From contig ASPC01000001.1 in assembly GCA_000405345.1 (NCBI GenBank), positions 1 to 60,434 on the forward strand: DNA of 60,434 nt. Direction: 5' to 3'. How positions within the stretch are numbered: position 1 is the first letter of the stretch; each line of letters opens with the position of its first letter. The notes below the pieces were generated by a model. It was not told the DNA's origin, searched no databases, and saw only the letters and a program-made list of their open reading frames with translations. A program made the position numbers and the translations under genes. Positions 1-60,434 of the stretch are shown here, piece after piece. The stretch is from Atribacteria bacterium SCGC AAA255-N14 (GTDB taxonomy: Bacteria > Atribacterota > JS1 > SB-45 > 34-128).

Positions 1-1170
1 ATCATTCAAAATATTATATTTTTTTTGTACCGCTTCTTTTGTGGTTAATTGGTATGGCAAAGAATAATGAGAACTAAAAGCATCTCCAAAAATTACATCA
101 TATTTTCCTTGTGTTTTGTTTAAAAATACCCTTCCGTCTTCATGATAAATAGTTAGCCTTGGACTTTCTTCTAATCTAAAGTATTTTTTTGCGAGCTCGG
201 TGACCCTGGGATCAATTTCAACTACATCAATGGTTGCCTCGGGATATTTATGTAAAAATTCTTTGGGATATGAATACCCTGCACCGCCAAGCATCAATGT
301 TTTTTTAAAATTCGGATTAAAATGTTTTGCCAAATGATAATATTTTGTGTATTCGTTAACTAATCCGTCACTATCTAAAAACATCGACGAATGATTCTCG
401 TTGTTGATTCCCATCATTTTAACTATCTTATTTGTCCTGTAATCAATACGATCATAAATCCAAATACGATTATAGGCCGTATCAACATCTATAAATCCGC
501 TTTTTGGGAACGTATAATTAAGTCCACTAATTACAAACCAACCAATAACAACAATAGCAAAAACAGACAGCTTGATCCAAATGCCTTTTTTTGCAGAAAG
601 TGCCAACGAAATAACAAATAATGTTATTGATAAAATAATCAATAATTTATTTGTGCCGAAGTGTGGAATTAAATAAAAACCGGCCAAAAATGTTCCAAAG
701 ATGCTTCCACTGGTCGATATTGCATAAAGAGTACCTACCGTTGAGGCCGAAGTATTTAAGTTCTTTATTTTTAATTTTACAGCATAAGGAGAAACCATTC
801 CCAAAAACACGCTGGCTGGCAAAAATAAAGTAAGAGATGCTAAAACCGAGGAAGTTCGGATATCTGTAAAATTATTTTGCAAAACAAAAAGCCAAAAGTC
901 TTTTATTATAACCATCAGTCCAATTGAAATTGCCGCTAAAAAAATAATCAGGGATAAACTTTTAAAACTGGATTTTTTATCTGCAATTTTTCCGCCTAAA
1001 TAGTAACCAAGACTAAGACTCCCCAAAATAATACCTATCAAGCTTGTCCAAACGAAAAGCGATGTTCCAAAATATGGTCCAAGCACTCTTGAACCAACAA
1101 GCTCAAACATCATAACGACCGCTCCACACACGAATACTACAATTTCCAAAAGATATTTACTAATTTTCAT
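1..1170 (-). CDS. Membrane-bound spermidine-synthase-like protein, partial (C-terminus outside window)
   Basis: The minus-strand frame is open from an ATG at 1170 to the window edge (390 codons). The first ~200 residues are hydrophobic, with several membrane segments and an MFS-like opening that contains a conserved VGSRVLGPYFG stretch. A soluble part follows with a glycine-rich LGGAGYSYP motif, an acidic VVEIDP strand end and a GDAF motif, as in the Rossmann methyltransferase fold of polyamine aminopropyltransferases. The fused membrane plus synthase layout is common in bacteria, and many members have no proven spermidine activity. The gene is cut by the window edge, so its C-terminus cannot be judged. 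The next gene on this strand, hgcB, ends about 160 bp upstream. Confidence 0.8.
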   Translation of the reverse strand, partial: MKISKYLLEIVVFVCGAVVMMFELVGSRVLGPYFGTSLFVWTSLIGIILGSLSLGYYLGGKIADKKSSFKSLSLIIFLAAISIGLMVIIKDFWLFVLQNNFTDIRTSSVLASLTLFLPASVFLGMVSPYAVKLKIKNLNTSASTVGTLYAISTSGSIFGTFLAGFYLIPHFGTNKLLIILSITLFVISLALSAKKGIWIKLSVFAIVVIGWFVISGLNYTFPKSGFIDVDTAYNRIWIYDRIDYRTNKIVKMMGINNENHSSMFLDSDGLVNEYTKYYHLAKHFNPNFKKTLMLGGAGYSYPKEFLHKYPEATIDVVEIDPRVTELAKKYFRLEESPRLTIYHEDGRVFLNKTQGKYDVIFGDAFSSHYSLPYQLTTKEAVQKKYNILND

Positions 1171-1331
1171 ATTTTTATCTTAGGCCTTCCTTTCGGTTTT
1201 AATTTAAAAACTCTCTTAAGCTGTCCTTCAAGTCTTTCTATAAAATCATAACAGGCTTATTTCTGTTTTTATCTCGGCAAAATGATATAATATCTTCAAA
1301 ATTTCAGTTATTGCTGGTTATGTGTTATTTC

Positions 1332-1631
1332 TCAACAACTTTCTCCACAGCTTTCTGTTTTTCGAAGTTTTAGGGCTGACAAAATCATTGCAGTGGCACA
1401 CCCAACTCCGCTTTCCACCGTGATTGCGTTCATAGAGCAGTTGAGCTGACATGCTCCACATTCCATACATGCCTCAAATTTTACAATTTTAGCTGTATCT
1501 TTACCCGGAGTGAATACACCGTGAGGGCAGACAGTACTGCACATACCACAATTGATACACAGTTCTGGTTTGTATTTCAGGGTATTAATTGCTTTCCTTT
1601 GGACCTTTTTCTTTAACAGTTTTGTTAACAT
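1332..1631 (-). CDS. hgcB: HgcB-like 2[4Fe-4S] ferredoxin (mercury methylation partner)
   Basis: A 99-residue dicluster ferredoxin. Cluster one uses C25, C28, C31 and C35; cluster two lies in CMECGAC (55-61) plus C65, the signature of HgcB. A further cysteine stands in GVGC (C78), and two cysteines close the protein (C95 and C99), matching the C-terminal cysteine pair that HgcB is thought to use for Hg(II) handling. Here the pair is spaced CGESC rather than adjacent. In the family HgcB reduces the corrinoid of HgcA. The gene starts 2 bp after hgcA, with a GAGGT ribosome site inside the end of hgcA, so the two are translationally coupled. Activity is inferred from sequence. Confidence 0.85.
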   Translation of the reverse strand: MLTKLLKKKVQRKAINTLKYKPELCINCGMCSTVCPHGVFTPGKDTAKIVKFEACMECGACQLNCSMNAITVESGVGCATAMILSALKLRKTESCGESC

Positions 1632-1633
1632 TT

Positions 1634-2641
1634 TTATGACCTCAATTTAATTAAATACATGACTATAGAAAAAATAATCCCCGAAATAAACATCGCTGTA
1701 AGAATAGGGATGTAGGTAAAAATTTCACGCCTAACGCCGGTTCTGGAAGTAAATGTGGTGGAGCCTGTGAAATTCAGAGCCAGAAAGGCTACTACGGGAG
1801 TCATGATCAGCATATTAATCAACGTTTCCCATGCAAGTGCCCAACCAAAGATGCCATTCATTAAATAGGCTGGTAAAAAATAAATCATCATTACTGCTAC
1901 ACCACCAAGCAATAATCCCTTTGTGATGAAATCACGGGTTGGGATCCATGGCAACAGAATGGGAAATAAGACAAGCCCGGTTATCAATATCCCCAAAATC
2001 TGTAATGATTTCCAAATTTCTCCGGTAAAAAGGCCTATCAAAATAGCGATTATCGCAATAAATAAAAAAGCCATGATTTCAACCGGGATTAGCTCCAAAC
2101 GATCTCTTAAATTGAATCTTACCCTGCGCATTTCAGCAGTGGCAGTTCGCGTTTTTAAGTAATTGGGAAGATCAGAGCTACGTACAGGGCCATACTCTAC
2201 TTTAAATCCCGAGCTTTTCCCTACCTCATGAGCACAAATCCCCGGGGCGCCCAGTTGTGGAAGTATAATCGAACGGTGATTGACAACTTTGGAAAGTTCA
2301 GTCATCTCGATTCGGTGCACTAACTCATCAGTATCGAAAGTCCCCTCTCCAGCAGCACACCAAACATTAATACCTCTGGTGTCTAACACCAGAATGTAAC
2401 CATCTATTTCTTTTAAAGAGGACCGCAATGCATCAAAGCTCAAAGTATAATTTGCACTTGCAAAGACCAGTGATTCTTGAGTGGGATTACCTAACTTGTA
2501 TAATCCTGGTTTGACCCGACGATGGTTCCTGCGCCATCCAAAACGCGCTAAAAAATGATCCCAACGATTTGCTAAGGTAATGATACTATCACAAACATAA
2601 AATTCTGTTTGTTTTTCCTCTATTTTCATTTGAATTTCCAT
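1634..2641 (-). CDS. hgcA: HgcA-like corrinoid protein (mercury methylation)
   Basis: 335 residues, the usual HgcA length. The N-terminal corrinoid-binding domain carries NVWCAAGEGTF (92-102); C95 is the expected cobalt ligand in the cap helix. LPQLGAPG and the VEYGPVRSSDLP segment also fit HgcA. From about residue 190 the protein has four or five hydrophobic helices, the HgcA membrane domain that is absent from the related acetyl-CoA synthase corrinoid subunit. In the family, HgcA passes a methyl group from a folate donor to Hg(II), with HgcB as reductant. The consensus cap motif ends in GK; here it is GE at residue 99, so activity needs testing. The start is not marked by a strong ribosome site; an internal ATG at codon 5 is an alternative. 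Confidence 0.88.
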   Translation of the reverse strand: MEIQMKIEEKQTEFYVCDSIITLANRWDHFLARFGWRRNHRRVKPGLYKLGNPTQESLVFASANYTLSFDALRSSLKEIDGYILVLDTRGINVWCAAGEGTFDTDELVHRIEMTELSKVVNHRSIILPQLGAPGICAHEVGKSSGFKVEYGPVRSSDLPNYLKTRTATAEMRRVRFNLRDRLELIPVEIMAFLFIAIIAILIGLFTGEIWKSLQILGILITGLVLFPILLPWIPTRDFITKGLLLGGVAVMMIYFLPAYLMNGIFGWALAWETLINMLIMTPVVAFLALNFTGSTTFTSRTGVRREIFTYIPILTAMFISGIIFSIVMYLIKLRS

Positions 2642-2719
2642 ATTCTTATATTTTAATTTATTTTCCTTTTTTCTTAGCTTTTATAAGTTATTTTTATTAG
2701 AATTCTAACCACTATTATT

Positions 2720-2998
2720 TTATTTTAGAATAATAGAATATTTCAGGAGGTTCAAGTGAGAACCTTTGGCGGTTTTTTCGGCAGGAATGTTATCATTGGC
2801 ATACTTGGCAGCCTCGGGAAGCAGGTGCTCTCCCGAATCCTCAATCACTTGACTCGCGGGATGGGTCGCCAACCAGGATATTTCAATTTCCGGATTTTGC
2901 CTGCGCAGTTCCGCCGCAATGGCTAAATCTCTTATGATGTGTCCCAAACCCAATGATCCGCTTAAATATAAATTCTTTTTCGTTCCATTCTCACTCAC
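2720..2998 (-). pseudogene. Glycosyltransferase stub (MGT/GT-B N-terminal fragment)
   Basis: A 92-codon frame starting with GTG. It shows the N-terminal nucleotide-sugar glycosyltransferase pattern: a first beta strand, then SLGLGHIIRDLAIAAELRR and a strand ending in WLATHPAS. Family members are about 350-420 residues, so only the first quarter remains, and the last residues look random. It sits between the hgc pair and a transposase relic, in line with rearrangement. Called a remnant rather than a functional small gene. Confidence 0.6.
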
Positions 2999-3020
2999 CC
3001 CTCCAAGGTCAATTTTATAT

Positions 3021-3045
3021 GTGACAAAGGACGGTTTTTTGTCAC
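3021..3045. repeat. GTGACAAA hairpin at the end of the transposase relic
   Basis: An inverted repeat with arms GTGACAAA and TTTGTCAC. It overlaps the stop codon of the adjacent transposase-like relic. Palindromes of this kind are typical ends or REP-like partners of Y1 transposases (inference). Confidence 0.4.
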
Positions 3046-3153
3046 ACTTTAATCCTTGATACTATACCTCGATTAATACCCAAAGCCTCAACTATCCGGT
3101 TAGGAAACTTTTCAGACTCTATCAGACCCCATAGGTTGTCCTCTAAAAGTTAC
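3042..3153 (-). pseudogene. C-terminal relic, probably of a Y1-type transposase
   Basis: A minus-strand frame of about 35 codons ends at 3042. It reads LWGLIESEKFP, then RIVEALGINRGIVSRIKV, a helix-turn-helix-like tail resembling the C-termini of REP-type Y1 transposases. No upstream part of the gene is recognisable. The hairpin at 3021-3045 overlaps its stop. Family assignment is tentative. Confidence 0.35.
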
Positions 3154-3689
3154 CGAATTATTGATCATTAACATGTCTCTATTTATTTAAGAAAAAATAA
3201 AAAAAAGCCAGAAAAACATACTTAGATATTGCATCTGAAACCTCCTCTTATACTTTTCTTATATTCCATTATAACGAAACCCTTTATCGAGTGCAATTTT
3301 AAATTTAAATCCACTCTAATTTGAATAGGAACACATCCTAATTTTTTTATTTCAGCTTTTTGCGAAATATGTGACCAATTCCTTTATTTTTTTTATAACC
3401 AGGATTTGCACTGATTTCCAATTATTTTTTTCTCTAGGAATATTCATTTTCTTTCATTTTTACGAATAATATGTGATAAAGCACTATCTCCTATCACATT
3501 CTTGTTCCATATCACTTGAAAAATTTTTTTTAATAGCGTAATATTAATTCCAAGTAATCTTTCATTGCTTCCTTAATAATATGGGCATCAGTCTTTCCTT
3601 AAGATTTTTGATAGCTCTTTTATGTTTTAAGGTATATTTGTTTATATAGTATTGAACAGACCATATTTAATAAATTTTAAGGGAATAAG
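3154..3689. other. AT-rich intergenic region
   Basis: No coding frame, RNA or ordered repeat was recognised in this gap. It should hold the promoter of the downstream MFS gene, but no convincing -35/-10 pair stands out. Confidence 0.5.
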
Positions 3690-4904
3690 ATGGAAATTTG
3701 GAAAAAAAATCTTTATGTCGTATTCTTTGCTGAAATGATTGTTGTTACCGGTATTACTTTTGTGATTCCCTTCCTACCTTTTTATGTAAGAGAATTGGGG
3801 ATTAGCAATATAGAACAGGCAGCCCGCTGGTCAGGCTGGCTGATGGGAGCTCCGGCGCTGGCGATGATTATCGTATCTCCTATCTGGGGTTCTCTGGCAG
3901 ATCGTGTGGGAAGAAAGCCAATGATAGAGCGAGCCATATTCGGAGGAGCAATCTCTGTATTTATGATGGCCCTGGCAACTAATGTCTATCAACTATTAAT
4001 TATACGCATCATACAGGGTGTTTTAACAGGCACGATTGCTGCTTGTACTGCCTTGGTTTCTGCAAGTTCACCTTCAAAAAAGATGGGATTTAGTTTGGGA
4101 TTATTACAGACCGGATTTTTTTTAGGTAACTTTTTAGGGCCTTTGTTAGGGGGTATTTCGGCTGATATTTTAGGTTTTCGAAATTCTTTTCGAATTACCG
4201 CTGCCCTACTCTTTATTGCTGGATGGCTAATCTTTTTCTTGGTAGAAGAAAATTTTACACCTGCAGCCAGGGAGAAACAGACCATTCCATTTAAAAAAAG
4301 AGTAGCCTTGTTTTTTAATAATGGACAATTATTCATCATGTTTTTTATACTGTTTTTAGTGCAGTTTTCGGTCAAGATTATTAGTCCTATTTTTCCTTTT
4401 TTTATGGAAACCATCGTATCAAATCCAAAAATCGTTTCCACCTTTACCGGATTAATGTTTGCCATAACCGGTTTGATGAGTGCTTTTTCTTCAATAAATG
4501 TAGGTAGGTTAATTGAAAAAAAACCGAGTAATTTCCTTTTAACCATCAGTCTTTTAGGAACAGGTCTTTTCTTTTTGTCTCATGCTTTTGTCACCAATAC
4601 TACTCAGTTAATCTTGTTGAGAGTTGGCTTGGGTCTTTTTTATGGAGCAATCATTCCTATTGCCAATACCATTATCGGTCTTTCAACTCCTTCCCATGAT
4701 CGAGGGAAAGTTTTTGGCTTTGCCAACAGTACTACTTACTTAGGTAATGTTTTAGGCCCTATTTCCGGTGGATTTATTATGACAACCTTTAGTTTGCCAG
4801 CTGTTTTCGTCTTTACCGGAGGTCTATTATTATTGGCAGGACTTGCCTTGCCCGTAGCAATTAAAAAAATTGAGAAAACTTCACTGGAAAAGGATAAAAA
4901 ATAA
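3690..4904 (+). CDS. MFS transporter, drug-efflux type
   Basis: 404 residues with about 12 hydrophobic segments in two halves. The loop between helices 2 and 3 has GSLADRVGRKP, the MFS motif A, and the first half has a FFLGNFLGPLLGG stretch like the motif C of drug/H+ antiporters. Such proteins export drugs or metabolites at the expense of the proton gradient. The ATG follows a weak AAGGGA ribosome site. It appears monocistronic; the next gene is convergent. The substrate cannot be predicted. Confidence 0.85.
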   Translation: MEIWKKNLYVVFFAEMIVVTGITFVIPFLPFYVRELGISNIEQAARWSGWLMGAPALAMIIVSPIWGSLADRVGRKPMIERAIFGGAISVFMMALATNVYQLLIIRIIQGVLTGTIAACTALVSASSPSKKMGFSLGLLQTGFFLGNFLGPLLGGISADILGFRNSFRITAALLFIAGWLIFFLVEENFTPAAREKQTIPFKKRVALFFNNGQLFIMFFILFLVQFSVKIISPIFPFFMETIVSNPKIVSTFTGLMFAITGLMSAFSSINVGRLIEKKPSNFLLTISLLGTGLFFLSHAFVTNTTQLILLRVGLGLFYGAIIPIANTIIGLSTPSHDRGKVFGFANSTTYLGNVLGPISGGFIMTTFSLPAVFVFTGGLLLLAGLALPVAIKKIEKTSLEKDKK

Positions 4905-4981
4905 CAACTAAAGAGATGGTTAATACCAAGATTTCGGCGCGCAATAGCCCTATTAGCCTCAGCACATTGTTAAGCAGATTA

Positions 4982-5524
4982 TCAAATTGGTAATCCCGGT
5001 ATGATGCGACCCTTAACCAGTTTCTTGTAATCCAGATAGGGCTGTCCCAGCGCGCTTTCCAGACTTTTCTCCTCAACCAGAACGAGACATAAAAAAGCGA
5101 TCCACCATATGGGAATCAGCGCGACGCCGATGATTGATCCGAACATCACCGCGAATCCGAGCGAGAAGAGAAGGTCAGTAAGGTAGATGGGATTCCTGAC
5201 AATGCCATAGATGCCATTTGTTTTGAGAACCATTTTACTGTCCGGAGCGGTCCGCCAATTAATGGACATGGCAGGAACGCCAAAAACGAAAGCGGCCGCG
5301 AGAAAGATTCCGCCAACGATCCAATTCCATATACCTATTTCAAAACGAGGCTGGGAGCAAAAAGGTAAGACAAGTACGATTCGAGACAAATCGCAAACCA
5401 TGATGGTTGCCACTCCGAACGCAGCGTTTTTTCCCATCTTTGTTCCGCTGACCAGGGCGGTGCCGACAAGCAGTCCGAACATGCCGACGAAGGCCCAGAA
5501 GAAAGGATCCGTGAGAATAAACAT
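4982..5524 (-). CDS. Isoprenylcysteine carboxyl methyltransferase-like membrane protein
   Basis: I chose the ATG at 5524 because an AGGAGGT site sits just before it; a longer frame upstream lacks one. The 180-residue product has four to five membrane helices and the C-terminal pattern GIYGIVRNPIYLTDLL, then EEKSLESALGQPYLDYKK, that marks the ICMT/PEMT-like family. These integral membrane enzymes methylate lipids or small molecules with S-adenosylmethionine; the bacterial substrate is usually unknown. The gene looks visibly richer in GC than its neighbours, which may mean recent transfer. Confidence 0.75.
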   Translation of the reverse strand: MFILTDPFFWAFVGMFGLLVGTALVSGTKMGKNAAFGVATIMVCDLSRIVLVLPFCSQPRFEIGIWNWIVGGIFLAAAFVFGVPAMSINWRTAPDSKMVLKTNGIYGIVRNPIYLTDLLFSLGFAVMFGSIIGVALIPIWWIAFLCLVLVEEKSLESALGQPYLDYKKLVKGRIIPGLPI

Positions 5525-5820
5525 AATATACCTCCTATGTAATATTCTCCTCATAACTAATGAATAGACTGCGAATTTGCTATCTATTATGCTATATTAC
5601 TTGTTTTGTAATATATCAATTTAATTATTCTACTTATTATTAAGTATTATGGCGCACAACGTGTATTATGGCGTTAGGTCTTGCAATATCACTTTTAAAC
5701 ATAAGACGCCAAGGAAATCAGTAAAGTCTTTCTCGGTAAGGAAGATCGCCTGCCTAGCATTTCCTCTGGAGGTGAGATGATAAACTGCTCCTTAACCAAT
5801 CTTCTCCAATCATCCAATGA

Positions 5821-7293
5821 TTAAGATTTTTCTTTTTTATGAAATACCTCTATGGCCCATTTGCCTGACAAGGCAGAAGGAGGTAACCCGCCACCCGGGA
5901 AAAGCCACTGTCCTGCCAGTATGAAATTAACAAGTCCTTTAATCAATGGATTTATTGTTTTATTCGTATTACTTTTTGTTGGCATAAAACCTTCATAGGC
6001 TGCCCGATATACGCCAGTGTATTTTACATCAGTTAAAGGAGTGGCTACATCTACAACCTCGATAAAATCTTTTATACCGGGATAAGCCTTTTCAAGCAGC
6101 GCTATCGCATCTTCTTTTATTTTTTCTTTTTCTTTTTCATATACATTATCTTTCAGATGTTCCCATATCTCATAAGGGCTTTGAAATTTAAGAACAATGG
6201 TCGTTTTCCCTTCAGGCGCCATATCCGGATCATAGCTGTAGTTTGATATTGAATAAGAATCAATTTCTGTAGCTCCTATTTTAGCCGGAACCAGATAGTT
6301 GTTCATCATCTGTTTTTCCTTGATCTCTTTTTTAATACCAAATGAAACCTGCACCAGGGGTTTGAAAAGTGGCCAATTTTCAAAGGCATTCTTTATATCT
6401 TCAGGAATATATTTACCATCAAGCATATCGTAAATAACCGTATGTAAATCACAGGCGGCGATAACATAATCAGACTTATGGATAGTGCCATCAGAAAGCT
6501 CCACACCAACAGCTTTTCCATCTTCGATGAGTATCTTCTTAACCCTTTTCCCAGTTGACAGCGTACCACCAAGTTTTTGGTATTTATTTAGAATCCGTAA
6601 TGCAAAATTTAGGGAACCACCTGCTGGATATCCGGCATTATTGTCTTTAAAGAGTGAAAGCATCATCAAAAAAGCAATCGCAGAAAAATTTTCGTCACTA
6701 TATATTTTCTCTAGAAAATGGTGCAAAAATTCATTTTTAAACCCCATTTCTTTTATAAACTGACCACAGCTTTTTTTACCATATTTAATCATGAGAATCA
6801 TGGCTGGCAACATCCTTAAAAAAATCTTTAACATGGGAAGAGTTCTTCTTAGCGGTTTAGGCTTCATAATTTCCTCTATATCACCGGAAAGAGAAAATTT
6901 AGCTATGATAGAAAACATCCTTGATATGGCTTCTTCATCTTCAGGAGAAATGCTTTTCAGATAGGCTTTCCATTTTTGCATATCTTTATACATTAAGAAT
7001 TCTTGACCTTCATTGTCTACATTTCTGATAAAGACTTCAGGGTCAATGATAGGTATATCTTCTGATAATGCCCCCAGTTGTTTCCACAGTGTATTCATAC
7101 TTCCTGAAGATGAACCCATAAGCCACCCAATGCAATAATCAAACATGTAACCCTTTCTCTTCCATGCTGTACACTGCCCTCCGGGAATAGTATGCATTTC
7201 AAATATTTCAGTTTCAAACCCATGCTTCTGACCAAAAACACCTGCTGAAAGTCCTGCTATCCCACCACCAATGATGATTATTTTACTTTTCAT
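5821..7293 (-). CDS. CrtI-like FAD-dependent oxidoreductase (phytoene desaturase/retinol saturase family)
   Basis: 490 residues. The N-terminus has the dinucleotide-binding motif IIGGGIAGLSAGVFGQKHG, then FEMHTIPGGQC, and the C-terminus ends with a second FAD motif around ILAGQWLFPGGGLPPSALSGK. This is the layout of carotenoid desaturases/isomerases and retinol saturases. No other carotenoid gene is nearby, so a carotenoid role is doubtful; uncharacterised anaerobic members are frequent. An AGAGGA ribosome site precedes the ATG. It stands alone between a gap and the Y1 transposon. Confidence 0.8.
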   Translation of the reverse strand: MKSKIIIIGGGIAGLSAGVFGQKHGFETEIFEMHTIPGGQCTAWKRKGYMFDYCIGWLMGSSSGSMNTLWKQLGALSEDIPIIDPEVFIRNVDNEGQEFLMYKDMQKWKAYLKSISPEDEEAISRMFSIIAKFSLSGDIEEIMKPKPLRRTLPMLKIFLRMLPAMILMIKYGKKSCGQFIKEMGFKNEFLHHFLEKIYSDENFSAIAFLMMLSLFKDNNAGYPAGGSLNFALRILNKYQKLGGTLSTGKRVKKILIEDGKAVGVELSDGTIHKSDYVIAACDLHTVIYDMLDGKYIPEDIKNAFENWPLFKPLVQVSFGIKKEIKEKQMMNNYLVPAKIGATEIDSYSISNYSYDPDMAPEGKTTIVLKFQSPYEIWEHLKDNVYEKEKEKIKEDAIALLEKAYPGIKDFIEVVDVATPLTDVKYTGVYRAAYEGFMPTKSNTNKTINPLIKGLVNFILAGQWLFPGGGLPPSALSGKWAIEVFHKKEKS

Positions 7294-7401
7294 TATTAGT
7301 CCTCTTTTCCTAAAATTATTTATCTTACTGGTTTGTGCTTATTATATCAAAAATCTGTTTATTTTATATTAATTTGAAAGTAAATAGTTATCTTGGAAAT
7401 A

Positions 7402-8437
7402 AAGGGGTCAGGTCTCAACATTTGACATTCATACTTCCTTTAAAGCGGTTATCACCCTTTGCATGACCTCTTTTATTTTATGATTAACTTCGGTTTTTTG
7501 TTCAAATCTTTTAGCAGTCTGGGAAACGGCTGAATAATCCATCTTAAAAAGTTCACCTATTTCAGATAAGGAAAGGGGGGTGAATCGCTTAATGAGATAG
7601 ATAGCCAAAGAGCGATTCAGGTTTCCTCTTTTTTTATCAAAGATTATCCTTCTTTCAATAGGTAATGCTTGAGTCATTTTGGTAATAATCGTATCCACAT
7701 CATATTTAGACAGAAAGCGGGTAGAAGGAATTTCCCTTCTTCGGCCTAGATGTTCTATCTTTTCTTTTACCCTTTCAATAAAGGTTTCACTGCCAAGAGC
7801 GATATGGTGATAGGATTTCTTAATGGGATCTTTCATCTTCTGATTTTCGCTAACATACTCTCGATATTTGCTCATTGCTTTCAAAGTATCATGGTCTATA
7901 GATTTTAGTACAAAAGAAGGATCAGTTATATCAGATTTTCTTAAATTTAAGTAATCCAAATAGCTGCTCCAGGAATATTCTTCTAATTGTTTTATGATTC
8001 CGGCACGTAAGGGATTGAGATGAATATAAGCTGAGAGGGTAAGGGCATAATGATCGGCTTCCACCAGAATAGATTTAAACCGGCCTTGAAAAAGAGGACC
8101 GATGATTTGATGTTTATTACGAAACCAATTGGCATAAGCACTGTTGAGATAATGGATACCTTGAGACAGGTTGGATTTATTCGTTTTAATAAAGAGATGA
8201 TAATGATTATCCATGAGGCAATAAGCGTAACAAATCATCGAATATTTTATGAGCATTTCTTTTAATCTTTTTAAAAATATCTCTTTATCCCGAGAGGAAT
8301 AAAATATATCCTCTCTCCGGTTGCCCCTGGCGGTAATATGATAAAAAGCATTTTCAAAAGATAATCGTAAAGGTCTAGTCATAATAAAATGTTAGCACTT
8401 AGATAGAGTTATGTCAAATGTTGAGACCTGACCCCTT
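7402..8437 (-). mobile_element. Complete Y1/REP-type transposon with perfect 27-bp inverted ends
   Basis: The left end 7402-7428 and right end 8411-8437 are exact inverted copies (27 of 27); the match stops at the next base on each side. The right end begins ATGTCAAATGTTGAGACC. Only the transposase lies between them, and its stop is at the inner edge of the left end. Sharp perfect ends around an intact gene suggest a recent insertion. Confidence 0.85.
7429..8382 (-). CDS. REP-associated (RAYT-like) Y1 transposase with C-terminal DnaA-like HTH
   Basis: 317 residues. The Y1 HUH domain opens with a PLRLSFENAFYHITARGNRR pattern, carries the metal-binding NHYHL motif (H60 and H62) and the likely catalytic tyrosine Y82 in SAYANWF. 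QGRFKSI and IHLNPLRAG are further family hallmarks. The C-terminal part (about 220-317) resembles the DnaA domain-IV helix-turn-helix often fused in this subgroup. The frame is intact and all key residues are present, so the element may be active. It makes single-strand cuts at the terminal repeats. Confidence 0.9.
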   Translation of the reverse strand: MTRPLRLSFENAFYHITARGNRREDIFYSSRDKEIFLKRLKEMLIKYSMICYAYCLMDNHYHLFIKTNKSNLSQGIHYLNSAYANWFRNKHQIIGPLFQGRFKSILVEADHYALTLSAYIHLNPLRAGIIKQLEEYSWSSYLDYLNLRKSDITDPSFVLKSIDHDTLKAMSKYREYVSENQKMKDPIKKSYHHIALGSETFIERVKEKIEHLGRRREIPSTRFLSKYDVDTIITKMTQALPIERRIIFDKKRGNLNRSLAIYLIKRFTPLSLSEIGELFKMDYSAVSQTAKRFEQKTEVNHKIKEVMQRVITALKEV

Positions 8438-8860
8438 GTTCTATGATTAAAAATGTAACCAGGGGTGAATCTACTACCGGTCATTACAGAAATAATATCT
8501 ATCAGGTTATTTTTCTTGAGGAGCTCACAAAGCATCCGGATCCGGGCAAAATAATAAATTTTGTTGGTAGCAATATGATACTTTCTTTGGTATCAAAACG
8601 ATACCCTAACAATACCAATCTTAACATTACCAATTTAACAGCAACAACAAAGAGAGAAAAAGATGCTGTTGCTGCTGTTAATTTTAAAAAATTAAAAGAG
8701 AAAGGAGAAGGAAAAATTGATTTTGCTTTCTTTTCTTTAGATAGATTTCCACTATCTGTTAATCTTACTTTTGTTAAGCTATTTGTGGTATAATAATTTG
8801 TGTGTGACTCCTCTTTTCTAAAATTTATTCTAGGTATTATACCCTATAAGGATGTAAATA
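8438..8860. other. Intergenic region between transposon and glycan operon
   Basis: An open frame of 116 codons (8443-8793, plus) begins 6 bp after the transposon end, without a ribosome site and with no recognisable domain. I treat it as chance or as the remains of the gene hit by the transposon. The last 70 bp hold the ribosome site (AAGGATG) of the next gene. Confidence 0.4.
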
Positions 8861-10093
8861 ATGTCAAATAGAAAACCAATAGTCTTAATATCAAGTTATT
8901 ATCCAAGGTTATGTGGTATTGCCACATTTTGTGAAGAAGCCAGAGAATTTATCCAGAAAGAAAATCCGGAAAGAGATGTTCTGGTAATAAGCCATACAGA
9001 CGGAACCGGCGAAGGGGTTTTCCCTTTAATAGATACTTCGAATCGTTTTTGGTGGAGGCCGGTAGCAAAAAAAATTAAAAAACTGTCTCCTTATGTAGTG
9101 CATATAGAACATGAATATGGCCTATATGAGCATATAGACAAAAGAGGTATTGGGGACAGAAACCAGGGATTTATAGAATTTTTAGGCTCTATTAATGAAT
9201 TCCCTATTGTGGTAGAGCCACATACAGTGCACGGTAGGTTAAAGGAATTTGAAGAAAATTTTATTTATCAACTATGTGAAGACGCTGATGTAGTTTTATT
9301 TAAGAGTGATTATCTAAAGTGGAGACTACACTGGACTTTTAGTCAAAGAGGATGGAAAATGCCCAAGAATATCATGATTGTCCCTCATGGAGCAAGGGCA
9401 GATAAAAATTGGAGTGAAAACGATATTCCAAAATTAAAAGAGGAGCTTGGTTTAAATAAAATTCCCTATCTAAGTAATAATTTAGTAGGATTGGTGGGTT
9501 GGATACAATCCAATAAAAGATGGGATATATTAACCTCTATATGGGAAGAAGCCCTCGAAGAAATAAGAATCAGAACCGGTGAAGACTGGGATTTACTTGC
9601 TGCAGGTGCTATGAGAGATAAAGCCCATCTAGCAGATTATAATCAATATAAAAAAAACTTAGAAATTTTGGAAAAGGAAGGGATGGCACATTATTATGAA
9701 TTTATTCCAAGGGGAGAAATTTACTATAAAGTAATGGCAGTTTGTAATTTTATCGTATTACCAACAGTGGATGAAACACAGTCGGGAACACTTGCCAGAA
9801 TTATTGCTTTAAATAAACCTTATATTACCACAGCTCCATTGGAAGGATTGACAGCTCAAACTCTGGAGAGCGAAGGCGGATTATTGTTTACCAATAAACA
9901 AATGCTAAAAGAAAAAGTTATTAGGTTGGCCTGTGATAAAGATTTGAGAAAAGAGCTCTCCGAAAATCTCAAAAAATATTTAACAGAAGTTGTATCCTGG
10001 GAGATAACTGCCAAAAAATATAAAAAAGCATATAGACTTGCAAGGCTTAAAAAAAATACAGGGGAAGACATAGGTTTACCCCCGGAATTTTAG
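8861..10093 (+). CDS. Glycosyltransferase family 4
   Basis: 410 residues, GT-B fold. The N-terminal half has SSYYPRLCGIATFCEEA, and HIEHEYGLYE near residue 80; the C-terminal half has LVGLVGWIQSNKRWD and a VDETQSGTLARIIAL stretch in the donor-binding region. It probably transfers a nucleotide-activated sugar in the cytoplasm. It shares the CGIAT-F/Y opening with the following gene, suggesting duplicated enzymes that act in sequence on one glycan. A GH130 phosphorylase downstream makes mannose a reasonable guess for the sugar (inference). It is the first gene of a four-gene plus-strand operon. Confidence 0.85.
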   Translation: MSNRKPIVLISSYYPRLCGIATFCEEAREFIQKENPERDVLVISHTDGTGEGVFPLIDTSNRFWWRPVAKKIKKLSPYVVHIEHEYGLYEHIDKRGIGDRNQGFIEFLGSINEFPIVVEPHTVHGRLKEFEENFIYQLCEDADVVLFKSDYLKWRLHWTFSQRGWKMPKNIMIVPHGARADKNWSENDIPKLKEELGLNKIPYLSNNLVGLVGWIQSNKRWDILTSIWEEALEEIRIRTGEDWDLLAAGAMRDKAHLADYNQYKKNLEILEKEGMAHYYEFIPRGEIYYKVMAVCNFIVLPTVDETQSGTLARIIALNKPYITTAPLEGLTAQTLESEGGLLFTNKQMLKEKVIRLACDKDLRKELSENLKKYLTEVVSWEITAKKYKKAYRLARLKKNTGEDIGLPPEF

Positions 10094-10207
10094 TTTTATT
10101 TAATGCTTTTATTGGTAGCGGAGACTTTTAATTATACAATCAGATACCTTTAAAAAATCTTAAAAAAAGTTTGGCTTTCTAAAAAAAAATCTCCAGGAGA
10201 TATTATT

Positions 10208-11410
10208 TTGGACAAGCTCAGAAAAATTTTAAGAGAAAAAAATAAGTGTATCAATAGTACATTTATATCCTCATATACCCCAAGAAAATGTGGAATTGCT
10301 ACCTACACAAAAGATTTAACTCGAGCTATTAACCTTATAAATCCACACTCTAAATCTGAAATTGTGGCATTAATTAGACCGGAAGATAAAATTGATTATC
10401 CTCCAGAGGTTAAATTAAAAATTAGCCAATACGAAGTTGATTCCTATATTAAAGCTGCTGATCATATTAATAAATCTAAAACAGATATAGTTGTTTTAGA
10501 ACATGAATTCGGATTATATGGCGGTGACTTTGGAGAATATATTATCAAATTGATAGAATTGATAAAAAAACCTCTAATTGTAACTACTCATACAATTCCT
10601 GACAATAATAGCGAAGGATACGGCTTGGTTTTAAAAGATGTGCTCAAATTTGCAGAAAAAATAATAGCTATGATGCCCGAAAGTTTGCAGAAGCTTATAA
10701 AAAATTATAATTGTCCAAAAGAAAAAATAGAAATTATCCCCCACGGTGTTCCTGATATACCTCTGGAAGCTACTGCTGAGCATAAAAAGATAAAGGGATT
10801 TGAGGATAGGATAATCCTGGGGAATATAAATCTTCTATCAGCGAGCAAAGGACTTGAATATACCATAGAAGCTTTAAAAAAAATAAAGGAGCAATTCAAT
10901 AATGTTTTATATTTAATAATTGGTCAGACACATCCGGTTGTATTAAAAGCAGAAGGAGAAAAATATAGAAAATTTTTAAAGGAAAAAATAAAGCAGTATG
11001 ATTTACAAGGAAATGTTAAATTTATCAATAAATATTTGTCTTTAAAAGAACTGGTAGTATGGTTAAAAATTATCGATGTGTATATAACTCCATATTTAGA
11101 CCCGCAGCAATCCGCTTCCGGTGCTTTAGCATATGCAATTGGGGCAGGGAAAATATGTATTTCAACGCCATACTTATATGCAAAAGAAGTTTTGGCAGAG
11201 GGAAGAGGTATAATTGTACCTTTCCGAAATTCTCAGGCCATTGCAGATGCGGTCATAGATATTTGCGAAAACCCTCAAAAGAAATTGAGAATGGAAAATA
11301 AAACATACAAATTCGGAAGATTAATGACCTGGTATAATGTAGCTCTGCAACACCTGGAATTGTTTGATGAGGTTTTAGGAGAATTCTTATGGACCCACTT
11401 AAAAAAATAA
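10208..11410 (+). CDS. Glycosyltransferase family 4 (second copy type)
   Basis: 400 residues, starting with TTG behind an AGGAGA ribosome site. Motifs: SSYTPRKCGIATYTKDL at the N-terminus, LEHEFGLYGG near residue 100, IIPHGVPD near the domain linker and TPYLDPQQSASGALAYAIGAG in the donor site. This pattern is shared with GT4 enzymes encoded next to GH130 phosphorylases in other bacteria. Its 3' end overlaps the next gene by 22 bp, so the two are coupled. Sugar donor and acceptor are not known. Confidence 0.85.
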   Translation: MDKLRKILREKNKCINSTFISSYTPRKCGIATYTKDLTRAINLINPHSKSEIVALIRPEDKIDYPPEVKLKISQYEVDSYIKAADHINKSKTDIVVLEHEFGLYGGDFGEYIIKLIELIKKPLIVTTHTIPDNNSEGYGLVLKDVLKFAEKIIAMMPESLQKLIKNYNCPKEKIEIIPHGVPDIPLEATAEHKKIKGFEDRIILGNINLLSASKGLEYTIEALKKIKEQFNNVLYLIIGQTHPVVLKAEGEKYRKFLKEKIKQYDLQGNVKFINKYLSLKELVVWLKIIDVYITPYLDPQQSASGALAYAIGAGKICISTPYLYAKEVLAEGRGIIVPFRNSQAIADAVIDICENPQKKLRMENKTYKFGRLMTWYNVALQHLELFDEVLGEFLWTHLKK

Positions 11411-12378
11411 GATCAATGACTTCAAGTATGGGAATTTACCAGCATGGGAAACTAACTAAACCTGACCCTAAATTTGGATATGCCCTGGAAGATCAAGCAC
11501 GAGCTCTTATGGTCGCTGATGAATTTAAAGATAAAAACTTAAAGGATATTTATTTAAATTTCGTTTTAAAAGCACAAAGAGAAGATGGCTTACTATATCA
11601 TTTTTATTACGAAAATAATGGTAAGGGTTTATTTAAAAATGAAGAATATGGTTCAAAACCTAATATAAAAGAAGCTTATGGCTTAACATTATGGTCTCTT
11701 TTGGTAACAAAGAGCAATCAAAATGATGATATTAAAAAAATTATTAAAAATTTAATTGAAGATGCCCCTAATTGGACTTCAATAAGAGCAATATCAGCAG
11801 CTTTATTGGGTTTACTAAATCTTAATTACCAGCACGGTTTGGAAAATGAATTAAAAGCAAAGTTACATAATTTTTATTTTGAGACATACTCTGATGATTG
11901 GATATGGTTTGAAAATTATTTGGTATATGCAAATGCTCTCATCCCCTGGGTACTTTGGGAGATTTATTTAAAAAGAAAATGTAAAATCAGTTTTGAAATT
12001 GCCAAAAAAACAACAGACTTCTTAATAAGAAATTGTCAGGAAAATAATATTCCTTCTCCCATCGGAAATAAAGGCTGGTATCTTAAAGGTAAAAATAAAG
12101 CCTTATTTGACCAACAACCGATTGATGCAAGCTATATGATTTGTTGTCTTGAAAAAGCTTATTATGCAACAGAAGATAATTTCTATTTAAATTGGGCTAA
12201 AAAGTGGTATAAATGGTTTTTTGGAAATAATATAAATAATATTCCTCTTATAGATGAAAACTTCGCATCTTATGATGCATTAAATCCGGAAGGTGTAAAT
12301 TTAAATCAAGGGGCTGAATCAAATATATGCTTTTTGATGGCATTTCTTGCTGCTAAAAGATTAGAAATTATTAAATGA
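11389..12378 (+). CDS. Glycosidase-like alpha-helical toroid protein
   Basis: 329 residues with no catalytic motif that I recognise for certain. It opens with a KPDPKFGYALEDQARALM segment, followed by repeated helix pairs (RAISAALLGLLNL, DASYMICCLEKAYYA) and many tryptophans and tyrosines, consistent with an (alpha/alpha)6 glycosidase or isomerase-like barrel. It overlaps the upstream glycosyltransferase by 22 bp, which points to a tight functional link. It may process or bind the product of the two GT4 enzymes. Confidence 0.6.
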   Translation: MDPLKKIRSMTSSMGIYQHGKLTKPDPKFGYALEDQARALMVADEFKDKNLKDIYLNFVLKAQREDGLLYHFYYENNGKGLFKNEEYGSKPNIKEAYGLTLWSLLVTKSNQNDDIKKIIKNLIEDAPNWTSIRAISAALLGLLNLNYQHGLENELKAKLHNFYFETYSDDWIWFENYLVYANALIPWVLWEIYLKRKCKISFEIAKKTTDFLIRNCQENNIPSPIGNKGWYLKGKNKALFDQQPIDASYMICCLEKAYYATEDNFYLNWAKKWYKWFFGNNINNIPLIDENFASYDALNPEGVNLNQGAESNICFLMAFLAAKRLEIIK

Positions 12379-12444
12379 TCTGAAAATCGAGGAGCGAATT
12401 TGCACTATTGATTTATTTGATAATTATATAATAGGACAATAGAT

Positions 12445-13491
12445 ATGAATATAATTAGATCAGAAAAAAATCCAATTATAACGCCAGAGGACCTAAAACC
12501 ATCAAGACCTGATTTCAAGGTGGTTGGTGTTTTTAACTGTGGCGTTACCAGGTTTAATGAAGAAATATTGCTTCTGATGAGAGTTGCTGAAATGCCAATT
12601 AATAATAACCCGAAAAAAGAACTTGTACCTATATTAGATTTAAAAATAGATAAAGTTATAGTGAAGGAATTTAATAAGACTGATCCTTCAATAGATTTCT
12701 CGGACCCCAGAATTGTAAGGACACCTACTAATCAATACCTTACATCAATTTCCCATTTAAGGATTGCCAGGAGTAGAAACGGTATTGACTTTAAGATAGA
12801 TGAAAAGCCTGCCCTATTTCCTGAGAATAAATATGAGAGATTTGGCATAGAAGATCCAAGGATAACCCAGATCGATGGAAGATATTATATAAATTATAGT
12901 GCAATATCCGATATAACCGGGGTGACTACCTGTCTAGCATCCACGACTAATTTTGTTACATTTATGAGACACGGCGTAATCTTTATGCCTGATAATAAGG
13001 ATGTTGCAATTTTTCCTGAAAAGATAGAAGGTAGATATTATGCCTTGAATCGTCCCGTATCTGCTGAATATAGGGTAAGAGACATGTGGATATCCGAATC
13101 ACCTGACCTTTTTTACTGGGGCAACCATATGAAATTGATGGGCACAAGAGAAAAATACTGGGACAATGAAGGGATAGGATGTGGTGGCATTCCGTTCAAA
13201 ATAGAAGAAGGCTGGATGGAAATATACCACGGAACATCAAAGATTAACAGGTACTGTCTTGGGGCAGTACTATTGGATGCTACTAAACCCTGGAAAGTTA
13301 TAGCGAGAAGCGAAAAACCAATCATTGAGCCTGAAATGGATTATGAATTAAATGGTTTCTTTGGAAACGTAATTTTTACCTGTGGAAATTTATATGAAGA
13401 AGGTAAGGTAAAAATATACTATGGCGCCGCTGACACTTGCATTGCATACGCAGAGATTAAATTAAAAGATATACTTAATCAGTTAAAATAG
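12445..13491 (+). CDS. GH130 family glycoside phosphorylase
   Basis: 348 residues, a five-bladed beta-propeller by family. Diagnostic stretches are NPIITPEDLKP, GVFNCGVTRFNEEILLLMRVAE, GIEDPRITQIDGRYYINYSA near residue 135 (with the proton-donor aspartate in EDPR) and GIGCGGIPFKIEEGWMEIYHG. GH130 enzymes cleave beta-1,2- or beta-1,4-mannosides with phosphate to give mannose 1-phosphate. With two GT4 genes upstream, the operon may both build and recycle a mannoside, perhaps a reserve or compatible solute. A truncated GH130 copy lies just downstream on the other strand. Confidence 0.85.
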   Translation: MNIIRSEKNPIITPEDLKPSRPDFKVVGVFNCGVTRFNEEILLLMRVAEMPINNNPKKELVPILDLKIDKVIVKEFNKTDPSIDFSDPRIVRTPTNQYLTSISHLRIARSRNGIDFKIDEKPALFPENKYERFGIEDPRITQIDGRYYINYSAISDITGVTTCLASTTNFVTFMRHGVIFMPDNKDVAIFPEKIEGRYYALNRPVSAEYRVRDMWISESPDLFYWGNHMKLMGTREKYWDNEGIGCGGIPFKIEEGWMEIYHGTSKINRYCLGAVLLDATKPWKVIARSEKPIIEPEMDYELNGFFGNVIFTCGNLYEEGKVKIYYGAADTCIAYAEIKLKDILNQLK

Positions 13492-13626
13492 TTTAATAAA
13501 AGCAATAAAAATTTATAAATGAACTAAATAATTAATCTCTATTTGTTGCAGCCTTACAAGTATTTATTATTAGCTTTATAGACTCATTGACCTACTCTCA
13601 GGTTTCATTATAATCTTATGATCATA

Positions 13627-14160
13627 CTAATGATCATACCAGGTTATAAGGTCATCAGAATAGGCTAACCAGATATCCGGTTCTCTGCGGTGAAACATCA
13701 CATACTTGCCTTTGATCTTCTCGGGGAACAGGGAAGCATCTTTATTGGGTTCATCAAGGACTATGTCTTGTCTCTCCCAATCGATAAGATTTTTTGAAGT
13801 AGCCAGACAAATTCTGAAGTCTTCCGGAAATCTACCCCCGGTATACATCATATAGAAAATATCATCTATTTTAACTATTCGGGGGTCTTCCGGTCCCCTC
13901 TCCTCCCGTTCTACATTATTTAGTAAAATTGGCTGCTCCAAGCGGTTGAAGTGAATGCCATCTTTGCTTACTGCATAACCAAGGCGATTAATATAGGGTC
14001 CCTCTTTTCCATTGGGGGCAATATCGGTTGCTCGGTAGATCATATGTACCAAGCCATTATCATATATGGCGGCACAGTTAAATACGGCAGCTGCTTCCCA
14101 GGGATGCTCTTTTTTGGGTAATGGGATGGGCTGGTCTGATAGTCTTTTTAGTTTTATCAT
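13627..14160 (-). pseudogene. GH130 phosphorylase, 3'-truncated
   Basis: 177 codons match the first half of a GH130 enzyme: AAVFNCAAIYDNGLVHMIYRA, GPEDPRIVKIDDIFYMMYTG and ASLFPEKIKGKYVMFHRREP. The frame stops where an ATGATCATAC tract occurs twice with a 12-bp period (13618-13627 and 13630-13639); the duplication creates a TAG. After it the family sequence resumes for a few codons (YDHKIIMKPE) and then is lost. The gene is thus broken by a duplication and a deletion. It is the last gene of a decaying minus-strand sugar locus. Confidence 0.75.
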
Positions 14161-14283
14161 TAAATAAATCCCAGTTTGTTTATTATTATTTCCCGACTTA
14201 TTTTAGGTACTGACATATTGTACTGCTTCTCCGATATGGTTTTTCAATAATAAGAGTAGATTATTTAATAGGATCTCATCGTC

Positions 14284-15297
14284 CTAAGTAGAGTCTCTGA
14301 TAATTAATTTTGGCTGGAAAATAATTCTTTGACTTTTATGATTCTCGGGATCTTTTAACTGTTGAGCCAAAATTTTTATTGCCCCTTCTGCCATCTTTCT
14401 TACAGACTGGCTAATCGTTGTTAGGGCTGGATAATAGTACTCTGATAGTGGAATATTATCAATTCCGAGCACTGCAATATCCTGGGGTATTTTTAGTCCT
14501 TTTTCTTGAATAGCATGATAAGCTCCTATCGCTCTCTGATCACCGGAAACAAAAAGGGCATCGGGAACTTCTTCTTTTAAAATATTCTTCATCTTTTCAT
14601 AAGCAAATTTGGGGTTCATAATTCCATAATCAATATGCCTTAATTCACTCTTGATATGATAATCATTACAGGCTTGAATAAATCCCTTTGTTCTATCCTG
14701 ATTTACAGTGAAATTTTCATCTCCCAGAAAAAATCTAATAGACTTATTCCCTCTTTTTATAAGATGCTCAGCTCCTAAATAACCCGCCTTTATGTTATCA
14801 AGATTAACAAATGAAGTAGATTCATAGGCATTATCCCTACCGACAATAACAAAAGGGATATCCCTTTCCACGAGATAGTCAATCCGACGATCAGTTTCCC
14901 GGGTATCAAAAATTATAGCACCATCTGCAAAACCATTTTTCAGCAAATAGAAACCATCGTGTTTATTTTCTTCAACTTTGTAAGCTGAAGACTTTGAAAC
15001 TATTAACTTATACCCTAATTTATTGGCTTCACTATCTAAAAACCGGATAAAAACATTATGGAAATTTCCTATATAATTTGCCGCATTTTTTTCTACAAAG
15101 ACTATCAAAATCCCGGTTGTTTTTTTTCTAAGTGACCTGGCGATAAGATTAACCTGGTACCCGGTTGATTTGATGATTTTTAATATTTTCTCTCTTGTTT
15201 CTTTCTTTACTTTTTCTTCTTCATTTACAACCCTGGAAACCGTCCGTGGAGAAACGTTGGCAATTTTTGCGATATCTTTAATAGTATATTCCTTTAT
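14284..15297 (-). CDS. LacI-family transcriptional regulator with probable ATA start
   Basis: The full LacI fold is encoded only if translation starts upstream of the first TTG (15108). The stretch 15109-15297 encodes the HTH: YTIKDIAKIANVSPRTVSRV, then the hinge region LIARSLRKKTTG. No ATG, GTG or TTG exists in frame between the TGA at 15304-15306 and 15108. An ATA at 15295-15297 lies 7 bases after a strong GGAGGTG site and gives 337 residues, the normal LacI length. The rest is the periplasmic-binding-like effector domain. It probably represses the nearby mannoside/sugar genes. Either the start is non-canonical or a start codon was recently lost. Confidence 0.75.
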   Translation of the reverse strand: MKEYTIKDIAKIANVSPRTVSRVVNEEEKVKKETREKILKIIKSTGYQVNLIARSLRKKTTGILIVFVEKNAANYIGNFHNVFIRFLDSEANKLGYKLIVSKSSAYKVEENKHDGFYLLKNGFADGAIIFDTRETDRRIDYLVERDIPFVIVGRDNAYESTSFVNLDNIKAGYLGAEHLIKRGNKSIRFFLGDENFTVNQDRTKGFIQACNDYHIKSELRHIDYGIMNPKFAYEKMKNILKEEVPDALFVSGDQRAIGAYHAIQEKGLKIPQDIAVLGIDNIPLSEYYYPALTTISQSVRKMAEGAIKILAQQLKDPENHKSQRIIFQPKLIIRDST

Positions 15298-15311
15298 TTT
15301 AAATCACCTCC
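15295..15311 (-). promoter_or_regulatory. Ribosome binding site deciding an ATA start
   Basis: Read on the minus strand, GGAGGTG (15311-15305) is followed by 7 bases and then ATA (15297-15295). The spacing is ideal, and no standard start codon is available in this frame for the next 60 codons. Confidence 0.6.
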
Positions 15312-15319
15312 ACAAATTA

Positions 15320-16663
15320 TTATACCACTATTTTTAATTTTTCTTCTAAGCTTTCATGGGAAAAAAATTCTCTTCCTAATTGGAAATTTTCTTCAACCAT
15401 CTTTTCTCTGCAATCTTTATCTATAAGTAATCTTATACATTCTCCGGCAGCATGTCTAATTATTTTTTTTTCCACTTTTGCCAGACCGCATTCATCAAGC
15501 CCATATTTGTCGCCCAAAGAAATAACCTTGAATCCTTTTCTTTTGATATCTTCTTTATAAACATCATATTCAAATACTAACATCGGTTTTTTGGCGAATA
15601 AACCTTCTAAAAATTGATTTCCCCATCCCTCCTGAATACTCGGATAGGTTACAATATCTGCAAAAACATATGTATCCCATAAGGAATATATCTTATTATT
15701 ATTTTTAACACACCTTGAATGTTCAACCAGATTATTTATAAACAGCAATTCTACATTGCTTTTTTCAGCCCTGGTTTTAAGCCTCTCAACATAATCATCT
15801 GCGGTCTCTATCATTCCCGCTAAAACGAGTACTATCCTGCTATCTTCTTTAAAACTTTTCCCATTATATAATTTTGCTTCTTCAAGTATTTTCCTGTTTT
15901 CTTTTCTCTGCATTTCCTCAACCACATCTATAGCCAGTTCAATTGCTTTTCTATTAGTTACCCTGGTTGCCTGCAGCATAAGGATATCATTATCTTTAAT
16001 GCCTAATTTTTCTCTAAAACCTTTATTGTAATCATCAACTTCCCATAACTTTTCATTAAAATCAAATATATTGGGTATAATAATAGAATCCAGACCTCTT
16101 CTCGTTTTTAATTCTTTTTGAACAATACTATTAATTACTACATGTGAAATCAAATCATCTTTTGGGGGATAGTATTCCTCCAGAACTTTGCGAACGAAAT
16201 TGCATGTTGGATGAGAAAAATTTTTCCTTTCCCAGTAAAAATCATGATGATGTCCGATACATCTAATGCCCAATTCCTTAATGACGTTAGTGAACGCCAT
16301 AGCAGTAGGGATGCTTCTGCCGATTGATAAAATATTATTGGGAATAATTAAATCTCTCTTATTTTCTATTAAGATTTTTTTCAAGGCTTCTTCAATTTTC
16401 AAAGTTTGCTTTCTTACGGCTCTTATTAATTCATCCTCATCCTGATAGTCTTCTAATTTTAAGTAAGCATTTCTTTCGATTTTCAAATCCTCTTCAAATC
16501 TATAATTCATTTCCGGTATAATATAACCATCAGATGTACCTGTACTGCCGGCAATAAAATATACTTTATGCCCCATATTTTCTAAAACCTTTTTCCATTT
16601 ATCCATCTCCAGGGAAACTCCATCAGTTTCGCCAACCCGGTAATGACATAATGCTATATTCAT
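15320..16663 (-). CDS. Glycosyltransferase family 4
   Basis: I start it at the ATG at 16663 (MNIALCHYRVGETDG), which has a GGAAGG site; the longer frame upstream reads through a pseudogene. 447 residues, GT-B fold, with an N-terminal acceptor domain containing HHHDFYWERKNFSHP and a C-terminal donor domain with LQATRVTNRKAIELAI and PSIQEGWGNQFLEGLFAKKP, the E-x7-E region of GT4. It is distinct from the two plus-strand GT4 genes. It lies in a minus-strand locus with a LacI regulator, the GH130 stub and an ABC ATPase relic, so a role in a mannoside or similar pathway is likely but unproven. Confidence 0.8.
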   Translation of the reverse strand: MNIALCHYRVGETDGVSLEMDKWKKVLENMGHKVYFIAGSTGTSDGYIIPEMNYRFEEDLKIERNAYLKLEDYQDEDELIRAVRKQTLKIEEALKKILIENKRDLIIPNNILSIGRSIPTAMAFTNVIKELGIRCIGHHHDFYWERKNFSHPTCNFVRKVLEEYYPPKDDLISHVVINSIVQKELKTRRGLDSIIIPNIFDFNEKLWEVDDYNKGFREKLGIKDNDILMLQATRVTNRKAIELAIDVVEEMQRKENRKILEEAKLYNGKSFKEDSRIVLVLAGMIETADDYVERLKTRAEKSNVELLFINNLVEHSRCVKNNNKIYSLWDTYVFADIVTYPSIQEGWGNQFLEGLFAKKPMLVFEYDVYKEDIKRKGFKVISLGDKYGLDECGLAKVEKKIIRHAAGECIRLLIDKDCREKMVEENFQLGREFFSHESLEEKLKIVV

Positions 16664-16688
16664 ACTATCCTTCCTTTGTACAATAATT

Positions 16689-16880
16689 CTATATCCCCTC
16701 ATGACTTTCATAATCAAAAACCAATATTTTTTCCTGTTTAAAATTAATAAAAAATGTGTCCCCGGATTTGATTTTCGTTTCACCCGAAACAATATCATCC
16801 TTTTCGTCAACGATAACATTGAATATAGAATCATGGTGTGTAATTTTTATAATGCCATCGTTGACATTTTTTATATTAAC
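16689..16880 (-). pseudogene. C-terminal relic of a MalK/UgpC-type ABC transporter ATPase
   Basis: A frame of about 60 codons closed by a stop at 16689 and bounded upstream by a TAG. It reads GIIKITHHDSIF, then SGETKIKSGDTFFINF and ILVFDYES, the pattern of the TOBE domain that ends sugar-importer ATPases. No Walker motifs remain. It implies that this sugar locus once had its own ABC importer. Confidence 0.5.
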
Positions 16881-16972
16881 CTAATAGTAAATAAATTGCA
16901 AATTTTAAATCACTTTTTTTCTGCAGAATAAATTTAATAGCAGTTAGCACAACTTAATATTATTTAAACTAA

Positions 16973-18196
16973 TTACTCCCCCTGGTATATCCTCATTTTT
17001 AAAGCTATCCTCAATTGGACTGCATCATCAAACTTTTTTGGGTCTAAACCGGTTATTTCCTTAACCCTTCTTAATCTATAAAGTAAAGTATTGCGATGTA
17101 CATAGATAGTTTGGGCAGTTTTTGAAATACTTAAATTATTATCAAAAAAGGCTTTTAAAGTTTCCAGTAATGTTTCGTTTATTTTCTTCTCTTTGTTATT
17201 TTTTACAGAATAAATAGTTTTTCCCATAAATTCTTGCTGACTTTCTCCTTTTATCTCTGCTAACAGCTTGCCTACGCCCAGATTGTCTACATGATAAATA
17301 TCTCCCGCTCCCTCCAATTTAGTCCCTACATCTAATGCCTGGGTAGCTTCTTTAAATGATTTACTTATCCCCCGAATATCTTCATGATATTCTCCGATTC
17401 CGATGGTAACCTTAAATTTCATCTGCTGAGAAATATTATCTTTTATTCTCTTTCCCATTCTAAATAATTTTTTTCTTAAAATTTCATCTGAATCTTTTAG
17501 ATTAATAGTCTTTAAAACTACAAATCTATCCCCTCCTGTATAAGATGCAATTTCCTGAGGAGTATCCACAAATATCCCTTGAATGGTTTTTAATACATCA
17601 TTTTTTAATCTTTGTAAATGAATTTCTCCTTCTTTCGATCCTTTGAATGCCTGCAAGCTCTGCTTAGCGGTCTTTTCAAACCGATAAATATCCATGACCA
17701 AGGCTACCCGGGGAATTAGAATATCATATCCTACAATCTGCCCCCGAGTTATAAATAAATCCGGATTATTTCCCATCCTTCCGAAGATTAAATCATGAAT
17801 AAAATTTTCCTGAGTCTGTTTTTCTAATTGTATTTCTTTTAACAAAAATTCCTGCTGTAACATCATCTCAACAGTCATCTTTATCACTTCGCCAAAAGGG
17901 CTGACTTCGTTTGGCTCACCGGTAATACCCACTACTCCAATAATTTTGTTATTATGTTCTATGGGGAGATTGATCCCTGGTTTTGCTCCCACTAAATGAT
18001 TTATATCCTTGGAATAAATTTCCAGCTTCTTCCCTTCTTTAATTACCTGGGCTGCCCCCTCATGAAATTGATTTAAACGACTTTTATCGCCTGACCCGAT
18101 AATCACTCCTTTTTCATCCATAATATTAATATTTTTTCCCAAAATACTCATGGTCTTATCAACTATATCTTGTGCTAATTGATGGGTAATCTTCAT
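16973..18196 (-). CDS. CdaR/PucR-family regulator (sugar diacid sensing)
   Basis: 407 residues. Residues 1-130 match the sugar-diacid recognition domain (TMSILGKNINIMDEKGVIIGSGD and VGAKPGINLPI). The middle is a GGDEF-like, non-catalytic domain, and the end is the PucR-type helix-turn-helix (FFDNNLSISKTAQTIYVHRNTLLYRLRRV). Family members activate genes for glycerate or other hydroxy-acid and sugar-diacid use. No such operon is adjacent here, although the 42-60 kb region holds hydroxyacid dehydrogenases. The gene is monocistronic, with a long gap upstream. Confidence 0.85.
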   Translation of the reverse strand: MKITHQLAQDIVDKTMSILGKNINIMDEKGVIIGSGDKSRLNQFHEGAAQVIKEGKKLEIYSKDINHLVGAKPGINLPIEHNNKIIGVVGITGEPNEVSPFGEVIKMTVEMMLQQEFLLKEIQLEKQTQENFIHDLIFGRMGNNPDLFITRGQIVGYDILIPRVALVMDIYRFEKTAKQSLQAFKGSKEGEIHLQRLKNDVLKTIQGIFVDTPQEIASYTGGDRFVVLKTINLKDSDEILRKKLFRMGKRIKDNISQQMKFKVTIGIGEYHEDIRGISKSFKEATQALDVGTKLEGAGDIYHVDNLGVGKLLAEIKGESQQEFMGKTIYSVKNNKEKKINETLLETLKAFFDNNLSISKTAQTIYVHRNTLLYRLRRVKEITGLDPKKFDDAVQLRIALKMRIYQGE

Positions 18197-18769
18197 CGAT
18201 TGTCACCTCTAATTCGTATTGCGTATTGCGTATCGCGTATCGAGTTAAAAAAGGGAAAGAAAATAAATTAAAAAACAGTATTGCACCAAATATATCTTAT
18301 TAAGTATATAATATCGAGTCAAGAAAGAGAAAGAAAAGATCAGCAAATTGTCTTTTATAATTAGCTTATTCGATAAAATAAATAAAAATCCTTCTTTTTT
18401 ATTATATATGCTGATTTAAAAATTACAACATTAGACAAAAAAGAGAAATTTGCTTTAAAAACATATAATATATATAATAGAAAATATAAAAGTTCTTTAA
18501 TTCTTAAACTAAAAAACTAAAGGTTTAAAGAGATAAAATATTTTGTGGTTATAAAAAGTGAAGATTATTAAGAAACTTCCATTGAAAAATTAAAAAAATT
18601 CGGTTCAGAAATTAAATAATAAAAATAAATTTAAAAATTTTTTAATAAAAAAAGAGGATTTTTAAAAATAATGTTGAATATATAAATATTAGGTATAAAT
18701 TTTTTTGGTAAATTTCTTCGACTTTATCCGTAAAATTATAAAATACAAAAAAAAGAAAGGATGATAGAT
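18197..18769. other. Divergent intergenic region, very AT-rich
   Basis: It separates the CdaR-type gene from the TPR gene and should carry both promoters. Apart from the heptamer tract at 18213-18246 I see only AT-rich sequence and no RNA. Confidence 0.5.
18213..18246. repeat. Degenerate 7-bp tandem repeat
   Basis: Units in strict 7-bp phase: ATTGCGT, ATTGCGT, ATCGCGT, ATCGAGT. Lies 17 bp upstream of the CdaR-type start. The same kind of heptamer recurs in most gaps of the 18-36 kb region. Confidence 0.7.
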
Positions 18770-19879
18770 ATGTATAGAGAAAATTTGAAATTAAGTTTTG
18801 TAATCTTTTTAATAATTTTATTAGCCCTTTTTACTACCACTGTCTTTGCCAGCAGTGAAACAGAAAAATTATTGCAAGAAATTATAGAAGGAAAAACTAT
18901 GAAGCCTGATATCTTCGCTTTCATCAATATGGGAAATTTTTATTGTTCATTAGATCTCTATGAACCTGCGGAAAAAGAATACGAAAAAGCTTTGGGCTTA
19001 GACGAAACGAATATATTAGCCAGGATAAATCGGAGTTATGCTTTGTACAAAATGGGGGAAAGAGAATCAGCCCTTATCAATCTATCTCAAATTATTATCG
19101 AAGACCCCAATAATGCCTTTGCATATTTTGTAAAGGGAATGATATATAAAGATACGCTCGAGTATGATCTGGCAATAATAGAATATGAAAAAGTTGCCGA
19201 GCTTATTCCTCAAAATGACAAACTTATTTCCGAATTAGCCCAGCTCTATCAGGATAATGACCAATTCATTAAAGCAACAGAGACATATATAAAATTGGGT
19301 AAACTTAAACCCAGCCCTTATATCCTGGACAATTTTTTAGCTTACCGGAAAAATGCTGCTTGTTATTTAAATTTAGGTGATTATTATAGTAGTGTAGGAA
19401 ATATTGATGAAGCTGTATTTGCCTATAATAAAACTACTCAATTTAGCGAAGATAAACGGTCAATAGCTATAGCATATTATCAATTAGGACTTATTGAATT
19501 AAAAGGTAAAGAATATGAAAAAGCCATAATAGAAAAAGTATTATCCCAAACTACTTACCCACTTAGAATTAAAGATTTCACTTTTGACAATTTTGCCCAG
19601 GCTTTCATTGAAATAGGAAATATGCACTATAACGCAGGAGAGCTCCAAAAAGCTTATCAAAATTATGAGTTGGCTCTTCAGTTAGCAGATTCAAATTATA
19701 TCCTCTCGGAGGCACATTATAAATTGGGCTTATCTTATTACCGCAGCCAGGATTACGAAAATGCTGTAAGAGAAGGAGAAATTGCCTTAAGTCTGAATCC
19801 TGAATATTTATCTGACCAACAAAGATTAATTGACCTTTTAATTGCTAACGCCTGGTCTAATTTTACTAAAAAAGAATAA
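18770..19879 (+). CDS. Secreted or lipoprotein-like TPR protein
   Basis: I chose the ATG at 18770 because AAAGGA is then about 7 bases upstream; the ATG at 18761 directly abuts the site. About 369 residues: a signal-type hydrophobic helix (LSFVIFLIILLALFTTTVFA) followed by repeated 34-residue helix pairs such as AEKEYEKALGLDETNILARI, ALINLSQIIIEDPNNAFAY and AYQNYELALQLADSNYILSE. The TPR superhelix should mediate protein contacts outside the membrane. No enzyme domain is visible. Confidence 0.8.
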   Translation: MYRENLKLSFVIFLIILLALFTTTVFASSETEKLLQEIIEGKTMKPDIFAFINMGNFYCSLDLYEPAEKEYEKALGLDETNILARINRSYALYKMGERESALINLSQIIIEDPNNAFAYFVKGMIYKDTLEYDLAIIEYEKVAELIPQNDKLISELAQLYQDNDQFIKATETYIKLGKLKPSPYILDNFLAYRKNAACYLNLGDYYSSVGNIDEAVFAYNKTTQFSEDKRSIAIAYYQLGLIELKGKEYEKAIIEKVLSQTTYPLRIKDFTFDNFAQAFIEIGNMHYNAGELQKAYQNYELALQLADSNYILSEAHYKLGLSYYRSQDYENAVREGEIALSLNPEYLSDQQRLIDLLIANAWSNFTKKE

Positions 19880-19882
19880 AAT

Positions 19883-19972
19883 AGTATCGAGTATATAGTA
19901 TATAGTGAAGAAAGGAAGAGATAGGATTCGGGAGTCAGTAGCCAGGAGCCAGAATACAATATAGCATATAGA
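19883..19972. repeat. Degenerate 7-bp tandem repeats (two tracts)
   Basis: Tract one, 19883-19910: AGTATCG, AGTATAT, AGTATAT, AGTGAAG. Tract two, 19931-19972: GGAGTCA, GTAGCCA, GGAGCCA, GAATACA, ATATAGC, ATATAGA. Both keep exact 7-bp phase although the base composition differs. Confidence 0.6.
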
Positions 19973-20000
19973 ATAAATTAAAATATACCGATTCTTTATT

Positions 20001-20024
20001 CCCTCTCCCCTCCGAGGGAGAGGG
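20001..20024. repeat. CCCTCTCCC/GGGAGAGGG hairpin
   Basis: Nine-base perfect arms (20001-20009 and 20016-20024) with a 6-base loop. It may end the TPR transcript, but no T run follows. It belongs to a repeat-rich gap. Confidence 0.45.
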
Positions 20025-20075
20025 TTAGGGTGAGGGGGAAATAATAAAACCGTAGTCTATGAATTACAAAAGAAG

Positions 20076-20093
20076 GGCACAATTCATTGTGCC
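20076..20093. repeat. GGCACAAT/ATTGTGCC hairpin
   Basis: Eight-base perfect arms around a two-base loop, in the gap between the TPR and LiaF-like genes. Function unknown. Confidence 0.4.
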
Positions 20094-20120
20094 TCTACAC
20101 CTAAATCCTAATTTTTTTAA

Positions 20121-20147
20121 CGCGATACGCAATACGCGATACGAATT
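20121..20147. repeat. Degenerate 7-bp tandem repeat
   Basis: Units ATACGCA, ATACGCG, ATACGAA after a leading CGCG. This is close to the reverse complement of the tract at 18213-18246. Confidence 0.65.
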
Positions 20148-20170
20148 ACTATTTACTATGGACTAATTTA

Positions 20171-20210
20171 ATTGGTCAATTGGTAAATTAATAAATTAAT
20201 AAATTCGAGG
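20171..20210. repeat. Degenerate 8-bp tandem repeat ending at a ribosome site
   Basis: Five phased octamers: ATTGGTCA, ATTGGTAA, ATTAATAA, ATTAATAA, ATTCGAGG. The last unit runs into the GAGGTG ribosome site of the LiaF-like gene. Confidence 0.7.
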
Positions 20211-20217
20211 TGAAAAA

Positions 20218-21231
20218 ATGAAGGCGAATAAAATAATTAGTGGTTTAACTTTATTGCTTATAGGAATAATTCTTTTAGCAAATACTTTAAATATATTAGA
20301 GTGGTCTGTTTGGTCAAACATAATTAAACTCTGGCCTCTGCTTTTGGTAAGTTGGGGTATATCTTTAATCTTAAGAGGAAAGAACCTTTCCTTCCTGGGT
20401 CCGTTAATCATATTTTTAGGAATTATTTTAGGAGTAGCGTCAAGTTATATGGGAATCGGTTTGGAAGGAGAAATGGTAAGGGAAGTAAAAACTCTAAGCC
20501 GAGAAATAGTTATTGAAGTTGAAAAGGCTCCGGAAACTGGAGTGGCTTTGGAAACTGAAATCACCCCAGGAATCGAAACGGCTCCGGAGACCGAAATATC
20601 CTCCGAAACAGAAACATCTTTAGAAACAAAAGAGTATCCTGAAATCGAAAGAGCTTCAATTGGATTAAATCTTGATGTAGGGAAACTTACTATGGGTGAA
20701 TCTACCCCACTACTTTATGAATGCATCTCCCATTATCGCTATAAAGAATTTGAACCTTTTGAAGAATACTCTACTACCGAAGAAGAAGCTAACGTTCTTA
20801 TTCATCATTCTCCAGTTAAGGGAAATTTTCGTAATCCTGAAAATAAGTGGGAGTTAAAATTAAATAATCAAATAATATATAATCTATCTATTAAAACAGG
20901 CGCTTTCGATACAGATTGTAACTTATCGGCTTTTAAGGTCGAAAAACTTTACATAGAAAGTGGGGCAAGTAATATCAACTTGGTTGTACCGAAATATAAT
21001 TCTAAAATAATTATTGATTCAGGGGTATCCAATATTGATATTGCCATTCCTAAAAATGTGGGAGCAATAGTGAATATTGATTCGGGAATTGCGATAAAAG
21101 ATCTTGACGATTTTATTAAGAGAGATAGTATGTATATTTCCAATAATTACGATAGCTCAGAATTTAAAGTGGATATAGAGATTGATTGTGGAGTTTCCAA
21201 CATAAATATTCATTATACAGATATTCCTTAA
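20218..21231 (+). CDS. LiaF-like membrane protein with beta-helical toastrack domain
   Basis: 337 residues. The N-terminus holds three to four hydrophobic segments of the LiaI/LiaF type (SGLTLLLIGIILLANTLNIL, LWPLLLVSWGISLIL, then a third). Residues about 100-145 form a Glu/Thr/Pro-rich linker with repeated ETE motifs (for example TEISSETETSLET). The C-terminal part shows rungs such as YIESGASNINLVVP, IIDSGVSNIDIAIP and IDCGVSNINIHY, a right-handed beta-helix as in the cell-envelope stress family. Family members sense or dampen envelope stress. The Glu-Thr linker is unusually repetitive. Confidence 0.75.
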   Translation: MKANKIISGLTLLLIGIILLANTLNILEWSVWSNIIKLWPLLLVSWGISLILRGKNLSFLGPLIIFLGIILGVASSYMGIGLEGEMVREVKTLSREIVIEVEKAPETGVALETEITPGIETAPETEISSETETSLETKEYPEIERASIGLNLDVGKLTMGESTPLLYECISHYRYKEFEPFEEYSTTEEEANVLIHHSPVKGNFRNPENKWELKLNNQIIYNLSIKTGAFDTDCNLSAFKVEKLYIESGASNINLVVPKYNSKIIIDSGVSNIDIAIPKNVGAIVNIDSGIAIKDLDDFIKRDSMYISNNYDSSEFKVDIEIDCGVSNINIHYTDIP

Positions 21232-21393
21232 GATAATATTATAAACAATTATTACCAGAAACTCATTCTGGCTAATCTTATGTTTATACTATCTACTTAT
21301 TTGATGGCTGTATGACTAAATGTTTGGAAATATAAATTTAAAAGCAAGAACTTTTATTTATTAAAAAAATCACGGCTTCTTTTGTTTCGTGAA

Positions 21394-22272
21394 CTATTTT
21401 TCGCTTTCTTTTCTTAAATAAACTACTTGTCTGGGGAAGGGAATCTCTATGCCTTTTTTATCAAAAGTATCTTTGATTCTTCGTTTAAGTTCTCTCTCTG
21501 CTCCCCAATGAGTCATCGCTTTAACTTTAATTGCTATCCTTAAAGCAACATCTGATGAACCGAGAGATAATACCCCCTGGACAATTGGAGGCTCTAAAAC
21601 AATATCTTTATTCTCTTCAGCCCATTTATTAGCAATTTCTTCCAAGGCTTTCATTCCTCTTTCTGTATCCTGTTCGTAAGCTACCCCCACCTCAACAATA
21701 GCCCTCATGTACCCTTTATTAAAATTACCAAAACTAGCAATTTCTCCATAAGACATTACTCTTAACTCACCTGAAAACTTCCTTAAATGAATATTCCTTA
21801 AACCGATAACTTCCACTGTTCCGGAATGTTCTCCTATATTAACAGAATCTCCTACTGAAATTACCCCCTCAAAAAGTAGAAAGGCACCTGAAATAACATC
21901 TTTCACTAGAGATTGAGCTCCAAAACCAACTGCTAAACCAACAACTCCGGCACTAGCAATAATCGCGGTAGTGTCTATCCCTAATTCTCTTAATACAATT
22001 ACTCCGGTAATAAAATAAATTACATATTTAGAAACACTCTGCAAAAGCGGAATAAGAGTATTTGCTCGAGAAATCCTCTTCACATAATTTTTGGATTTTT
22101 TTAAAGGGGTTAAAGATTTTTCTATTAGTTTATTAATTACGGATAAAGCTATCTTTGCTACCACTAATATTATAATAATAGTTATAAATTTTCCCCACCA
22201 CAGAATAAGATTCTCCGGACTAAAAACTCTTAATACCGCTTGCCAAAAACTGTTCATATATTGTGTAAACAT
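21394..22272 (-). CDS. MscS-family small-conductance mechanosensitive channel
   Basis: 292 residues. Three membrane helices are followed by the pore-lining helix AGVVGLAVGFGAQSLVKDVISGAFLLFEG, then the beta domain (VGDSVNIGEHSGTVEVIGLRNIHLR) and an alpha-beta C-terminus. This is the minimal MscS layout. It releases solutes from the cytoplasm under hypo-osmotic shock. The gene is single, convergent with the LiaF-like gene and followed by repeat-rich DNA. Confidence 0.9.
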   Translation of the reverse strand: MFTQYMNSFWQAVLRVFSPENLILWWGKFITIIIILVVAKIALSVINKLIEKSLTPLKKSKNYVKRISRANTLIPLLQSVSKYVIYFITGVIVLRELGIDTTAIIASAGVVGLAVGFGAQSLVKDVISGAFLLFEGVISVGDSVNIGEHSGTVEVIGLRNIHLRKFSGELRVMSYGEIASFGNFNKGYMRAIVEVGVAYEQDTERGMKALEEIANKWAEENKDIVLEPPIVQGVLSLGSSDVALRIAIKVKAMTHWGAERELKRRIKDTFDKKGIEIPFPRQVVYLRKESEK

Positions 22273-22352
22273 TGATAGTTCTCCTTTTTAATTTATATTG
22301 ACCACAAGGCCAATTCGCTAATTTGTAGAACCGATATCTCGCCTGCCTTAAT

Positions 22353-22430
22353 TCACCAATTGACCAATTAGCCGATTGACCAATTAAATTAATTTACCGA
22401 TCCCCCTATTTACCAATTGATTAATTAAAT
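22353..22430. repeat. Degenerate 8-bp tandem repeat
   Basis: Phased octamers TCACCAAT, TGACCAAT, TAGCCGAT, TGACCAAT, then less regular copies including TTACCAAT and TGATTAAT. Located upstream of the MscS gene and downstream of clpB. Confidence 0.65.
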
Positions 22431-22449
22431 TAGTCGATAGTATTTAATT

Positions 22450-22480
22450 AGCGTAGAGCGTACAGCGGGTAGCGTATAGG
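22450..22480. repeat. Degenerate 7-bp tandem repeat
   Basis: Units AGCGTAG, AGCGTAC, AGCGGGT, AGCGTAT in exact phase, directly after the octamer tract. A further hairpin-like ACAAGCGTCTCGCCTA follows near 22550. Confidence 0.6.
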
Positions 22481-22578
22481 CACGGGGAACAATTGCGGGA
22501 AAAAATACGAATACTAAAGACGCAAAGATTTCCCACAGTCTGCCCGTAGGACAAGCGTCTCGCCTATCTAAAGTAAAT

Positions 22579-25176
22579 TTATATTTTCCTGAAAATTATT
22601 TTCTCATTTTTTTCATCCAAATCGGTTTCTAATTTATCCCCCTCTTTAAAAACTCCTTCTAAAATTTGCAAGGCCAAGGGGTCTTGAATGTACCTTTGAA
22701 TGGTTCTCTTTAAAGGTCGAGCACCATAATGAGGGTCATATCCTTTTTCAGCTAAAAATTCTTTTGTTTCTTGAGTAATTTTTAAATAAACTTTTTTAGT
22801 TACTAATCTCTTTTTTAAAATATTGAGCTGGATATCCACGATTTTAACAATCTGCTCTTTATCTAAATTGTTAAAGATAATTATCTCATCAAGTCTATTT
22901 AAAAATTCTGGCTTAAAGTGCTCACGAAGAGAATCGTTTACTTTTTGCATAACAGACTCTCTATTCCCCTCATTCATTTCGTAGATCCACTGACTACCGA
23001 TATTCGAAGTCATAATTAAAATAGAGTTTTTAAAATTAACTACCCTGCCCTGTCCGTCAGTTAGACGGCCATCATCTAAAATCTGCAACAAAATATTAAA
23101 AACATCGGGGTGAGCTTTCTCAATTTCATCAAAGAGAATAACTGAATAAGGTTTGCGCCTGACAATTTCAGTAAGTTGACCACCTTCTTCGTATCCTACA
23201 TAGCCTGGTGGAGCCCCGATTAACCGGGCTACACTGTGTCTCTCCATATATTCAGACATATCGATACGCACTAGAAAATTTTCATCATTAAACAAAAAAT
23301 CAGCCAAACTACGAGCGAGCTCAGTTTTACCTACTCCTGTAGGCCCCATAAAAATAAATGACCCTACTGGTCTATTGGGATCCGCTATACCAACTCGAGA
23401 TCTCCTAATAGCATTAGAAACTAACCTAATCGCCTCATCTTGTCCAACAACTCTTTGTTTAAGCTCTTCTTCCATCTTAACTAATTTATTTGCTTCCCCT
23501 TCCAGCAATCGACCAACTGGTATGCCAGTCCATTTGGAAATAATTTCTGTAATATCCTCTTCATCAACTTCTTCTTTAAGCATTTTAGTTTCTTTTTGTA
23601 GAGAAGCCAGCTTTTTATTTTCTTCTTCCAAATCTTTTTGAAATTTAGGTAAGACCCCATATTTTAATTCTGCAACTCGGTTAAGATTACCTTCTCTCTC
23701 TTCTTTCTCAGCTTCTATTTTATTCTGTTCAATACTACTTTTTATTTTTTGTATTCTCTGGATTGATTCCTTCTCATTCTTCCATTTTAATTTCATCCCA
23801 TCTCTTTTTTCTTTTAAAGAACTTAGTTCCTTTTCTATTTTATTTAAATGTTCCTGAGAAATAGAATCTTTTTCTTTCTTTAAAGCATGCTTTTCTATTT
23901 CTAATTGAATAATTTTTCTTTCCACTTCATCTATCTCTATAGGCATACTATCGATTTCCATCCTCAAACGGGAGGAAGCTTCATCTATCAGATCAATTGC
24001 CTTATCTGGCAAAAATCTATCGGTAATATAGCGATTAGATAATATGGCTGCAGCAACTAAAGCTGAATCTTTAATCCTTATTCCATGATACACTTCATAT
24101 TTCTCTTTTAATCCTCTTAAAATAGCAATAGTATCTTCTACTGAGGGTTCCTTTATTAACACTGGTTGGAATCTTCTCTCCAATGCAGCATCTTTTTCGA
24201 TATATTTTCTATATTCCTTTAAAGTTGTAGCTCCGATACAATGCAATTCGCCCCGAGCTAAAGCCGGCTTTAACATATTGGAAGCATCTATTGCTCCTTC
24301 AGCTGCTCCTGCTCCCACTAAAGTATGGAGTTCATCAATAAAAACAATTATTTTACCTTCCGCTTTTTGGATCTCTTTTAAAACTGCCTTTAAACGATCT
24401 TCAAATTCACCTCTATATTTTGCGCCAGCTACCATAGAACTAATATCTAAAATCAGTACCTTTTTATTTTTTAATCCTTCCGGAATATCTCCACTTACAA
24501 TTCTCTGGGCTAAACCTTCAGCAATTGCAGTCTTACCTACTCCCGGTTCACCAATTAAAACAGGATTATTTTTAGTACGCCGTAAAAGTATTTGCATAAC
24601 TTGTCGTATTTCATCATCCCGCCCAATTACCGGATCAAGTTTCCTTTCTCTAGCTAAATCAGTTAGATCACGAGCATATCTTTCTAAAGCTTGATATTTT
24701 TCCTCTGGATTTTGATCAGTTACCCGCTGATTTCCTCTAATATTCACTAAAGCCTGATAGATTTTATCTTTATTAATCCCTTCTTTTTTTAATAAATCAC
24801 TAACCCTGCTCCCATCAGTTTCAGTTAAAGCTATTAATAAATGTTCCGTACTGACAAATTCATCCTTTACTTTTTTAGCTTCTTGTAGGGCAGTATTAAG
24901 CACATCGTTTAGTTCATTACCTATATATTGTTGTGTCCCGGAACCGCCACTTACCTTAGGAATTGCCTCTAATATTTTTTCTAACTTAGCTTTAATATCA
25001 TCTGAGTTAACCTCTAATTTATGTAAAATAGAAGGAATTACGCCTTCTTTTTGATTAATTAGAGCTAATAAAAGATGTTCACTTTTTATCTCTTGATGGT
25101 TATAACTACCGGCGCTTTGTTGAGCTTCTCCAATAGCTTCTTGAGCTTTTATAGTAAACTTATCAAATTTAATCAT
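22579..25176 (-). CDS. clpB: ClpB disaggregase (Hsp100)
   Basis: I start it at the ATG at 25176 ([14 protein letters not shown]), which has an AAGGAG site; the longer TTG frame lacks one. 865 residues, the normal ClpB length. Order: Clp N domain; AAA-1 with GEPGVGKTA and [13 protein letters not shown]; the coiled-coil middle domain (about 400-530); AAA-2 with [10 protein letters not shown] and [14 protein letters not shown]-terminal D2 small domain. With DnaK it rescues aggregated proteins. I found no convincing CIRCE element upstream. It is preceded by hisC on the same strand, 72 bp away. Confidence 0.95.
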
Positions 25177-25248
25177 CTTATTTATCTCCTTCTTAACTAT
25201 AAGGATATTAAAAAATAATTCTTTGACCAATTAGATTTTAAAATATCT

Positions 25249-26325
25249 TTAACAGCTTTTCAACCCATCAATTAAAATATCATTCTCCTCTTTATTCCCT
25301 ACAGTTATACGTAAAAAATATCTGGAGCTTGAAAAAACGGGATCCGAAACCGTTTGGACTAAAATTCCTTGTTCTAATAAATTATTATAAACCAAGTCTG
25401 TATCTTCTTTAGAGCCCGCCTCGACCAAAACAAAGTTGGTCTGAGAAGGATGGGCTTTAAAGGGGGTAATTTCGTTTATTCTGTCTATTAATCTTTCGCG
25501 TTCTCTAATAATTTTCTCTATACTATCTTTTAAAATTTCTTTATTTTCAAAAACCACCTGGGCTGCAAGTTGAGAAAAAGTATTTACATTAAAGGGGCTC
25601 TTAACTTTTCTTACTTCATTTATAATTTCAGGATTAGAAAGTAAATACCCCACCCGTAAGCTGGCTATACTGTAAGCCTTGGAAAAAGTCCTAAGAATAA
25701 CTAAATTGTCGTAACGGGATATAAGGGGTACAAAAGTCTTTTTTCCAAACTCATAATAAGCTTCATCTACTACTACCAGACAACCCGATTCTTCAATTAT
25801 CTTTATAATCTTATCCTCGGCAAAATAATTTCCGGTAGGGGCATTGGGATAGGCTAAAAAAACTATGGAAGAATTTTCTTTCTTAGCTTCCTCTAAAATC
25901 TTATCCTCATTTAAACTAAAATTGCTCTGGCTTAAAGGAATCTGTACAAAATTAGATCCATTAACAATTGAATAAATTTTATACATGGCAAAAGAGGGCG
26001 CAGTAGTAATAAGCTTTCTCCCTTTTTCCGAGAAAGCCTTAATTAAATAATCAATAAGTTCATCAGAACCATTTCCTATAACTATATTATCTCTGGTTAA
26101 ACCCCAAAAAGAAGAAACGGCTTCACTTAATTTCACAGAATTTGCGTTAGGGTAACGAGAATATTTTAAATTTTTAGCTTTCCATAATATTTCTTCAATA
26201 ATTTCTTCTGGTAAACCATAAGGATTTTCATTAGCATTTAATTTCACTTTATAAGGCATTTCATGAGGATCGTAAGGTTTTAGTTCCTTTAAAGTATTGC
26301 GATAAAATTTTTTGTCTTTTTTCAT
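25249..26325 (-). CDS. hisC: Histidinol-phosphate aminotransferase
   Basis: 358 residues, class I/II aminotransferase fold. It shows LNANENPYG near the start, a VIGNGSDELIDYLI segment, AYPNAPTGNYF, VVDEAYYEF and the PLP-lysine motif RTFSKAYSIASLRVGY. These fit HisC, which makes L-histidinol phosphate from imidazole acetol phosphate. No other his gene is adjacent, so it may serve aromatic amino acids as well. It sits between clpB and a B3/4-domain gene on the same strand. Confidence 0.85.
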   Translation of the reverse strand: MKKDKKFYRNTLKELKPYDPHEMPYKVKLNANENPYGLPEEIIEEILWKAKNLKYSRYPNANSVKLSEAVSSFWGLTRDNIVIGNGSDELIDYLIKAFSEKGRKLITTAPSFAMYKIYSIVNGSNFVQIPLSQSNFSLNEDKILEEAKKENSSIVFLAYPNAPTGNYFAEDKIIKIIEESGCLVVVDEAYYEFGKKTFVPLISRYDNLVILRTFSKAYSIASLRVGYLLSNPEIINEVRKVKSPFNVNTFSQLAAQVVFENKEILKDSIEKIIRERERLIDRINEITPFKAHPSQTNFVLVEAGSKEDTDLVYNNLLEQGILVQTVSDPVFSSSRYFLRITVGNKEENDILIDGLKSC

Positions 26326-26380
26326 ATCTTATATTATTGCTCCCTTCTTACTATATTAAATAAATGTCTCCTGATATGAT

Positions 26381-27085
26381 TTAAAAATCTATTTCAATCT
26401 CTCTATTATTTCGATTTAGTAAACCAGTAGTCAATTCTGCTTTGCACTGCTCGATTAATAATTTTGCTAATTCATCTCTTGCTTCCTCTATAATCGATTG
26501 AGGAACTGCCCCGATTCCATCGATATTAATAACCATTCTTTTGGTATTTTCAGTAATTTTACTAAAATCACCATTTCGCCAATTCCATCTCCTACACATC
26601 ACCTTCAAAGTTTTATCATCAAAATAAATTACCTCTCCGGGTTGAGGATTTTCTTCTTCTTCACTACCCAAAGCAACAAACCATTCATTCCCCTTGGCAA
26701 AGCAAAGATGCAAATTTCCTTCTATTTTATCTGCATCATCACCGCCGCAAGGGATAAGATATTTTATAGAAATATAATTAAATAAGGCAACTACTGAGTT
26801 AATAAAAGGAAACCCTCCGCCCTTTTCAATTCTTTTCAAAAGTGCTTTTATGGAGGGTGGAAACTTGTGCGGGTCAGAATTAAACTTTAAATGTGCTTCA
26901 TTCCAGGCCTTTACAAAGGGATGTTTAATTAAATCTTCCTTCATCCTCTTTTCAATCTCTTTATTTAAAGGTTTTTTTATTCTTTTGTTGCCGAGTGCAT
27001 TTTCTATATCTCTAACAATTATAATCCCTCTTTTAAAATCAGGAAATTGAGTAAAGATTTCTGAATCTATAATTACCTTTCTCAT
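26381..27085 (-). CDS. Solo B3/B4 tRNA-binding-domain protein
   Basis: 234 residues related to the B3/B4 editing domain of the phenylalanyl-tRNA synthetase beta subunit. Typical stretches are HPFVKAWNEAHLKFNSDPHKFPPSIKALLKR, LFNYISIKYLIPCGGDDAD and a closing WNWRNGDFSKITENTKRMVINIDG. Free-standing copies are thought to clear mischarged tRNAs or bind nucleic acid, but the role is unproven. No synthetase domain is attached. It lies in a run of minus-strand genes. Confidence 0.75.
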   Translation of the reverse strand: MRKVIIDSEIFTQFPDFKRGIIIVRDIENALGNKRIKKPLNKEIEKRMKEDLIKHPFVKAWNEAHLKFNSDPHKFPPSIKALLKRIEKGGGFPFINSVVALFNYISIKYLIPCGGDDADKIEGNLHLCFAKGNEWFVALGSEEEENPQPGEVIYFDDKTLKVMCRRWNWRNGDFSKITENTKRMVINIDGIGAVPQSIIEEARDELAKLLIEQCKAELTTGLLNRNNREIEIDF

Positions 27086-27189
27086 AATCTATTTATTTTC
27101 GCCTTTCCCCTAAAATTTATATATTTTTCCTTAATCTCTTTTCCTTAAAATTGTTCTTTGAACCTTAATTAATTTGATATTTTTTTGTT

Positions 27190-27717
27190 TTATTTCTTTT
27201 CTAAGCTCCTGATTTGATCCCGTAATTTAGCAGCTTCCTCGTAATTTTCTACCTCTACTGCTTTCTGCATCTTTTGTTGTAACTCGGTAAGTTTTATTTC
27301 TTTTTCATTCTCTAAGGTTATTTTCTCTGTGGAAGCCTTATTTAATACTTCTTCAGTTACATAAATAGGGGCACGTGCCCTCAGAGCTAAAGCAATAGCG
27401 TCACTCGGTCTGGCGTCAATTTCTTTTTCCGTTTGATTTATTTTTAATTTAACTGAAGCAAAATAAGTATTATCCTTAATATTGCAAATTACTACTCTTG
27501 TTACAACTACACCAAGGGAATCTAAAATATTTTTTATTAAATCATGGGGTAAAGGTCTTACTGGTTCTACTTTTTCCAAAGCTAAAGAAATCATCTTTGC
27601 TTCGTAATGCCCTACCCAGATAGGAAGCCACCTTTTTTCAGTTTCATCTTTTAAAATTACCACAAAACCTTTTGTCACCGGGTCAATTGCTACACCGGAA
27701 ATTTTTACCCTTATCAT
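27190..27717 (-). CDS. Bifunctional nuclease-family protein with C-terminal UVR motif
   Basis: 175 residues. The DUF151/BFN domain covers about 1-125, with LPIWVGHYEAKMISLAL, RPLPHDLIKNILDSLG and EIDARPSDAIALALRARAPIYV. Residues about 140-175 form a UVR motif (QQKMQKAVEVENYEEAAKLRDQIR) as in UvrB/UvrC and ClpC-related proteins. This two-domain form is widespread in bacteria and its substrate is not settled. Confidence 0.85.
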   Translation of the reverse strand: MIRVKISGVAIDPVTKGFVVILKDETEKRWLPIWVGHYEAKMISLALEKVEPVRPLPHDLIKNILDSLGVVVTRVVICNIKDNTYFASVKLKINQTEKEIDARPSDAIALALRARAPIYVTEEVLNKASTEKITLENEKEIKLTELQQKMQKAVEVENYEEAAKLRDQIRSLEKK

Positions 27718-27869
27718 TTTTATCCCTCTTTTTTATTTTGTATTTTAACATATTTTACTTTTAGTTTTAAGAGTTTTTCTTTTTCTCTATATATTATATT
27801 CTACAACAAATATAAAATCCCTGCATAAATATTATTTTTTTTTAAAAATTTTATCAGTTATAACTTAAT

Positions 27870-27917
27870 TCACCGATAAATTAATTGACCAATTGACCAA
27901 TTCTCCAATTTACCAAT
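27870..27917. repeat. Degenerate 8-bp tandem repeat (six phased units)
   Basis: TCACCGAT, AAATTAAT, TGACCAAT, TGACCAAT, TCTCCAAT, TTACCAAT, all in exact 8-bp register. The clearest octamer tract of the window together with 33391-33430. Confidence 0.75.
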
Positions 27918-27993
27918 TAAGATAAAAAGGCACGATGCAAGAGACATGCGAGATACAAGCGATTACAATTGACCGACTCCTGAATTCTTTTTT

Positions 27994-28021
27994 ACGATAT
28001 ACGATTCACGAGATACGAGAT
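27994..28021. repeat. Degenerate 7-bp tandem repeat
   Basis: ACGATAT, ACGATTC, ACGAGAT, ACGAGAT in exact phase. A looser heptamer tract (ATGCAAG, ATGCGAG, ATACAAG) lies at about 27935-27960. Confidence 0.7.
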
Positions 28022-28152
28022 ACTGATTTTGATTGATTACCCTTTAAAGAAATGTTATAATTTTTCAAGTTATAAAGATAATATTTTTTATTATATTACA
28101 ATAAATTTTATAAAAATAAAATATCTTTAACTTCAGGAGGAATATAATAAAT

Positions 28153-29154
28153 TTGCTTAATTTATGGCTCTTATTTTTAATATGTGCCCTGATAATTATT
28201 TTTACGGGAATTAAACTGACCCGTTATGGAGATATAATTGCTGAAAAAACCGGATTGGGAAGGGTCTGGATTGGAGCTGCATTAATCCCATTGGCTACCT
28301 CTCTTCCTGAACTTACTTCCAGTTCCGGTGCCGCCTGGATCAATGCCCCTAATTTAGCTATCGGAAATATTTTCGGCAGTATTATGTTCAACTTATTAAT
28401 TATCGCTATAGCAGATTTTGCTCATGGTCCCGGTCCACTCCTTAGAGAAGTATCTTCCGGCCAAATTCTAACTGCTATTTTAGGAATATTTCTATGTGCA
28501 GTTGCTGCCTTGAGTATGTTATTAAAATCATCGTTTCTCTTTGTGGGAGTTGGCATAGACTCCCTAATTTTAATCATTCTGTATTTTTTAGGTATTGTAG
28601 TAATATTCAAATATAGTAAAAAAACTAAACCTGATGATGTCCTGGGAGTCCCTGAAAAAAATTATGCTGCCTATTCTTTATCTTTGACCAACATCAAATT
28701 TTTAATAGCAGCTATAATAATAATCTTTACTGCTATGAAGTTAGCACAAATAGCCAATAGTTTAGCAGACCTTACCGGATGGGGAACAACTTTTATGGGC
28801 ACTATAATGTTAGCCATCATTACTTCTTTACCAGAATTAGTTACCGCCCTTGCGGCTATTAGAATAAAGGCTTATGATCTTGCGGTAGGCATTGTCCTGG
28901 GAGCAAATATTCTTAATATGACCATACCTTTCTTCTCAGATATATTTTATGACGGCCCGCCAATTTTAAGTGTAGTCTCACCCCAGCATATTATTAGTGC
29001 TCTAATAGCTATAATTCTCACCAGCATTGCCATCGCCAGCATAGTATATAAACCAAAAAAAGCGGTATTTAGTTTAGGGATTGCTGCCTGGTTAATTTTC
29101 TTAGTATATTTCCTGGGAATTTTCTTAATCTTTAAAGTAGGAATAAAAATTTAA
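28153..29154 (+). CDS. Calcium/sodium:cation antiporter (CaCA, YrbG-like)
   Basis: 333 residues, about 10 membrane helices with two inverted alpha repeats: ATSLPELTSSSGAAW with AIGNIFGSIMFNLLI, and ITSLPELVTALAAI with VGIVLGANILNM. These contain the ion-binding glutamates and asparagines of the family. It exchanges Ca2+ or a similar cation against Na+ or H+. The TTG start is 12 bases from AGGAGG; an in-frame ATA at 28147 would have better spacing (6 bases). A repeat-rich gap precedes it. Confidence 0.85.
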   Translation: MLNLWLLFLICALIIIFTGIKLTRYGDIIAEKTGLGRVWIGAALIPLATSLPELTSSSGAAWINAPNLAIGNIFGSIMFNLLIIAIADFAHGPGPLLREVSSGQILTAILGIFLCAVAALSMLLKSSFLFVGVGIDSLILIILYFLGIVVIFKYSKKTKPDDVLGVPEKNYAAYSLSLTNIKFLIAAIIIIFTAMKLAQIANSLADLTGWGTTFMGTIMLAIITSLPELVTALAAIRIKAYDLAVGIVLGANILNMTIPFFSDIFYDGPPILSVVSPQHIISALIAIILTSIAIASIVYKPKKAVFSLGIAAWLIFLVYFLGIFLIFKVGIKI

Positions 29155-29165
29155 TTTCGAGAATA

Positions 29166-30035
29166 TTATTCAATTTTTACCTTATAGTTTAAATATCCGC
29201 TAATGATTATTAAAGATGCACCAAGTATAGTAAATAAATCAGGAATTTCCTTGAAAAAAAATACTCCCAGTAAAGCACCAAAAATAATTTGTAAATACAA
29301 ATAAAGAGATACCAACTTCGCAGGTGCCATTTGATACGCTCTAACAAGAGTAAATTGCCCACCCAAACCCGCTAATCCCAGCAAAAACAGAACAAACAAG
29401 CTTGATGCATCAGGAATAATAAAATTACCTTGCCAGAGTAATATTCCCAAAGATATTAAACCGACACTATATCCAAAATAATTAACTATTACTAAGGGAT
29501 GGTCGGTTAACCGCAAACTGCGTGTAGCAACGTGGGAACCAGCTGTTGAGATTGCTCCCAATAAAGCGATAACTGCCGGAAATATATCTAAGCGAAACCC
29601 TGGCTTAACTACTAATAAAGCTCCCAAAAATGCTAAATTAAAAATAGCAATTTTTTTAAAACCTATTTTTTCTCCTAAAAATATACTTGCTAGGAATATT
29701 GTAAAAAATGGGCTCAATTGCTTAATAGTAACTGCGTCGGTTAAGATCATGACTTTAATGGTATAAAAATAAATTACTGCAGCAAAACCGGTAAGCAAAC
29801 TTCTAGATAATAAAAGAGGCTTATTATTCCCCCAAAAAGGTATTTTTTTATTCTTTAATATTAAAGGGGTTATTAGCATGGTAGCTAAATTTCGGAAAAA
29901 TATTATTTCCATCACGGGAAAATGCCCTAAAAGTTTTACCATTACCGCCATTAAGGAAAAGCAAATTGTGGCAATAATCATCATTAAAATCCCTAAATTA
30001 GATTTATTTTCTCCGCTCTTTTCCAAACTTGACAA
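29166..30035 (-). CDS. EamA/DMT-family transporter
   Basis: 289 residues with 10 membrane helices in two EamA repeats (ATICFSLMAVMVKLLGHFP and VALLGAISTAGSHVATRSLR). Such permeases move metabolites or amino acids across the inner membrane; the substrate is unknown. The annotated start is TTG without a near ribosome site. An AAGGTGG lies 21 bases upstream of it and fits better with an in-frame ATT at 30050, so the start is uncertain. The gene converges on the CaCA gene with 11 bp between stops. Confidence 0.75.
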   Translation of the reverse strand: MSSLEKSGENKSNLGILMMIIATICFSLMAVMVKLLGHFPVMEIIFFRNLATMLITPLILKNKKIPFWGNNKPLLLSRSLLTGFAAVIYFYTIKVMILTDAVTIKQLSPFFTIFLASIFLGEKIGFKKIAIFNLAFLGALLVVKPGFRLDIFPAVIALLGAISTAGSHVATRSLRLTDHPLVIVNYFGYSVGLISLGILLWQGNFIIPDASSLFVLFLLGLAGLGGQFTLVRAYQMAPAKLVSLYLYLQIIFGALLGVFFFKEIPDLFTILGASLIIISGYLNYKVKIE

Positions 30036-30235
30036 TTTAATTTTAATAATTATGAGCCACCTTTACATTTTTTATTTTATATTTTACGCAATATAAAAAT
30101 ATAATAAGCAATTATCTATTTAAAGTAAAGAAAATACTACTCGAAGTGTGGTTTTTGCAAGAATCAAAGTATTAAAAAATTAAAGTTCAATTTATTCCAA
30201 TTTTTAAATGACAAATTTTATAATTTTATAATTTT

Positions 30236-30264
30236 TTGACTTTTTTTAATATATATGTTATCTT
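30236..30264 (+). promoter_or_regulatory. Sigma-70-type promoter of the lysine operon
   Basis: TTGACT at 30236-30241, a 17-base spacer, and TATCTT at 30259-30264. Transcription would start near 30271, just before the riboswitch. Placement with respect to the riboswitch supports the call. Confidence 0.6.
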
Positions 30265-30281
30265 ATTAAAAATTTAATATT

Positions 30282-30488
30282 TGTACCTCACTTTTTCCTT
30301 AAGTGAGGTGGAGGCGCGAGCAATAATTAGTACTGGTGATAAGATGAGCATCTTTGATTCGCCAGAAAAGGTATTCTCGCCGAAGCGTAAAGATAACAGC
30401 CCTAATCCTTACGCTGGGTTTATGGTTAAAAGCCATAAGACTGTCATCAGAATCTATACCCCGGTTTCTGGTGGAGCGCTATCTCATC
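30282..30488 (+). ncRNA. Lysine riboswitch (L box)
   Basis: The conserved core is present in order: GAGGTGGAGGCGCGA at 30305-30319, AGTA, GAAAAGGTATT, TCGCCGAAGCG, GCTGGGTTTATGG, AAGACTGTCATC and GGAGCGCTATCTC ending at 30485. GAGGTGG (30305-30311) can pair with CTATCTC (30479-30485) to close helix P1. Just upstream, CCTCACTT and AAGTGAGG (30286-30308) form a hairpin that overlaps the 5' P1 strand. The element leads into lysA, so excess lysine should stop lysine synthesis. Confidence 0.92.
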
Positions 30489-30533
30489 TGATGAGAGAAA
30501 TGGGAGTAAATTTAATTGTTAGATTAATTTCAG

Positions 30534-30572
30534 GCAATTGATGAGCATAGCGTTTGTCAATTGCTTTTTTTA
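30534..30572 (+). terminator. Riboswitch terminator and antiterminator switch
   Basis: GCAATTGATGAGC (30534-30546; first base approximate) pairs with GTTTGTCAATTGC ending at 30564, followed by seven T residues. The 3' P1 region GCTATCTCATC (30478-30488) is complementary to GATGAGCATAGC (30540-30551) with one bulged base. Without lysine this pairing would form the antiterminator; with lysine, P1 holds that strand and the terminator forms. Confidence 0.85.
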
Positions 30573-30604
30573 TTTTTCATAATTATAAAATTTAGGAGGA
30601 TGCA

Positions 30605-31951
30605 ATGAACTCAAATAAAATGGTGTCTCAAATTAACAGAGAGGGCTTTTCCCTAAATAATTCCGGAAATTTAGAATTCGACCGATGTGAAATTATAAAA
30701 TTAGCTCAAAAATATGGAACCCCCTGTTATATCTTTTCGGAAAATATAATTAGAAAAAAATGCCGGCAATATGTTAACGCATTTTCTGGAAGAAATGTTA
30801 CTTTTGAAATACTATATGCCGGAAAGGCTTTCCTGGTTAAAGCAATGTGTAATATTTTAAAGGAAGAGGGTTTAAGTTTGGATGTTTCTTCTGGCGGAGA
30901 ATTATATACTGCCCTATCAGCCGGATTTCCTCCGGAAAAAATATTTTTCCATGGGAATAACAAATCCAAAGAGGAAATAGAATTCGCTCTTAAAGAAAAA
31001 GTTGGCACCATGATGGTAGATAGTGAATATGAGCTCGACTTGATTGAACAGATTGCAGAAAGTTTAAATACAAAAGTGAGAATAATTCTCCGGGTAACAC
31101 CGGGCATTGATACTCATACCCATAAATATATTCAAACCGGACAGGTAGATTCAAAATTTGGAATCAGTATCGACCGGGTACCTGGTTTTATGAAAAAAGT
31201 TTTATCCAAAGAACATATTAGCTATAATGGTTTGCATTTTCATCTTGGCTCACAAATCTTTGATCTATCTTCTTATACTCTCGCCATTAAAGAAATGGTG
31301 AAACTGATAAAAAAGATAAAAGACCTCGAGGGAACAGATACGCTAAATTTGAATTTAGGTGGGGGATTGGGAGTAAAATATTTAGAATCTGATTTGCCTC
31401 CTTCCATAGAAAATTTTGTAAATTTAATTGTCGATAATGTAGAAAATGAGATACGAAAAAATAATCTAATGATGCCCAAAATTTTAATAGAACCGGGTAG
31501 GTCTATTGTAGCTGAAGCGGGTATCACTCTGTATACTATCGGTAATATAAAAGAGATACCGGGGGTTAGAAAATACCTTATAGTGGATGGTGGTATGGCT
31601 GATAACCCTCGACCTATTCTTTATGAAGCAAAATATGAAGGCGTTTTAGTAAATAAAATAGACAGCGGCCTATCTAAGGAAGTGGTTACTGTAGCCGGAA
31701 AATGCTGTGAATCAGGAGATATTTTAATAAAAGATTTGAAACTTCCTTCAGCTTCACCGGGGGATCTTTTAGCGGTATTTACTAGCGGCGCTTATCATTA
31801 TTCTATGTCAAGTAATTATAACCGGCTTCCTCGACCAGCGGTTGTCCTGGTAAATCAAGGGAAAGATGACTTAATGGTAAAAAGAGAGTCTTATGCTGAT
31901 ATTGTAAGAAATGATACTATGCCGGAATGGCTTAAACAAAAAAGTATATAA
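30605..31951 (+). CDS. lysA: Diaminopimelate decarboxylase
   Basis: 448 residues. PLP-barrel enzyme with the lysine in ILYAGKAFLVKAM, the substrate-site HFHLGSQIF, the glycine-rich LNLNLGGGLGVKY and EPGRSIVAEAG. GKCCESGDIL contains the dimer-contributed cysteine and CESGD motif. It converts meso-diaminopimelate to lysine. An AGGAGG site precedes the ATG. It is the first gene after the lysine riboswitch and is followed by lysC within a few bases, so both are directly riboswitch-controlled. Confidence 0.95.
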   Translation: MNSNKMVSQINREGFSLNNSGNLEFDRCEIIKLAQKYGTPCYIFSENIIRKKCRQYVNAFSGRNVTFEILYAGKAFLVKAMCNILKEEGLSLDVSSGGELYTALSAGFPPEKIFFHGNNKSKEEIEFALKEKVGTMMVDSEYELDLIEQIAESLNTKVRIILRVTPGIDTHTHKYIQTGQVDSKFGISIDRVPGFMKKVLSKEHISYNGLHFHLGSQIFDLSSYTLAIKEMVKLIKKIKDLEGTDTLNLNLGGGLGVKYLESDLPPSIENFVNLIVDNVENEIRKNNLMMPKILIEPGRSIVAEAGITLYTIGNIKEIPGVRKYLIVDGGMADNPRPILYEAKYEGVLVNKIDSGLSKEVVTVAGKCCESGDILIKDLKLPSASPGDLLAVFTSGAYHYSMSSNYNRLPRPAVVLVNQGKDDLMVKRESYADIVRNDTMPEWLKQKSI

Positions 31952-31962
31952 AGGTGATATCT

Positions 31963-33198
31963 ATGAGAATAATAGTAAAATTTGGCGGAACCAGCGTTCA
32001 AGATCCTGAAAGAATTAAAAAAGCCGCTCAATCAATGATTCAACAAGCAAAAAAAGGATATGAAATAGTAGCTGTGGTTTCAGCAATGGGGAATACCACT
32101 GACACCTTAACTTCTTTACTTAAAGATTCTGTCAAAGATCATATTGAGGATAGAGATTATGCTGATTTTGTTTCTATGGGAGAACGAATAAGTGCCAGGG
32201 TTCTTGCAGCTACCATTAAATCTATGGGATTTTCTTCTAAATATTTTGATCCGGCAGATAAGGATTTTCCTATAATAACTGATGAAAATTTTAATCAGGC
32301 TAAAATACTGTCTGCAGAGAGCAAAAAAAAGTGTCAAAAAATAATCGACCCACTGCTAAAAAAGGGTGTTATTCCTATAGTATGCGGTTTTTTAGGTAGA
32401 AGTTATGAGGATGGAAGCATAACAACTCTTGGCCGGGGCGGTAGCGATATCACTGCTTTTGCCCTGGGAAACTTTTTAGAAGCCGATGAGGTAATAATCG
32501 TAACTGATGCAGTAGGAGTTTTAAGTGCTGATCCCCGGATAATAAAAGAACCCGTAACTTTAAAAAAAATAAGTGTGGAAGAGATGGGAGTCCTTGCTGA
32601 AGGCGGAGCAAAAGTTTTACATCCACAGGCCTTAAAATACAAAACGGATAAGATGAAAGCAAAAATAATTCACTTTCAAAGCGGAAACTTAGCAGCAGAA
32701 GGTACGGAGATAATTGGGGCTTTTAAAAGTAAATTAACTCTTTTTAAAGAAAAACTAACTATGTTAACTATCCTGGGAACTGAAATTTTTAATACTCCGG
32801 GACTATTAAAAAAGGTAATTACTCCTATCTCCGATAATCATATTAGTCTATACGGAGTTTCTATCGGGACAAAACATATTGGGATTTATGTTACAGAAAA
32901 TTTTACTCAAAAATCCTATGACCTAATCCATCCTATAGTAATCGAAGATGAAAGATTAAAATCAGTTACCTTAAAAAAAGACATTGCCTTAATTATTGCC
33001 AGAAGTAGAGATTTTATAGAAACACCTGGTATTATCGAGAGAATTACCCGGCCCTTAGCTGAAAATAATATAAATATAATTGAAATGACTACTATCAAAA
33101 CAGATATTTTAATCTTTTTGGAATGGAAAGACAGAGAGTTCGCCTACAATATAATCAACAAATCATTAGAAAAGGCAGGAATTGTGGTAACTAATTGA
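31963..33198 (+). CDS. lysC: Aspartate kinase
   Basis: I start at the ATG at 31963 (MRIIVKFGGTSV), 6 bases after AAGGTG; a GTG at 31954 overlaps that site. 411 residues: the kinase domain with KFGGTSV, GERISARVLA and TLGRGGSDITAFALG, then two ACT domains (about 270-411) that usually bind lysine or threonine for feedback control. It catalyses the first step of the aspartate pathway. Encoded 11 bp after lysA, in the riboswitch operon. Confidence 0.93.
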   Translation: MRIIVKFGGTSVQDPERIKKAAQSMIQQAKKGYEIVAVVSAMGNTTDTLTSLLKDSVKDHIEDRDYADFVSMGERISARVLAATIKSMGFSSKYFDPADKDFPIITDENFNQAKILSAESKKKCQKIIDPLLKKGVIPIVCGFLGRSYEDGSITTLGRGGSDITAFALGNFLEADEVIIVTDAVGVLSADPRIIKEPVTLKKISVEEMGVLAEGGAKVLHPQALKYKTDKMKAKIIHFQSGNLAAEGTEIIGAFKSKLTLFKEKLTMLTILGTEIFNTPGLLKKVITPISDNHISLYGVSIGTKHIGIYVTENFTQKSYDLIHPIVIEDERLKSVTLKKDIALIIARSRDFIETPGIIERITRPLAENNINIIEMTTIKTDILIFLEWKDREFAYNIINKSLEKAGIVVTN

Positions 33199-33216
33199 AT
33201 TTAGCATGGAGCTAAA

Positions 33217-33282
33217 TTCGTATCGCGTATCGAGTATTGCGTAAAGAGAAAAAGAAGTTACAAGATACAAGGTACAAGTTGC
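33217..33282. repeat. Degenerate 7-bp tandem repeats (two tracts)
   Basis: 33217-33244: TTCGTAT, CGCGTAT, CGAGTAT, TGCGTAA. 33255-33282: AAGTTAC, AAGATAC, AAGGTAC, AAGTTGC. Both tracts in strict heptamer phase between lysC and dapA. Confidence 0.7.
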
Positions 33283-33390
33283 AAATAGGGGCATATTGCA
33301 TACGCCCTCATTATCTAGAGGCACTGCGTGCTCCGTGTCTTACTTATTTCACGGCAAAGCCGTGACGCTACCGATAACTAAAAACTATTT

Positions 33391-33483
33391 AATTGGTAAA
33401 TTGGTCAATAGGTCAATTGGCGAATTAGTACAGGCGAGACGCCTGTCCTACGATATACGCAATACGATATACGATATACGAAA
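33391..33483. repeat. Composite octamer - hairpin - heptamer block upstream of dapA
   Basis: Five octamers at 33391-33430 (AATTGGTA, AATTGGTC, AATAGGTC, AATTGGCG, AATTAGTA), then the hairpin CAGGCG-AGA-CGCCTG (33431-33445), then five heptamers at 33449-33483 (TACGATA, TACGCAA, TACGATA, TACGATA, TACGAAA). The block ends a few bases before the dapA ribosome site. Confidence 0.75.
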
Positions 33484-33500
33484 ATAAAGGAGGAACAGAA

Positions 33501-34385
33501 ATGTTTAAAGGATCTTTTGTAGCTATGATCACCCCATTTACCAAAAATGATGAGGTCGATGAAAAAGGAATAAAAGAATTGGTGGAGTTTCATATTAAAA
33601 ATGGAACCAACGGTATTGTCCCCTGTGGTACTACCGGGGAATCCCCTACTCTTTCTCATGAAGAACATAAAAGAGTTGTGGAATTAACTATAAAAGCAGT
33701 AGGAGGAAGAATCCCGGTCATTGCCGGAACCGGCTCAAATTGCACTAAAGAAGCTTTAGATCTAACTTCTCATGCTAAAGAAGCGGGGGCAGACGGGGCT
33801 CTTATAATTACCCCTTATTATAATAAACCTACTCAGAGAGGATTGTATCTACACTTTAAAAAGATAGCAGAAGAAGTAAATATACCAATTGTAGTCTATA
33901 ATGTTCCTTCCCGAACCGGAGTAAATATGCTGCCTGAAACATTAGCAGAATTAGCCGAATTAAAAAATATTGTGGCGGTAAAAGAAGCCAGTGGAAATTT
34001 AGATCAGATGACCCGAATAATGGAATTATGCGGAGAAAAAATTACGCTTCTTTCCGGAGATGATAAATTATTACTTCCAGTCTTATCCATTGGGGGCAAA
34101 GGAGTAATCTCGGTGGTAGCCAATATTATCCCCCGGGATGTTTCCGATGTAGTCAGGGAATTCGAAGAAGGAAATTATCAGGAAGCTAAAGAACTTTTCT
34201 TATCTAAAGTCTATCCCTTAAGTAATGCCATGTTTTACGAAACTAATCCTATCCCGGTTAAAACCAGTGCCCGGTTAATGGGGCTACCTTCCGGCGATTT
34301 ACGGTTACCTCTGAGTCCAATGAGTGAAAATAATCTGGCTAAATTAAAAGTAGACTTGATAAAATTTGGTTTACTGGAGGAATAA
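33501..34385 (+). CDS. dapA: 4-hydroxy-tetrahydrodipicolinate synthase
   Basis: 294 residues, TIM barrel. GTTGESPTL, the catalytic tyrosine in VVYNVPSRTG and the Schiff-base lysine in VAVKEASGN are all present. It condenses aspartate semialdehyde with pyruvate. An AAAGGAGG site precedes the ATG. dapB begins 3 bp after its stop. A second, more distant DapA-type gene at 58296-59198 lies in the catabolic region and is not part of lysine synthesis. Confidence 0.95.
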   Translation: MFKGSFVAMITPFTKNDEVDEKGIKELVEFHIKNGTNGIVPCGTTGESPTLSHEEHKRVVELTIKAVGGRIPVIAGTGSNCTKEALDLTSHAKEAGADGALIITPYYNKPTQRGLYLHFKKIAEEVNIPIVVYNVPSRTGVNMLPETLAELAELKNIVAVKEASGNLDQMTRIMELCGEKITLLSGDDKLLLPVLSIGGKGVISVVANIIPRDVSDVVREFEEGNYQEAKELFLSKVYPLSNAMFYETNPIPVKTSARLMGLPSGDLRLPLSPMSENNLAKLKVDLIKFGLLEE

Positions 34386-34388
34386 TAA

Positions 34389-35189
34389 ATGATTAATGTT
34401 ATTGTCTGTGGCGGCTGTGGAAAAATGGGTTCCATGGTAGCCCGGTTAGTTCGTCAAAACGAAGATATGAAATTAGCAGGCATAATTGAATCCCCTTCTC
34501 ATCCTAAGAAGGGAAAAGATTGGGGAATAGTAACGGGCCTGGGAGAAACTGGAATAATTATCAAAGATAATTTGGAAGAGATAATTCAAAATACCGACCA
34601 GGTGGTTGAATTTACCAATACCCAGGTTTCTCTAAAGCATCTGGAAATTGTTTCTAAATATAAAAAAGCTATGATTATGGGCACTACCGGGTTCTCCTCA
34701 GAAGAAATCAAAGAAATTAATAAATTAGCTCAGGGCATTCCTTTTCTTCTTTCACCAAATATGTCTTTAGGAGTAAACTTACTATTTAAACTTGCAGCTG
34801 AAACTGCCGCTGCTTTGAGCGATGATTACGATATAGAAATTGTGGAAGCACATCATCGATTTAAAAAAGATGCTCCCAGTGGAACGGCAAAAAAGTTGGC
34901 CCAAGAAATTGCGAAAGCTAAAGGGGTGAGTCTGGATGAAGTAGCAATCTATGGCAGAGAAGGAATAATTGGAGAAAGAAAAGGAGGAGAGATTGGCATT
35001 CATTCTATTAGAGGCGGCGATATTACCGGAGAACATACCGTCATCTTCACTGCCTTAGGAGAAAGATTAGAACTTACTCATAAAGCCCATAGTCGTAACA
35101 CTTTTGCCTATGGCACCATCCAGGCTATAAAATTTATAGAAGGCAAACCCGCAGGTTTTTACGAGATGAAAGATGTGCTGAAGATATGA
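34389..35189 (+). CDS. dapB: 4-hydroxy-tetrahydrodipicolinate reductase
   Basis: 266 residues. The N-terminal nucleotide-binding motif is VCGGCGKMGSMVARLV; the catalytic and substrate loop reads EIVEAHHRFKKDAPSGTA. It reduces the DapA product with NAD(P)H. It starts 3 bp after dapA and overlaps dapF by 4 bp (ATGA), so dapA, dapB and dapF form one translationally coupled unit. Confidence 0.95.
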   Translation: MINVIVCGGCGKMGSMVARLVRQNEDMKLAGIIESPSHPKKGKDWGIVTGLGETGIIIKDNLEEIIQNTDQVVEFTNTQVSLKHLEIVSKYKKAMIMGTTGFSSEEIKEINKLAQGIPFLLSPNMSLGVNLLFKLAAETAAALSDDYDIEIVEAHHRFKKDAPSGTAKKLAQEIAKAKGVSLDEVAIYGREGIIGERKGGEIGIHSIRGGDITGEHTVIFTALGERLELTHKAHSRNTFAYGTIQAIKFIEGKPAGFYEMKDVLKI

Positions 35190-36046
35190 AAATAAATTTT
35201 GTTAAAATGCATGGTCTGGGAAATGATTTTATTTTAATAGATTGCTTAAATAAATCATTAGGCGATACCTCATTTCTTTCTTATCTGGCAAAAAAACTTT
35301 GTGATCGTAACTTTGGAATTGGAGCAGATGGATTAATACTTATCTTAACTTCATCTAAGGCAGATCTAGGAATGAGAATTTTTAACTATGATGGCAGTGA
35401 AGCCCAGATGTGCGGAAACGGAATTAGATGTTTCGCTAAATATACTTACGAAAATAAATTGGTTTCAAAAAATAAATTCACTGTAGAGACCTTAGCAGGT
35501 ATAATCACTCCTGAACTAATTTTTCAAGATTTAAAAGATAAAAAAGTTTTAAGAATTAAAGTTGATATGGGCACTCCTAAATTAAGAAGAAGAGAAATAC
35601 CTATGACCGGTGAAAATACTCCCACAGTAGTGAATGAAACATTGAAGATAAATTCCGAGCAGACTTTTAAAGTCACCTGTGTCTCTATGGGAAACCCTCA
35701 TTGTATAGTCTTTGTAGATGATGTACAATCTATACCAGTAGAGAAAATTGGCCCAAAAATTGAAAATCACCCCTTCTTCCCTGAAAAAACTAACGCAGAA
35801 TTTATTCAAATTATAAATAATAAAGAGTTAAATTTCAAAGTATGGGAAAGAGGAGTAGGAGAAACTTTGGCTTGCGGAACCGGGGCATGTGCAGCTTTAG
35901 TAGCCAGCGTTTTAAATAAAAAAACCGATCGGGAAGCTACAATTCACTTACCGGGAGGAGATTTATATATTCACTGGGCTGATGATGAACACATTTACAT
36001 GACCGGACCGGCAGAATTAGTATTCAAGGGAGAAATGGAAATTTAA
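35186..36046 (+). CDS. dapF: Diaminopimelate epimerase
   Basis: 286 residues. The two catalytic cysteines are visible in AQMCGNGIRCFAKY and LACGTGACAAL, and the N-terminus has the MHGLGNDFILID hallmark. It interconverts LL- and meso-diaminopimelate, which links DapL to LysA. It overlaps dapB by 4 bp. Octamer repeats begin right after its stop codon. Confidence 0.95.
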   Translation: MKINFVKMHGLGNDFILIDCLNKSLGDTSFLSYLAKKLCDRNFGIGADGLILILTSSKADLGMRIFNYDGSEAQMCGNGIRCFAKYTYENKLVSKNKFTVETLAGIITPELIFQDLKDKKVLRIKVDMGTPKLRRREIPMTGENTPTVVNETLKINSEQTFKVTCVSMGNPHCIVFVDDVQSIPVEKIGPKIENHPFFPEKTNAEFIQIINNKELNFKVWERGVGETLACGTGACAALVASVLNKKTDREATIHLPGGDLYIHWADDEHIYMTGPAELVFKGEMEI

Positions 36047-36123
36047 TTGACCGATTAGCCGATTCACCAATTTGCCAATTAAAGATATAGTTTGCAAGTT
36101 GCAGGTTACGAGTTTCAAGTTTG
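36047..36123. repeat. Octamer then heptamer tandem repeats
   Basis: 36047-36078: TTGACCGA, TTAGCCGA, TTCACCAA, TTTGCCAA. 36089-36123: AGTTTGC, AAGTTGC, AGGTTAC, GAGTTTC, AAGTTTG. Both in strict phase. A hairpin with AGGCG and CGCCT arms follows at 36185-36197. Confidence 0.7.
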
Positions 36124-36240
36124 AAAAAAAAGAAGTTGGAGTGTATTGCTTACACCCTCAATAATCTATATAAAACCATAGGATAGGCGTCTCGCCTGTC
36201 TATCATTTTTTAAAAATTTTAATAGAAAGGAAACTTATTA

Positions 36241-37410
36241 ATGAAAATAGCACAAAGAATTCAAACTATTCCCCCTTATTTATTTGCAGAAATCGATAAG
36301 AAAAAAGAAGAAGCCCTAAAAAGAGGGGTTGATATTATTAATTTAGGTATAGGTGATCCTGACCAACCAACACCTGATAACATAATTGAAAAACTGAGAG
36401 AAAGCGTTAAAGACCCCAAAACCCATGATTACCCACCCTATGCAGGAACAGCTGAATTCAGGCGGGCAGTTGCCTTATGGTATAAAAATAGATTTGGGGT
36501 TGATTTAGACCCGGATAAAGAAGTTATGGCCCTTATCGGCTCCAAGGAGGGGATTGCCCATGTCTTTCTAGCTTTTATTGACCCGGGAGATTTCAGTCTT
36601 ATACCTGATCCCGGTTACCCGGTCTATAAAACAGGAACTCTATTTGCTAATGGCTTCCCTTATACCATGCCCTTGTTAGAAGAAAATGATTTTTTACCTG
36701 ACTTAGAAGAAATAGATGAAGAGATTGCGCAAAGAGCTAAATTAATGTTTATCAACTATCCTAACAACCCTACTGCTGCTATAGCTGACAAAAATTTCTT
36801 CGAAAAGGTAGTAAAATTTGCTAAAAAATATGATATCTTGGTTTGTCATGATTTTGCTTATTCCGAGATGACCTTCGATGATTATAAAGCCAACAGTTTT
36901 CTGGAAGTAGAAGGAGCTAAAGAGGTGGGAATTGAATTTCATTCTCTATCCAAAACTTATAATATGACCGGCTGGAGATTGGGTTTTGCAGTAGGAAATA
37001 AAGAAGCTATTTCAGCTCTCTCTGTTATAAAAACTAATATCGATTCAGGTGTATTCAAGGCAATACAACAAGCCGGGATAGAAGCCTTGACCGGTCCTCA
37101 GGATAATATAGAGAAGATGAATAGCATTTATACCGGTAGACGAAATGTAGTAATAAATGGACTAAATAAATTAGGATGGAATTTAAAGCCGACTAAAGCT
37201 ACTTTTTACATCTGGATTCCCACTTTAAACAAAATGAGTTCTATGGAATTTTCTAATCTCTTATTAGAAAAAACGGGGATAATCGTAACCCCTGGAATCG
37301 GTTATGGAGAATACGGGGAAGGATATGTAAGAATTGCCCTAACTGTTGAAGAGAAAAGATTAGAAGAAGCAATGGAAAGAATGGAAAAAGCTGGTATTGC
37401 TCGAGAATAG
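36241..37410 (+). CDS. dapL: LL-diaminopimelate aminotransferase
   Basis: 389 residues, class I aminotransferase. [18 protein letters not shown], then [21 protein letters not shown] and the PLP lysine in [15 protein letters not shown] match DapL. It makes LL-diaminopimelate from tetrahydrodipicolinate in one step, replacing the succinylase or acetylase branches. With dapA, dapB, dapF, lysA and lysC the pathway lacks only asd here. It stands 194 bp after dapF, behind a repeat block, with its own AAAGGA site. Confidence 0.92.
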
Positions 37411-37487
37411 ATATTTTTTACAATTGATTTTATATTTTATTAGTCAAGTGAGAATATTCTCCGTGCTTCTTTAAATAAGGAATTAAT

Positions 37488-37519
37488 CCCCAGCTTTTTA
37501 AAATGCTTAAGAGCTGGGG
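37488..37519. repeat. CCCCAGCT/AGCTGGGG hairpin
   Basis: Eight-base perfect arms separated by 16 bases. It may be the dapL terminator or the left-end hairpin of the IS200-type relic that begins about 90 bp downstream. Confidence 0.45.
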
Positions 37520-37609
37520 AGGATATTTTTCGATTGATATTTTTCTTTCCGGGTTATATAGGTTATATAGAGTAATTAAACCATCCTGCAGATTTATCTT
37601 TATTAAATC

Positions 37610-37857
37610 GCCATATAGTAATTTCCCCGAAGCATGCGGTACAGCAAAGGAGTGGAAACTACGAAAAAGTATACCGGTAGATCCCCAAGCGGGAAGTTGA
37701 ATAAGTTCAGATACATATGCACCATTGCTAGGGTGAAAAAGACGTTTGAGGCAAAGGATACTTTGTATCTACGGTAGATATAAACGAAAAAGTGATCCGC
37801 TAATACGTAAAATCGTAAGAAAAGGAAGAAATAGGACAAGTAAAACTTGAGTTTTGA
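37610..37857 (+). pseudogene. IS200/IS605 TnpA relic, copy 1
   Basis: Translations in shifting frames recover the TnpA tail: ISPKHAV near 37626, GKGYFVSTVDINEKVIR at about 37750-37790, then EEIGQVKLEF and a TGA at 37855. In-frame stops interrupt it twice. It aligns base by base with copy 2 at 41737-42075, including the AAGCATGC and AAACTTGAGTTTTGA tracts. The start of the gene is not recognisable. Confidence 0.75.
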
Positions 37858-37969
37858 ATGTACCGTTCCTGTAAAGGCGTAGGAATCAATAGTAAAGATC
37901 TTTAATGTATTTTATCTTATAAGGAAAGTTTAATCGCCCCTTTAACATACTTTAATTCCATCACATTCT

Positions 37970-38200
37970 TTAACCTCCAACTATCATTGGAAATAATTTT
38001 ATATCACAAGATTTATCAACTATATAATTATCGTCTATAATTGAATTTTCTATTATTACTAAACTAATATCAATATAGTTAATTTCTGCGTCTTTCAAAA
38101 TTTTACAAATTTTTACTGGACTAGAATAGCTAAATTCTATCACTTCAGATAAATACTTATTTTTTAGATCGCTTTTTAATATAAGTCTTACCTTAAACAT
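37970..38200 (-). CDS. MoaD/ThiS-like small sulfur-carrier protein
   Basis: 76 residues ending in PMIVGG. The terminal Gly-Gly and the size fit the ubiquitin-like MoaD/ThiS family, whose C-terminal glycine is adenylated and thiocarboxylated. Such proteins supply sulfur for molybdopterin, and free-standing copies often accompany aldehyde:ferredoxin oxidoreductases, as here (AOR gene 1.1 kb upstream on the same strand). GAGGG precedes the ATG. The overall sequence is divergent, so the family call rests mainly on size, C-terminus and neighbour. Confidence 0.65.
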   Translation of the reverse strand: MFKVRLILKSDLKNKYLSEVIEFSYSSPVKICKILKDAEINYIDISLVIIENSIIDDNYIVDKSCDIKLFPMIVGG

Positions 38201-38840
38201 CTTTTTTCCCTCTTTTATCCATAATTCAACTAATTTTCCATAGATAAGAAAATATTCTCATTTAAATAACACTTACGGTTATTAACTTATGGCTCAAGCT
38301 TTATCAGTACTTGTTAACAATTAATAAATACTATTGGTCTCAGACTAACATTAAATTTGGGGTCTGCTAAAAGATTATCAAAATATACTTTTTTATTTAA
38401 TTTATTTGATTCTATTAAATATCTAATCTACAGTTTAGTAAACTTTTTATTCGAATATAACCATCCGCATAGACATGGGGATTGAATTATAAAGTTTCTT
38501 ACAAAAGTTATAAAAAGTTATAAATTTTTAAGTTAAGACAAAAATTTCTTATTGTCAACATCTCATCATAATAATTTTAGCACAATTACATTAAATCAAA
38601 TATTCCTTAGTAAGCTCTTCTATTTTGCAACCTTATTTATCAACATACAAATAAAAAATAGATATTAACAAATTTTACTATTTTACTTTTCGAGAATAAA
38701 TTGGTTTTTGTTTAATTCTTTATCTATTTTTTATAATTTAGCGAATAATGCAAAAATACTTAATGATAAAGCGACATTCTCTTGTTCTACAGTGCAAAAA
38801 AATGTTGCTTTATTATATTTGATTATTAGAATTTCCGAAT
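38201..38840. other. AT-rich intergenic region
   Basis: No coding frame, RNA fold or phased repeat was recognised in these 640 bases. It separates the MoaD-like gene from the cupin gene on the same strand. Confidence 0.5.
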
Positions 38841-39236
38841 TTATCTTACACGTAACTTTGCATTTTTTGTAATATTCTCTACAATTTCATCAGGTAAGGC
38901 AGGTACAAAAACACAAAGCATTTGCATGGTTTCATCACTAAAATTCCTGCAATCGTGCTCAACACCGGCTCGGGCATATATTATAGTGCCAGGTACTATT
39001 TTAAATGTTTTTCCGTTTTCTTCTCCCTCACCTCTACCAGTTATAATGTATATCACCTCATCAACTAGATGAGTATGGATACCAGTTTTCCCTGAATGAG
39101 GAGCTATTGTGGACATTAATACTGTACAATTTTCTATGTTTTTATCCACCTGAGGTGAAAATAAAATTTGTAGACTTTTTTCTTTTGGTGCTTCAACTTT
39201 AAAACTTCCTATCTCCCATAATCTTTTATTAGACAT
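38841..39236 (-). CDS. Cupin-domain protein
   Basis: 131 residues with a single cupin barrel. Motif 1 is GIHTHLVDEVIYIITGRGEG, giving two histidines and a glutamate as metal ligands; motif 2 is PGTIIYARAGVEHDCRNFSD with the further histidine. It could be a small isomerase, decarboxylase or sensor. It lies 73 bp downstream of the AOR gene on the same strand, so it probably belongs with it. Confidence 0.8.
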   Translation of the reverse strand: MSNKRLWEIGSFKVEAPKEKSLQILFSPQVDKNIENCTVLMSTIAPHSGKTGIHTHLVDEVIYIITGRGEGEENGKTFKIVPGTIIYARAGVEHDCRNFSDETMQMLCVFVPALPDEIVENITKNAKLRVR

Positions 39237-39309
39237 CTTTTTCTCCTTTTATTTTTTACTTATAATAAATACATTGAGTTTTAGCTTTTCATTTTTTTTC
39301 TTATAAATT

Positions 39310-41136
39310 TCATATATCCAATTCTTTTATTTTTTCATTTGTAGGCACTCCCTCCTCATTCCATCCCCGATAATCATAATAATCACTAAGCAATTCTCCT
39401 AATGGGGGAAGTTTATCTCTATCTCTTTTTAGAGTAAGGAACCTTGGAGGTAAGGTATCATCTTTCCTGCTTACTCCACATCTTACATTGTAAAGTCTTT
39501 GTAGATTAAATACTCGTTCTCCCGTTTTCATAAACTCTTCAATATCCAAATTTAAACCAGTAACATAATTTAAGAAATTTACCATGGGACGAACTTTTAT
39601 TGCACCAGAAGTATGCATAAATTTACACATGACTAATGCATCAAAATTACACATTAAATTTTGGAGTTTTATTGTAAACTCAGCTTTCCCCTTTACTTGA
39701 TGTCTATCCTGAGGTTTATCTATTCCTATATCGGGTTGAGTGCATGACATTTCACATGCATGCGATTGACTTCCATTATGACACGGCCCCCTATTAGTGG
39801 TTGCGTAAGAAAGAGCTTGGCTAAAAAAGCAACGCGGGTCATGATAGGAAGGCTCTAATCCTTTGGTATGAATGGCAAATTCTATAGAATTTTTTCCTAT
39901 TCCAAGAGCAGCTTTTTTTACACCCTCTCCTAATAATTTACCTATATCTTCTCTTTTTGCTATTTTTTCAACCATATTTACCAAAGCTTTGCCATCACCC
40001 CATTTTAGCTCAATACCACCGGTATCTTTTTTACTAATTAAACCTTTTTCGTAAGCTTCCATAGCAAAGCCAATTACCCCTCCGGTTGACATAGTATCTA
40101 ATCCATATCTATTACATAATTCATTTGCTTTGGCAATTGCTTCAAGATTGTCTACTAAACAATTACTTCCTAATGCTGCAAGAGTCTCATATTCTGGACC
40201 TGCACCATCTACTGGAGCAAAAGGACCTTCGGTAATTTTAACTACCCTTCCACAAGCAATTGGACAATCTCGACATGCATATCTTCCTGTTAAAATAGTT
40301 TTAGCCATTTCCTGACCGCTTATTTTTTTTGCTCCCTCTTCCCAATCGGATAGTGCCCAATTCTTATGAGGGAAATTTCCTAATTTTTCGTAATTCAATA
40401 TTCCCCCACCAGTACCAAACTCACTCATTCCTTTACCAGCTTCTTTTATATGAGGAAGCATTTCTTTTATGTAGTCTTTAAGTTTTTCGGGTTGATTAAC
40501 AGAAATTTTTTGGGTTCCATACACTACAATTGCTTTAAGATTCTTAGAACCCATCAAAGCTCCTCCACCACATCTTCCAGCCACACGAGCGTGCTTACCG
40601 TCATGAACTATACATGAAATCTTTATACTTTTTTCCCCGGTTGGGCCAATAACTGCTGTACTTGCCTTTTCGTCTGTTTCTCCTTTTAAAATTTTATCTA
40701 CCTCATATGTGTCTTTGCCCCAAAGATGATTTGCATCACGAAATTCTACTTCTCCATCATGAACCCATAAATAGACTGGTTTATCGGATTTTCCGGAAAT
40801 AATAATTCCGTCAAAACCTGATCGTTTTAACTTTACTCCCCAACTGCCACCAACACTAGAACGTGCAAAAATATTGGTAAGTGGAGATTTAAAGATAACC
40901 TCGTGTCTTCCGGCCCCAGGGACTCCAGTTCCCGTTAAAGGACCAGTCATAAATATTATAGGGCTCTGAGAAGACAAGGAATCCGTTAGTTCAGTTGTTG
41001 CTTCATACAAAAATTTAGCACCTATGCCACTACCACCAATATATTTTCTGATAATGTTTTCATCTAATTGCTGAATCTCAGTAGTAAAATTATTAAGATT
41101 TACTCTAAGAATTTTATTAGTATAACCTCCGTACAT
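39310..41136 (-). CDS. Aldehyde:ferredoxin oxidoreductase (tungsten-pterin enzyme)
   Basis: 608 residues, full AOR length. The [4Fe-4S] ligands are C288, C291 and C295 in ACRDCPIACGR, with the fourth probably C504 in VMCKF. RHEVIFKSPLTNIFARSSVGG and the EYETLAALGSN segment contribute to pterin and substrate binding. AORs oxidise aldehydes to acids with ferredoxin in the cytoplasm of anaerobes. An AAAGGAGG site precedes the ATG. It is followed by a cupin and a MoaD-like gene; a group II intron fragment lies just upstream. Confidence 0.9.
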   Translation of the reverse strand: MYGGYTNKILRVNLNNFTTEIQQLDENIIRKYIGGSGIGAKFLYEATTELTDSLSSQSPIIFMTGPLTGTGVPGAGRHEVIFKSPLTNIFARSSVGGSWGVKLKRSGFDGIIISGKSDKPVYLWVHDGEVEFRDANHLWGKDTYEVDKILKGETDEKASTAVIGPTGEKSIKISCIVHDGKHARVAGRCGGGALMGSKNLKAIVVYGTQKISVNQPEKLKDYIKEMLPHIKEAGKGMSEFGTGGGILNYEKLGNFPHKNWALSDWEEGAKKISGQEMAKTILTGRYACRDCPIACGRVVKITEGPFAPVDGAGPEYETLAALGSNCLVDNLEAIAKANELCNRYGLDTMSTGGVIGFAMEAYEKGLISKKDTGGIELKWGDGKALVNMVEKIAKREDIGKLLGEGVKKAALGIGKNSIEFAIHTKGLEPSYHDPRCFFSQALSYATTNRGPCHNGSQSHACEMSCTQPDIGIDKPQDRHQVKGKAEFTIKLQNLMCNFDALVMCKFMHTSGAIKVRPMVNFLNYVTGLNLDIEEFMKTGERVFNLQRLYNVRCGVSRKDDTLPPRFLTLKRDRDKLPPLGELLSDYYDYRGWNEEGVPTNEKIKELDI

Positions 41137-41187
41137 ATTTATTTTCCTCCTTTATTTTTATTTAAATCGAGTAGGAAGTAGATGATT

Positions 41188-41282
41188 AATTCATATGTCG
41201 TCCCCTTACATCAGTAATGGTTGGTACTATCAACCCCCATATCGGATTTTCCCCGACTAGTAATCATCCATGCTGGGCGCAC
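41188..41282 (-). mobile_element. Group II intron 5' fragment (domain I relic)
   Basis: On the minus strand the sequence starting at 41282 reads GTGCGCCCAGCATGG, a group II intron 5' consensus, followed by GGGGAAAATCCGATATGGGG and TAGTACCAACCATTACTG, resembling domain I. Directly before it is a GC hairpin (GCAGC-TCT-GCTGC within CTCC and GGGGAG) and ATTCAT; such hairpins are targets for some group II introns. No reverse-transcriptase gene or domain V is seen. The fragment abuts the upstream region of the AOR gene. Confidence 0.5.
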
Positions 41283-41299
41283 ATGAATCTCCCCGCGGC

Positions 41300-41700
41300 A
41301 GCAGAGCTGCGGAGAATTAAACCCTAAGAGATTAAAAATAGAGATGAAAAACACACATGACCAAAGACGAACCTTTAGCTGTTGTAGATTTTGTTATTCA
41401 AGAATACGAGTCTTCTATTTTATACTCAAACTACTTCCTTTTAGGAATTACCGGTACAAGTATATATGGAAACATAAAACTTTTTCTGAAGTAGCTGAAA
41501 GAATTTCCTTTTTTATAGAGGAGTGTATAATAAGAAGAGATTTTATTCATTTTTAGATTAACGATCTCCAGATGACTGTAAGAGGTTATCGGCTGAGAAT
41601 AACTCTCGTGAATATATTTGATTATTAATATTCTACAAGAATAGGTGACGCAAAAATGATCAATTTTTTAGGTTAAGGTTGTGCATTACTCAAAATTTGT
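41300..41700. other. Non-coding debris region
   Basis: Short frames only. Read from 41357 (plus), MTKDEPLAVVDFVIQEYESS resembles an N-acetyltransferase N-terminus, but it decays after about 30 codons; this is only a weak hint of a lost GNAT gene. Confidence 0.3.
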
Positions 41701-41736
41701 ACAATAGATACCAACGCCTTTACAGTCGTGGTGCTT

Positions 41737-42075
41737 TCAAAACTCAAGCTTTGCTTGTCCTTTTTCTTCCTCCTCTTGTGATTCTACGTATCTTCGGATC
41801 GCTTTTTCGTCTATCCCTACTGTAGACACAAAATACCCTTTAGCATAAATACCATATCTTTCCCACTATAGCTTTTTTAAGAAAGCAAACTTTCTGCTTA
41901 GAGATCTGCTGGTATTCTTTTTAATGGTTTCCATTACTTTACTTACGGCATGCTTGGGGGGGATTACTGTATCCAAATGAACATGATATTTTTTTATTCC
42001 TATCTCCATGTATTCCCAATTAGGATAATATTTCCTTATTTCCTGAAGCTTTACTTTTAGATAACTTTTTATTCA
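41737..42075 (-). pseudogene. IS200/IS605 TnpA relic, copy 2
   Basis: The minus-strand frame ending at 41737 reads YLKVKLQEIRKYYPNWEY, KKYHVHLDTVIPPKHAV, NTSRSLSRKF and GYFVSTVGIDEKAIRRYV, then EEEEKGQAKLEF: an IS200-type TnpA. A TAG interrupts it at LKKL-stop-WERYG, the first HUH residue region is altered (KYHVHL) and the N-terminus is missing. The 3' flanks of copies 1 and 2 also match (ACTGTAAAGGCGT-like). Confidence 0.8.
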
Positions 42076-42241
42076 GGTTACTAAAATCATACTTTGCTAC
42101 CGGGTTATCCAGACAATATAATATTTTAGTCTTATATACAAAGTGTTTTGTAGAAATTAGGTCGTCTATCCTCAAAAATATTATTAAATTTGGTTATATT
42201 TTTATTTGAAGCCTCTTTTTGCTCAATATCGTGAACATAAA

Positions 42242-42384
42242 TTAATTCCTTTTTAGAATCGGCTCTATGTTCGCTGGTTGACAAATTACTTCAGCTCCTA
42301 AAATAACTAAGGAACGAGCTACTTCAGGAAATATCCAATCAAAACAAACCATTATTCCAAATGAGTTTGTTTCATGTCCCTATC
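42242..42384 (-). pseudogene. Nitrilase/carbon-nitrogen hydrolase fragment
   Basis: About 47 codons in one frame read FGIMVCFDWIFPEVARSLVI, then GAEVICQPAN, the strand with the catalytic cysteine of the carbon-nitrogen hydrolase superfamily. A stop bounds it on both sides and the rest of the gene is absent. It lies directly downstream of the Ldh-type gene. Confidence 0.55.
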
Positions 42385-42466
42385 GTTCCTATAAGTTGTT
42401 TAAGCGTAGAGGTTTCTGTCAACCGGGAGATTTGATATTTGATATAAGAATTGCATAAACCTAATT

Positions 42467-43534
42467 CTATACATCCGCCAGATTATCAGATAATTCAAAT
42501 TCATCTGCCAATTTCATTAGTTGGGAGAGCAAGCTTTCACTTACGGGGATTCCCTCTTCAATCATTCTCGGCCTTTCTTTAAATCCGATCTCTCCTGGTA
42601 GTAATATTTCGGTACCGGATTTCATAGGTGTCGAGTCTTTTATTTCCCTAATACGCAGGTCCATCTCTCTTTTGAAATCCTCGACCTCCCTAAATAGATC
42701 TACTCGCATTGCAATGAAGGTCTGTCCGCTGTTCGTCGGAGTATGAAAGTCCTTGTTAAAATCGATAACAGAACTTCCGAATGCGCTAGTATTGAGTACC
42801 CCTGCCAGTGCTCCCACCACAAAGTTAAGACCGTATCCTTTATAACTGCCGATGGGTACGAGGAACCCTTCTTCAATAAGTTTGGGATCGGTTAGAGGAC
42901 GCCCTTTACGATCGACCATCCACCCTTCGGGTAACTTCTCCCCACTCTGAGCATGAACTTTCACCTTCCCATAGGAAACAACCGTGGTAGCCATATCTAA
43001 TAGAATCGGATATTCTTTGCCCGCCGGGATGGCAAAACAAATAGGATTCGTACTAAGTAAGCGATCCACGCCTCCCCACGGCGGCATGTGATTCGCATTA
43101 CCCACGGCCATGTACATACCGATCATATCATTTTGAAGTGCCATGGAAGCATAGGCTCCACCGGCGCCTGCATGATTGCTATTTCTAGTTCCTACCCACG
43201 CCATTCCATTGTCCTTTGCTTTTTGAATTGCTAATTCAACGGCGTGACTGACGACCACTTGCCCTAGCCCATTATCTCCGTCGACGAGAGCACTGTTGGC
43301 TGTTTCTCTCACATGTCGTATGTTCGGATTCAAATTATAGCCTCCTTCCTTTACCCTCTTCATATATGCAGGAAGACGGAAAATACCGTGTCCGTGCATG
43401 CTTTGGAGATCCGCCTCTATCATACGCTGAGCACAAATATTTGCATGTTCTTTTTGGGCACCCTGCGATATAAAGGCAGATTCAATAAAATTTGTTAACC
43501 TTTCAACCGAAATTTTCTTTTTCTCAGTACTCAT
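42467..43534 (-). CDS. Ldh2-type malate/lactate/ureidoglycolate dehydrogenase
   Basis: 355 residues of the NAD(P)-dependent Ldh_2 family (not classical LDH). Family marks are ADLQSMHGHGIFRLPAYMKR (with the catalytic-site histidine), NSNHAGAGGAYA, ILLDMATTVVSYGKV and GSYKGYGLNFVVG. Known members oxidise malate, sulfolactate, ureidoglycolate or 2-keto-3-deoxy compounds; I cannot tell which applies. Genes upstream on this strand encode an amidohydrolase and a TctA transporter, so the substrate is probably a 2-hydroxy acid produced from an imported compound. Confidence 0.85.
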   Translation of the reverse strand: MSTEKKKISVERLTNFIESAFISQGAQKEHANICAQRMIEADLQSMHGHGIFRLPAYMKRVKEGGYNLNPNIRHVRETANSALVDGDNGLGQVVVSHAVELAIQKAKDNGMAWVGTRNSNHAGAGGAYASMALQNDMIGMYMAVGNANHMPPWGGVDRLLSTNPICFAIPAGKEYPILLDMATTVVSYGKVKVHAQSGEKLPEGWMVDRKGRPLTDPKLIEEGFLVPIGSYKGYGLNFVVGALAGVLNTSAFGSSVIDFNKDFHTPTNSGQTFIAMRVDLFREVEDFKREMDLRIREIKDSTPMKSGTEILLPGEIGFKERPRMIEEGIPVSESLLSQLMKLADEFELSDNLADV

Positions 43535-43663
43535 TTTACACCTCTAGAGTTTAGATTTTGTATTATATACCATTACCAATATTTGATTCTAAATACTTAA
43601 GCAATGTCATTTTAACCCTTCTAATCCATTCCGATACATCTATCATTAAAAGAGTCACTATTC

Positions 43664-44677
43664 TTAAAAACCAAAAAGTTTCGCTGCATTATCACGCATG
43701 ATACGTTGAAAATCTTTTTTATCAAAGTCTGCTTCATTCAGTTTGCCAAGAGGGTCACTCAGACCCATATCGAATGGATAGTCTGTTCCAAGGAGTACTC
43801 GGTCAGAACCGACTTGACTTACCATAAAACGCAGAGAATCCTTCGAATGGGCTATAATATCGTAGTAGAAATTACATAGATAGTCGGATGGTGCGTTTTT
43901 CGGTTTTTTGCATTCCTCTCTTACAGCGGAACCGTGATCCCATCGGCCTATGAGGTAAGGTACCATTCCACCGGCATGACAGAGTATGATTTTCAGATTG
44001 GGAAACTTATCGAAAATACCGCTAAATATCAGGCTGCCGGCAGTTAACGTCGTATCCAACGGGTTTCCTACTAAATTACGTGCATAAAAGCTCTGCATTC
44101 GGTCATATCCGGCTACATCAATAGGATGGGTAAGCACAACAGCATTTAGCGCCTCGGCTGCCTCAAAGAACTCCCAAAACTCTTCTTCTCCGAGATATTT
44201 TCCCCTAATATTGGTTCCCAGGTGCACGCCGCTCAACTTGAGATCACAAACCGCCCTCTCCAACTCTTTTATCGCAAGTTTAACGGATTGAAGGGGGACA
44301 TGGGCAAGGCCTTTCATATGTCCGGGATATTTCGCAACCATTTCGGCTGTGCTGTCGTTCAAGAGCTTATCTACTCCTAAGACAAGCTCAGCCTCACCAT
44401 GATAATGCATTGCAAAGGGGATTGGTGCGATTACGCATTTTTCGATACCCATTTCTTCCATATCTCTATAGCGTTTATTGAAGTTTGTCAGCTCCTGGCT
44501 TATCGGTATCCAGGCTTTTTTGTCGTTTCCGGGCACCGGAAATTGTAATATATCCCCTTCCTCGGTTTTAGAATAAGATGCCAAATCCCCGAGTTTTCCC
44601 TCTTTGATATAATCAATGTACGCTGCCGGTATCCAGTGTGAATGGACATCTATACCTTTCTTTTCTTTATTATTCAT
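43664..44677 (-). CDS. ACMSD-type amidohydrolase
   Basis: 337 residues, metal-dependent TIM barrel. The N-terminal HSHW motif (KGIDVHSHWIP), the LTHPID strand, ILCHAGGMVPYLIGRWDHG and the metal aspartate in LLGTDYPFDMG match the ACMSD/gamma-resorcylate decarboxylase group. Members decarboxylate or hydrolyse aromatic or carboxylated small molecules. It lies 58 bp after tctA, in the transporter operon. The exact substrate is unknown. Confidence 0.85.
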   Translation of the reverse strand: MNNKEKKGIDVHSHWIPAAYIDYIKEGKLGDLASYSKTEEGDILQFPVPGNDKKAWIPISQELTNFNKRYRDMEEMGIEKCVIAPIPFAMHYHGEAELVLGVDKLLNDSTAEMVAKYPGHMKGLAHVPLQSVKLAIKELERAVCDLKLSGVHLGTNIRGKYLGEEEFWEFFEAAEALNAVVLTHPIDVAGYDRMQSFYARNLVGNPLDTTLTAGSLIFSGIFDKFPNLKIILCHAGGMVPYLIGRWDHGSAVREECKKPKNAPSDYLCNFYYDIIAHSKDSLRFMVSQVGSDRVLLGTDYPFDMGLSDPLGKLNEADFDKKDFQRIMRDNAAKLFGF

Positions 44678-44735
44678 ATTGAACTCCCTTTATGTATGTG
44701 TCTTATTATACTTTGCTAAAAACATGTTTTATACT

Positions 44736-46239
44736 TCATTCATTATCCGATATTTGTTCTCTTTTTCTCTGTAAACCATTATATACACCGTAAAACAACA
44801 TAACGACTACCAGTACTAACAAAGTTACAGAGATAGGGCGGGTCACAAATGTACTCCAATCACCTTTAGAGATTGCCAAAGCCTGAACCAGATACGTCTC
44901 GAGCTTGAATCCCAAGAGGAAGGCAATAGCCATGGTAGGTGTATTAAATCCGTATCTCTTCATCAAAAATCCAATTACTCCAAAAATCAAACCAGTGAAG
45001 ACATCAAAATAACTGTTGTTGATGGCGTAGGCCCCGACAAAACACATAACAACCAGAATAGGTAAAAGGATGTTTCTTGGAATCATAACAATTTGAGAAA
45101 AAGGTTCAATCAATAATCGTCCGACAAACAACAGCACAAAATTACCTACCACAAGGGTTGTGAGAATTGCATACATTATTTCCGGATTATCCACCATCAA
45201 ACGAGGTCCCGGTCTCAATCCTTGTACAACAAAGGCTCCTAACAGGATGGCTGTAACGATATCTCCCGGGATGCCGAAGGTAAGCAGCGGAACCAGCGCA
45301 CCGCCGTTTACCGCGTTGTTTGCAGCCTCTGGTGCCGCGACCCCCTCGATAGCTCCTTTTCCCATCATCTTCCTGTTCTTTCCAGTTCGCTTCTCGATAG
45401 AGTATGCCAAAAAAGCCGCAATGGGTTGAGCAAGGGCGGGTATCATTCCGGTTATAGTGCCTACAACGGTCCCTCTTAGGATAGGTGGGATTATTCTCTT
45501 TACTTCTTTACCAGTTAACCCGGGTCCCTTATCCTTAGCAATAGATCCACTAAGTGAATCTTTTTTCCTGTTAAAAACAGCAGCCAAGACCTCTGAGAAT
45601 GCAAATAAACCTATAACTAAAGGTACAAAACTGAACCCACCTGTCAAATACAATGATCCGAAGGTGAACCTTCGTAAACCAAAAGCGGGATCCGTTCCTA
45701 TGGTAGCCAGGAAAAGTCCAAAACCCATTGAAATTAATCCTTTGATTGGGTTACCTCGGCTTACCGTTGACATGACAATGAGACTTGCCAATATAAGAGA
45801 GAAAAAATCAGCGGCTCCGAACATGAGTGCAACTCTGCTAAGAGGTTCCATCACAAAGAGAACGAAAATATCGGCTAAGAACTCACCTGCGGCAGAGGCG
45901 ATTAGTGCAACTAGGAGTGCTTTTTTAGCAAAGCCTTGTTTTGATAGAGGATATCCGTCATAGAGGGTCGCAACCGAGGCTCCTGTCCCGGGTACGTTGA
46001 TGAGAATCGCAGGAATCGACCCCCCCCCATATTCCTCCTTTATAGATGCCAAGTAAAAAAGGTATACCTATCATTGTGGGTAAAAAAAAGGTAAAAGGAA
46101 CTAGAATTGCCATAGCCATAGTAGCTGTAAGACCCGGCAAGGCTCCAAACATCCCTCCAAGAGCTACACCAAGTATTAGCATACCGATAGTTAATGGAGA
46201 AAATGCAATTAAAAAACCAGTAATTATTTGTTCAAACAT
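44736..46239 (-). pseudogene. tctA: TctA large permease subunit, +1 frameshift at a G run
   Basis: Two frames make one TctA. The 5' part (46239 down to ~46028) encodes MFEQIITGFLIAF through GIYKGGIWGG; the 3' part, in another frame, continues GSIPAILINVPGTGASVATL to the end at 44736. The join is a run of nine C on the plus strand (46020-46028), nine G in the mRNA; eight would restore the family motif GGSIPAILINVPG. This is either a read error in a homopolymer, a phase-variable run or a real mutation. The protein would be about 500 residues with 12 membrane segments, the normal TctA size. It carries the solute delivered by TctC. Confidence 0.8.
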
Positions 46240-46304
46240 CTTACTCTCCTCCGTATCTCTCTTTTATTGTATATAATTAAAGCAACATTTTATTTAATAA
46301 CGAA

Positions 46305-46805
46305 CTAAAATAGAATAACCTGAGAAGAAAATGGTAATTTCATTAAACGAACGAATATAAGATATACAAAAAAAACAATAAGCAAGCCCACGATTATCAT
46401 CTTCTTCCACTCTGTGATTCCATAATATCTAAACAAGAACAACAATAGGGCAAAGGTACTCACTAAATAACCGATGCGCTGTACTCCTACTGCATAAAAC
46501 CCCCACGCTGCAACTGTAACCCAAAAAGCCTTGAAATCACCCTCATCTTTACTTTCACTTTCCTTTAATTTTGTTACGGATTTCTTATGAGCAAATTCCA
46601 TCAATATGAGAAGCAAACCACAAATACCGATTAATGCCAGGCTGATGATTGGAAACAGCTTATGTCCACCTGGTAGGTTCTGCATTACTCCCCAGGCTTT
46701 CGTTAATGGTGGTATTTGTGATGGCATGAGTATAAAACCAAGAATAGCAAATATAACAAAACCTACACCTGCTATAATCTCATTTCTATTTATATGTTCA
46801 AACAT
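46305..46805 (-). CDS. tctB: TctB small permease subunit
   Basis: 166 residues with four hydrophobic helices and little else, as usual for TctB (VGFVIFAILGFILMP, LIGICGLLLILMEFAH, and two more). It pairs with TctA in the membrane. It lies between tctC and tctA on the same strand, the standard tctCBA order. A 13-bp hairpin sits between it and tctC. Confidence 0.8.
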   Translation of the reverse strand: MFEHINRNEIIAGVGFVIFAILGFILMPSQIPPLTKAWGVMQNLPGGHKLFPIISLALIGICGLLLILMEFAHKKSVTKLKESESKDEGDFKAFWVTVAAWGFYAVGVQRIGYLVSTFALLLFLFRYYGITEWKKMIIVGLLIVFFVYLIFVRLMKLPFSSQVILF

Positions 46806-46824
46806 TATCCCATCCTTATTTAAT

Positions 46825-46853
46825 GTGAGGTTGGAGTATTACTCCAACCTCAC
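46825..46853 (-). promoter_or_regulatory. 13-bp perfect hairpin between tctC and tctB
   Basis: GTGAGGTTGGAGT and its exact complement flank a three-base loop. No T run follows. Such hairpins often protect the binding-protein message so that TctC is made in excess over the permease (inference). Confidence 0.6.
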
Positions 46854-46904
46854 AAATTTTAAGATTTTCATTTTTTACAAGAAGTATAAGTTATCCTTAT
46901 TCTT

Positions 46905-47885
46905 CTAAATATCCATTTCTTCTTCTGAAACTTCTCCTGCTCCTTCAAATATCTTTTCAAATTTTTCTGTTTCTTTTTCCCAGAACTCCGCGAAATCCTC
47001 GTGTCCCATGTAGAATACTTCCTCACCCATCTTTTCGACAGTTGCTATGAATTCCGGGTCACTACAAATTGCTCTGAAACCTGCATCGAGTTTAACCACA
47101 ATTTCAGGGGGAGTATCTTTAGGCGCAAGGACGGTTCTCCACATCTCCCATTCCACTTCCGGGTATCCGATTTCTTGTAGTGTTGGAAGGTCCGGAAATG
47201 AAATGATCCGCTCGGCAGAGGTTACGGCTAGAGCATCCAACTTTCCGTCTGCTACAAGATCGATTATTTCGTCGGCAAATGCTCCACAAAGAGGAACCTG
47301 TCCGCTCAATATAGCCATCTGAGGATCAGCACCACCCTGCATGGGAACATGGTTAAAGGTAACTCCGGCAGCATCCTGAAAAACCTCAAAAGCAATATGT
47401 CCGGAATTAAACATTCCGGAAGAAGCAAAGGAATATTCTCCCGGATTTTTCTTAGCATCCTCTATTAATTCTTGAATTGAAGACCACTTGCCAGGTTCAG
47501 CAACAATAATTTCAGGACTGTAATTGATACGGGCAACGGGTGCAAAATCATCCTTGGTATAACCAACATCCATAACAATAGGAAGAACAGTATTGCATCC
47601 GTTACTTCCGAATAGCAATGTGTATCCGTCTGGAATAGCATCCTTCACATAATTGCTTCCAACAGCGCCACTACCACCAGGTTTTAGTACTATGGTAAGG
47701 TTCTGACCTAAGTGCTTTTTTGCAAAGTGCTCAATGATACGAGCATGTGCATCATGAGATCCACCAGCACCGAACGGAATTATAAGAGTAATTGGTTTTT
47801 CTGGAAATTTATCTACGGCGCTTTGCGCAAAAACACTTGATGTAACAAACAATACTAACAGGATAAATAATACTACTTTTTTCAT
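46905..47885 (-). CDS. tctC: TctC/Bug-family solute-binding protein
   Basis: 326 residues. A signal peptide covers about 1-20 (VVLFILLVLFVTSSVFAQ). The mature part begins FPEKPITLIIPFGAGGSHDAHARI, the Bug-family ligand loop, with AVGSNYVKDAIPDGYTLL and NHVPMQGGADPQMAILSG later. Bug proteins bind carboxylates or related compounds outside the membrane for the TctAB channel. An AAAGGAG site precedes the ATG, and a tandem repeat with a palindrome lies about 65-120 bp upstream of the start. Confidence 0.92.
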   Translation of the reverse strand: MKKVVLFILLVLFVTSSVFAQSAVDKFPEKPITLIIPFGAGGSHDAHARIIEHFAKKHLGQNLTIVLKPGGSGAVGSNYVKDAIPDGYTLLFGSNGCNTVLPIVMDVGYTKDDFAPVARINYSPEIIVAEPGKWSSIQELIEDAKKNPGEYSFASSGMFNSGHIAFEVFQDAAGVTFNHVPMQGGADPQMAILSGQVPLCGAFADEIIDLVADGKLDALAVTSAERIISFPDLPTLQEIGYPEVEWEMWRTVLAPKDTPPEIVVKLDAGFRAICSDPEFIATVEKMGEEVFYMGHEDFAEFWEKETEKFEKIFEGAGEVSEEEMDI

Positions 47886-47950
47886 CTTTTTAATCTCCTT
47901 TATTTTTTTTAACTTTAGATCCTTTCCTAAATTCCTTCTTTATGTTTTTT

Positions 47951-48008
47951 TGTGAACTCACCTCCTTACTTCTAATATATGTGAACTCACCTCCTTTCTT
48001 TTAATATA
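47951..48008. promoter_or_regulatory. 29-bp direct repeat with GTGAACTCAC palindromes upstream of tctC
   Basis: Copies start at 47951 and 47980 and begin with TGTGAACTCACCTCCTT; they differ at two or three positions in 29. Each contains GTGA-AC-TCAC, a near-symmetric site, so a dimeric regulator could bind both. On the minus strand each also reads AAGGAGGTGAG, an orphan Shine-Dalgarno-like motif with no start codon nearby. Confidence 0.5.
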
Positions 48009-48142
48009 TTGTGCCATTCGGAAAACTCTAAAACCCTTGTCTTATAAGGCTTTTCAAGTGTCTTTATTTTATTCTTCACCTTCTAAAATTTTCTTAGAGC
48101 CTATTAATATATTTGATTATTTTTAGATCTACTATTATATTT

Positions 48143-48616
48143 TTATACTTTATCCCAGTCTTCTGGCGGATACTTATTTTCCGAATCATCGATAAACACA
48201 ATCCGAGCTGCTTCTTTAGAAGGTACACCTCCATAAGTAAACACCAACTCAACTTCTTCTGTTTTGCTCGGGTTTGCTACACCATGGATTAAACCTTCAG
48301 GCGCATACAGAAAAGTCCCCGTAGGACATATAACTTTCTTAGCTTCGGGTCCCAAAAACGCAATCATAGGTCCCTTTATAACATACATTGCAGCTTCAGC
48401 ATTAAGATGAAGGTGTCTATCATTACAAGTGTTTGGTGGAATTACAGTACGACCCATACATACCCTTTTTGAGCGACATACCTTATCATTTATACCAAAA
48501 TTTATATTCAATCTTTTTTCGTATTCTGTATCGGTTACAACATCTGAATAGTGACCAGCAGCTGCTGGGATATTAGTTAATTTAGATAGGTCTTCTAGTT
48601 TTACATATTTTGCCAT
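48143..48616 (-). CDS. Cupin-domain protein
   Basis: 157 residues. The cupin motifs are NDRHLHLNAEAAMYVIKGPM (two histidines and a glutamate) and GTFLYAPEGLIHGVANP (with the third histidine). It may isomerise, decarboxylate or sense the transported substrate. It lies upstream of tctC on the same strand with an ordinary gap containing the 29-bp repeat, so it could be the first gene of that operon or a separate unit. Confidence 0.8.
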   Translation of the reverse strand: MAKYVKLEDLSKLTNIPAAAGHYSDVVTDTEYEKRLNINFGINDKVCRSKRVCMGRTVIPPNTCNDRHLHLNAEAAMYVIKGPMIAFLGPEAKKVICPTGTFLYAPEGLIHGVANPSKTEEVELVFTYGGVPSKEAARIVFIDDSENKYPPEDWDKV

Positions 48617-48977
48617 TATTAAAACTCCTTAAATTTAATTTTATTTAAAATTGTAAATTACTTAATCATTAATATTCTAATCTGCTAAGCATATTGACTT
48701 ACTTTAATATTATCATCTTGACTTAATAACGGTTTAATTTTTCCTTCTCTTTCTTTCTCACACATCCACTCCAAATTCCCATTTCAATACATCTAATCAA
48801 AATCTTCATAGCTTTACTATAGCCCCTTGTATCTTTTTTTTGCTTCGTTTAATATTCTTCAGTCAAAAACTTACATTTACACGGCAATAATACCATAGCA
48901 TTTTCCCAGTTAATTTTTTTTATATCAAAATAATAATTTATCTTACATTTGATTTTTTATTTATTATTAATTCTCAA
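48617..48977. other. AT-rich intergenic region
   Basis: About 360 bases without a recognised gene, RNA or repeat. It separates the cupin gene from the broken alcohol dehydrogenase on the same strand. Confidence 0.5.
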
Positions 48978-49754
48978 CTATATTTCTATTACTATTCTAA
49001 GAGCTTTCAACGAAGAATCTTTAAGCATTTCAAATCCTTTGGTTAAATCTTTTAAAGGTAATTTGTGAGTAATAATAGTTCCGATATCTATTTTACCTTT
49101 CTTTGCTAAATCTATGGAAGTAGGCCAATCAATTGGTTGCATGGCTCTGCTACCAACTATTTTTAGGTCCTTATAATACAGTGAATATGAATTAAAATTT
49201 TCTATCCCTTGAGAGTTGATTCCAAAGGCAAGGATAGTCCCACCAGGGCGAACTAACTCAGTAGCCATATTCATTGTTACTGATTTTCCAACACATTCTA
49301 TAACGTAATCTACCCCTCTATCTTTAGTAAGTTCATAAACTCTTTGAACCACATCTTCATTAAATACATGATCAGCTCCATTCTCAGAAAGGGTAACGTA
49401 TTCTGCATAAGTCCCATCGAATTCACGGCCAAATAAACCTCCGTTTTTACAAATATTTGTATCACCCCTCATGCAATCAAGACAAATTCCGCAATATGAA
49501 GTGGGATTCATTACAACTTTGTCTCCCACTTTTAAATTTTTTACTCCCTCTCCCAATTCTACAATTTCTCCTGCTGATTCATGGCCTAAAATTCTGGGAT
49601 AATCAACTTTTGGTCTGCCTTCGAAAATTGCGATATCTGTACCACATATTGCAGTTGCTTTTACTCTTACTAAAATTTCTCCATACTTTGGGATAGGCTG
49701 CTGAACATCTTCAATAGATAGATTTTTTGGTCCTCTTAATACTGCTGCTTTCAT
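48978..49754 (-). pseudogene. Zinc alcohol dehydrogenase with in-frame deletion of the nucleotide-binding segment
   Basis: 258 residues instead of about 340-350. The catalytic zinc ligands C37 and H58-E59 and the structural zinc cysteines C88, C91, C94 and C102 are present. At E124 the sequence jumps to NGADHVFNEDVVQRV, which in full-length relatives lies after the Rossmann GxGxxG region. About 85 residues are missing with the frame kept, so NAD(P) binding should be lost. The C-terminal part (YVIECVGKSVT, ILAFGI) is intact. Either a deletion allele or an assembly collapse. Confidence 0.75.
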
Positions 49755-49817
49755 AGTAAAATATTCTCCTTCTATTTACGCTAAAACCTATATCTTTCTG
49801 CAAAGTTGCACTATAAA

Positions 49818-50318
49818 CTAACATAATTCTTGTTTAGGCATTTTTAAAATTAAATCATCAGCTTCTAACAATAATTGTGTAACTATTCTAGTTCCCATAT
49901 CATATACATAGGCACATGAATCATCTTTACTGTGAAGCCGATGGAAAGGAAGTAGTATTCGACAGTATATACTGCCTAATTGGTCCAAATAACGCTGGTG
50001 TAAAAGACGAACCAAATAACTTATTTTACTGCAATCTTCTTCACTCTTTACCCTGCCATATTTAAGACCAAGTAATATTATACCTGACTCTAAGATCCCA
50101 CACCTATCACGATAACCGCCTCCACCACCACGAAACCCAGTCGTAATACGTAATACTTCATCAGACAAATGCATATTCAAAGCATCATTAATAGCTCTAA
50201 TAGAAGATTCTGAACAATGGAAACCTATTCCATCTTTCTTTTTATGCATTACAAACCATTTTTGACGATATTCATTTGCTCTCCGGGCAGCAAAATCAAT
50301 AATTTCCTGATTTGACAT
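49818..50318 (-). CDS. C_GCAxxG_C_C family redox protein
   Basis: 166 residues. HCSESSIRAIND, the glycine-rich GFRGGGGGYRDRCGILESG and LGLKYGR match the C_GCAxxG_C_C family, whose conserved cysteines probably bind a metal or serve redox chemistry; the usual CGA is CGI here. Function is unknown, though members often lie beside catabolic oxidoreductases. It sits between the dehydrogenase remnant and the M24 gene. Confidence 0.7.
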   Translation of the reverse strand: MSNQEIIDFAARRANEYRQKWFVMHKKKDGIGFHCSESSIRAINDALNMHLSDEVLRITTGFRGGGGGYRDRCGILESGIILLGLKYGRVKSEEDCSKISYLVRLLHQRYLDQLGSIYCRILLPFHRLHSKDDSCAYVYDMGTRIVTQLLLEADDLILKMPKQELC

Positions 50319-50434
50319 ACTATAATTCCTATTCTTAATATTTATCTTAATATTTAAAATATTCTACAGAAAAGCTGATGATTTTTTTATAAAATACTAT
50401 CAGCTTTTCTGTATTGCTTTACTTGAGTCCTTCT

Positions 50435-51706
50435 CTAAAACTGAGTTCTATATTTTTCAAAACCAGCCTGGTGAGGAGCTAAGGTTAAAAGTTGAGCTCC
50501 TTTATCAGTAATAACTATATCTTCCTCTAATCTTACTGTTTGCTTCAGTCCTGGTTTTCCAGCAAAAGTTTCAATAGCAAAGGTCATGTTTTGTTTAATT
50601 TCTGCTGGATAATCTAAAGAATAAGCTCTTGAAACCCACATACCTTCATAAAGATCTAATCCAATACTATGGGCAAACTGCTGCAAGCTAACACTACCGT
50701 ATTTATCATCTGCATATTTATGGAACTTTTCTGCTACGTCTTTGGTTGTATTTCCCGGTTTCATTTCTGCTATTCCCGCATAAAGGCTGTCATAAACTTC
50801 TTTATATAAATCCTTTTCTGCTTCAGTCCAATTATCTCCAACCTTAAAACAGCGGACAAAGTCTACAAAATATCCACCCGGACCTATTGCATTAATATCA
50901 ACAATAACTAAGTCTCCATATCTAATCAATCTATCTGTATGCCATCTTCTATACGGGTTGGTATTTCCACCAGAAGCACAAATTATATCATATACAAAAT
51001 CAAATCCTTCTTCATATAAAAATTCATTTACTTTTGCAGTAATATACGATTCTTTTACTCCTGGTTTTAACCATTCATTCTTAATTTTCCACATTGCTGC
51101 ATCACCATAAGCGCTGGATATTTTTAGCAATTCAATTTCGTCTGTGGTTTTTATTGTTCTCGCTGCAGACATGGCTGGCCAACAATTTACCAAATTTAAA
51201 CCTGAATTTTTTAAAGTTTCATAAGATTTCAGGTCCATGATATCAATGCCTATCTTCTCTTTTTCAACCCCATTCTCTTTTAACACTTTCATTACACCAG
51301 CGGCCATCTTTTTTACCATCATATCTTCGGCACCCTCAGCCCATTTCCAGGTTATTGCAGGCCTAATATTACCTTTTAGCCAAGGTGCATCTATCTTAGC
51401 GCATTCTAAATCAGAGCCAATCGTTTCAAATAGCACCGGATCACCACCACGGGGCAACACTGCATATCGAATGAAAATATTATTCTTCCAGTTACCCTGG
51501 AAAACGCTTGTAACATATCTTATATTTTCACCTTTAAACAGTATCAGAGCACCTAAGTCAAATTCCTCCATCTTTTCCCTTGCTTTTTGTAATCTTTCTT
51601 TTCTTAGTCGGTCAAAATTTACTCTCTCCTGCCAATCAGTATGACTTACACTGTAATTCCTTCTGGGATCGTACTCATGTTGGCTACCTAAAAAACTCAA
51701 ATCCAT
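50435..51706 (-). CDS. M24-family metallohydrolase (Xaa-Pro peptidase/creatinase fold)
   Basis: 423 residues with an N-terminal creatinase-like domain and a pita-bread catalytic domain. The five metal ligands are visible: D270 and D282 in VIVDINAIGPGGYFVDF, H346 in FAHSIGL, E379 in AIETFAG and E394 in VRLEED. It therefore looks like an active metal enzyme rather than a metal-free creatinase. In this setting it may cut an imidopeptide or a related amide. Encoded with the C_GCAxxG_C_C and HMGL-like genes on one strand. Confidence 0.85.
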   Translation of the reverse strand: MDLSFLGSQHEYDPRRNYSVSHTDWQERVNFDRLRKERLQKAREKMEEFDLGALILFKGENIRYVTSVFQGNWKNNIFIRYAVLPRGGDPVLFETIGSDLECAKIDAPWLKGNIRPAITWKWAEGAEDMMVKKMAAGVMKVLKENGVEKEKIGIDIMDLKSYETLKNSGLNLVNCWPAMSAARTIKTTDEIELLKISSAYGDAAMWKIKNEWLKPGVKESYITAKVNEFLYEEGFDFVYDIICASGGNTNPYRRWHTDRLIRYGDLVIVDINAIGPGGYFVDFVRCFKVGDNWTEAEKDLYKEVYDSLYAGIAEMKPGNTTKDVAEKFHKYADDKYGSVSLQQFAHSIGLDLYEGMWVSRAYSLDYPAEIKQNMTFAIETFAGKPGLKQTVRLEEDIVITDKGAQLLTLAPHQAGFEKYRTQF

Positions 51707-51762
51707 TTTTCTATTCCTCCTTATGTTTTATTTTTTATTTATTTTAAAAAAAATATTATTAT

Positions 51763-52986
51763 TTAATTTGAAAATTCTTTTACTATCTCTTTAAACTCTT
51801 CTTTACTTAAAAGACCTGCTTTTATATAAGCTTTTTCCTTTACTTTCAGTAATATTTCCATCTTCTTTTCTTCGCTTTCCACAGTTAAATTTAGCTCCCT
51901 TAACCAATTATCAATAGAAGGTATCCCACTATTCTTGCCCATTACAATTTTTGATTGATTATGTCCAATTAATGAAGGCAAAAAAGGAGAGAGTTCTAAT
52001 GGGGCTGTATCTTTTACGTTTTCGTACCAAGCGGAAATTATTCCTGATTCTATATCATATATTGTATCTCCGAATATTGGCCTATTCTGTCTTACATTTA
52101 ATCCTGAAATTTCTCTTAAAAATTTTGCAGTTTCATAAATTTTTTCATATTTAATGCCAAGATCTATGCCGTACATAGTTAGTAAACTTAAGACAATATC
52201 TTCATAGGGTGCGTTCCCTGCTCTTTCTCCAATACCGCAAATAGTAGTATGCATTACCTCAGCACCTGCTGCAAGAGCCATGATTGTATTAGCTGCACCT
52301 AGTCCAAAATCATCGTGAAAATGAACTTCAATGGGCTTGTCAATTCTTTCTTTCACTCTTTTTATTAAGTTTGGTACTGCATGTGGAGCTAATCCTCCAA
52401 AAGTATCTACCACTGCAAGAGCATCCATATGCCCTTCAGTAGCAACTTTCTCAATCAAGGTTAAAACCCAGTTCATATCAGCTCTGGTCATATCAATGGG
52501 GAAAAATACTGTATATAGACCCAATTCTTCTGCATATTTAGTAGCTTCAACTGAAAGATTCATTGCTTTTTCTAAAGACCACTTATAAGCATTTTTTATA
52601 ATATGTTCACTGGAAGGTATTTCAACAATTACACCATCAACACCTGTGTCAGCAGCTTTTTTAATATCTTCTTTCATGCAACGTGCAAAAGCAAATATCT
52701 CTGGACCAAAATTCCTCTTTACGATCTCTTCGATTGCTGATTTGTCTTGATCAGATACTGCTGGCATACCCGCTTCTATTCTATCAACTCCCACTTCAGC
52801 TAACTTTTCTGCCAATGCTACCTTTTGGTCTTTATTAAAAATTAAACCTGCTTGCTGCTCTCCATCTCTTAACGACACATCATGAATTTTTATTTTTTTT
52901 GCAAAATTAAAATTTTTAGTTACTACTTCTTCGTAGTTCCATGGACTTACAAACCATTTATCTGTCTTAAATGTTTTTTTCTCCAT
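51763..52986 (-). CDS. HMGL-like aldolase / alpha-isopropylmalate-synthase-family enzyme
   Basis: I start at the ATG at 52986 (AAAGGAGG site); the longer GTG frame has none. 407 residues, TIM barrel. SLRDGEQQAGLIF holds the catalytic Arg-Asp pair, HFHDDFGLGAAN the metal histidines, and GIGERAGNAPYEDI the nearby glycine loop. There is no LeuA regulatory domain. It could be a citramalate/homocitrate-type synthase or a lyase acting on a 3-hydroxy-3-carboxy acid. It starts 6 bp after the stop of the next upstream gene, a hydroxyacid dehydrogenase. Confidence 0.85.
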   Translation of the reverse strand: MEKKTFKTDKWFVSPWNYEEVVTKNFNFAKKIKIHDVSLRDGEQQAGLIFNKDQKVALAEKLAEVGVDRIEAGMPAVSDQDKSAIEEIVKRNFGPEIFAFARCMKEDIKKAADTGVDGVIVEIPSSEHIIKNAYKWSLEKAMNLSVEATKYAEELGLYTVFFPIDMTRADMNWVLTLIEKVATEGHMDALAVVDTFGGLAPHAVPNLIKRVKERIDKPIEVHFHDDFGLGAANTIMALAAGAEVMHTTICGIGERAGNAPYEDIVLSLLTMYGIDLGIKYEKIYETAKFLREISGLNVRQNRPIFGDTIYDIESGIISAWYENVKDTAPLELSPFLPSLIGHNQSKIVMGKNSGIPSIDNWLRELNLTVESEEKKMEILLKVKEKAYIKAGLLSKEEFKEIVKEFSN

Positions 52987-52991
52987 TTTAT

Positions 52992-53981
52992 TTATTTTTC
53001 CTCCTTTATTTGTTTTTTTAGTACTTCTGGATTTACACATGATTTGGGCCTTTCCCCGGTTAATATTCTTACTACTTCTTGAACAGCCTTATATTGCAAA
53101 TCTTTTAGAGCTTGCTCTGAATAAAATGCTGAATGCGGAGTGATGATTACATTTTCCAAATTTATTAGTGGGTGGTGGGAATTAAGGTTTTCATCTTCCA
53201 ATACGTCTAAGCCTGCTCCTGCTAGTTCTCCCTCTTTTACAGCTTGGGCTAAATCATCATCTTTAATCAATCCACCACGAGCAGTATTTATTAAATATGC
53301 TGAGTCTTTCATCATTTTAAATTGTTCACTTCCAAACATTCCTTTTGTTTCTTTAGTAAGAGGAGCATGTACTGTTATAATATCGCTTTCCTTAAGCAGT
53401 TCTTCTAATGTTACTAATTTTACGTTGTATTTTGCTGCTATTCCTTTATCAACATAAGGGTCATAAGCTATAATGTTAAATTTATAAGCGCTTACTTTTT
53501 CCACTAACCTTCGAGGAATTTTGCCAAAACTTACAATACCTAACGTTTGTCCTTCTAATCTATACATAGGACGATAATCTTTAAAATCCCACTTCCCGCT
53601 TTTTACAGTTGCATTCAGCTGGCAAATTTTTCGTGTACATGCCAAAATCAATGCTAGTGCATGGTCCGATACTTCTTCTATACAGTAATCAGGTACATTG
53701 GTAACAATAATTCTCTTTTTAGTTGCAGAAGACATATCAACATTATTCACACCTATACCATATCTTGCAATTATTTGGCACTTTTCCAGGGATTCAATTA
53801 CTTTTGGAGTTAGTTCTGCGTAACAGTTTAATATTGCGTCGGCATCTTTGGCAGCTTCAATAATACTTTCTTCATCACTTCCTGTACTCTCAATTAAATC
53901 TGCTCCAATTTTTTTTAACTCTTTTCTTTCTGTTTCTAAATTAGGAAATACATAATCCGTTACTACTACTTTAAATTTCAT
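52992..53981 (-). CDS. D-2-hydroxyacid dehydrogenase, CtBP/PGDH-like
   Basis: 329 residues. The catalytic triad is present: R in NTARGGLI, E in LDVLEDE and H in ITPHSAFYSEQ. The dinucleotide motif reads GIVSFGKIPRR, where the consensus first and third glycines are Ser and Pro, so cofactor binding may differ from normal members. It reduces a 2-keto acid or oxidises a 2-hydroxy acid. It precedes the HMGL-like gene by 6 bp, so the pair is coupled. A second PGDH-like gene lies at 57322-58299. Confidence 0.85.
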   Translation of the reverse strand: MKFKVVVTDYVFPNLETERKELKKIGADLIESTGSDEESIIEAAKDADAILNCYAELTPKVIESLEKCQIIARYGIGVNNVDMSSATKKRIIVTNVPDYCIEEVSDHALALILACTRKICQLNATVKSGKWDFKDYRPMYRLEGQTLGIVSFGKIPRRLVEKVSAYKFNIIAYDPYVDKGIAAKYNVKLVTLEELLKESDIITVHAPLTKETKGMFGSEQFKMMKDSAYLINTARGGLIKDDDLAQAVKEGELAGAGLDVLEDENLNSHHPLINLENVIITPHSAFYSEQALKDLQYKAVQEVVRILTGERPKSCVNPEVLKKQIKEEK

Positions 53982-54061
53982 TAATTTTTTTCACCTCCCT
54001 TCTACATTGTCATATTTTATTCACTTATTTTAAAACATACTATGATGGGGTATATAGAATA

Positions 54062-54074
54062 TCTGATTATCAGA
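54062..54074. promoter_or_regulatory. TCTGAT-N-ATCAGA inverted repeat
   Basis: A 13-base perfect inverted repeat in the gap between the GntR gene and the hydroxyacid dehydrogenase; on the minus strand it extends to TGGTCTGATAATCAGA. A likely operator for the adjacent GntR regulator (inference). Confidence 0.4.
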
Positions 54075-54109
54075 CCATAGCTATTAAAAAAATAATAATT
54101 TCATAAAAC

Positions 54110-54823
54110 TTAAGATTTTTTTATTTCCAATACTTCTAAGCTCATCAAGGCTTTTTCGACATCATCAATATGAGCAAACATAGCTCTTTCAGCCTTTAAT
54201 ACATTTTGCTTCTTAATAGCCTCAAATATTTGCTGATGGTATTTAAGAGAACGTTTCATTATTCCTGGATATTTAACCACTTCTTCCTGAGCCTTCCTAA
54301 GAAGTAAACGAACAGCAATGAAAATCTCATAAAGAACCCTATTTTGTGCTGCTTCTGCAATTGCTTCATGGAATCTTATATCCGCAGTAACAAAGTCATG
54401 GGTGTCATGATTTGCTTTCTCGCTCATTTCTTTTAATATATTTCCAATTATTTCAATATCTTCTATTGTTGCTCTCTGGGCAGCAAAACCCGCTAATTTT
54501 ACTTCTAATACTTCGCGTGTTTCGAATAAATCTTCAAAATCAAGATGTTTCATAATTAGCATTTGAGTAAGAGAGTCAATAAAAAAATTAGAAACATTTC
54601 GGTTAACAATAGTCCCCTCTCTTACTTTTTTAATAATCCCGGCATAAGAAAGGGCTTTCATTGCTTCTCTTACTGTTGTTCTACCTACAGAAAATCTCTC
54701 TGCTAATTCTCTTTCTGAGGGTAGTTTATCCCCGAGCTGTAATCTGCCTTTAATAATTATATTTTTGATTTGTTCAATTATTTTATCGGGCAAATTTGAT
54801 CTTTCAATTGGTTTAATTTCCAT
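54110..54823 (-). CDS. GntR/FadR-family regulator with FCD domain
   Basis: I start at the ATG at 54823 (MEIKPIERSNLPDKI), with AAGGGA before it; the longer frame upstream covers a likely operator. 237 residues: an N-terminal winged helix (KLPSERELAERFSVGRTTVREAMKALSYAGI) and an all-helical FCD ligand domain with DFVTADIRFHEAIAEAAQN. FCD regulators respond to carboxylates or sugar acids and usually repress catabolic operons. It stands centrally in the 48-60 kb catabolic region and is the most likely local controller. Confidence 0.9.
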   Translation of the reverse strand: MEIKPIERSNLPDKIIEQIKNIIIKGRLQLGDKLPSERELAERFSVGRTTVREAMKALSYAGIIKKVREGTIVNRNVSNFFIDSLTQMLIMKHLDFEDLFETREVLEVKLAGFAAQRATIEDIEIIGNILKEMSEKANHDTHDFVTADIRFHEAIAEAAQNRVLYEIFIAVRLLLRKAQEEVVKYPGIMKRSLKYHQQIFEAIKKQNVLKAERAMFAHIDDVEKALMSLEVLEIKKS

Positions 54824-54857
54824 TATTTTTCTTCCCTTAATATATGATTTGGTATAA

Positions 54858-54871
54858 TTGTATGACCATAA
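54858..54871. promoter_or_regulatory. TTGTATGACCA-type site upstream of the GntR gene
   Basis: TTGTATGACCATAA resembles the TnGTnnnACnA operators of FadR-type regulators and lies about 35 bp before the chosen GntR start, where autorepression sites are often found. Flanking ATGATTT and AAATCAT arms add symmetry. Confidence 0.35.
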
Positions 54872-54973
54872 CAAAATCATACATAGTAAATACACAATTG
54901 TCAAAAATAATTTTATTAATATTGATGCTTATTAAATCAAAAATAAACATAATTTAGTAATAGTAAGATTCCT

Positions 54974-56353
54974 CTAAATATTAATTTCAGATAAAATACT
55001 TTTTTGTCTTGGTACAAATTGACCCATTCCGGGTTTTCCAATTACCTTACCATCTCTTAATACAATTTGACCTCTAACCATAACAATAACCGGAATACCT
55101 TTTACCTTAAAACCATCATAGGGAGTCCATTTACATTTGGAAACGACTTTATCGTTGGATAATATTTCTTCTTTATCCATATCTAATATTACAATGTCAG
55201 CATCTGCACCAATCTCTATAACTCCTTTCTTAGGGTATAAACCATATATCTTGGCAGGATTTTCACACATTGTTTCCACAACTCTGGTTAAATTAGTTTT
55301 ACCATTATTCACCGCATTAAGCATAAGTCTTAGTGAAGTTTCCACACCAGGTATACCGTTTGGGGAATTCCATATATTCTCTTCACCTTGTTTTTTAATT
55401 TCTTTTAGATGTGGGCAATGATCTGAACTAATTATTGATATATGTCCTTCATTAAATAAATTCCACATTTTTTCAACATCATCTTTTGTTTTCATGGGAG
55501 GAGTAAATTTAACCCAGGGGCCCTTTTTAATAAGGTCATCAGTGGTTAAATAAAGGTATTGCGGACATGTTTCGGCAAATATAGAGAATCCTTCATCTCT
55601 TGCCTCTTTTATCTTCTTTAATAAAGTGGGTTGACTTACATGTGCAATTGTTACTCTTGCACATGTTTCTTTTGCTATAGAAATAACTGTTTCAACTGCG
55701 ATTTTTTCAGCTAATGCTGACCTCCATTCAATTTGAGACAGATAGTCTTTCCTGCCTTCTTTTTTTAATTTTTCCTCGTTAGCAATAAGTATACTATTAT
55801 CTTCACAATGTATTAAAGCAATCGCTCCCAGGGAAGCAATCTCTCTGAATGTATTAAACAAAAAACCTGGATACATAGCTTGTACGCCATGTAAATCACA
55901 GGTAAACATTTTAAATCCCGTGACACCTCGTTCCCACATATCTTTAAGTTTATCGATATTTGTCGGGGAACAACCACCTTTTAACCCAAAGTCAACTACT
56001 GATTTTGTAGATAAATAAGATATTTTTTCATTTAGTTCTTTTATTGAATAAACTGGGGGAACTGTTCTGTGATGGGTTACTACTGTAGTGATTCCTCCAT
56101 AAGCAGCTGCTTTTGTTCCGGTTGTAAAATCTTCTCTTTCGGTATATCCTGGATCCATCATATGAGTATGGGTATCTACCCCACCAGGAATGATATATCG
56201 ACCCTTTGCATTAATAATTTCTTCAGCTTCATAATTATTCGCATCTTTTAATAATGCGACAATTTTACCATCTTTAACCAATATACTACCTTTAAATTCT
56301 CCCTTAGAGTTTACAATTTTACCATCTTTAATTAGTAGAGTTCCTTTTATCAT
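54974..56353 (-). CDS. Cyclic amidohydrolase (dihydroorotase/allantoinase/hydantoinase family)
   Basis: 459 residues. DTHTHMMDPG gives the metal histidines, GVTGFKMFT the lysine that is carboxylated in the family, IHCEDN and IAHVSQP further ligands, and SSDHCPHL the catalytic aspartate. The C-terminal composite domain (ADADIVILDMD) is complete. Such enzymes hydrolyse cyclic amides such as dihydroorotate, allantoin or hydantoins. No pyrimidine gene is near, so a catabolic ring-opening role is more likely here than dihydroorotase. Confidence 0.85.
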   Translation of the reverse strand: MIKGTLLIKDGKIVNSKGEFKGSILVKDGKIVALLKDANNYEAEEIINAKGRYIIPGGVDTHTHMMDPGYTEREDFTTGTKAAAYGGITTVVTHHRTVPPVYSIKELNEKISYLSTKSVVDFGLKGGCSPTNIDKLKDMWERGVTGFKMFTCDLHGVQAMYPGFLFNTFREIASLGAIALIHCEDNSILIANEEKLKKEGRKDYLSQIEWRSALAEKIAVETVISIAKETCARVTIAHVSQPTLLKKIKEARDEGFSIFAETCPQYLYLTTDDLIKKGPWVKFTPPMKTKDDVEKMWNLFNEGHISIISSDHCPHLKEIKKQGEENIWNSPNGIPGVETSLRLMLNAVNNGKTNLTRVVETMCENPAKIYGLYPKKGVIEIGADADIVILDMDKEEILSNDKVVSKCKWTPYDGFKVKGIPVIVMVRGQIVLRDGKVIGKPGMGQFVPRQKSILSEINI

Positions 56354-56475
56354 TTATCAATACCAATCCCCACAAATATTTAAATATTAAATACTTCTTT
56401 TTTTCGTCAACTGCAGCATAATCTCTGTATATTTATAGCCTGAAATGAATCCACTCTAAGTAGATTGACTAATGC

Positions 56476-57255
56476 CTACACCATCCAACGTCCACCATTA
56501 CTATCTATTGTAGCGCCAGTGATATAACTCGCTTCATCGGAAGCTAAAAATAATACCACATTGGCAACATCCTCTGGTTTACCTAATCTTCCTAAAGGTA
56601 TAGAATCAAGGACTCTCCTTTTCTCTTCTTCACTTTTTGCATTCCAAAGAGCTTCAACTCTGGGACCACTTGTAGTAATTCCCGGAGCAACTGCATTAAC
56701 ATATATATTAAATTTTCCCATTTCCTTAGCCAAATGACGAGTTAAACCACCAATCCCTGCTTTAGCACTAGTATATTGTATGCCAGCTAAACTTGCAGTT
56801 GCTCTACCTGCAAGAGCAGATATATTAACAATTCTTCCTCTTCCTTGTTTTACCATATAAGGAACAACAGCTTTACAACAGAAAAAAGTTCCTTTTAAAT
56901 TAACATTCATCACAATATCCCAATCTTTTTCTGTTACTTCCTCAAATTTTGCTTTGGTGTGCAAGGCTCCACCAGCATTGTTCACCAAAATATCAACCTT
57001 GCCCCATTCTTCAATAACCTTTTTAACTGCATCTTCAACTTGAGCTTGTTTGCTAATATCACACACAAACCCAATACATTTATTACCTAATGCTTTTATT
57101 TCATTCACTGTCCTATTAATCTCTTCTTGATTTATATTAATTATTACCACTGATGCTCCTTCTCTGGACAATCTTTGAGCACAAGTTTTTCCTAAGCCAC
57201 CAGCAGAACCGGTTATAATTGTAACTTTTTCTTTTAATCTTAATTTGTTTTCCAT
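56476..57255 (-). CDS. Short-chain dehydrogenase/reductase (FabG-like)
   Basis: 259 residues, classical SDR. TGSAGGLGKTCAQRL is the cofactor motif, NNAGGA the structural motif, S-x-Y-x3-K is seen as IQYTSAKAG with the active tyrosine and lysine, and PEDVANVVLFLASDEASYITGATI closes it. It oxidises or reduces a hydroxyl/keto group with NAD(P). Its neighbours are a hydroxyacid dehydrogenase and a cyclic amidohydrolase, in line with a catabolic chain. Confidence 0.9.
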   Translation of the reverse strand: MENKLRLKEKVTIITGSAGGLGKTCAQRLSREGASVVIININQEEINRTVNEIKALGNKCIGFVCDISKQAQVEDAVKKVIEEWGKVDILVNNAGGALHTKAKFEEVTEKDWDIVMNVNLKGTFFCCKAVVPYMVKQGRGRIVNISALAGRATASLAGIQYTSAKAGIGGLTRHLAKEMGKFNIYVNAVAPGITTSGPRVEALWNAKSEEEKRRVLDSIPLGRLGKPEDVANVVLFLASDEASYITGATIDSNGGRWMV

Positions 57256-57321
57256 TTTCGTAACTCCTTTGAAAATTTTCCTTTAATATTATTGTGTTTG
57301 GTAGCAGTTATTTTACATTTT

Positions 57322-58299
57322 TTAAGCCAAAATCTGTAGATACCCTTTTTTACGAAGGCCCTCTTCATTAAATACTGAGTGTGGTTTTTTCCCACTAAGG
57401 AAATCCACCACTGCTTGTGCTGCAGTTATATGAACTTTCATTACGCATTCCCTTGATAATGCTGATGAATGGGGAGTAAGAATAACATTGTTCAACCTTA
57501 AAAGTGGGTTATCTGTAGAAGGAGGTTCTTTTTCGAAGACATCAAGTCCAGCTCCAGCGATTGAACTTTTCTCCAATACCTCAATTAAGGCCTTTTCATC
57601 AACCAACGGACCTCGGGATGTATTAATAAGGTATGCATCAGGTTTCATTAAGTTCAACATTTTAGCATTCACCAGATGATGGGTTTGTTTCATGTAAGGA
57701 ACATGAATGGAGATAAAATCAGCTTCCTGAAACACCTGATCTATATTTGGATACAATTCAATACCCTCTATCTGCTTCACATAAGGATCATAGGCAATCA
57801 CTTTCATATTAAATGCCTGGCGACATTTATCCGCTACAAGTGAACCGATACGTCCTATGCCTATCAGACCTAATGTTTTACCTTCGATATCCACAGCTTT
57901 ACCAGTATTTCTAGTTTTCCAATTGCCTTCACTCACAGCTTTATCCATTATTTTTAGCTGTTTTGCCAGGCCAAGCAGTATTGCTAAAGTTTGTTCAGCG
58001 ACAGAATTTGAGTTGACTCCAGGAGTATCACAAACCAGGATCCCTTTTTCGGTAGCAGCAGCCACATCAACATTATCAACTCCCGCTCCGGTACGTGAAA
58101 TTATTTTAAGTTTGGGAGCAGATTCAATTATTTCTCGGGTAACCTTGATATTTGTTCTTAAAATGATTCCTTCTACATCCACCACCATTTTTCTTGTAGT
58201 TTCTACAGTTGAATCAGTTAGAATCACAGGCTCGACTTTGCCTTCCAGAATTTTCATCCCGGCTGGATTAATCGCTTGCGAAAGTAACACTTTTTTCAT
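57322..58299 (-). CDS. D-2-hydroxyacid dehydrogenase (PGDH-like)
   Basis: 325 residues with normal cofactor motif GLIGIGRIGSLVAD and catalytic R (NTSRGPLVD), E (LDVFEKEP) and H (LTPHSSA). No ACT domain, so it is unlikely to be the feedback-regulated serine enzyme. It overlaps the upstream DapA-like gene by 4 bp (ATGA), which suggests that the two act in sequence: aldol cleavage or condensation and redox of the keto acid. Confidence 0.88.
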   Translation of the reverse strand: MKKVLLSQAINPAGMKILEGKVEPVILTDSTVETTRKMVVDVEGIILRTNIKVTREIIESAPKLKIISRTGAGVDNVDVAAATEKGILVCDTPGVNSNSVAEQTLAILLGLAKQLKIMDKAVSEGNWKTRNTGKAVDIEGKTLGLIGIGRIGSLVADKCRQAFNMKVIAYDPYVKQIEGIELYPNIDQVFQEADFISIHVPYMKQTHHLVNAKMLNLMKPDAYLINTSRGPLVDEKALIEVLEKSSIAGAGLDVFEKEPPSTDNPLLRLNNVILTPHSSALSRECVMKVHITAAQAVVDFLSGKKPHSVFNEEGLRKKGYLQILA

Positions 58300-59198
58300 A
58301 ATAATCCTTCCTTTTCAAGGACCCCTTTCAAGTCTACTTTCTGCTTATTATTTAAAGGGAATAGTGGAATCCTGGGATTTCCGCCATAATAACTGAGCAA
58401 ATCCATAGCGGCTTTAACACCAGCAACTCCATGTTTTCCTGCAGCATTGCTGCTGAGTTCACGCGCATAGACATCCAGTTTTTCCGCTTCTTTCATTTTC
58501 CCTGATTCAAAGAGTTCCTGTAATTTACAGCACATAGCCGGAAGATAATCGGCCATGGAAACCACACCACCAATAGCACCAATTTTAAGTCCGGCATATA
58601 ATTTATTAATGGTCCCGGCAAGAACATAAAAATTTGCTCCCTTAGGAACAGCATTAACGTAGATAGAAATGTCTTCCTTTGAGGTATCTTTCATTCCTGC
58701 AATATTTGAATGTTCAGCTAACGCTGAAATTAAATTCGTCGAAAAGACAAGATTAGCTGCAAACTTAGGAGCGTTATACATCATAATTGGAATTGGTGAT
58801 TGGTCAGCTATCGTTGTATAATAGTTAATCAACGCTTCGTCAGTCATATTCTTTACAAAATAATGAGGTGGTAATATCGTGCCGAAATCTACTCTTTTGT
58901 CTGCAATTTTTTTGATAAATTCAATCGTCGCTTTTGCTGACTCTCTCATAACCCCAACAATTAAGGTCTTATCCGGAGACATGTATTTTTGATAAACATC
59001 AATGATCTTAATAGATTCTTCATCGGTTAAACTTCTAAATTCACCGTTACTTCCAAGCGGCATATAACCTCTTAATTCGGTTTGATTATATCGCTCAATA
59101 TTTTCTGCAATTTTGTCATATGCTACTTCTTCATTGAGAAAAGGAGTTGTATTCGGTGTAAATACTCCTGATAACTTTTTTTTATAATCTGTAATCAT
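58296..59198 (-). CDS. DapA-family aldolase / N-acetylneuraminate-lyase-like
   Basis: 300 residues, TIM barrel. The Schiff-base lysine lies in IAGMKDTSKED and the catalytic tyrosine in PIMMYNAPKF; LGSNGEFRSLTDEE replaces the GTTGE loop of true DapA. It differs from the lysine-pathway dapA at 33501 and belongs to the catabolic group that cleaves or dehydrates 2-keto-3-deoxy acids. It overlaps the hydroxyacid dehydrogenase by 4 bp. Confidence 0.85.
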   Translation of the reverse strand: MITDYKKKLSGVFTPNTTPFLNEEVAYDKIAENIERYNQTELRGYMPLGSNGEFRSLTDEESIKIIDVYQKYMSPDKTLIVGVMRESAKATIEFIKKIADKRVDFGTILPPHYFVKNMTDEALINYYTTIADQSPIPIMMYNAPKFAANLVFSTNLISALAEHSNIAGMKDTSKEDISIYVNAVPKGANFYVLAGTINKLYAGLKIGAIGGVVSMADYLPAMCCKLQELFESGKMKEAEKLDVYARELSSNAAGKHGVAGVKAAMDLLSYYGGNPRIPLFPLNNKQKVDLKGVLEKEGLL

Positions 59199-59358
59199 TC
59201 CAAAATCCCCTTTATATTTATTATTTTAATTCCTTAATTCCTTACTCTATATCTTTGTTAACATCGAACTTCCCATTGCTAAAATCGGTGCTTACCGGAA
59301 TTAACAAACCTAATAATTTTCTTATTTTTAAAGTAAAATATCTCCTTTGAATATTATT

Positions 59359-60434
59359 TTACTTCTTCTTTTCTAATCGAGCGGTAACAAAGTTTAGCAT
59401 GCCTAAAGTTCTATCGGAAAATTCTTTTGCCGTGGCAACAACAGCAGGATGATCAATAAATTCATCTGCACTAAGCCCATCTTCCAAGTAAGCTTGTTTA
59501 AAATAAGGAACTTTAAGCAACTTATCTATTACCTTTTTTGGCACTTCTTCTTCTATTTGATTACTAAATTCTAAATCATCACATTTTAATATTAAGGCTT
59601 TGATAAATTTGGGAGGGCAGGTGTAAACAAAATTTCCGCCAGCGATTTTTTCCAGGTGCCAGACCGCAACTGTTTGATCATCAGTAGGCGGAGAAAGCCT
59701 CATAGAGCAGGCTAACATCTTACTGGGATGTTTTTGTTCTTTGAGTATTTTATGCGCTTTTTTAATGATCGCTATTTCAGCCCATCTAACCTCGGCTTCA
59801 GAAAGTTCGATACCGACTTCACGGCCTTTCCCTGGAAGATCTCCTAAATCTCCGTATCGGGCCATCATATCCGTTATGACTGATCTCCATCTGATTAGGT
59901 CGACTTTGTTTTCCTTGGCAATTTCAAGACCTTCTTTTACTGCATTGGCGCAAGCTATAAATTGAGGAAGAATAAAAGATAAAGTATTATTGGTTGCTAT
60001 TCCTTTGGAAGTTAATATTTTTATTACTTCATAGCCCTGTTTTGATCCAGGAATTTTTATCATTACATTTGGAGAAATCTTTGCCAAATCATATGCTTGT
60101 TCCAACATCTTTTCTTTGTTATCTACATCTCGAGGATCTACTTGAGCAGAAATATACCCATTTTTATGATTGGATTTTTCAAAGAGAGGCAGATACATCT
60201 GTGCCCCCCGTTTAACTATTTCCTTGTAAGTCATCCAAAATAGCCCTTCTTGGTCTATTCCCGGGTTTTTATCTATCAAGCCATCTACAAATTCTTCCCA
60301 GTAAGCTTTTTGTATTTCAAAAACAGCCATGGATAAAGAAGGATTTGTGGTAACGCCCCTGAAAAGCATATTTTGCGGATCTTCTGGATTGTAAAATTTC
60401 TTAAACTGTTTCTGTACAATCTCTTTATCTTCTT
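59359..60434 (-). CDS. Transaldolase-family protein, partial (N-terminus outside window)
   Basis: The frame runs off the window; an ATG at 60369 is internal, since a coherent protein sequence (IVQKQFKKFYNPEDPQN) precedes it. FRGVTTNPSLSM and VMIKIPGSKQGYEVI, with the Schiff-base lysine, identify the transaldolase barrel; TNNTLSFILPQF follows as in the family. It transfers dihydroxyacetone units between sugar phosphates, or acts as a fructose-6-phosphate-aldolase-like enzyme. It lies 160 bp upstream of the DapA-like gene. Confidence 0.85.
   Translation of the reverse strand, partial: EDKEIVQKQFKKFYNPEDPQNMLFRGVTTNPSLSMAVFEIQKAYWEEFVDGLIDKNPGIDQEGLFWMTYKEIVKRGAQMYLPLFEKSNHKNGYISAQVDPRDVDNKEKMLEQAYDLAKISPNVMIKIPGSKQGYEVIKILTSKGIATNNTLSFILPQFIACANAVKEGLEIAKENKVDLIRWRSVITDMMARYGDLGDLPGKGREVGIELSEAEVRWAEIAIIKKAHKILKEQKHPSKMLACSMRLSPPTDDQTVAVWHLEKIAGGNFVYTCPPKFIKALILKCDDLEFSNQIEEEVPKKVIDKLLKVPYFKQAYLEDGLSADEFIDHPAVVATAKEFSDRTLGMLNFVTARLEKKK

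What the first reader, a model, noticed from the sequence alone, without database searches (positions are those of the whole stretch)
1332..2641. hgcA-hgcB pair with Glu instead of Lys in the cap-helix motif
HgcA has NVWCAAGE with Cys95, HgcB has CMECGAC and two terminal cysteines, and they are coupled. The known consensus is N(V/I)WCA(A/G)GK; a Glu at the last position and the CGESC spacing in HgcB are departures that may affect methyl transfer. The pair would make this organism a candidate mercury methylator. It lies next to transposase and glycosyltransferase relics, so it may be acquired.
Basis: partly seen in the sequence, partly recalled or inferred. Interest (0 to 1): 0.72.

Follow-up and report, generated by a model that had tools for sequence, protein, structure and literature searches.

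The report
Mercury-methylation gene pair, charge-swapped motif
An uncultured bacterium, possibly of the Atribacteria group, carries an intact pair of mercury-methylation genes in which one lysine of the signature motif is a glutamate, a rare but recurring natural variant that surveys relying on the strict motif would miss.

Summary
ORFs 1634-2641(-) and 1332-1631(-), 2 nt apart, are HgcA and HgcB: both pass NCBI's curated cut-offs, and the HgcA model matches the published HgcAB model and CFeSP. The motif is NVWCAAGE with Glu99. A 97%-identical protein on another database contig has the same Glu. It is not private: of 298 aligned sequences 283 have Lys, 13 Glu and 2, both fused paralogues, Gly; a tree built without that column needs 8 Lys/Glu changes, four of them clearly nested. 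Two other genomes have Glu beside a complete HgcB. One Glu-type protein (P0313) is truncated. The HgcB 'departures' are normal: CMECGAC in 120 of 120 listed relatives, the CGESC end in 7 of 120. The 'transposase relic' is an intact-looking element 4.8 kb away that does not bracket hgcAB in the window. Best reading: an ordinary, probably working HgcAB with a tolerated Lys-to-Glu switch. New is that Glu-type HgcA recurs while published screens require ...GK. Whether Glu changes the enzyme is untested.

The parts
1634..2641 (-). hgcA, corrinoid protein (335 aa): cobalamin-binding domain about 20-170, five predicted membrane helices 185-334
2345..2368 (-). cap motif NVWCAAGE (residues 92-99)
   Evidence: translation; alignment; coordinates counted from the ORF start at 2641
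2345..2347 (-). codon 99, GAG (Glu) where 280 of 292 aligned HgcA-type sequences have Lys; one A/G transition from AAG
2333..2335 (-). codon 103, Asp where 287 of 292 have Gly
1332..1631 (-). hgcB, dicluster ferredoxin (99 aa) with Cys78 and C-terminal Cys95/Cys99
   Evidence: NF040864 106.6 bits, cut-off 99; cysteine positions; 95-99% identical relatives P0121-P0126
1632..1633 (-). 2-nt gap between hgcA stop and hgcB start; a GAGGT Shine-Dalgarno-like stretch at the hgcA 3' end suggests translational coupling
   Evidence: sequence; coupling is inference

Best explanation
This is a genuine hgcAB mercury-methylation pair of an anaerobic bacterium, tentatively Candidatus Atribacteria. HgcB's iron-sulphur clusters would reduce the cobalamin on HgcA to Co(I); S-adenosylmethionine would methylate it; HgcB's Cys78 and C-terminal Cys95/Cys99 would bring in Hg(II) and carry off methylmercury; HgcA Cys95 would sit under the cobalt. 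These steps are transferred from studies of the ND132 proteins (Pseudodesulfovibrio mercurii, formerly Desulfovibrio desulfuricans); none was tested on this pair. Glu99 is a natural, recurrent alternative to Lys, one A-to-G transition away, in a stretch just after the cobalt-facing Cys. The most likely reading is that it is tolerated and the enzyme still works, perhaps with altered electrostatics at the HgcB or substrate face.
For: Both proteins pass curated equivalog cut-offs. Residues invariant in all 292 aligned sequences around the cap (G90, N92, V93, W94, C95, A96, G98, F102, E106) are kept. The window departs at 2 of 80 columns that are at least 95% conserved, a count reached by 36% of sequences over 300 aa, and at 5 of 112 columns at least 90% conserved (median 3; reached by 28%), so there is no clear sign of decay. 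Glu occurs in P0012, 97.3% identical over 255 residues, while the next relative P0001 has Lys; and again in P0014, 96% identical to Lys proteins P0011 and P0015. Parsimony needs 8 Lys/Glu changes on a tree of 298 sequences built with that column masked. Glu-type HgcA in L050 and L083 have HgcB neighbours ending in CC that pass the HgcB cut-off. Of the 13 Glu-type proteins in the tree, 12 including the window pass the HgcA cut-off. The solved CFeSP chain 4djd_C has Asp, and 2h9a_A Ala, at the aligned position. SAM as donor: passages of PMC11588087. HgcB cysteine roles: passages of PMC7305189.
Against: I found no assay of a Glu-type HgcA. Lys is very strongly kept: all 35 HgcA-like hits in three genome samples searched with any residue allowed at the site were Lys. 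One Glu-type protein, P0313, stops at 157 aa with an unrelated tail and no membrane domain and fails the HgcA cut-off (202.1 against 275), although short Lys-type proteins exist too (P0243, P0246). The window also has Asp at the next conserved Gly (103), so its cap region carries two rare residues. A charge reversal next to the cofactor and the HgcB interface could lower activity. Some Glu branches are placed with weak support.
Confidence: 0.7

Rival explanations
1. Glu99 is a damaging allele: the pair is losing function and persists briefly in single lineages.
For: Glu is rare and mostly near tips of the tree; the Glu-type protein P0313 is truncated before the membrane domain; the window carries a second rare residue, Asp103, at a 98%-Gly column.
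Against: Both window ORFs are intact; HgcB is 99% identical to P0121 and P0122; constrained columns are otherwise kept; Glu is shared by diverged full-length proteins (P0265 and P0323, 78% identical; P0271 and P0329, 79%) and occurs beside complete HgcB.
Confidence: 0.15
2. Glu99 marks a change of specificity (different methyl acceptor, metal or partner) in an otherwise HgcAB-like pair.
For: The site shows only the two opposite charges in the 296 unfused sequences of the tree (6 of them were fetched with a pattern that allows only Lys or Glu). ND132 Gly96, beside this site, is modelled to contact HgcB Arg58, which by cysteine spacing is Leu63 in the window HgcB (inference).
Against: No residue elsewhere in HgcA tracks Glu beyond what relatedness could give (uncorrected tests); the window HgcB keeps all the cysteines named for ND132; Glu-type sequences do not form one clade.
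Confidence: 0.12
3. Glu99 is a sequencing or assembly error.
For: It differs from Lys by one base.
Against: P0012, on a different contig and 97.3% identical over 255 residues, has the same Glu.
Confidence: 0.03

Closest known systems
HgcA/HgcB of ND132 (computed model 9a0b; described in PMC7305189 and PMC11588087, passages seen)
   Same: Domain order, cap Cys, five membrane helices, dicluster HgcB with extra Cys and two C-terminal Cys
   Different: Glu99 for Lys97 (offset by cap Cys; the ND132 Lys is recalled from the family motif, not read in a call); Leu63 for HgcB Arg58; HgcB ends CGESC, while ND132 has adjacent Cys94/Cys95
HgcA clade P0001-P0018 and HgcB clade P0121-P0140 (metagenomic; P0135 named Candidatus Atribacteria)
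   Same: 77-98% identity for HgcA, 70-99% for HgcB; same HgcB end in 7 members
   Different: Glu only in P0012 and P0014 of these 18 HgcA; the other 16 have Lys
CFeSP large (gamma) subunit
   Same: Cobalamin-binding fold, 124-127 residues at about 2 A
   Different: No cap Cys (Thr aligned), no membrane domain (recalled), PRK04165 far below cut-off
HgcAB-like fused proteins (e.g. L090, L091: 384 and 404 bits against 285)
   Same: NVWCAAG cap motif, membrane and ferredoxin parts
   Different: One chain; Gly at the Lys/Glu site in these two; the window has two genes and misses the NF043039 cut-off

Membership tests
HgcA (NF040863) | Curated equivalog score | tested here: met
   402.2 bits against 275
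HgcA (NF040863) | Cobalt-facing Cys within NVWCAAG | tested here: met
   N92-G98 with Cys95
HgcA (NF040863) | C-terminal five-helix membrane domain | tested here: met
   hydropathy segments from 184 to 331; five predicted helical spans after residue 185; alignment to 9a0b_A over 304 residues
HgcA (NF040863) | Adjacent hgcB | tested here: met
   2-nt gap, same strand
HgcA (NF040863) | Makes methylmercury | not testable with these tools
   needs an assay
HgcA as filtered in some surveys by the strict motif N(V/I)WCA(A/G)GK | Lys at the last motif position | tested here: not met
   Glu. 12 of 13 Glu-type sequences pass the curated HgcA model, so I treat Lys as typical, not defining
HgcB (NF040864) | Curated score, two 4Fe-4S motifs, extra Cys, C-terminal Cys | tested here: met
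   106.6 bits against 99; Cys 25,28,31,35,55,58,61,65,78,95,99
CFeSP gamma subunit (PRK04165) | Curated equivalog score | tested here: not met
   71.1 bits against 306
HgcAB-like fusion (NF043039) | Curated score and a single fused chain | tested here: not met
   213.4 and 45.9 bits against 285; two ORFs

The most novel reading that the evidence does not exclude
A convergent Lys-to-Glu charge reversal at the end of the HgcA cap motif defines a naturally recurring class of active methylators. It alters how the cap loop meets HgcB or the substrate, so these enzymes would have shifted kinetics, and motif-filtered surveys have been discarding them, including from Atribacteria-like bacteria.
Probability: 0.25. 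Interest if true: 0.6.

Novelty: new variant of a known kind. Interest (0 to 1): 0.36.

Why it matters
hgcA is a marker gene by which mercury methylators are counted. Two papers state that sequences lacking the ...GK motif were removed (PMC7438021; PMC10349881, 'to eliminate paralogs'), and a third checked hits by hand using NVWCA(A/G/S)GK (PMC7536318); only passages were read. Real HgcA with Glu would fail such filters. A site that flips between Lys and Glu is also a testable handle on an unexplained conserved position beside the cofactor. The practical effect is probably modest: 1 of 80 loci, 3 of 120 proteins in a search whose query itself has Glu, and 0 of 35 HgcA-like hits in three genome samples.

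Tried and rejected
Acquired gene: no direct evidence. GC of 39.7% in 1501-3000 against roughly 28-42% in the other blocks is not an outlier; no repeats bracket hgcAB in 1000-9000. The left flank of hgcB is only 1331 bp, so a boundary beyond the window is not excluded.

Compensating residue for Glu: uncorrected Fisher tests over HgcA columns (13 Glu, 283 Lys) gave only modest associations (W34, L/I189, I244, F138, E44, I/V91) that relatedness can explain. With three Glu-type HgcB partners in hand (window, L050, L083), HgcB compensation could not be tested.

First AlphaFold2 model (22 sequences) was poor, pLDDT 56.6, and was not used; the second (92 sequences) reached 89.1, but its block 91-100 averages 62, so the placement of Glu99 is uncertain.

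Open-site pattern hits that were not Lys: G540 and G619 are fused HgcAB-like proteins with Gly; G480 is a chance match in a 38-aa frame. The 35 Lys hits were counted from the matched DNA only and not verified as HgcA one by one; three (G031, G033, G035) are the centres, already in the 80-locus set. The Chloroflexi-type sample was almost empty: 2 of 400 genomes matched, both Lys, both already in hand. Ten genomes reached by handle: 9 matches, all Lys, all already in hand.

Tree: the count of 8 is for the resolved FastTree. Collapsing weak nodes into hard polytomies gave 8 to 10, but that can only raise the count, so it is no test; other resolutions of weak nodes could give fewer. P0298 and L050 are placed together but apart.

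Literature: no paper holding both HgcA and NVWCAAGE; 'HgcA' with 'K97' gave one unrelated GCAP1 paper; a five-term lysine-variant search listed 15 of 44 papers, none of the 15 on mercury; 'Atribacterota' with hgcA and mercury gave none, though 'Atribacteria' gave 5. Only open-licence PMC text was searched, no supplements. The HgcA mutagenesis paper (AEM 2015, recalled) is not held, so whether this Lys was ever mutated is unknown to me.

Taxonomy: no whole genome is held; no tRNA was found and the only Rfam match is a riboswitch. 'Atribacteria' rests on one named HgcB relative, 77% identical over 95% of the query, and on papers placing hgcAB in that group. The nearest HgcA hit with an organism name is Anaerolineae, at 60% (P0074).

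Plasmid search with the transposase element: no match.

Full report
Observation. HgcA scores 402.2 bits against the NCBI equivalog cut-off of 275 and HgcB 106.6 against 99; the alternatives (CFeSP gamma subunit, HgcAB-like fusion) fall below their cut-offs. Pfam finds CdhD in residues 41-158 of HgcA and 4Fe-4S domains in HgcB. The cap motif is NVWCAAGE and the codon is GAG.

Is Glu99 real and how common is it? Of the 120 best HgcA hits listed (of 6967), 116 read NVWCAAGK, 3 NVWCAAGE and 1 NVWCASGK. A second search, scored on residues 66-111 of the Glu-bearing relative P0012 and so biased towards Glu, raised the set to 211 proteins: 200 AAGK, 10 AAGE, 1 ASGK (120 listed of 4658). With the window this gives 280 Lys and 12 Glu of 292. 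Searches of whole genomes with the site left open gave 38 matches in 299 genomes: 35 Lys, 2 Gly in fused HgcAB-like proteins and 1 chance match. In a group of 24 genomes around L050's, 7 matched a Lys-or-Glu pattern, 5 Lys and 2 Glu. So Glu is rare, patchy and natural.

Independent origins. On a FastTree of 298 sequences with the site masked, parsimony needs 8 Lys/Glu changes with Lys at the root. The clearest cases are Glu inside Lys groups: window plus P0012 next to P0001 (local support 0.88), P0014 with P0011 and P0015 (0.84), the P0265 group with P0304 (1.0), and L083 with L085 and L086 (0.995). Others rest on weaker nodes (0.21 for the P0310 group, 0.65 for P0066, 0.83 for P0298 with L050, a pairing not seen). 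Four origins are well nested; eight is the count on this tree. Of the 13 Glu-type proteins, 12 including the window pass the HgcA cut-off. The thirteenth, P0313, is cut short at 157 aa with an unrelated tail and scores 202.1 against 275; its relatives P0265 and P0323 pass. L050 and L083 have HgcB neighbours that pass the HgcB cut-off (100.6 and 113.1 against 99) and end in CC.

Constraint. The window HgcA departs from consensus at 2 of 80 columns at least 95% conserved (Glu99, Asp103), a count reached by 36% of sequences over 300 aa, and at 5 of 112 columns at least 90% conserved (median 3, reached by 28%). HgcB is 99% identical to its two nearest relatives. Nothing points clearly to a decaying gene, although dN/dS could not be computed because the DNA of the close relatives is not available here.

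What the residue may do. By the cap Cys (93 in ND132, 95 here), Glu99 corresponds to position 97 of ND132. In the published model the neighbouring Gly96 contacts HgcB Arg58 (section read); by cysteine spacing that Arg is Leu63 in the window HgcB (inference). In solved CFeSP sequences the aligned residue is Asp (4djd_C) or Ala (2h9a_A), so an acidic residue there is compatible with that fold. The essential chemistry is placed elsewhere: the cap Cys and the HgcB cysteines (passages of PMC7305189) and SAM as methyl donor (passages of PMC11588087, which also report a base-on, Cys-off Co(II) state). I therefore expect activity to survive, with a possible change in electrostatics.

HgcB. CMECGAC is in 120 of 120 listed relatives (of 1327 hits); the exact CGESC end is in 7 of 120, all among the closest nine. 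The tail is variable across HgcB (passages of PMC7305189).

Surroundings. Towards the window start lies a spermidine-synthase-like membrane protein (1-1170, minus). Upstream of hgcA are a 92-aa frame with a weak PseG-type match (2720-2998), an MFS transporter (3690-4904), a small methyltransferase-like ORF (4982-5554, below cut-off), a phytoene-desaturase-like oxidoreductase (5821-7293) and a transposase of the Y1/REP-associated type with a DnaA-like C-terminal domain (7429-8382). The transposase has perfect 27-nt inverted repeats at 7402-7428 and 8411-8437 and no further copy in the window, so it looks like a self-contained element rather than a vehicle for hgcAB.

Organism. No genome is held for the window. 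The nearest HgcB relative with an organism name is from a Candidatus Atribacteria MAG (P0135, 77%). [quoted passage not shown] The assignment is tentative.

Verdict. A member of a known system carrying a motif variant that I found in no searched paper and that published motif filters would remove (by-hand check). Interest lies in the repeated charge switch and in its effect on surveys, not in a new mechanism.

Noticed in passing
window 7402-8437: Intact-looking REP-associated (Y1) transposase with a DnaA-like C-terminal domain between perfect 27-nt inverted repeats; no match in the plasmid collection.
   Followed up: partly
window 1450-1469: The hgcB reverse-primer site matches the 96-fold degenerate ORNL-HgcAB-uni-R primer with 0 mismatches but the newer uni-32R primer with 2, so this lineage may amplify less well with the new primer.
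   Followed up: partly
L090:1308-2933 and L091:887-2572 (G540, G619): Fused HgcAB-like proteins (384 and 404 bits against 285) with NVWCAAGG, i.e. Gly at the Lys/Glu site, in the phylum-level group around an Aminicenantes MAG.
   Followed up: partly
P0313 (database protein, contig up to 374955 bases): Glu-type HgcA cut short at 157 aa with an unrelated tail and no membrane domain; a possibly broken copy.
   Followed up: partly
window 30301-30489: Lysine riboswitch (111 bits) upstream of a lysA / aspartate kinase / dapA cluster.
   Followed up: no
window 48978-49754: 258-aa ORF of the zinc alcohol dehydrogenase type whose best stretches cover only about the first 125 residues; possibly a truncated or frameshifted gene.
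   Followed up: no
window 2333-2335: Asp103 in HgcA at a column that is Gly in 287 of 292; the near relative P0001 has Ser and P0012 Gly, so this position varies within the clade.
   Followed up: partly
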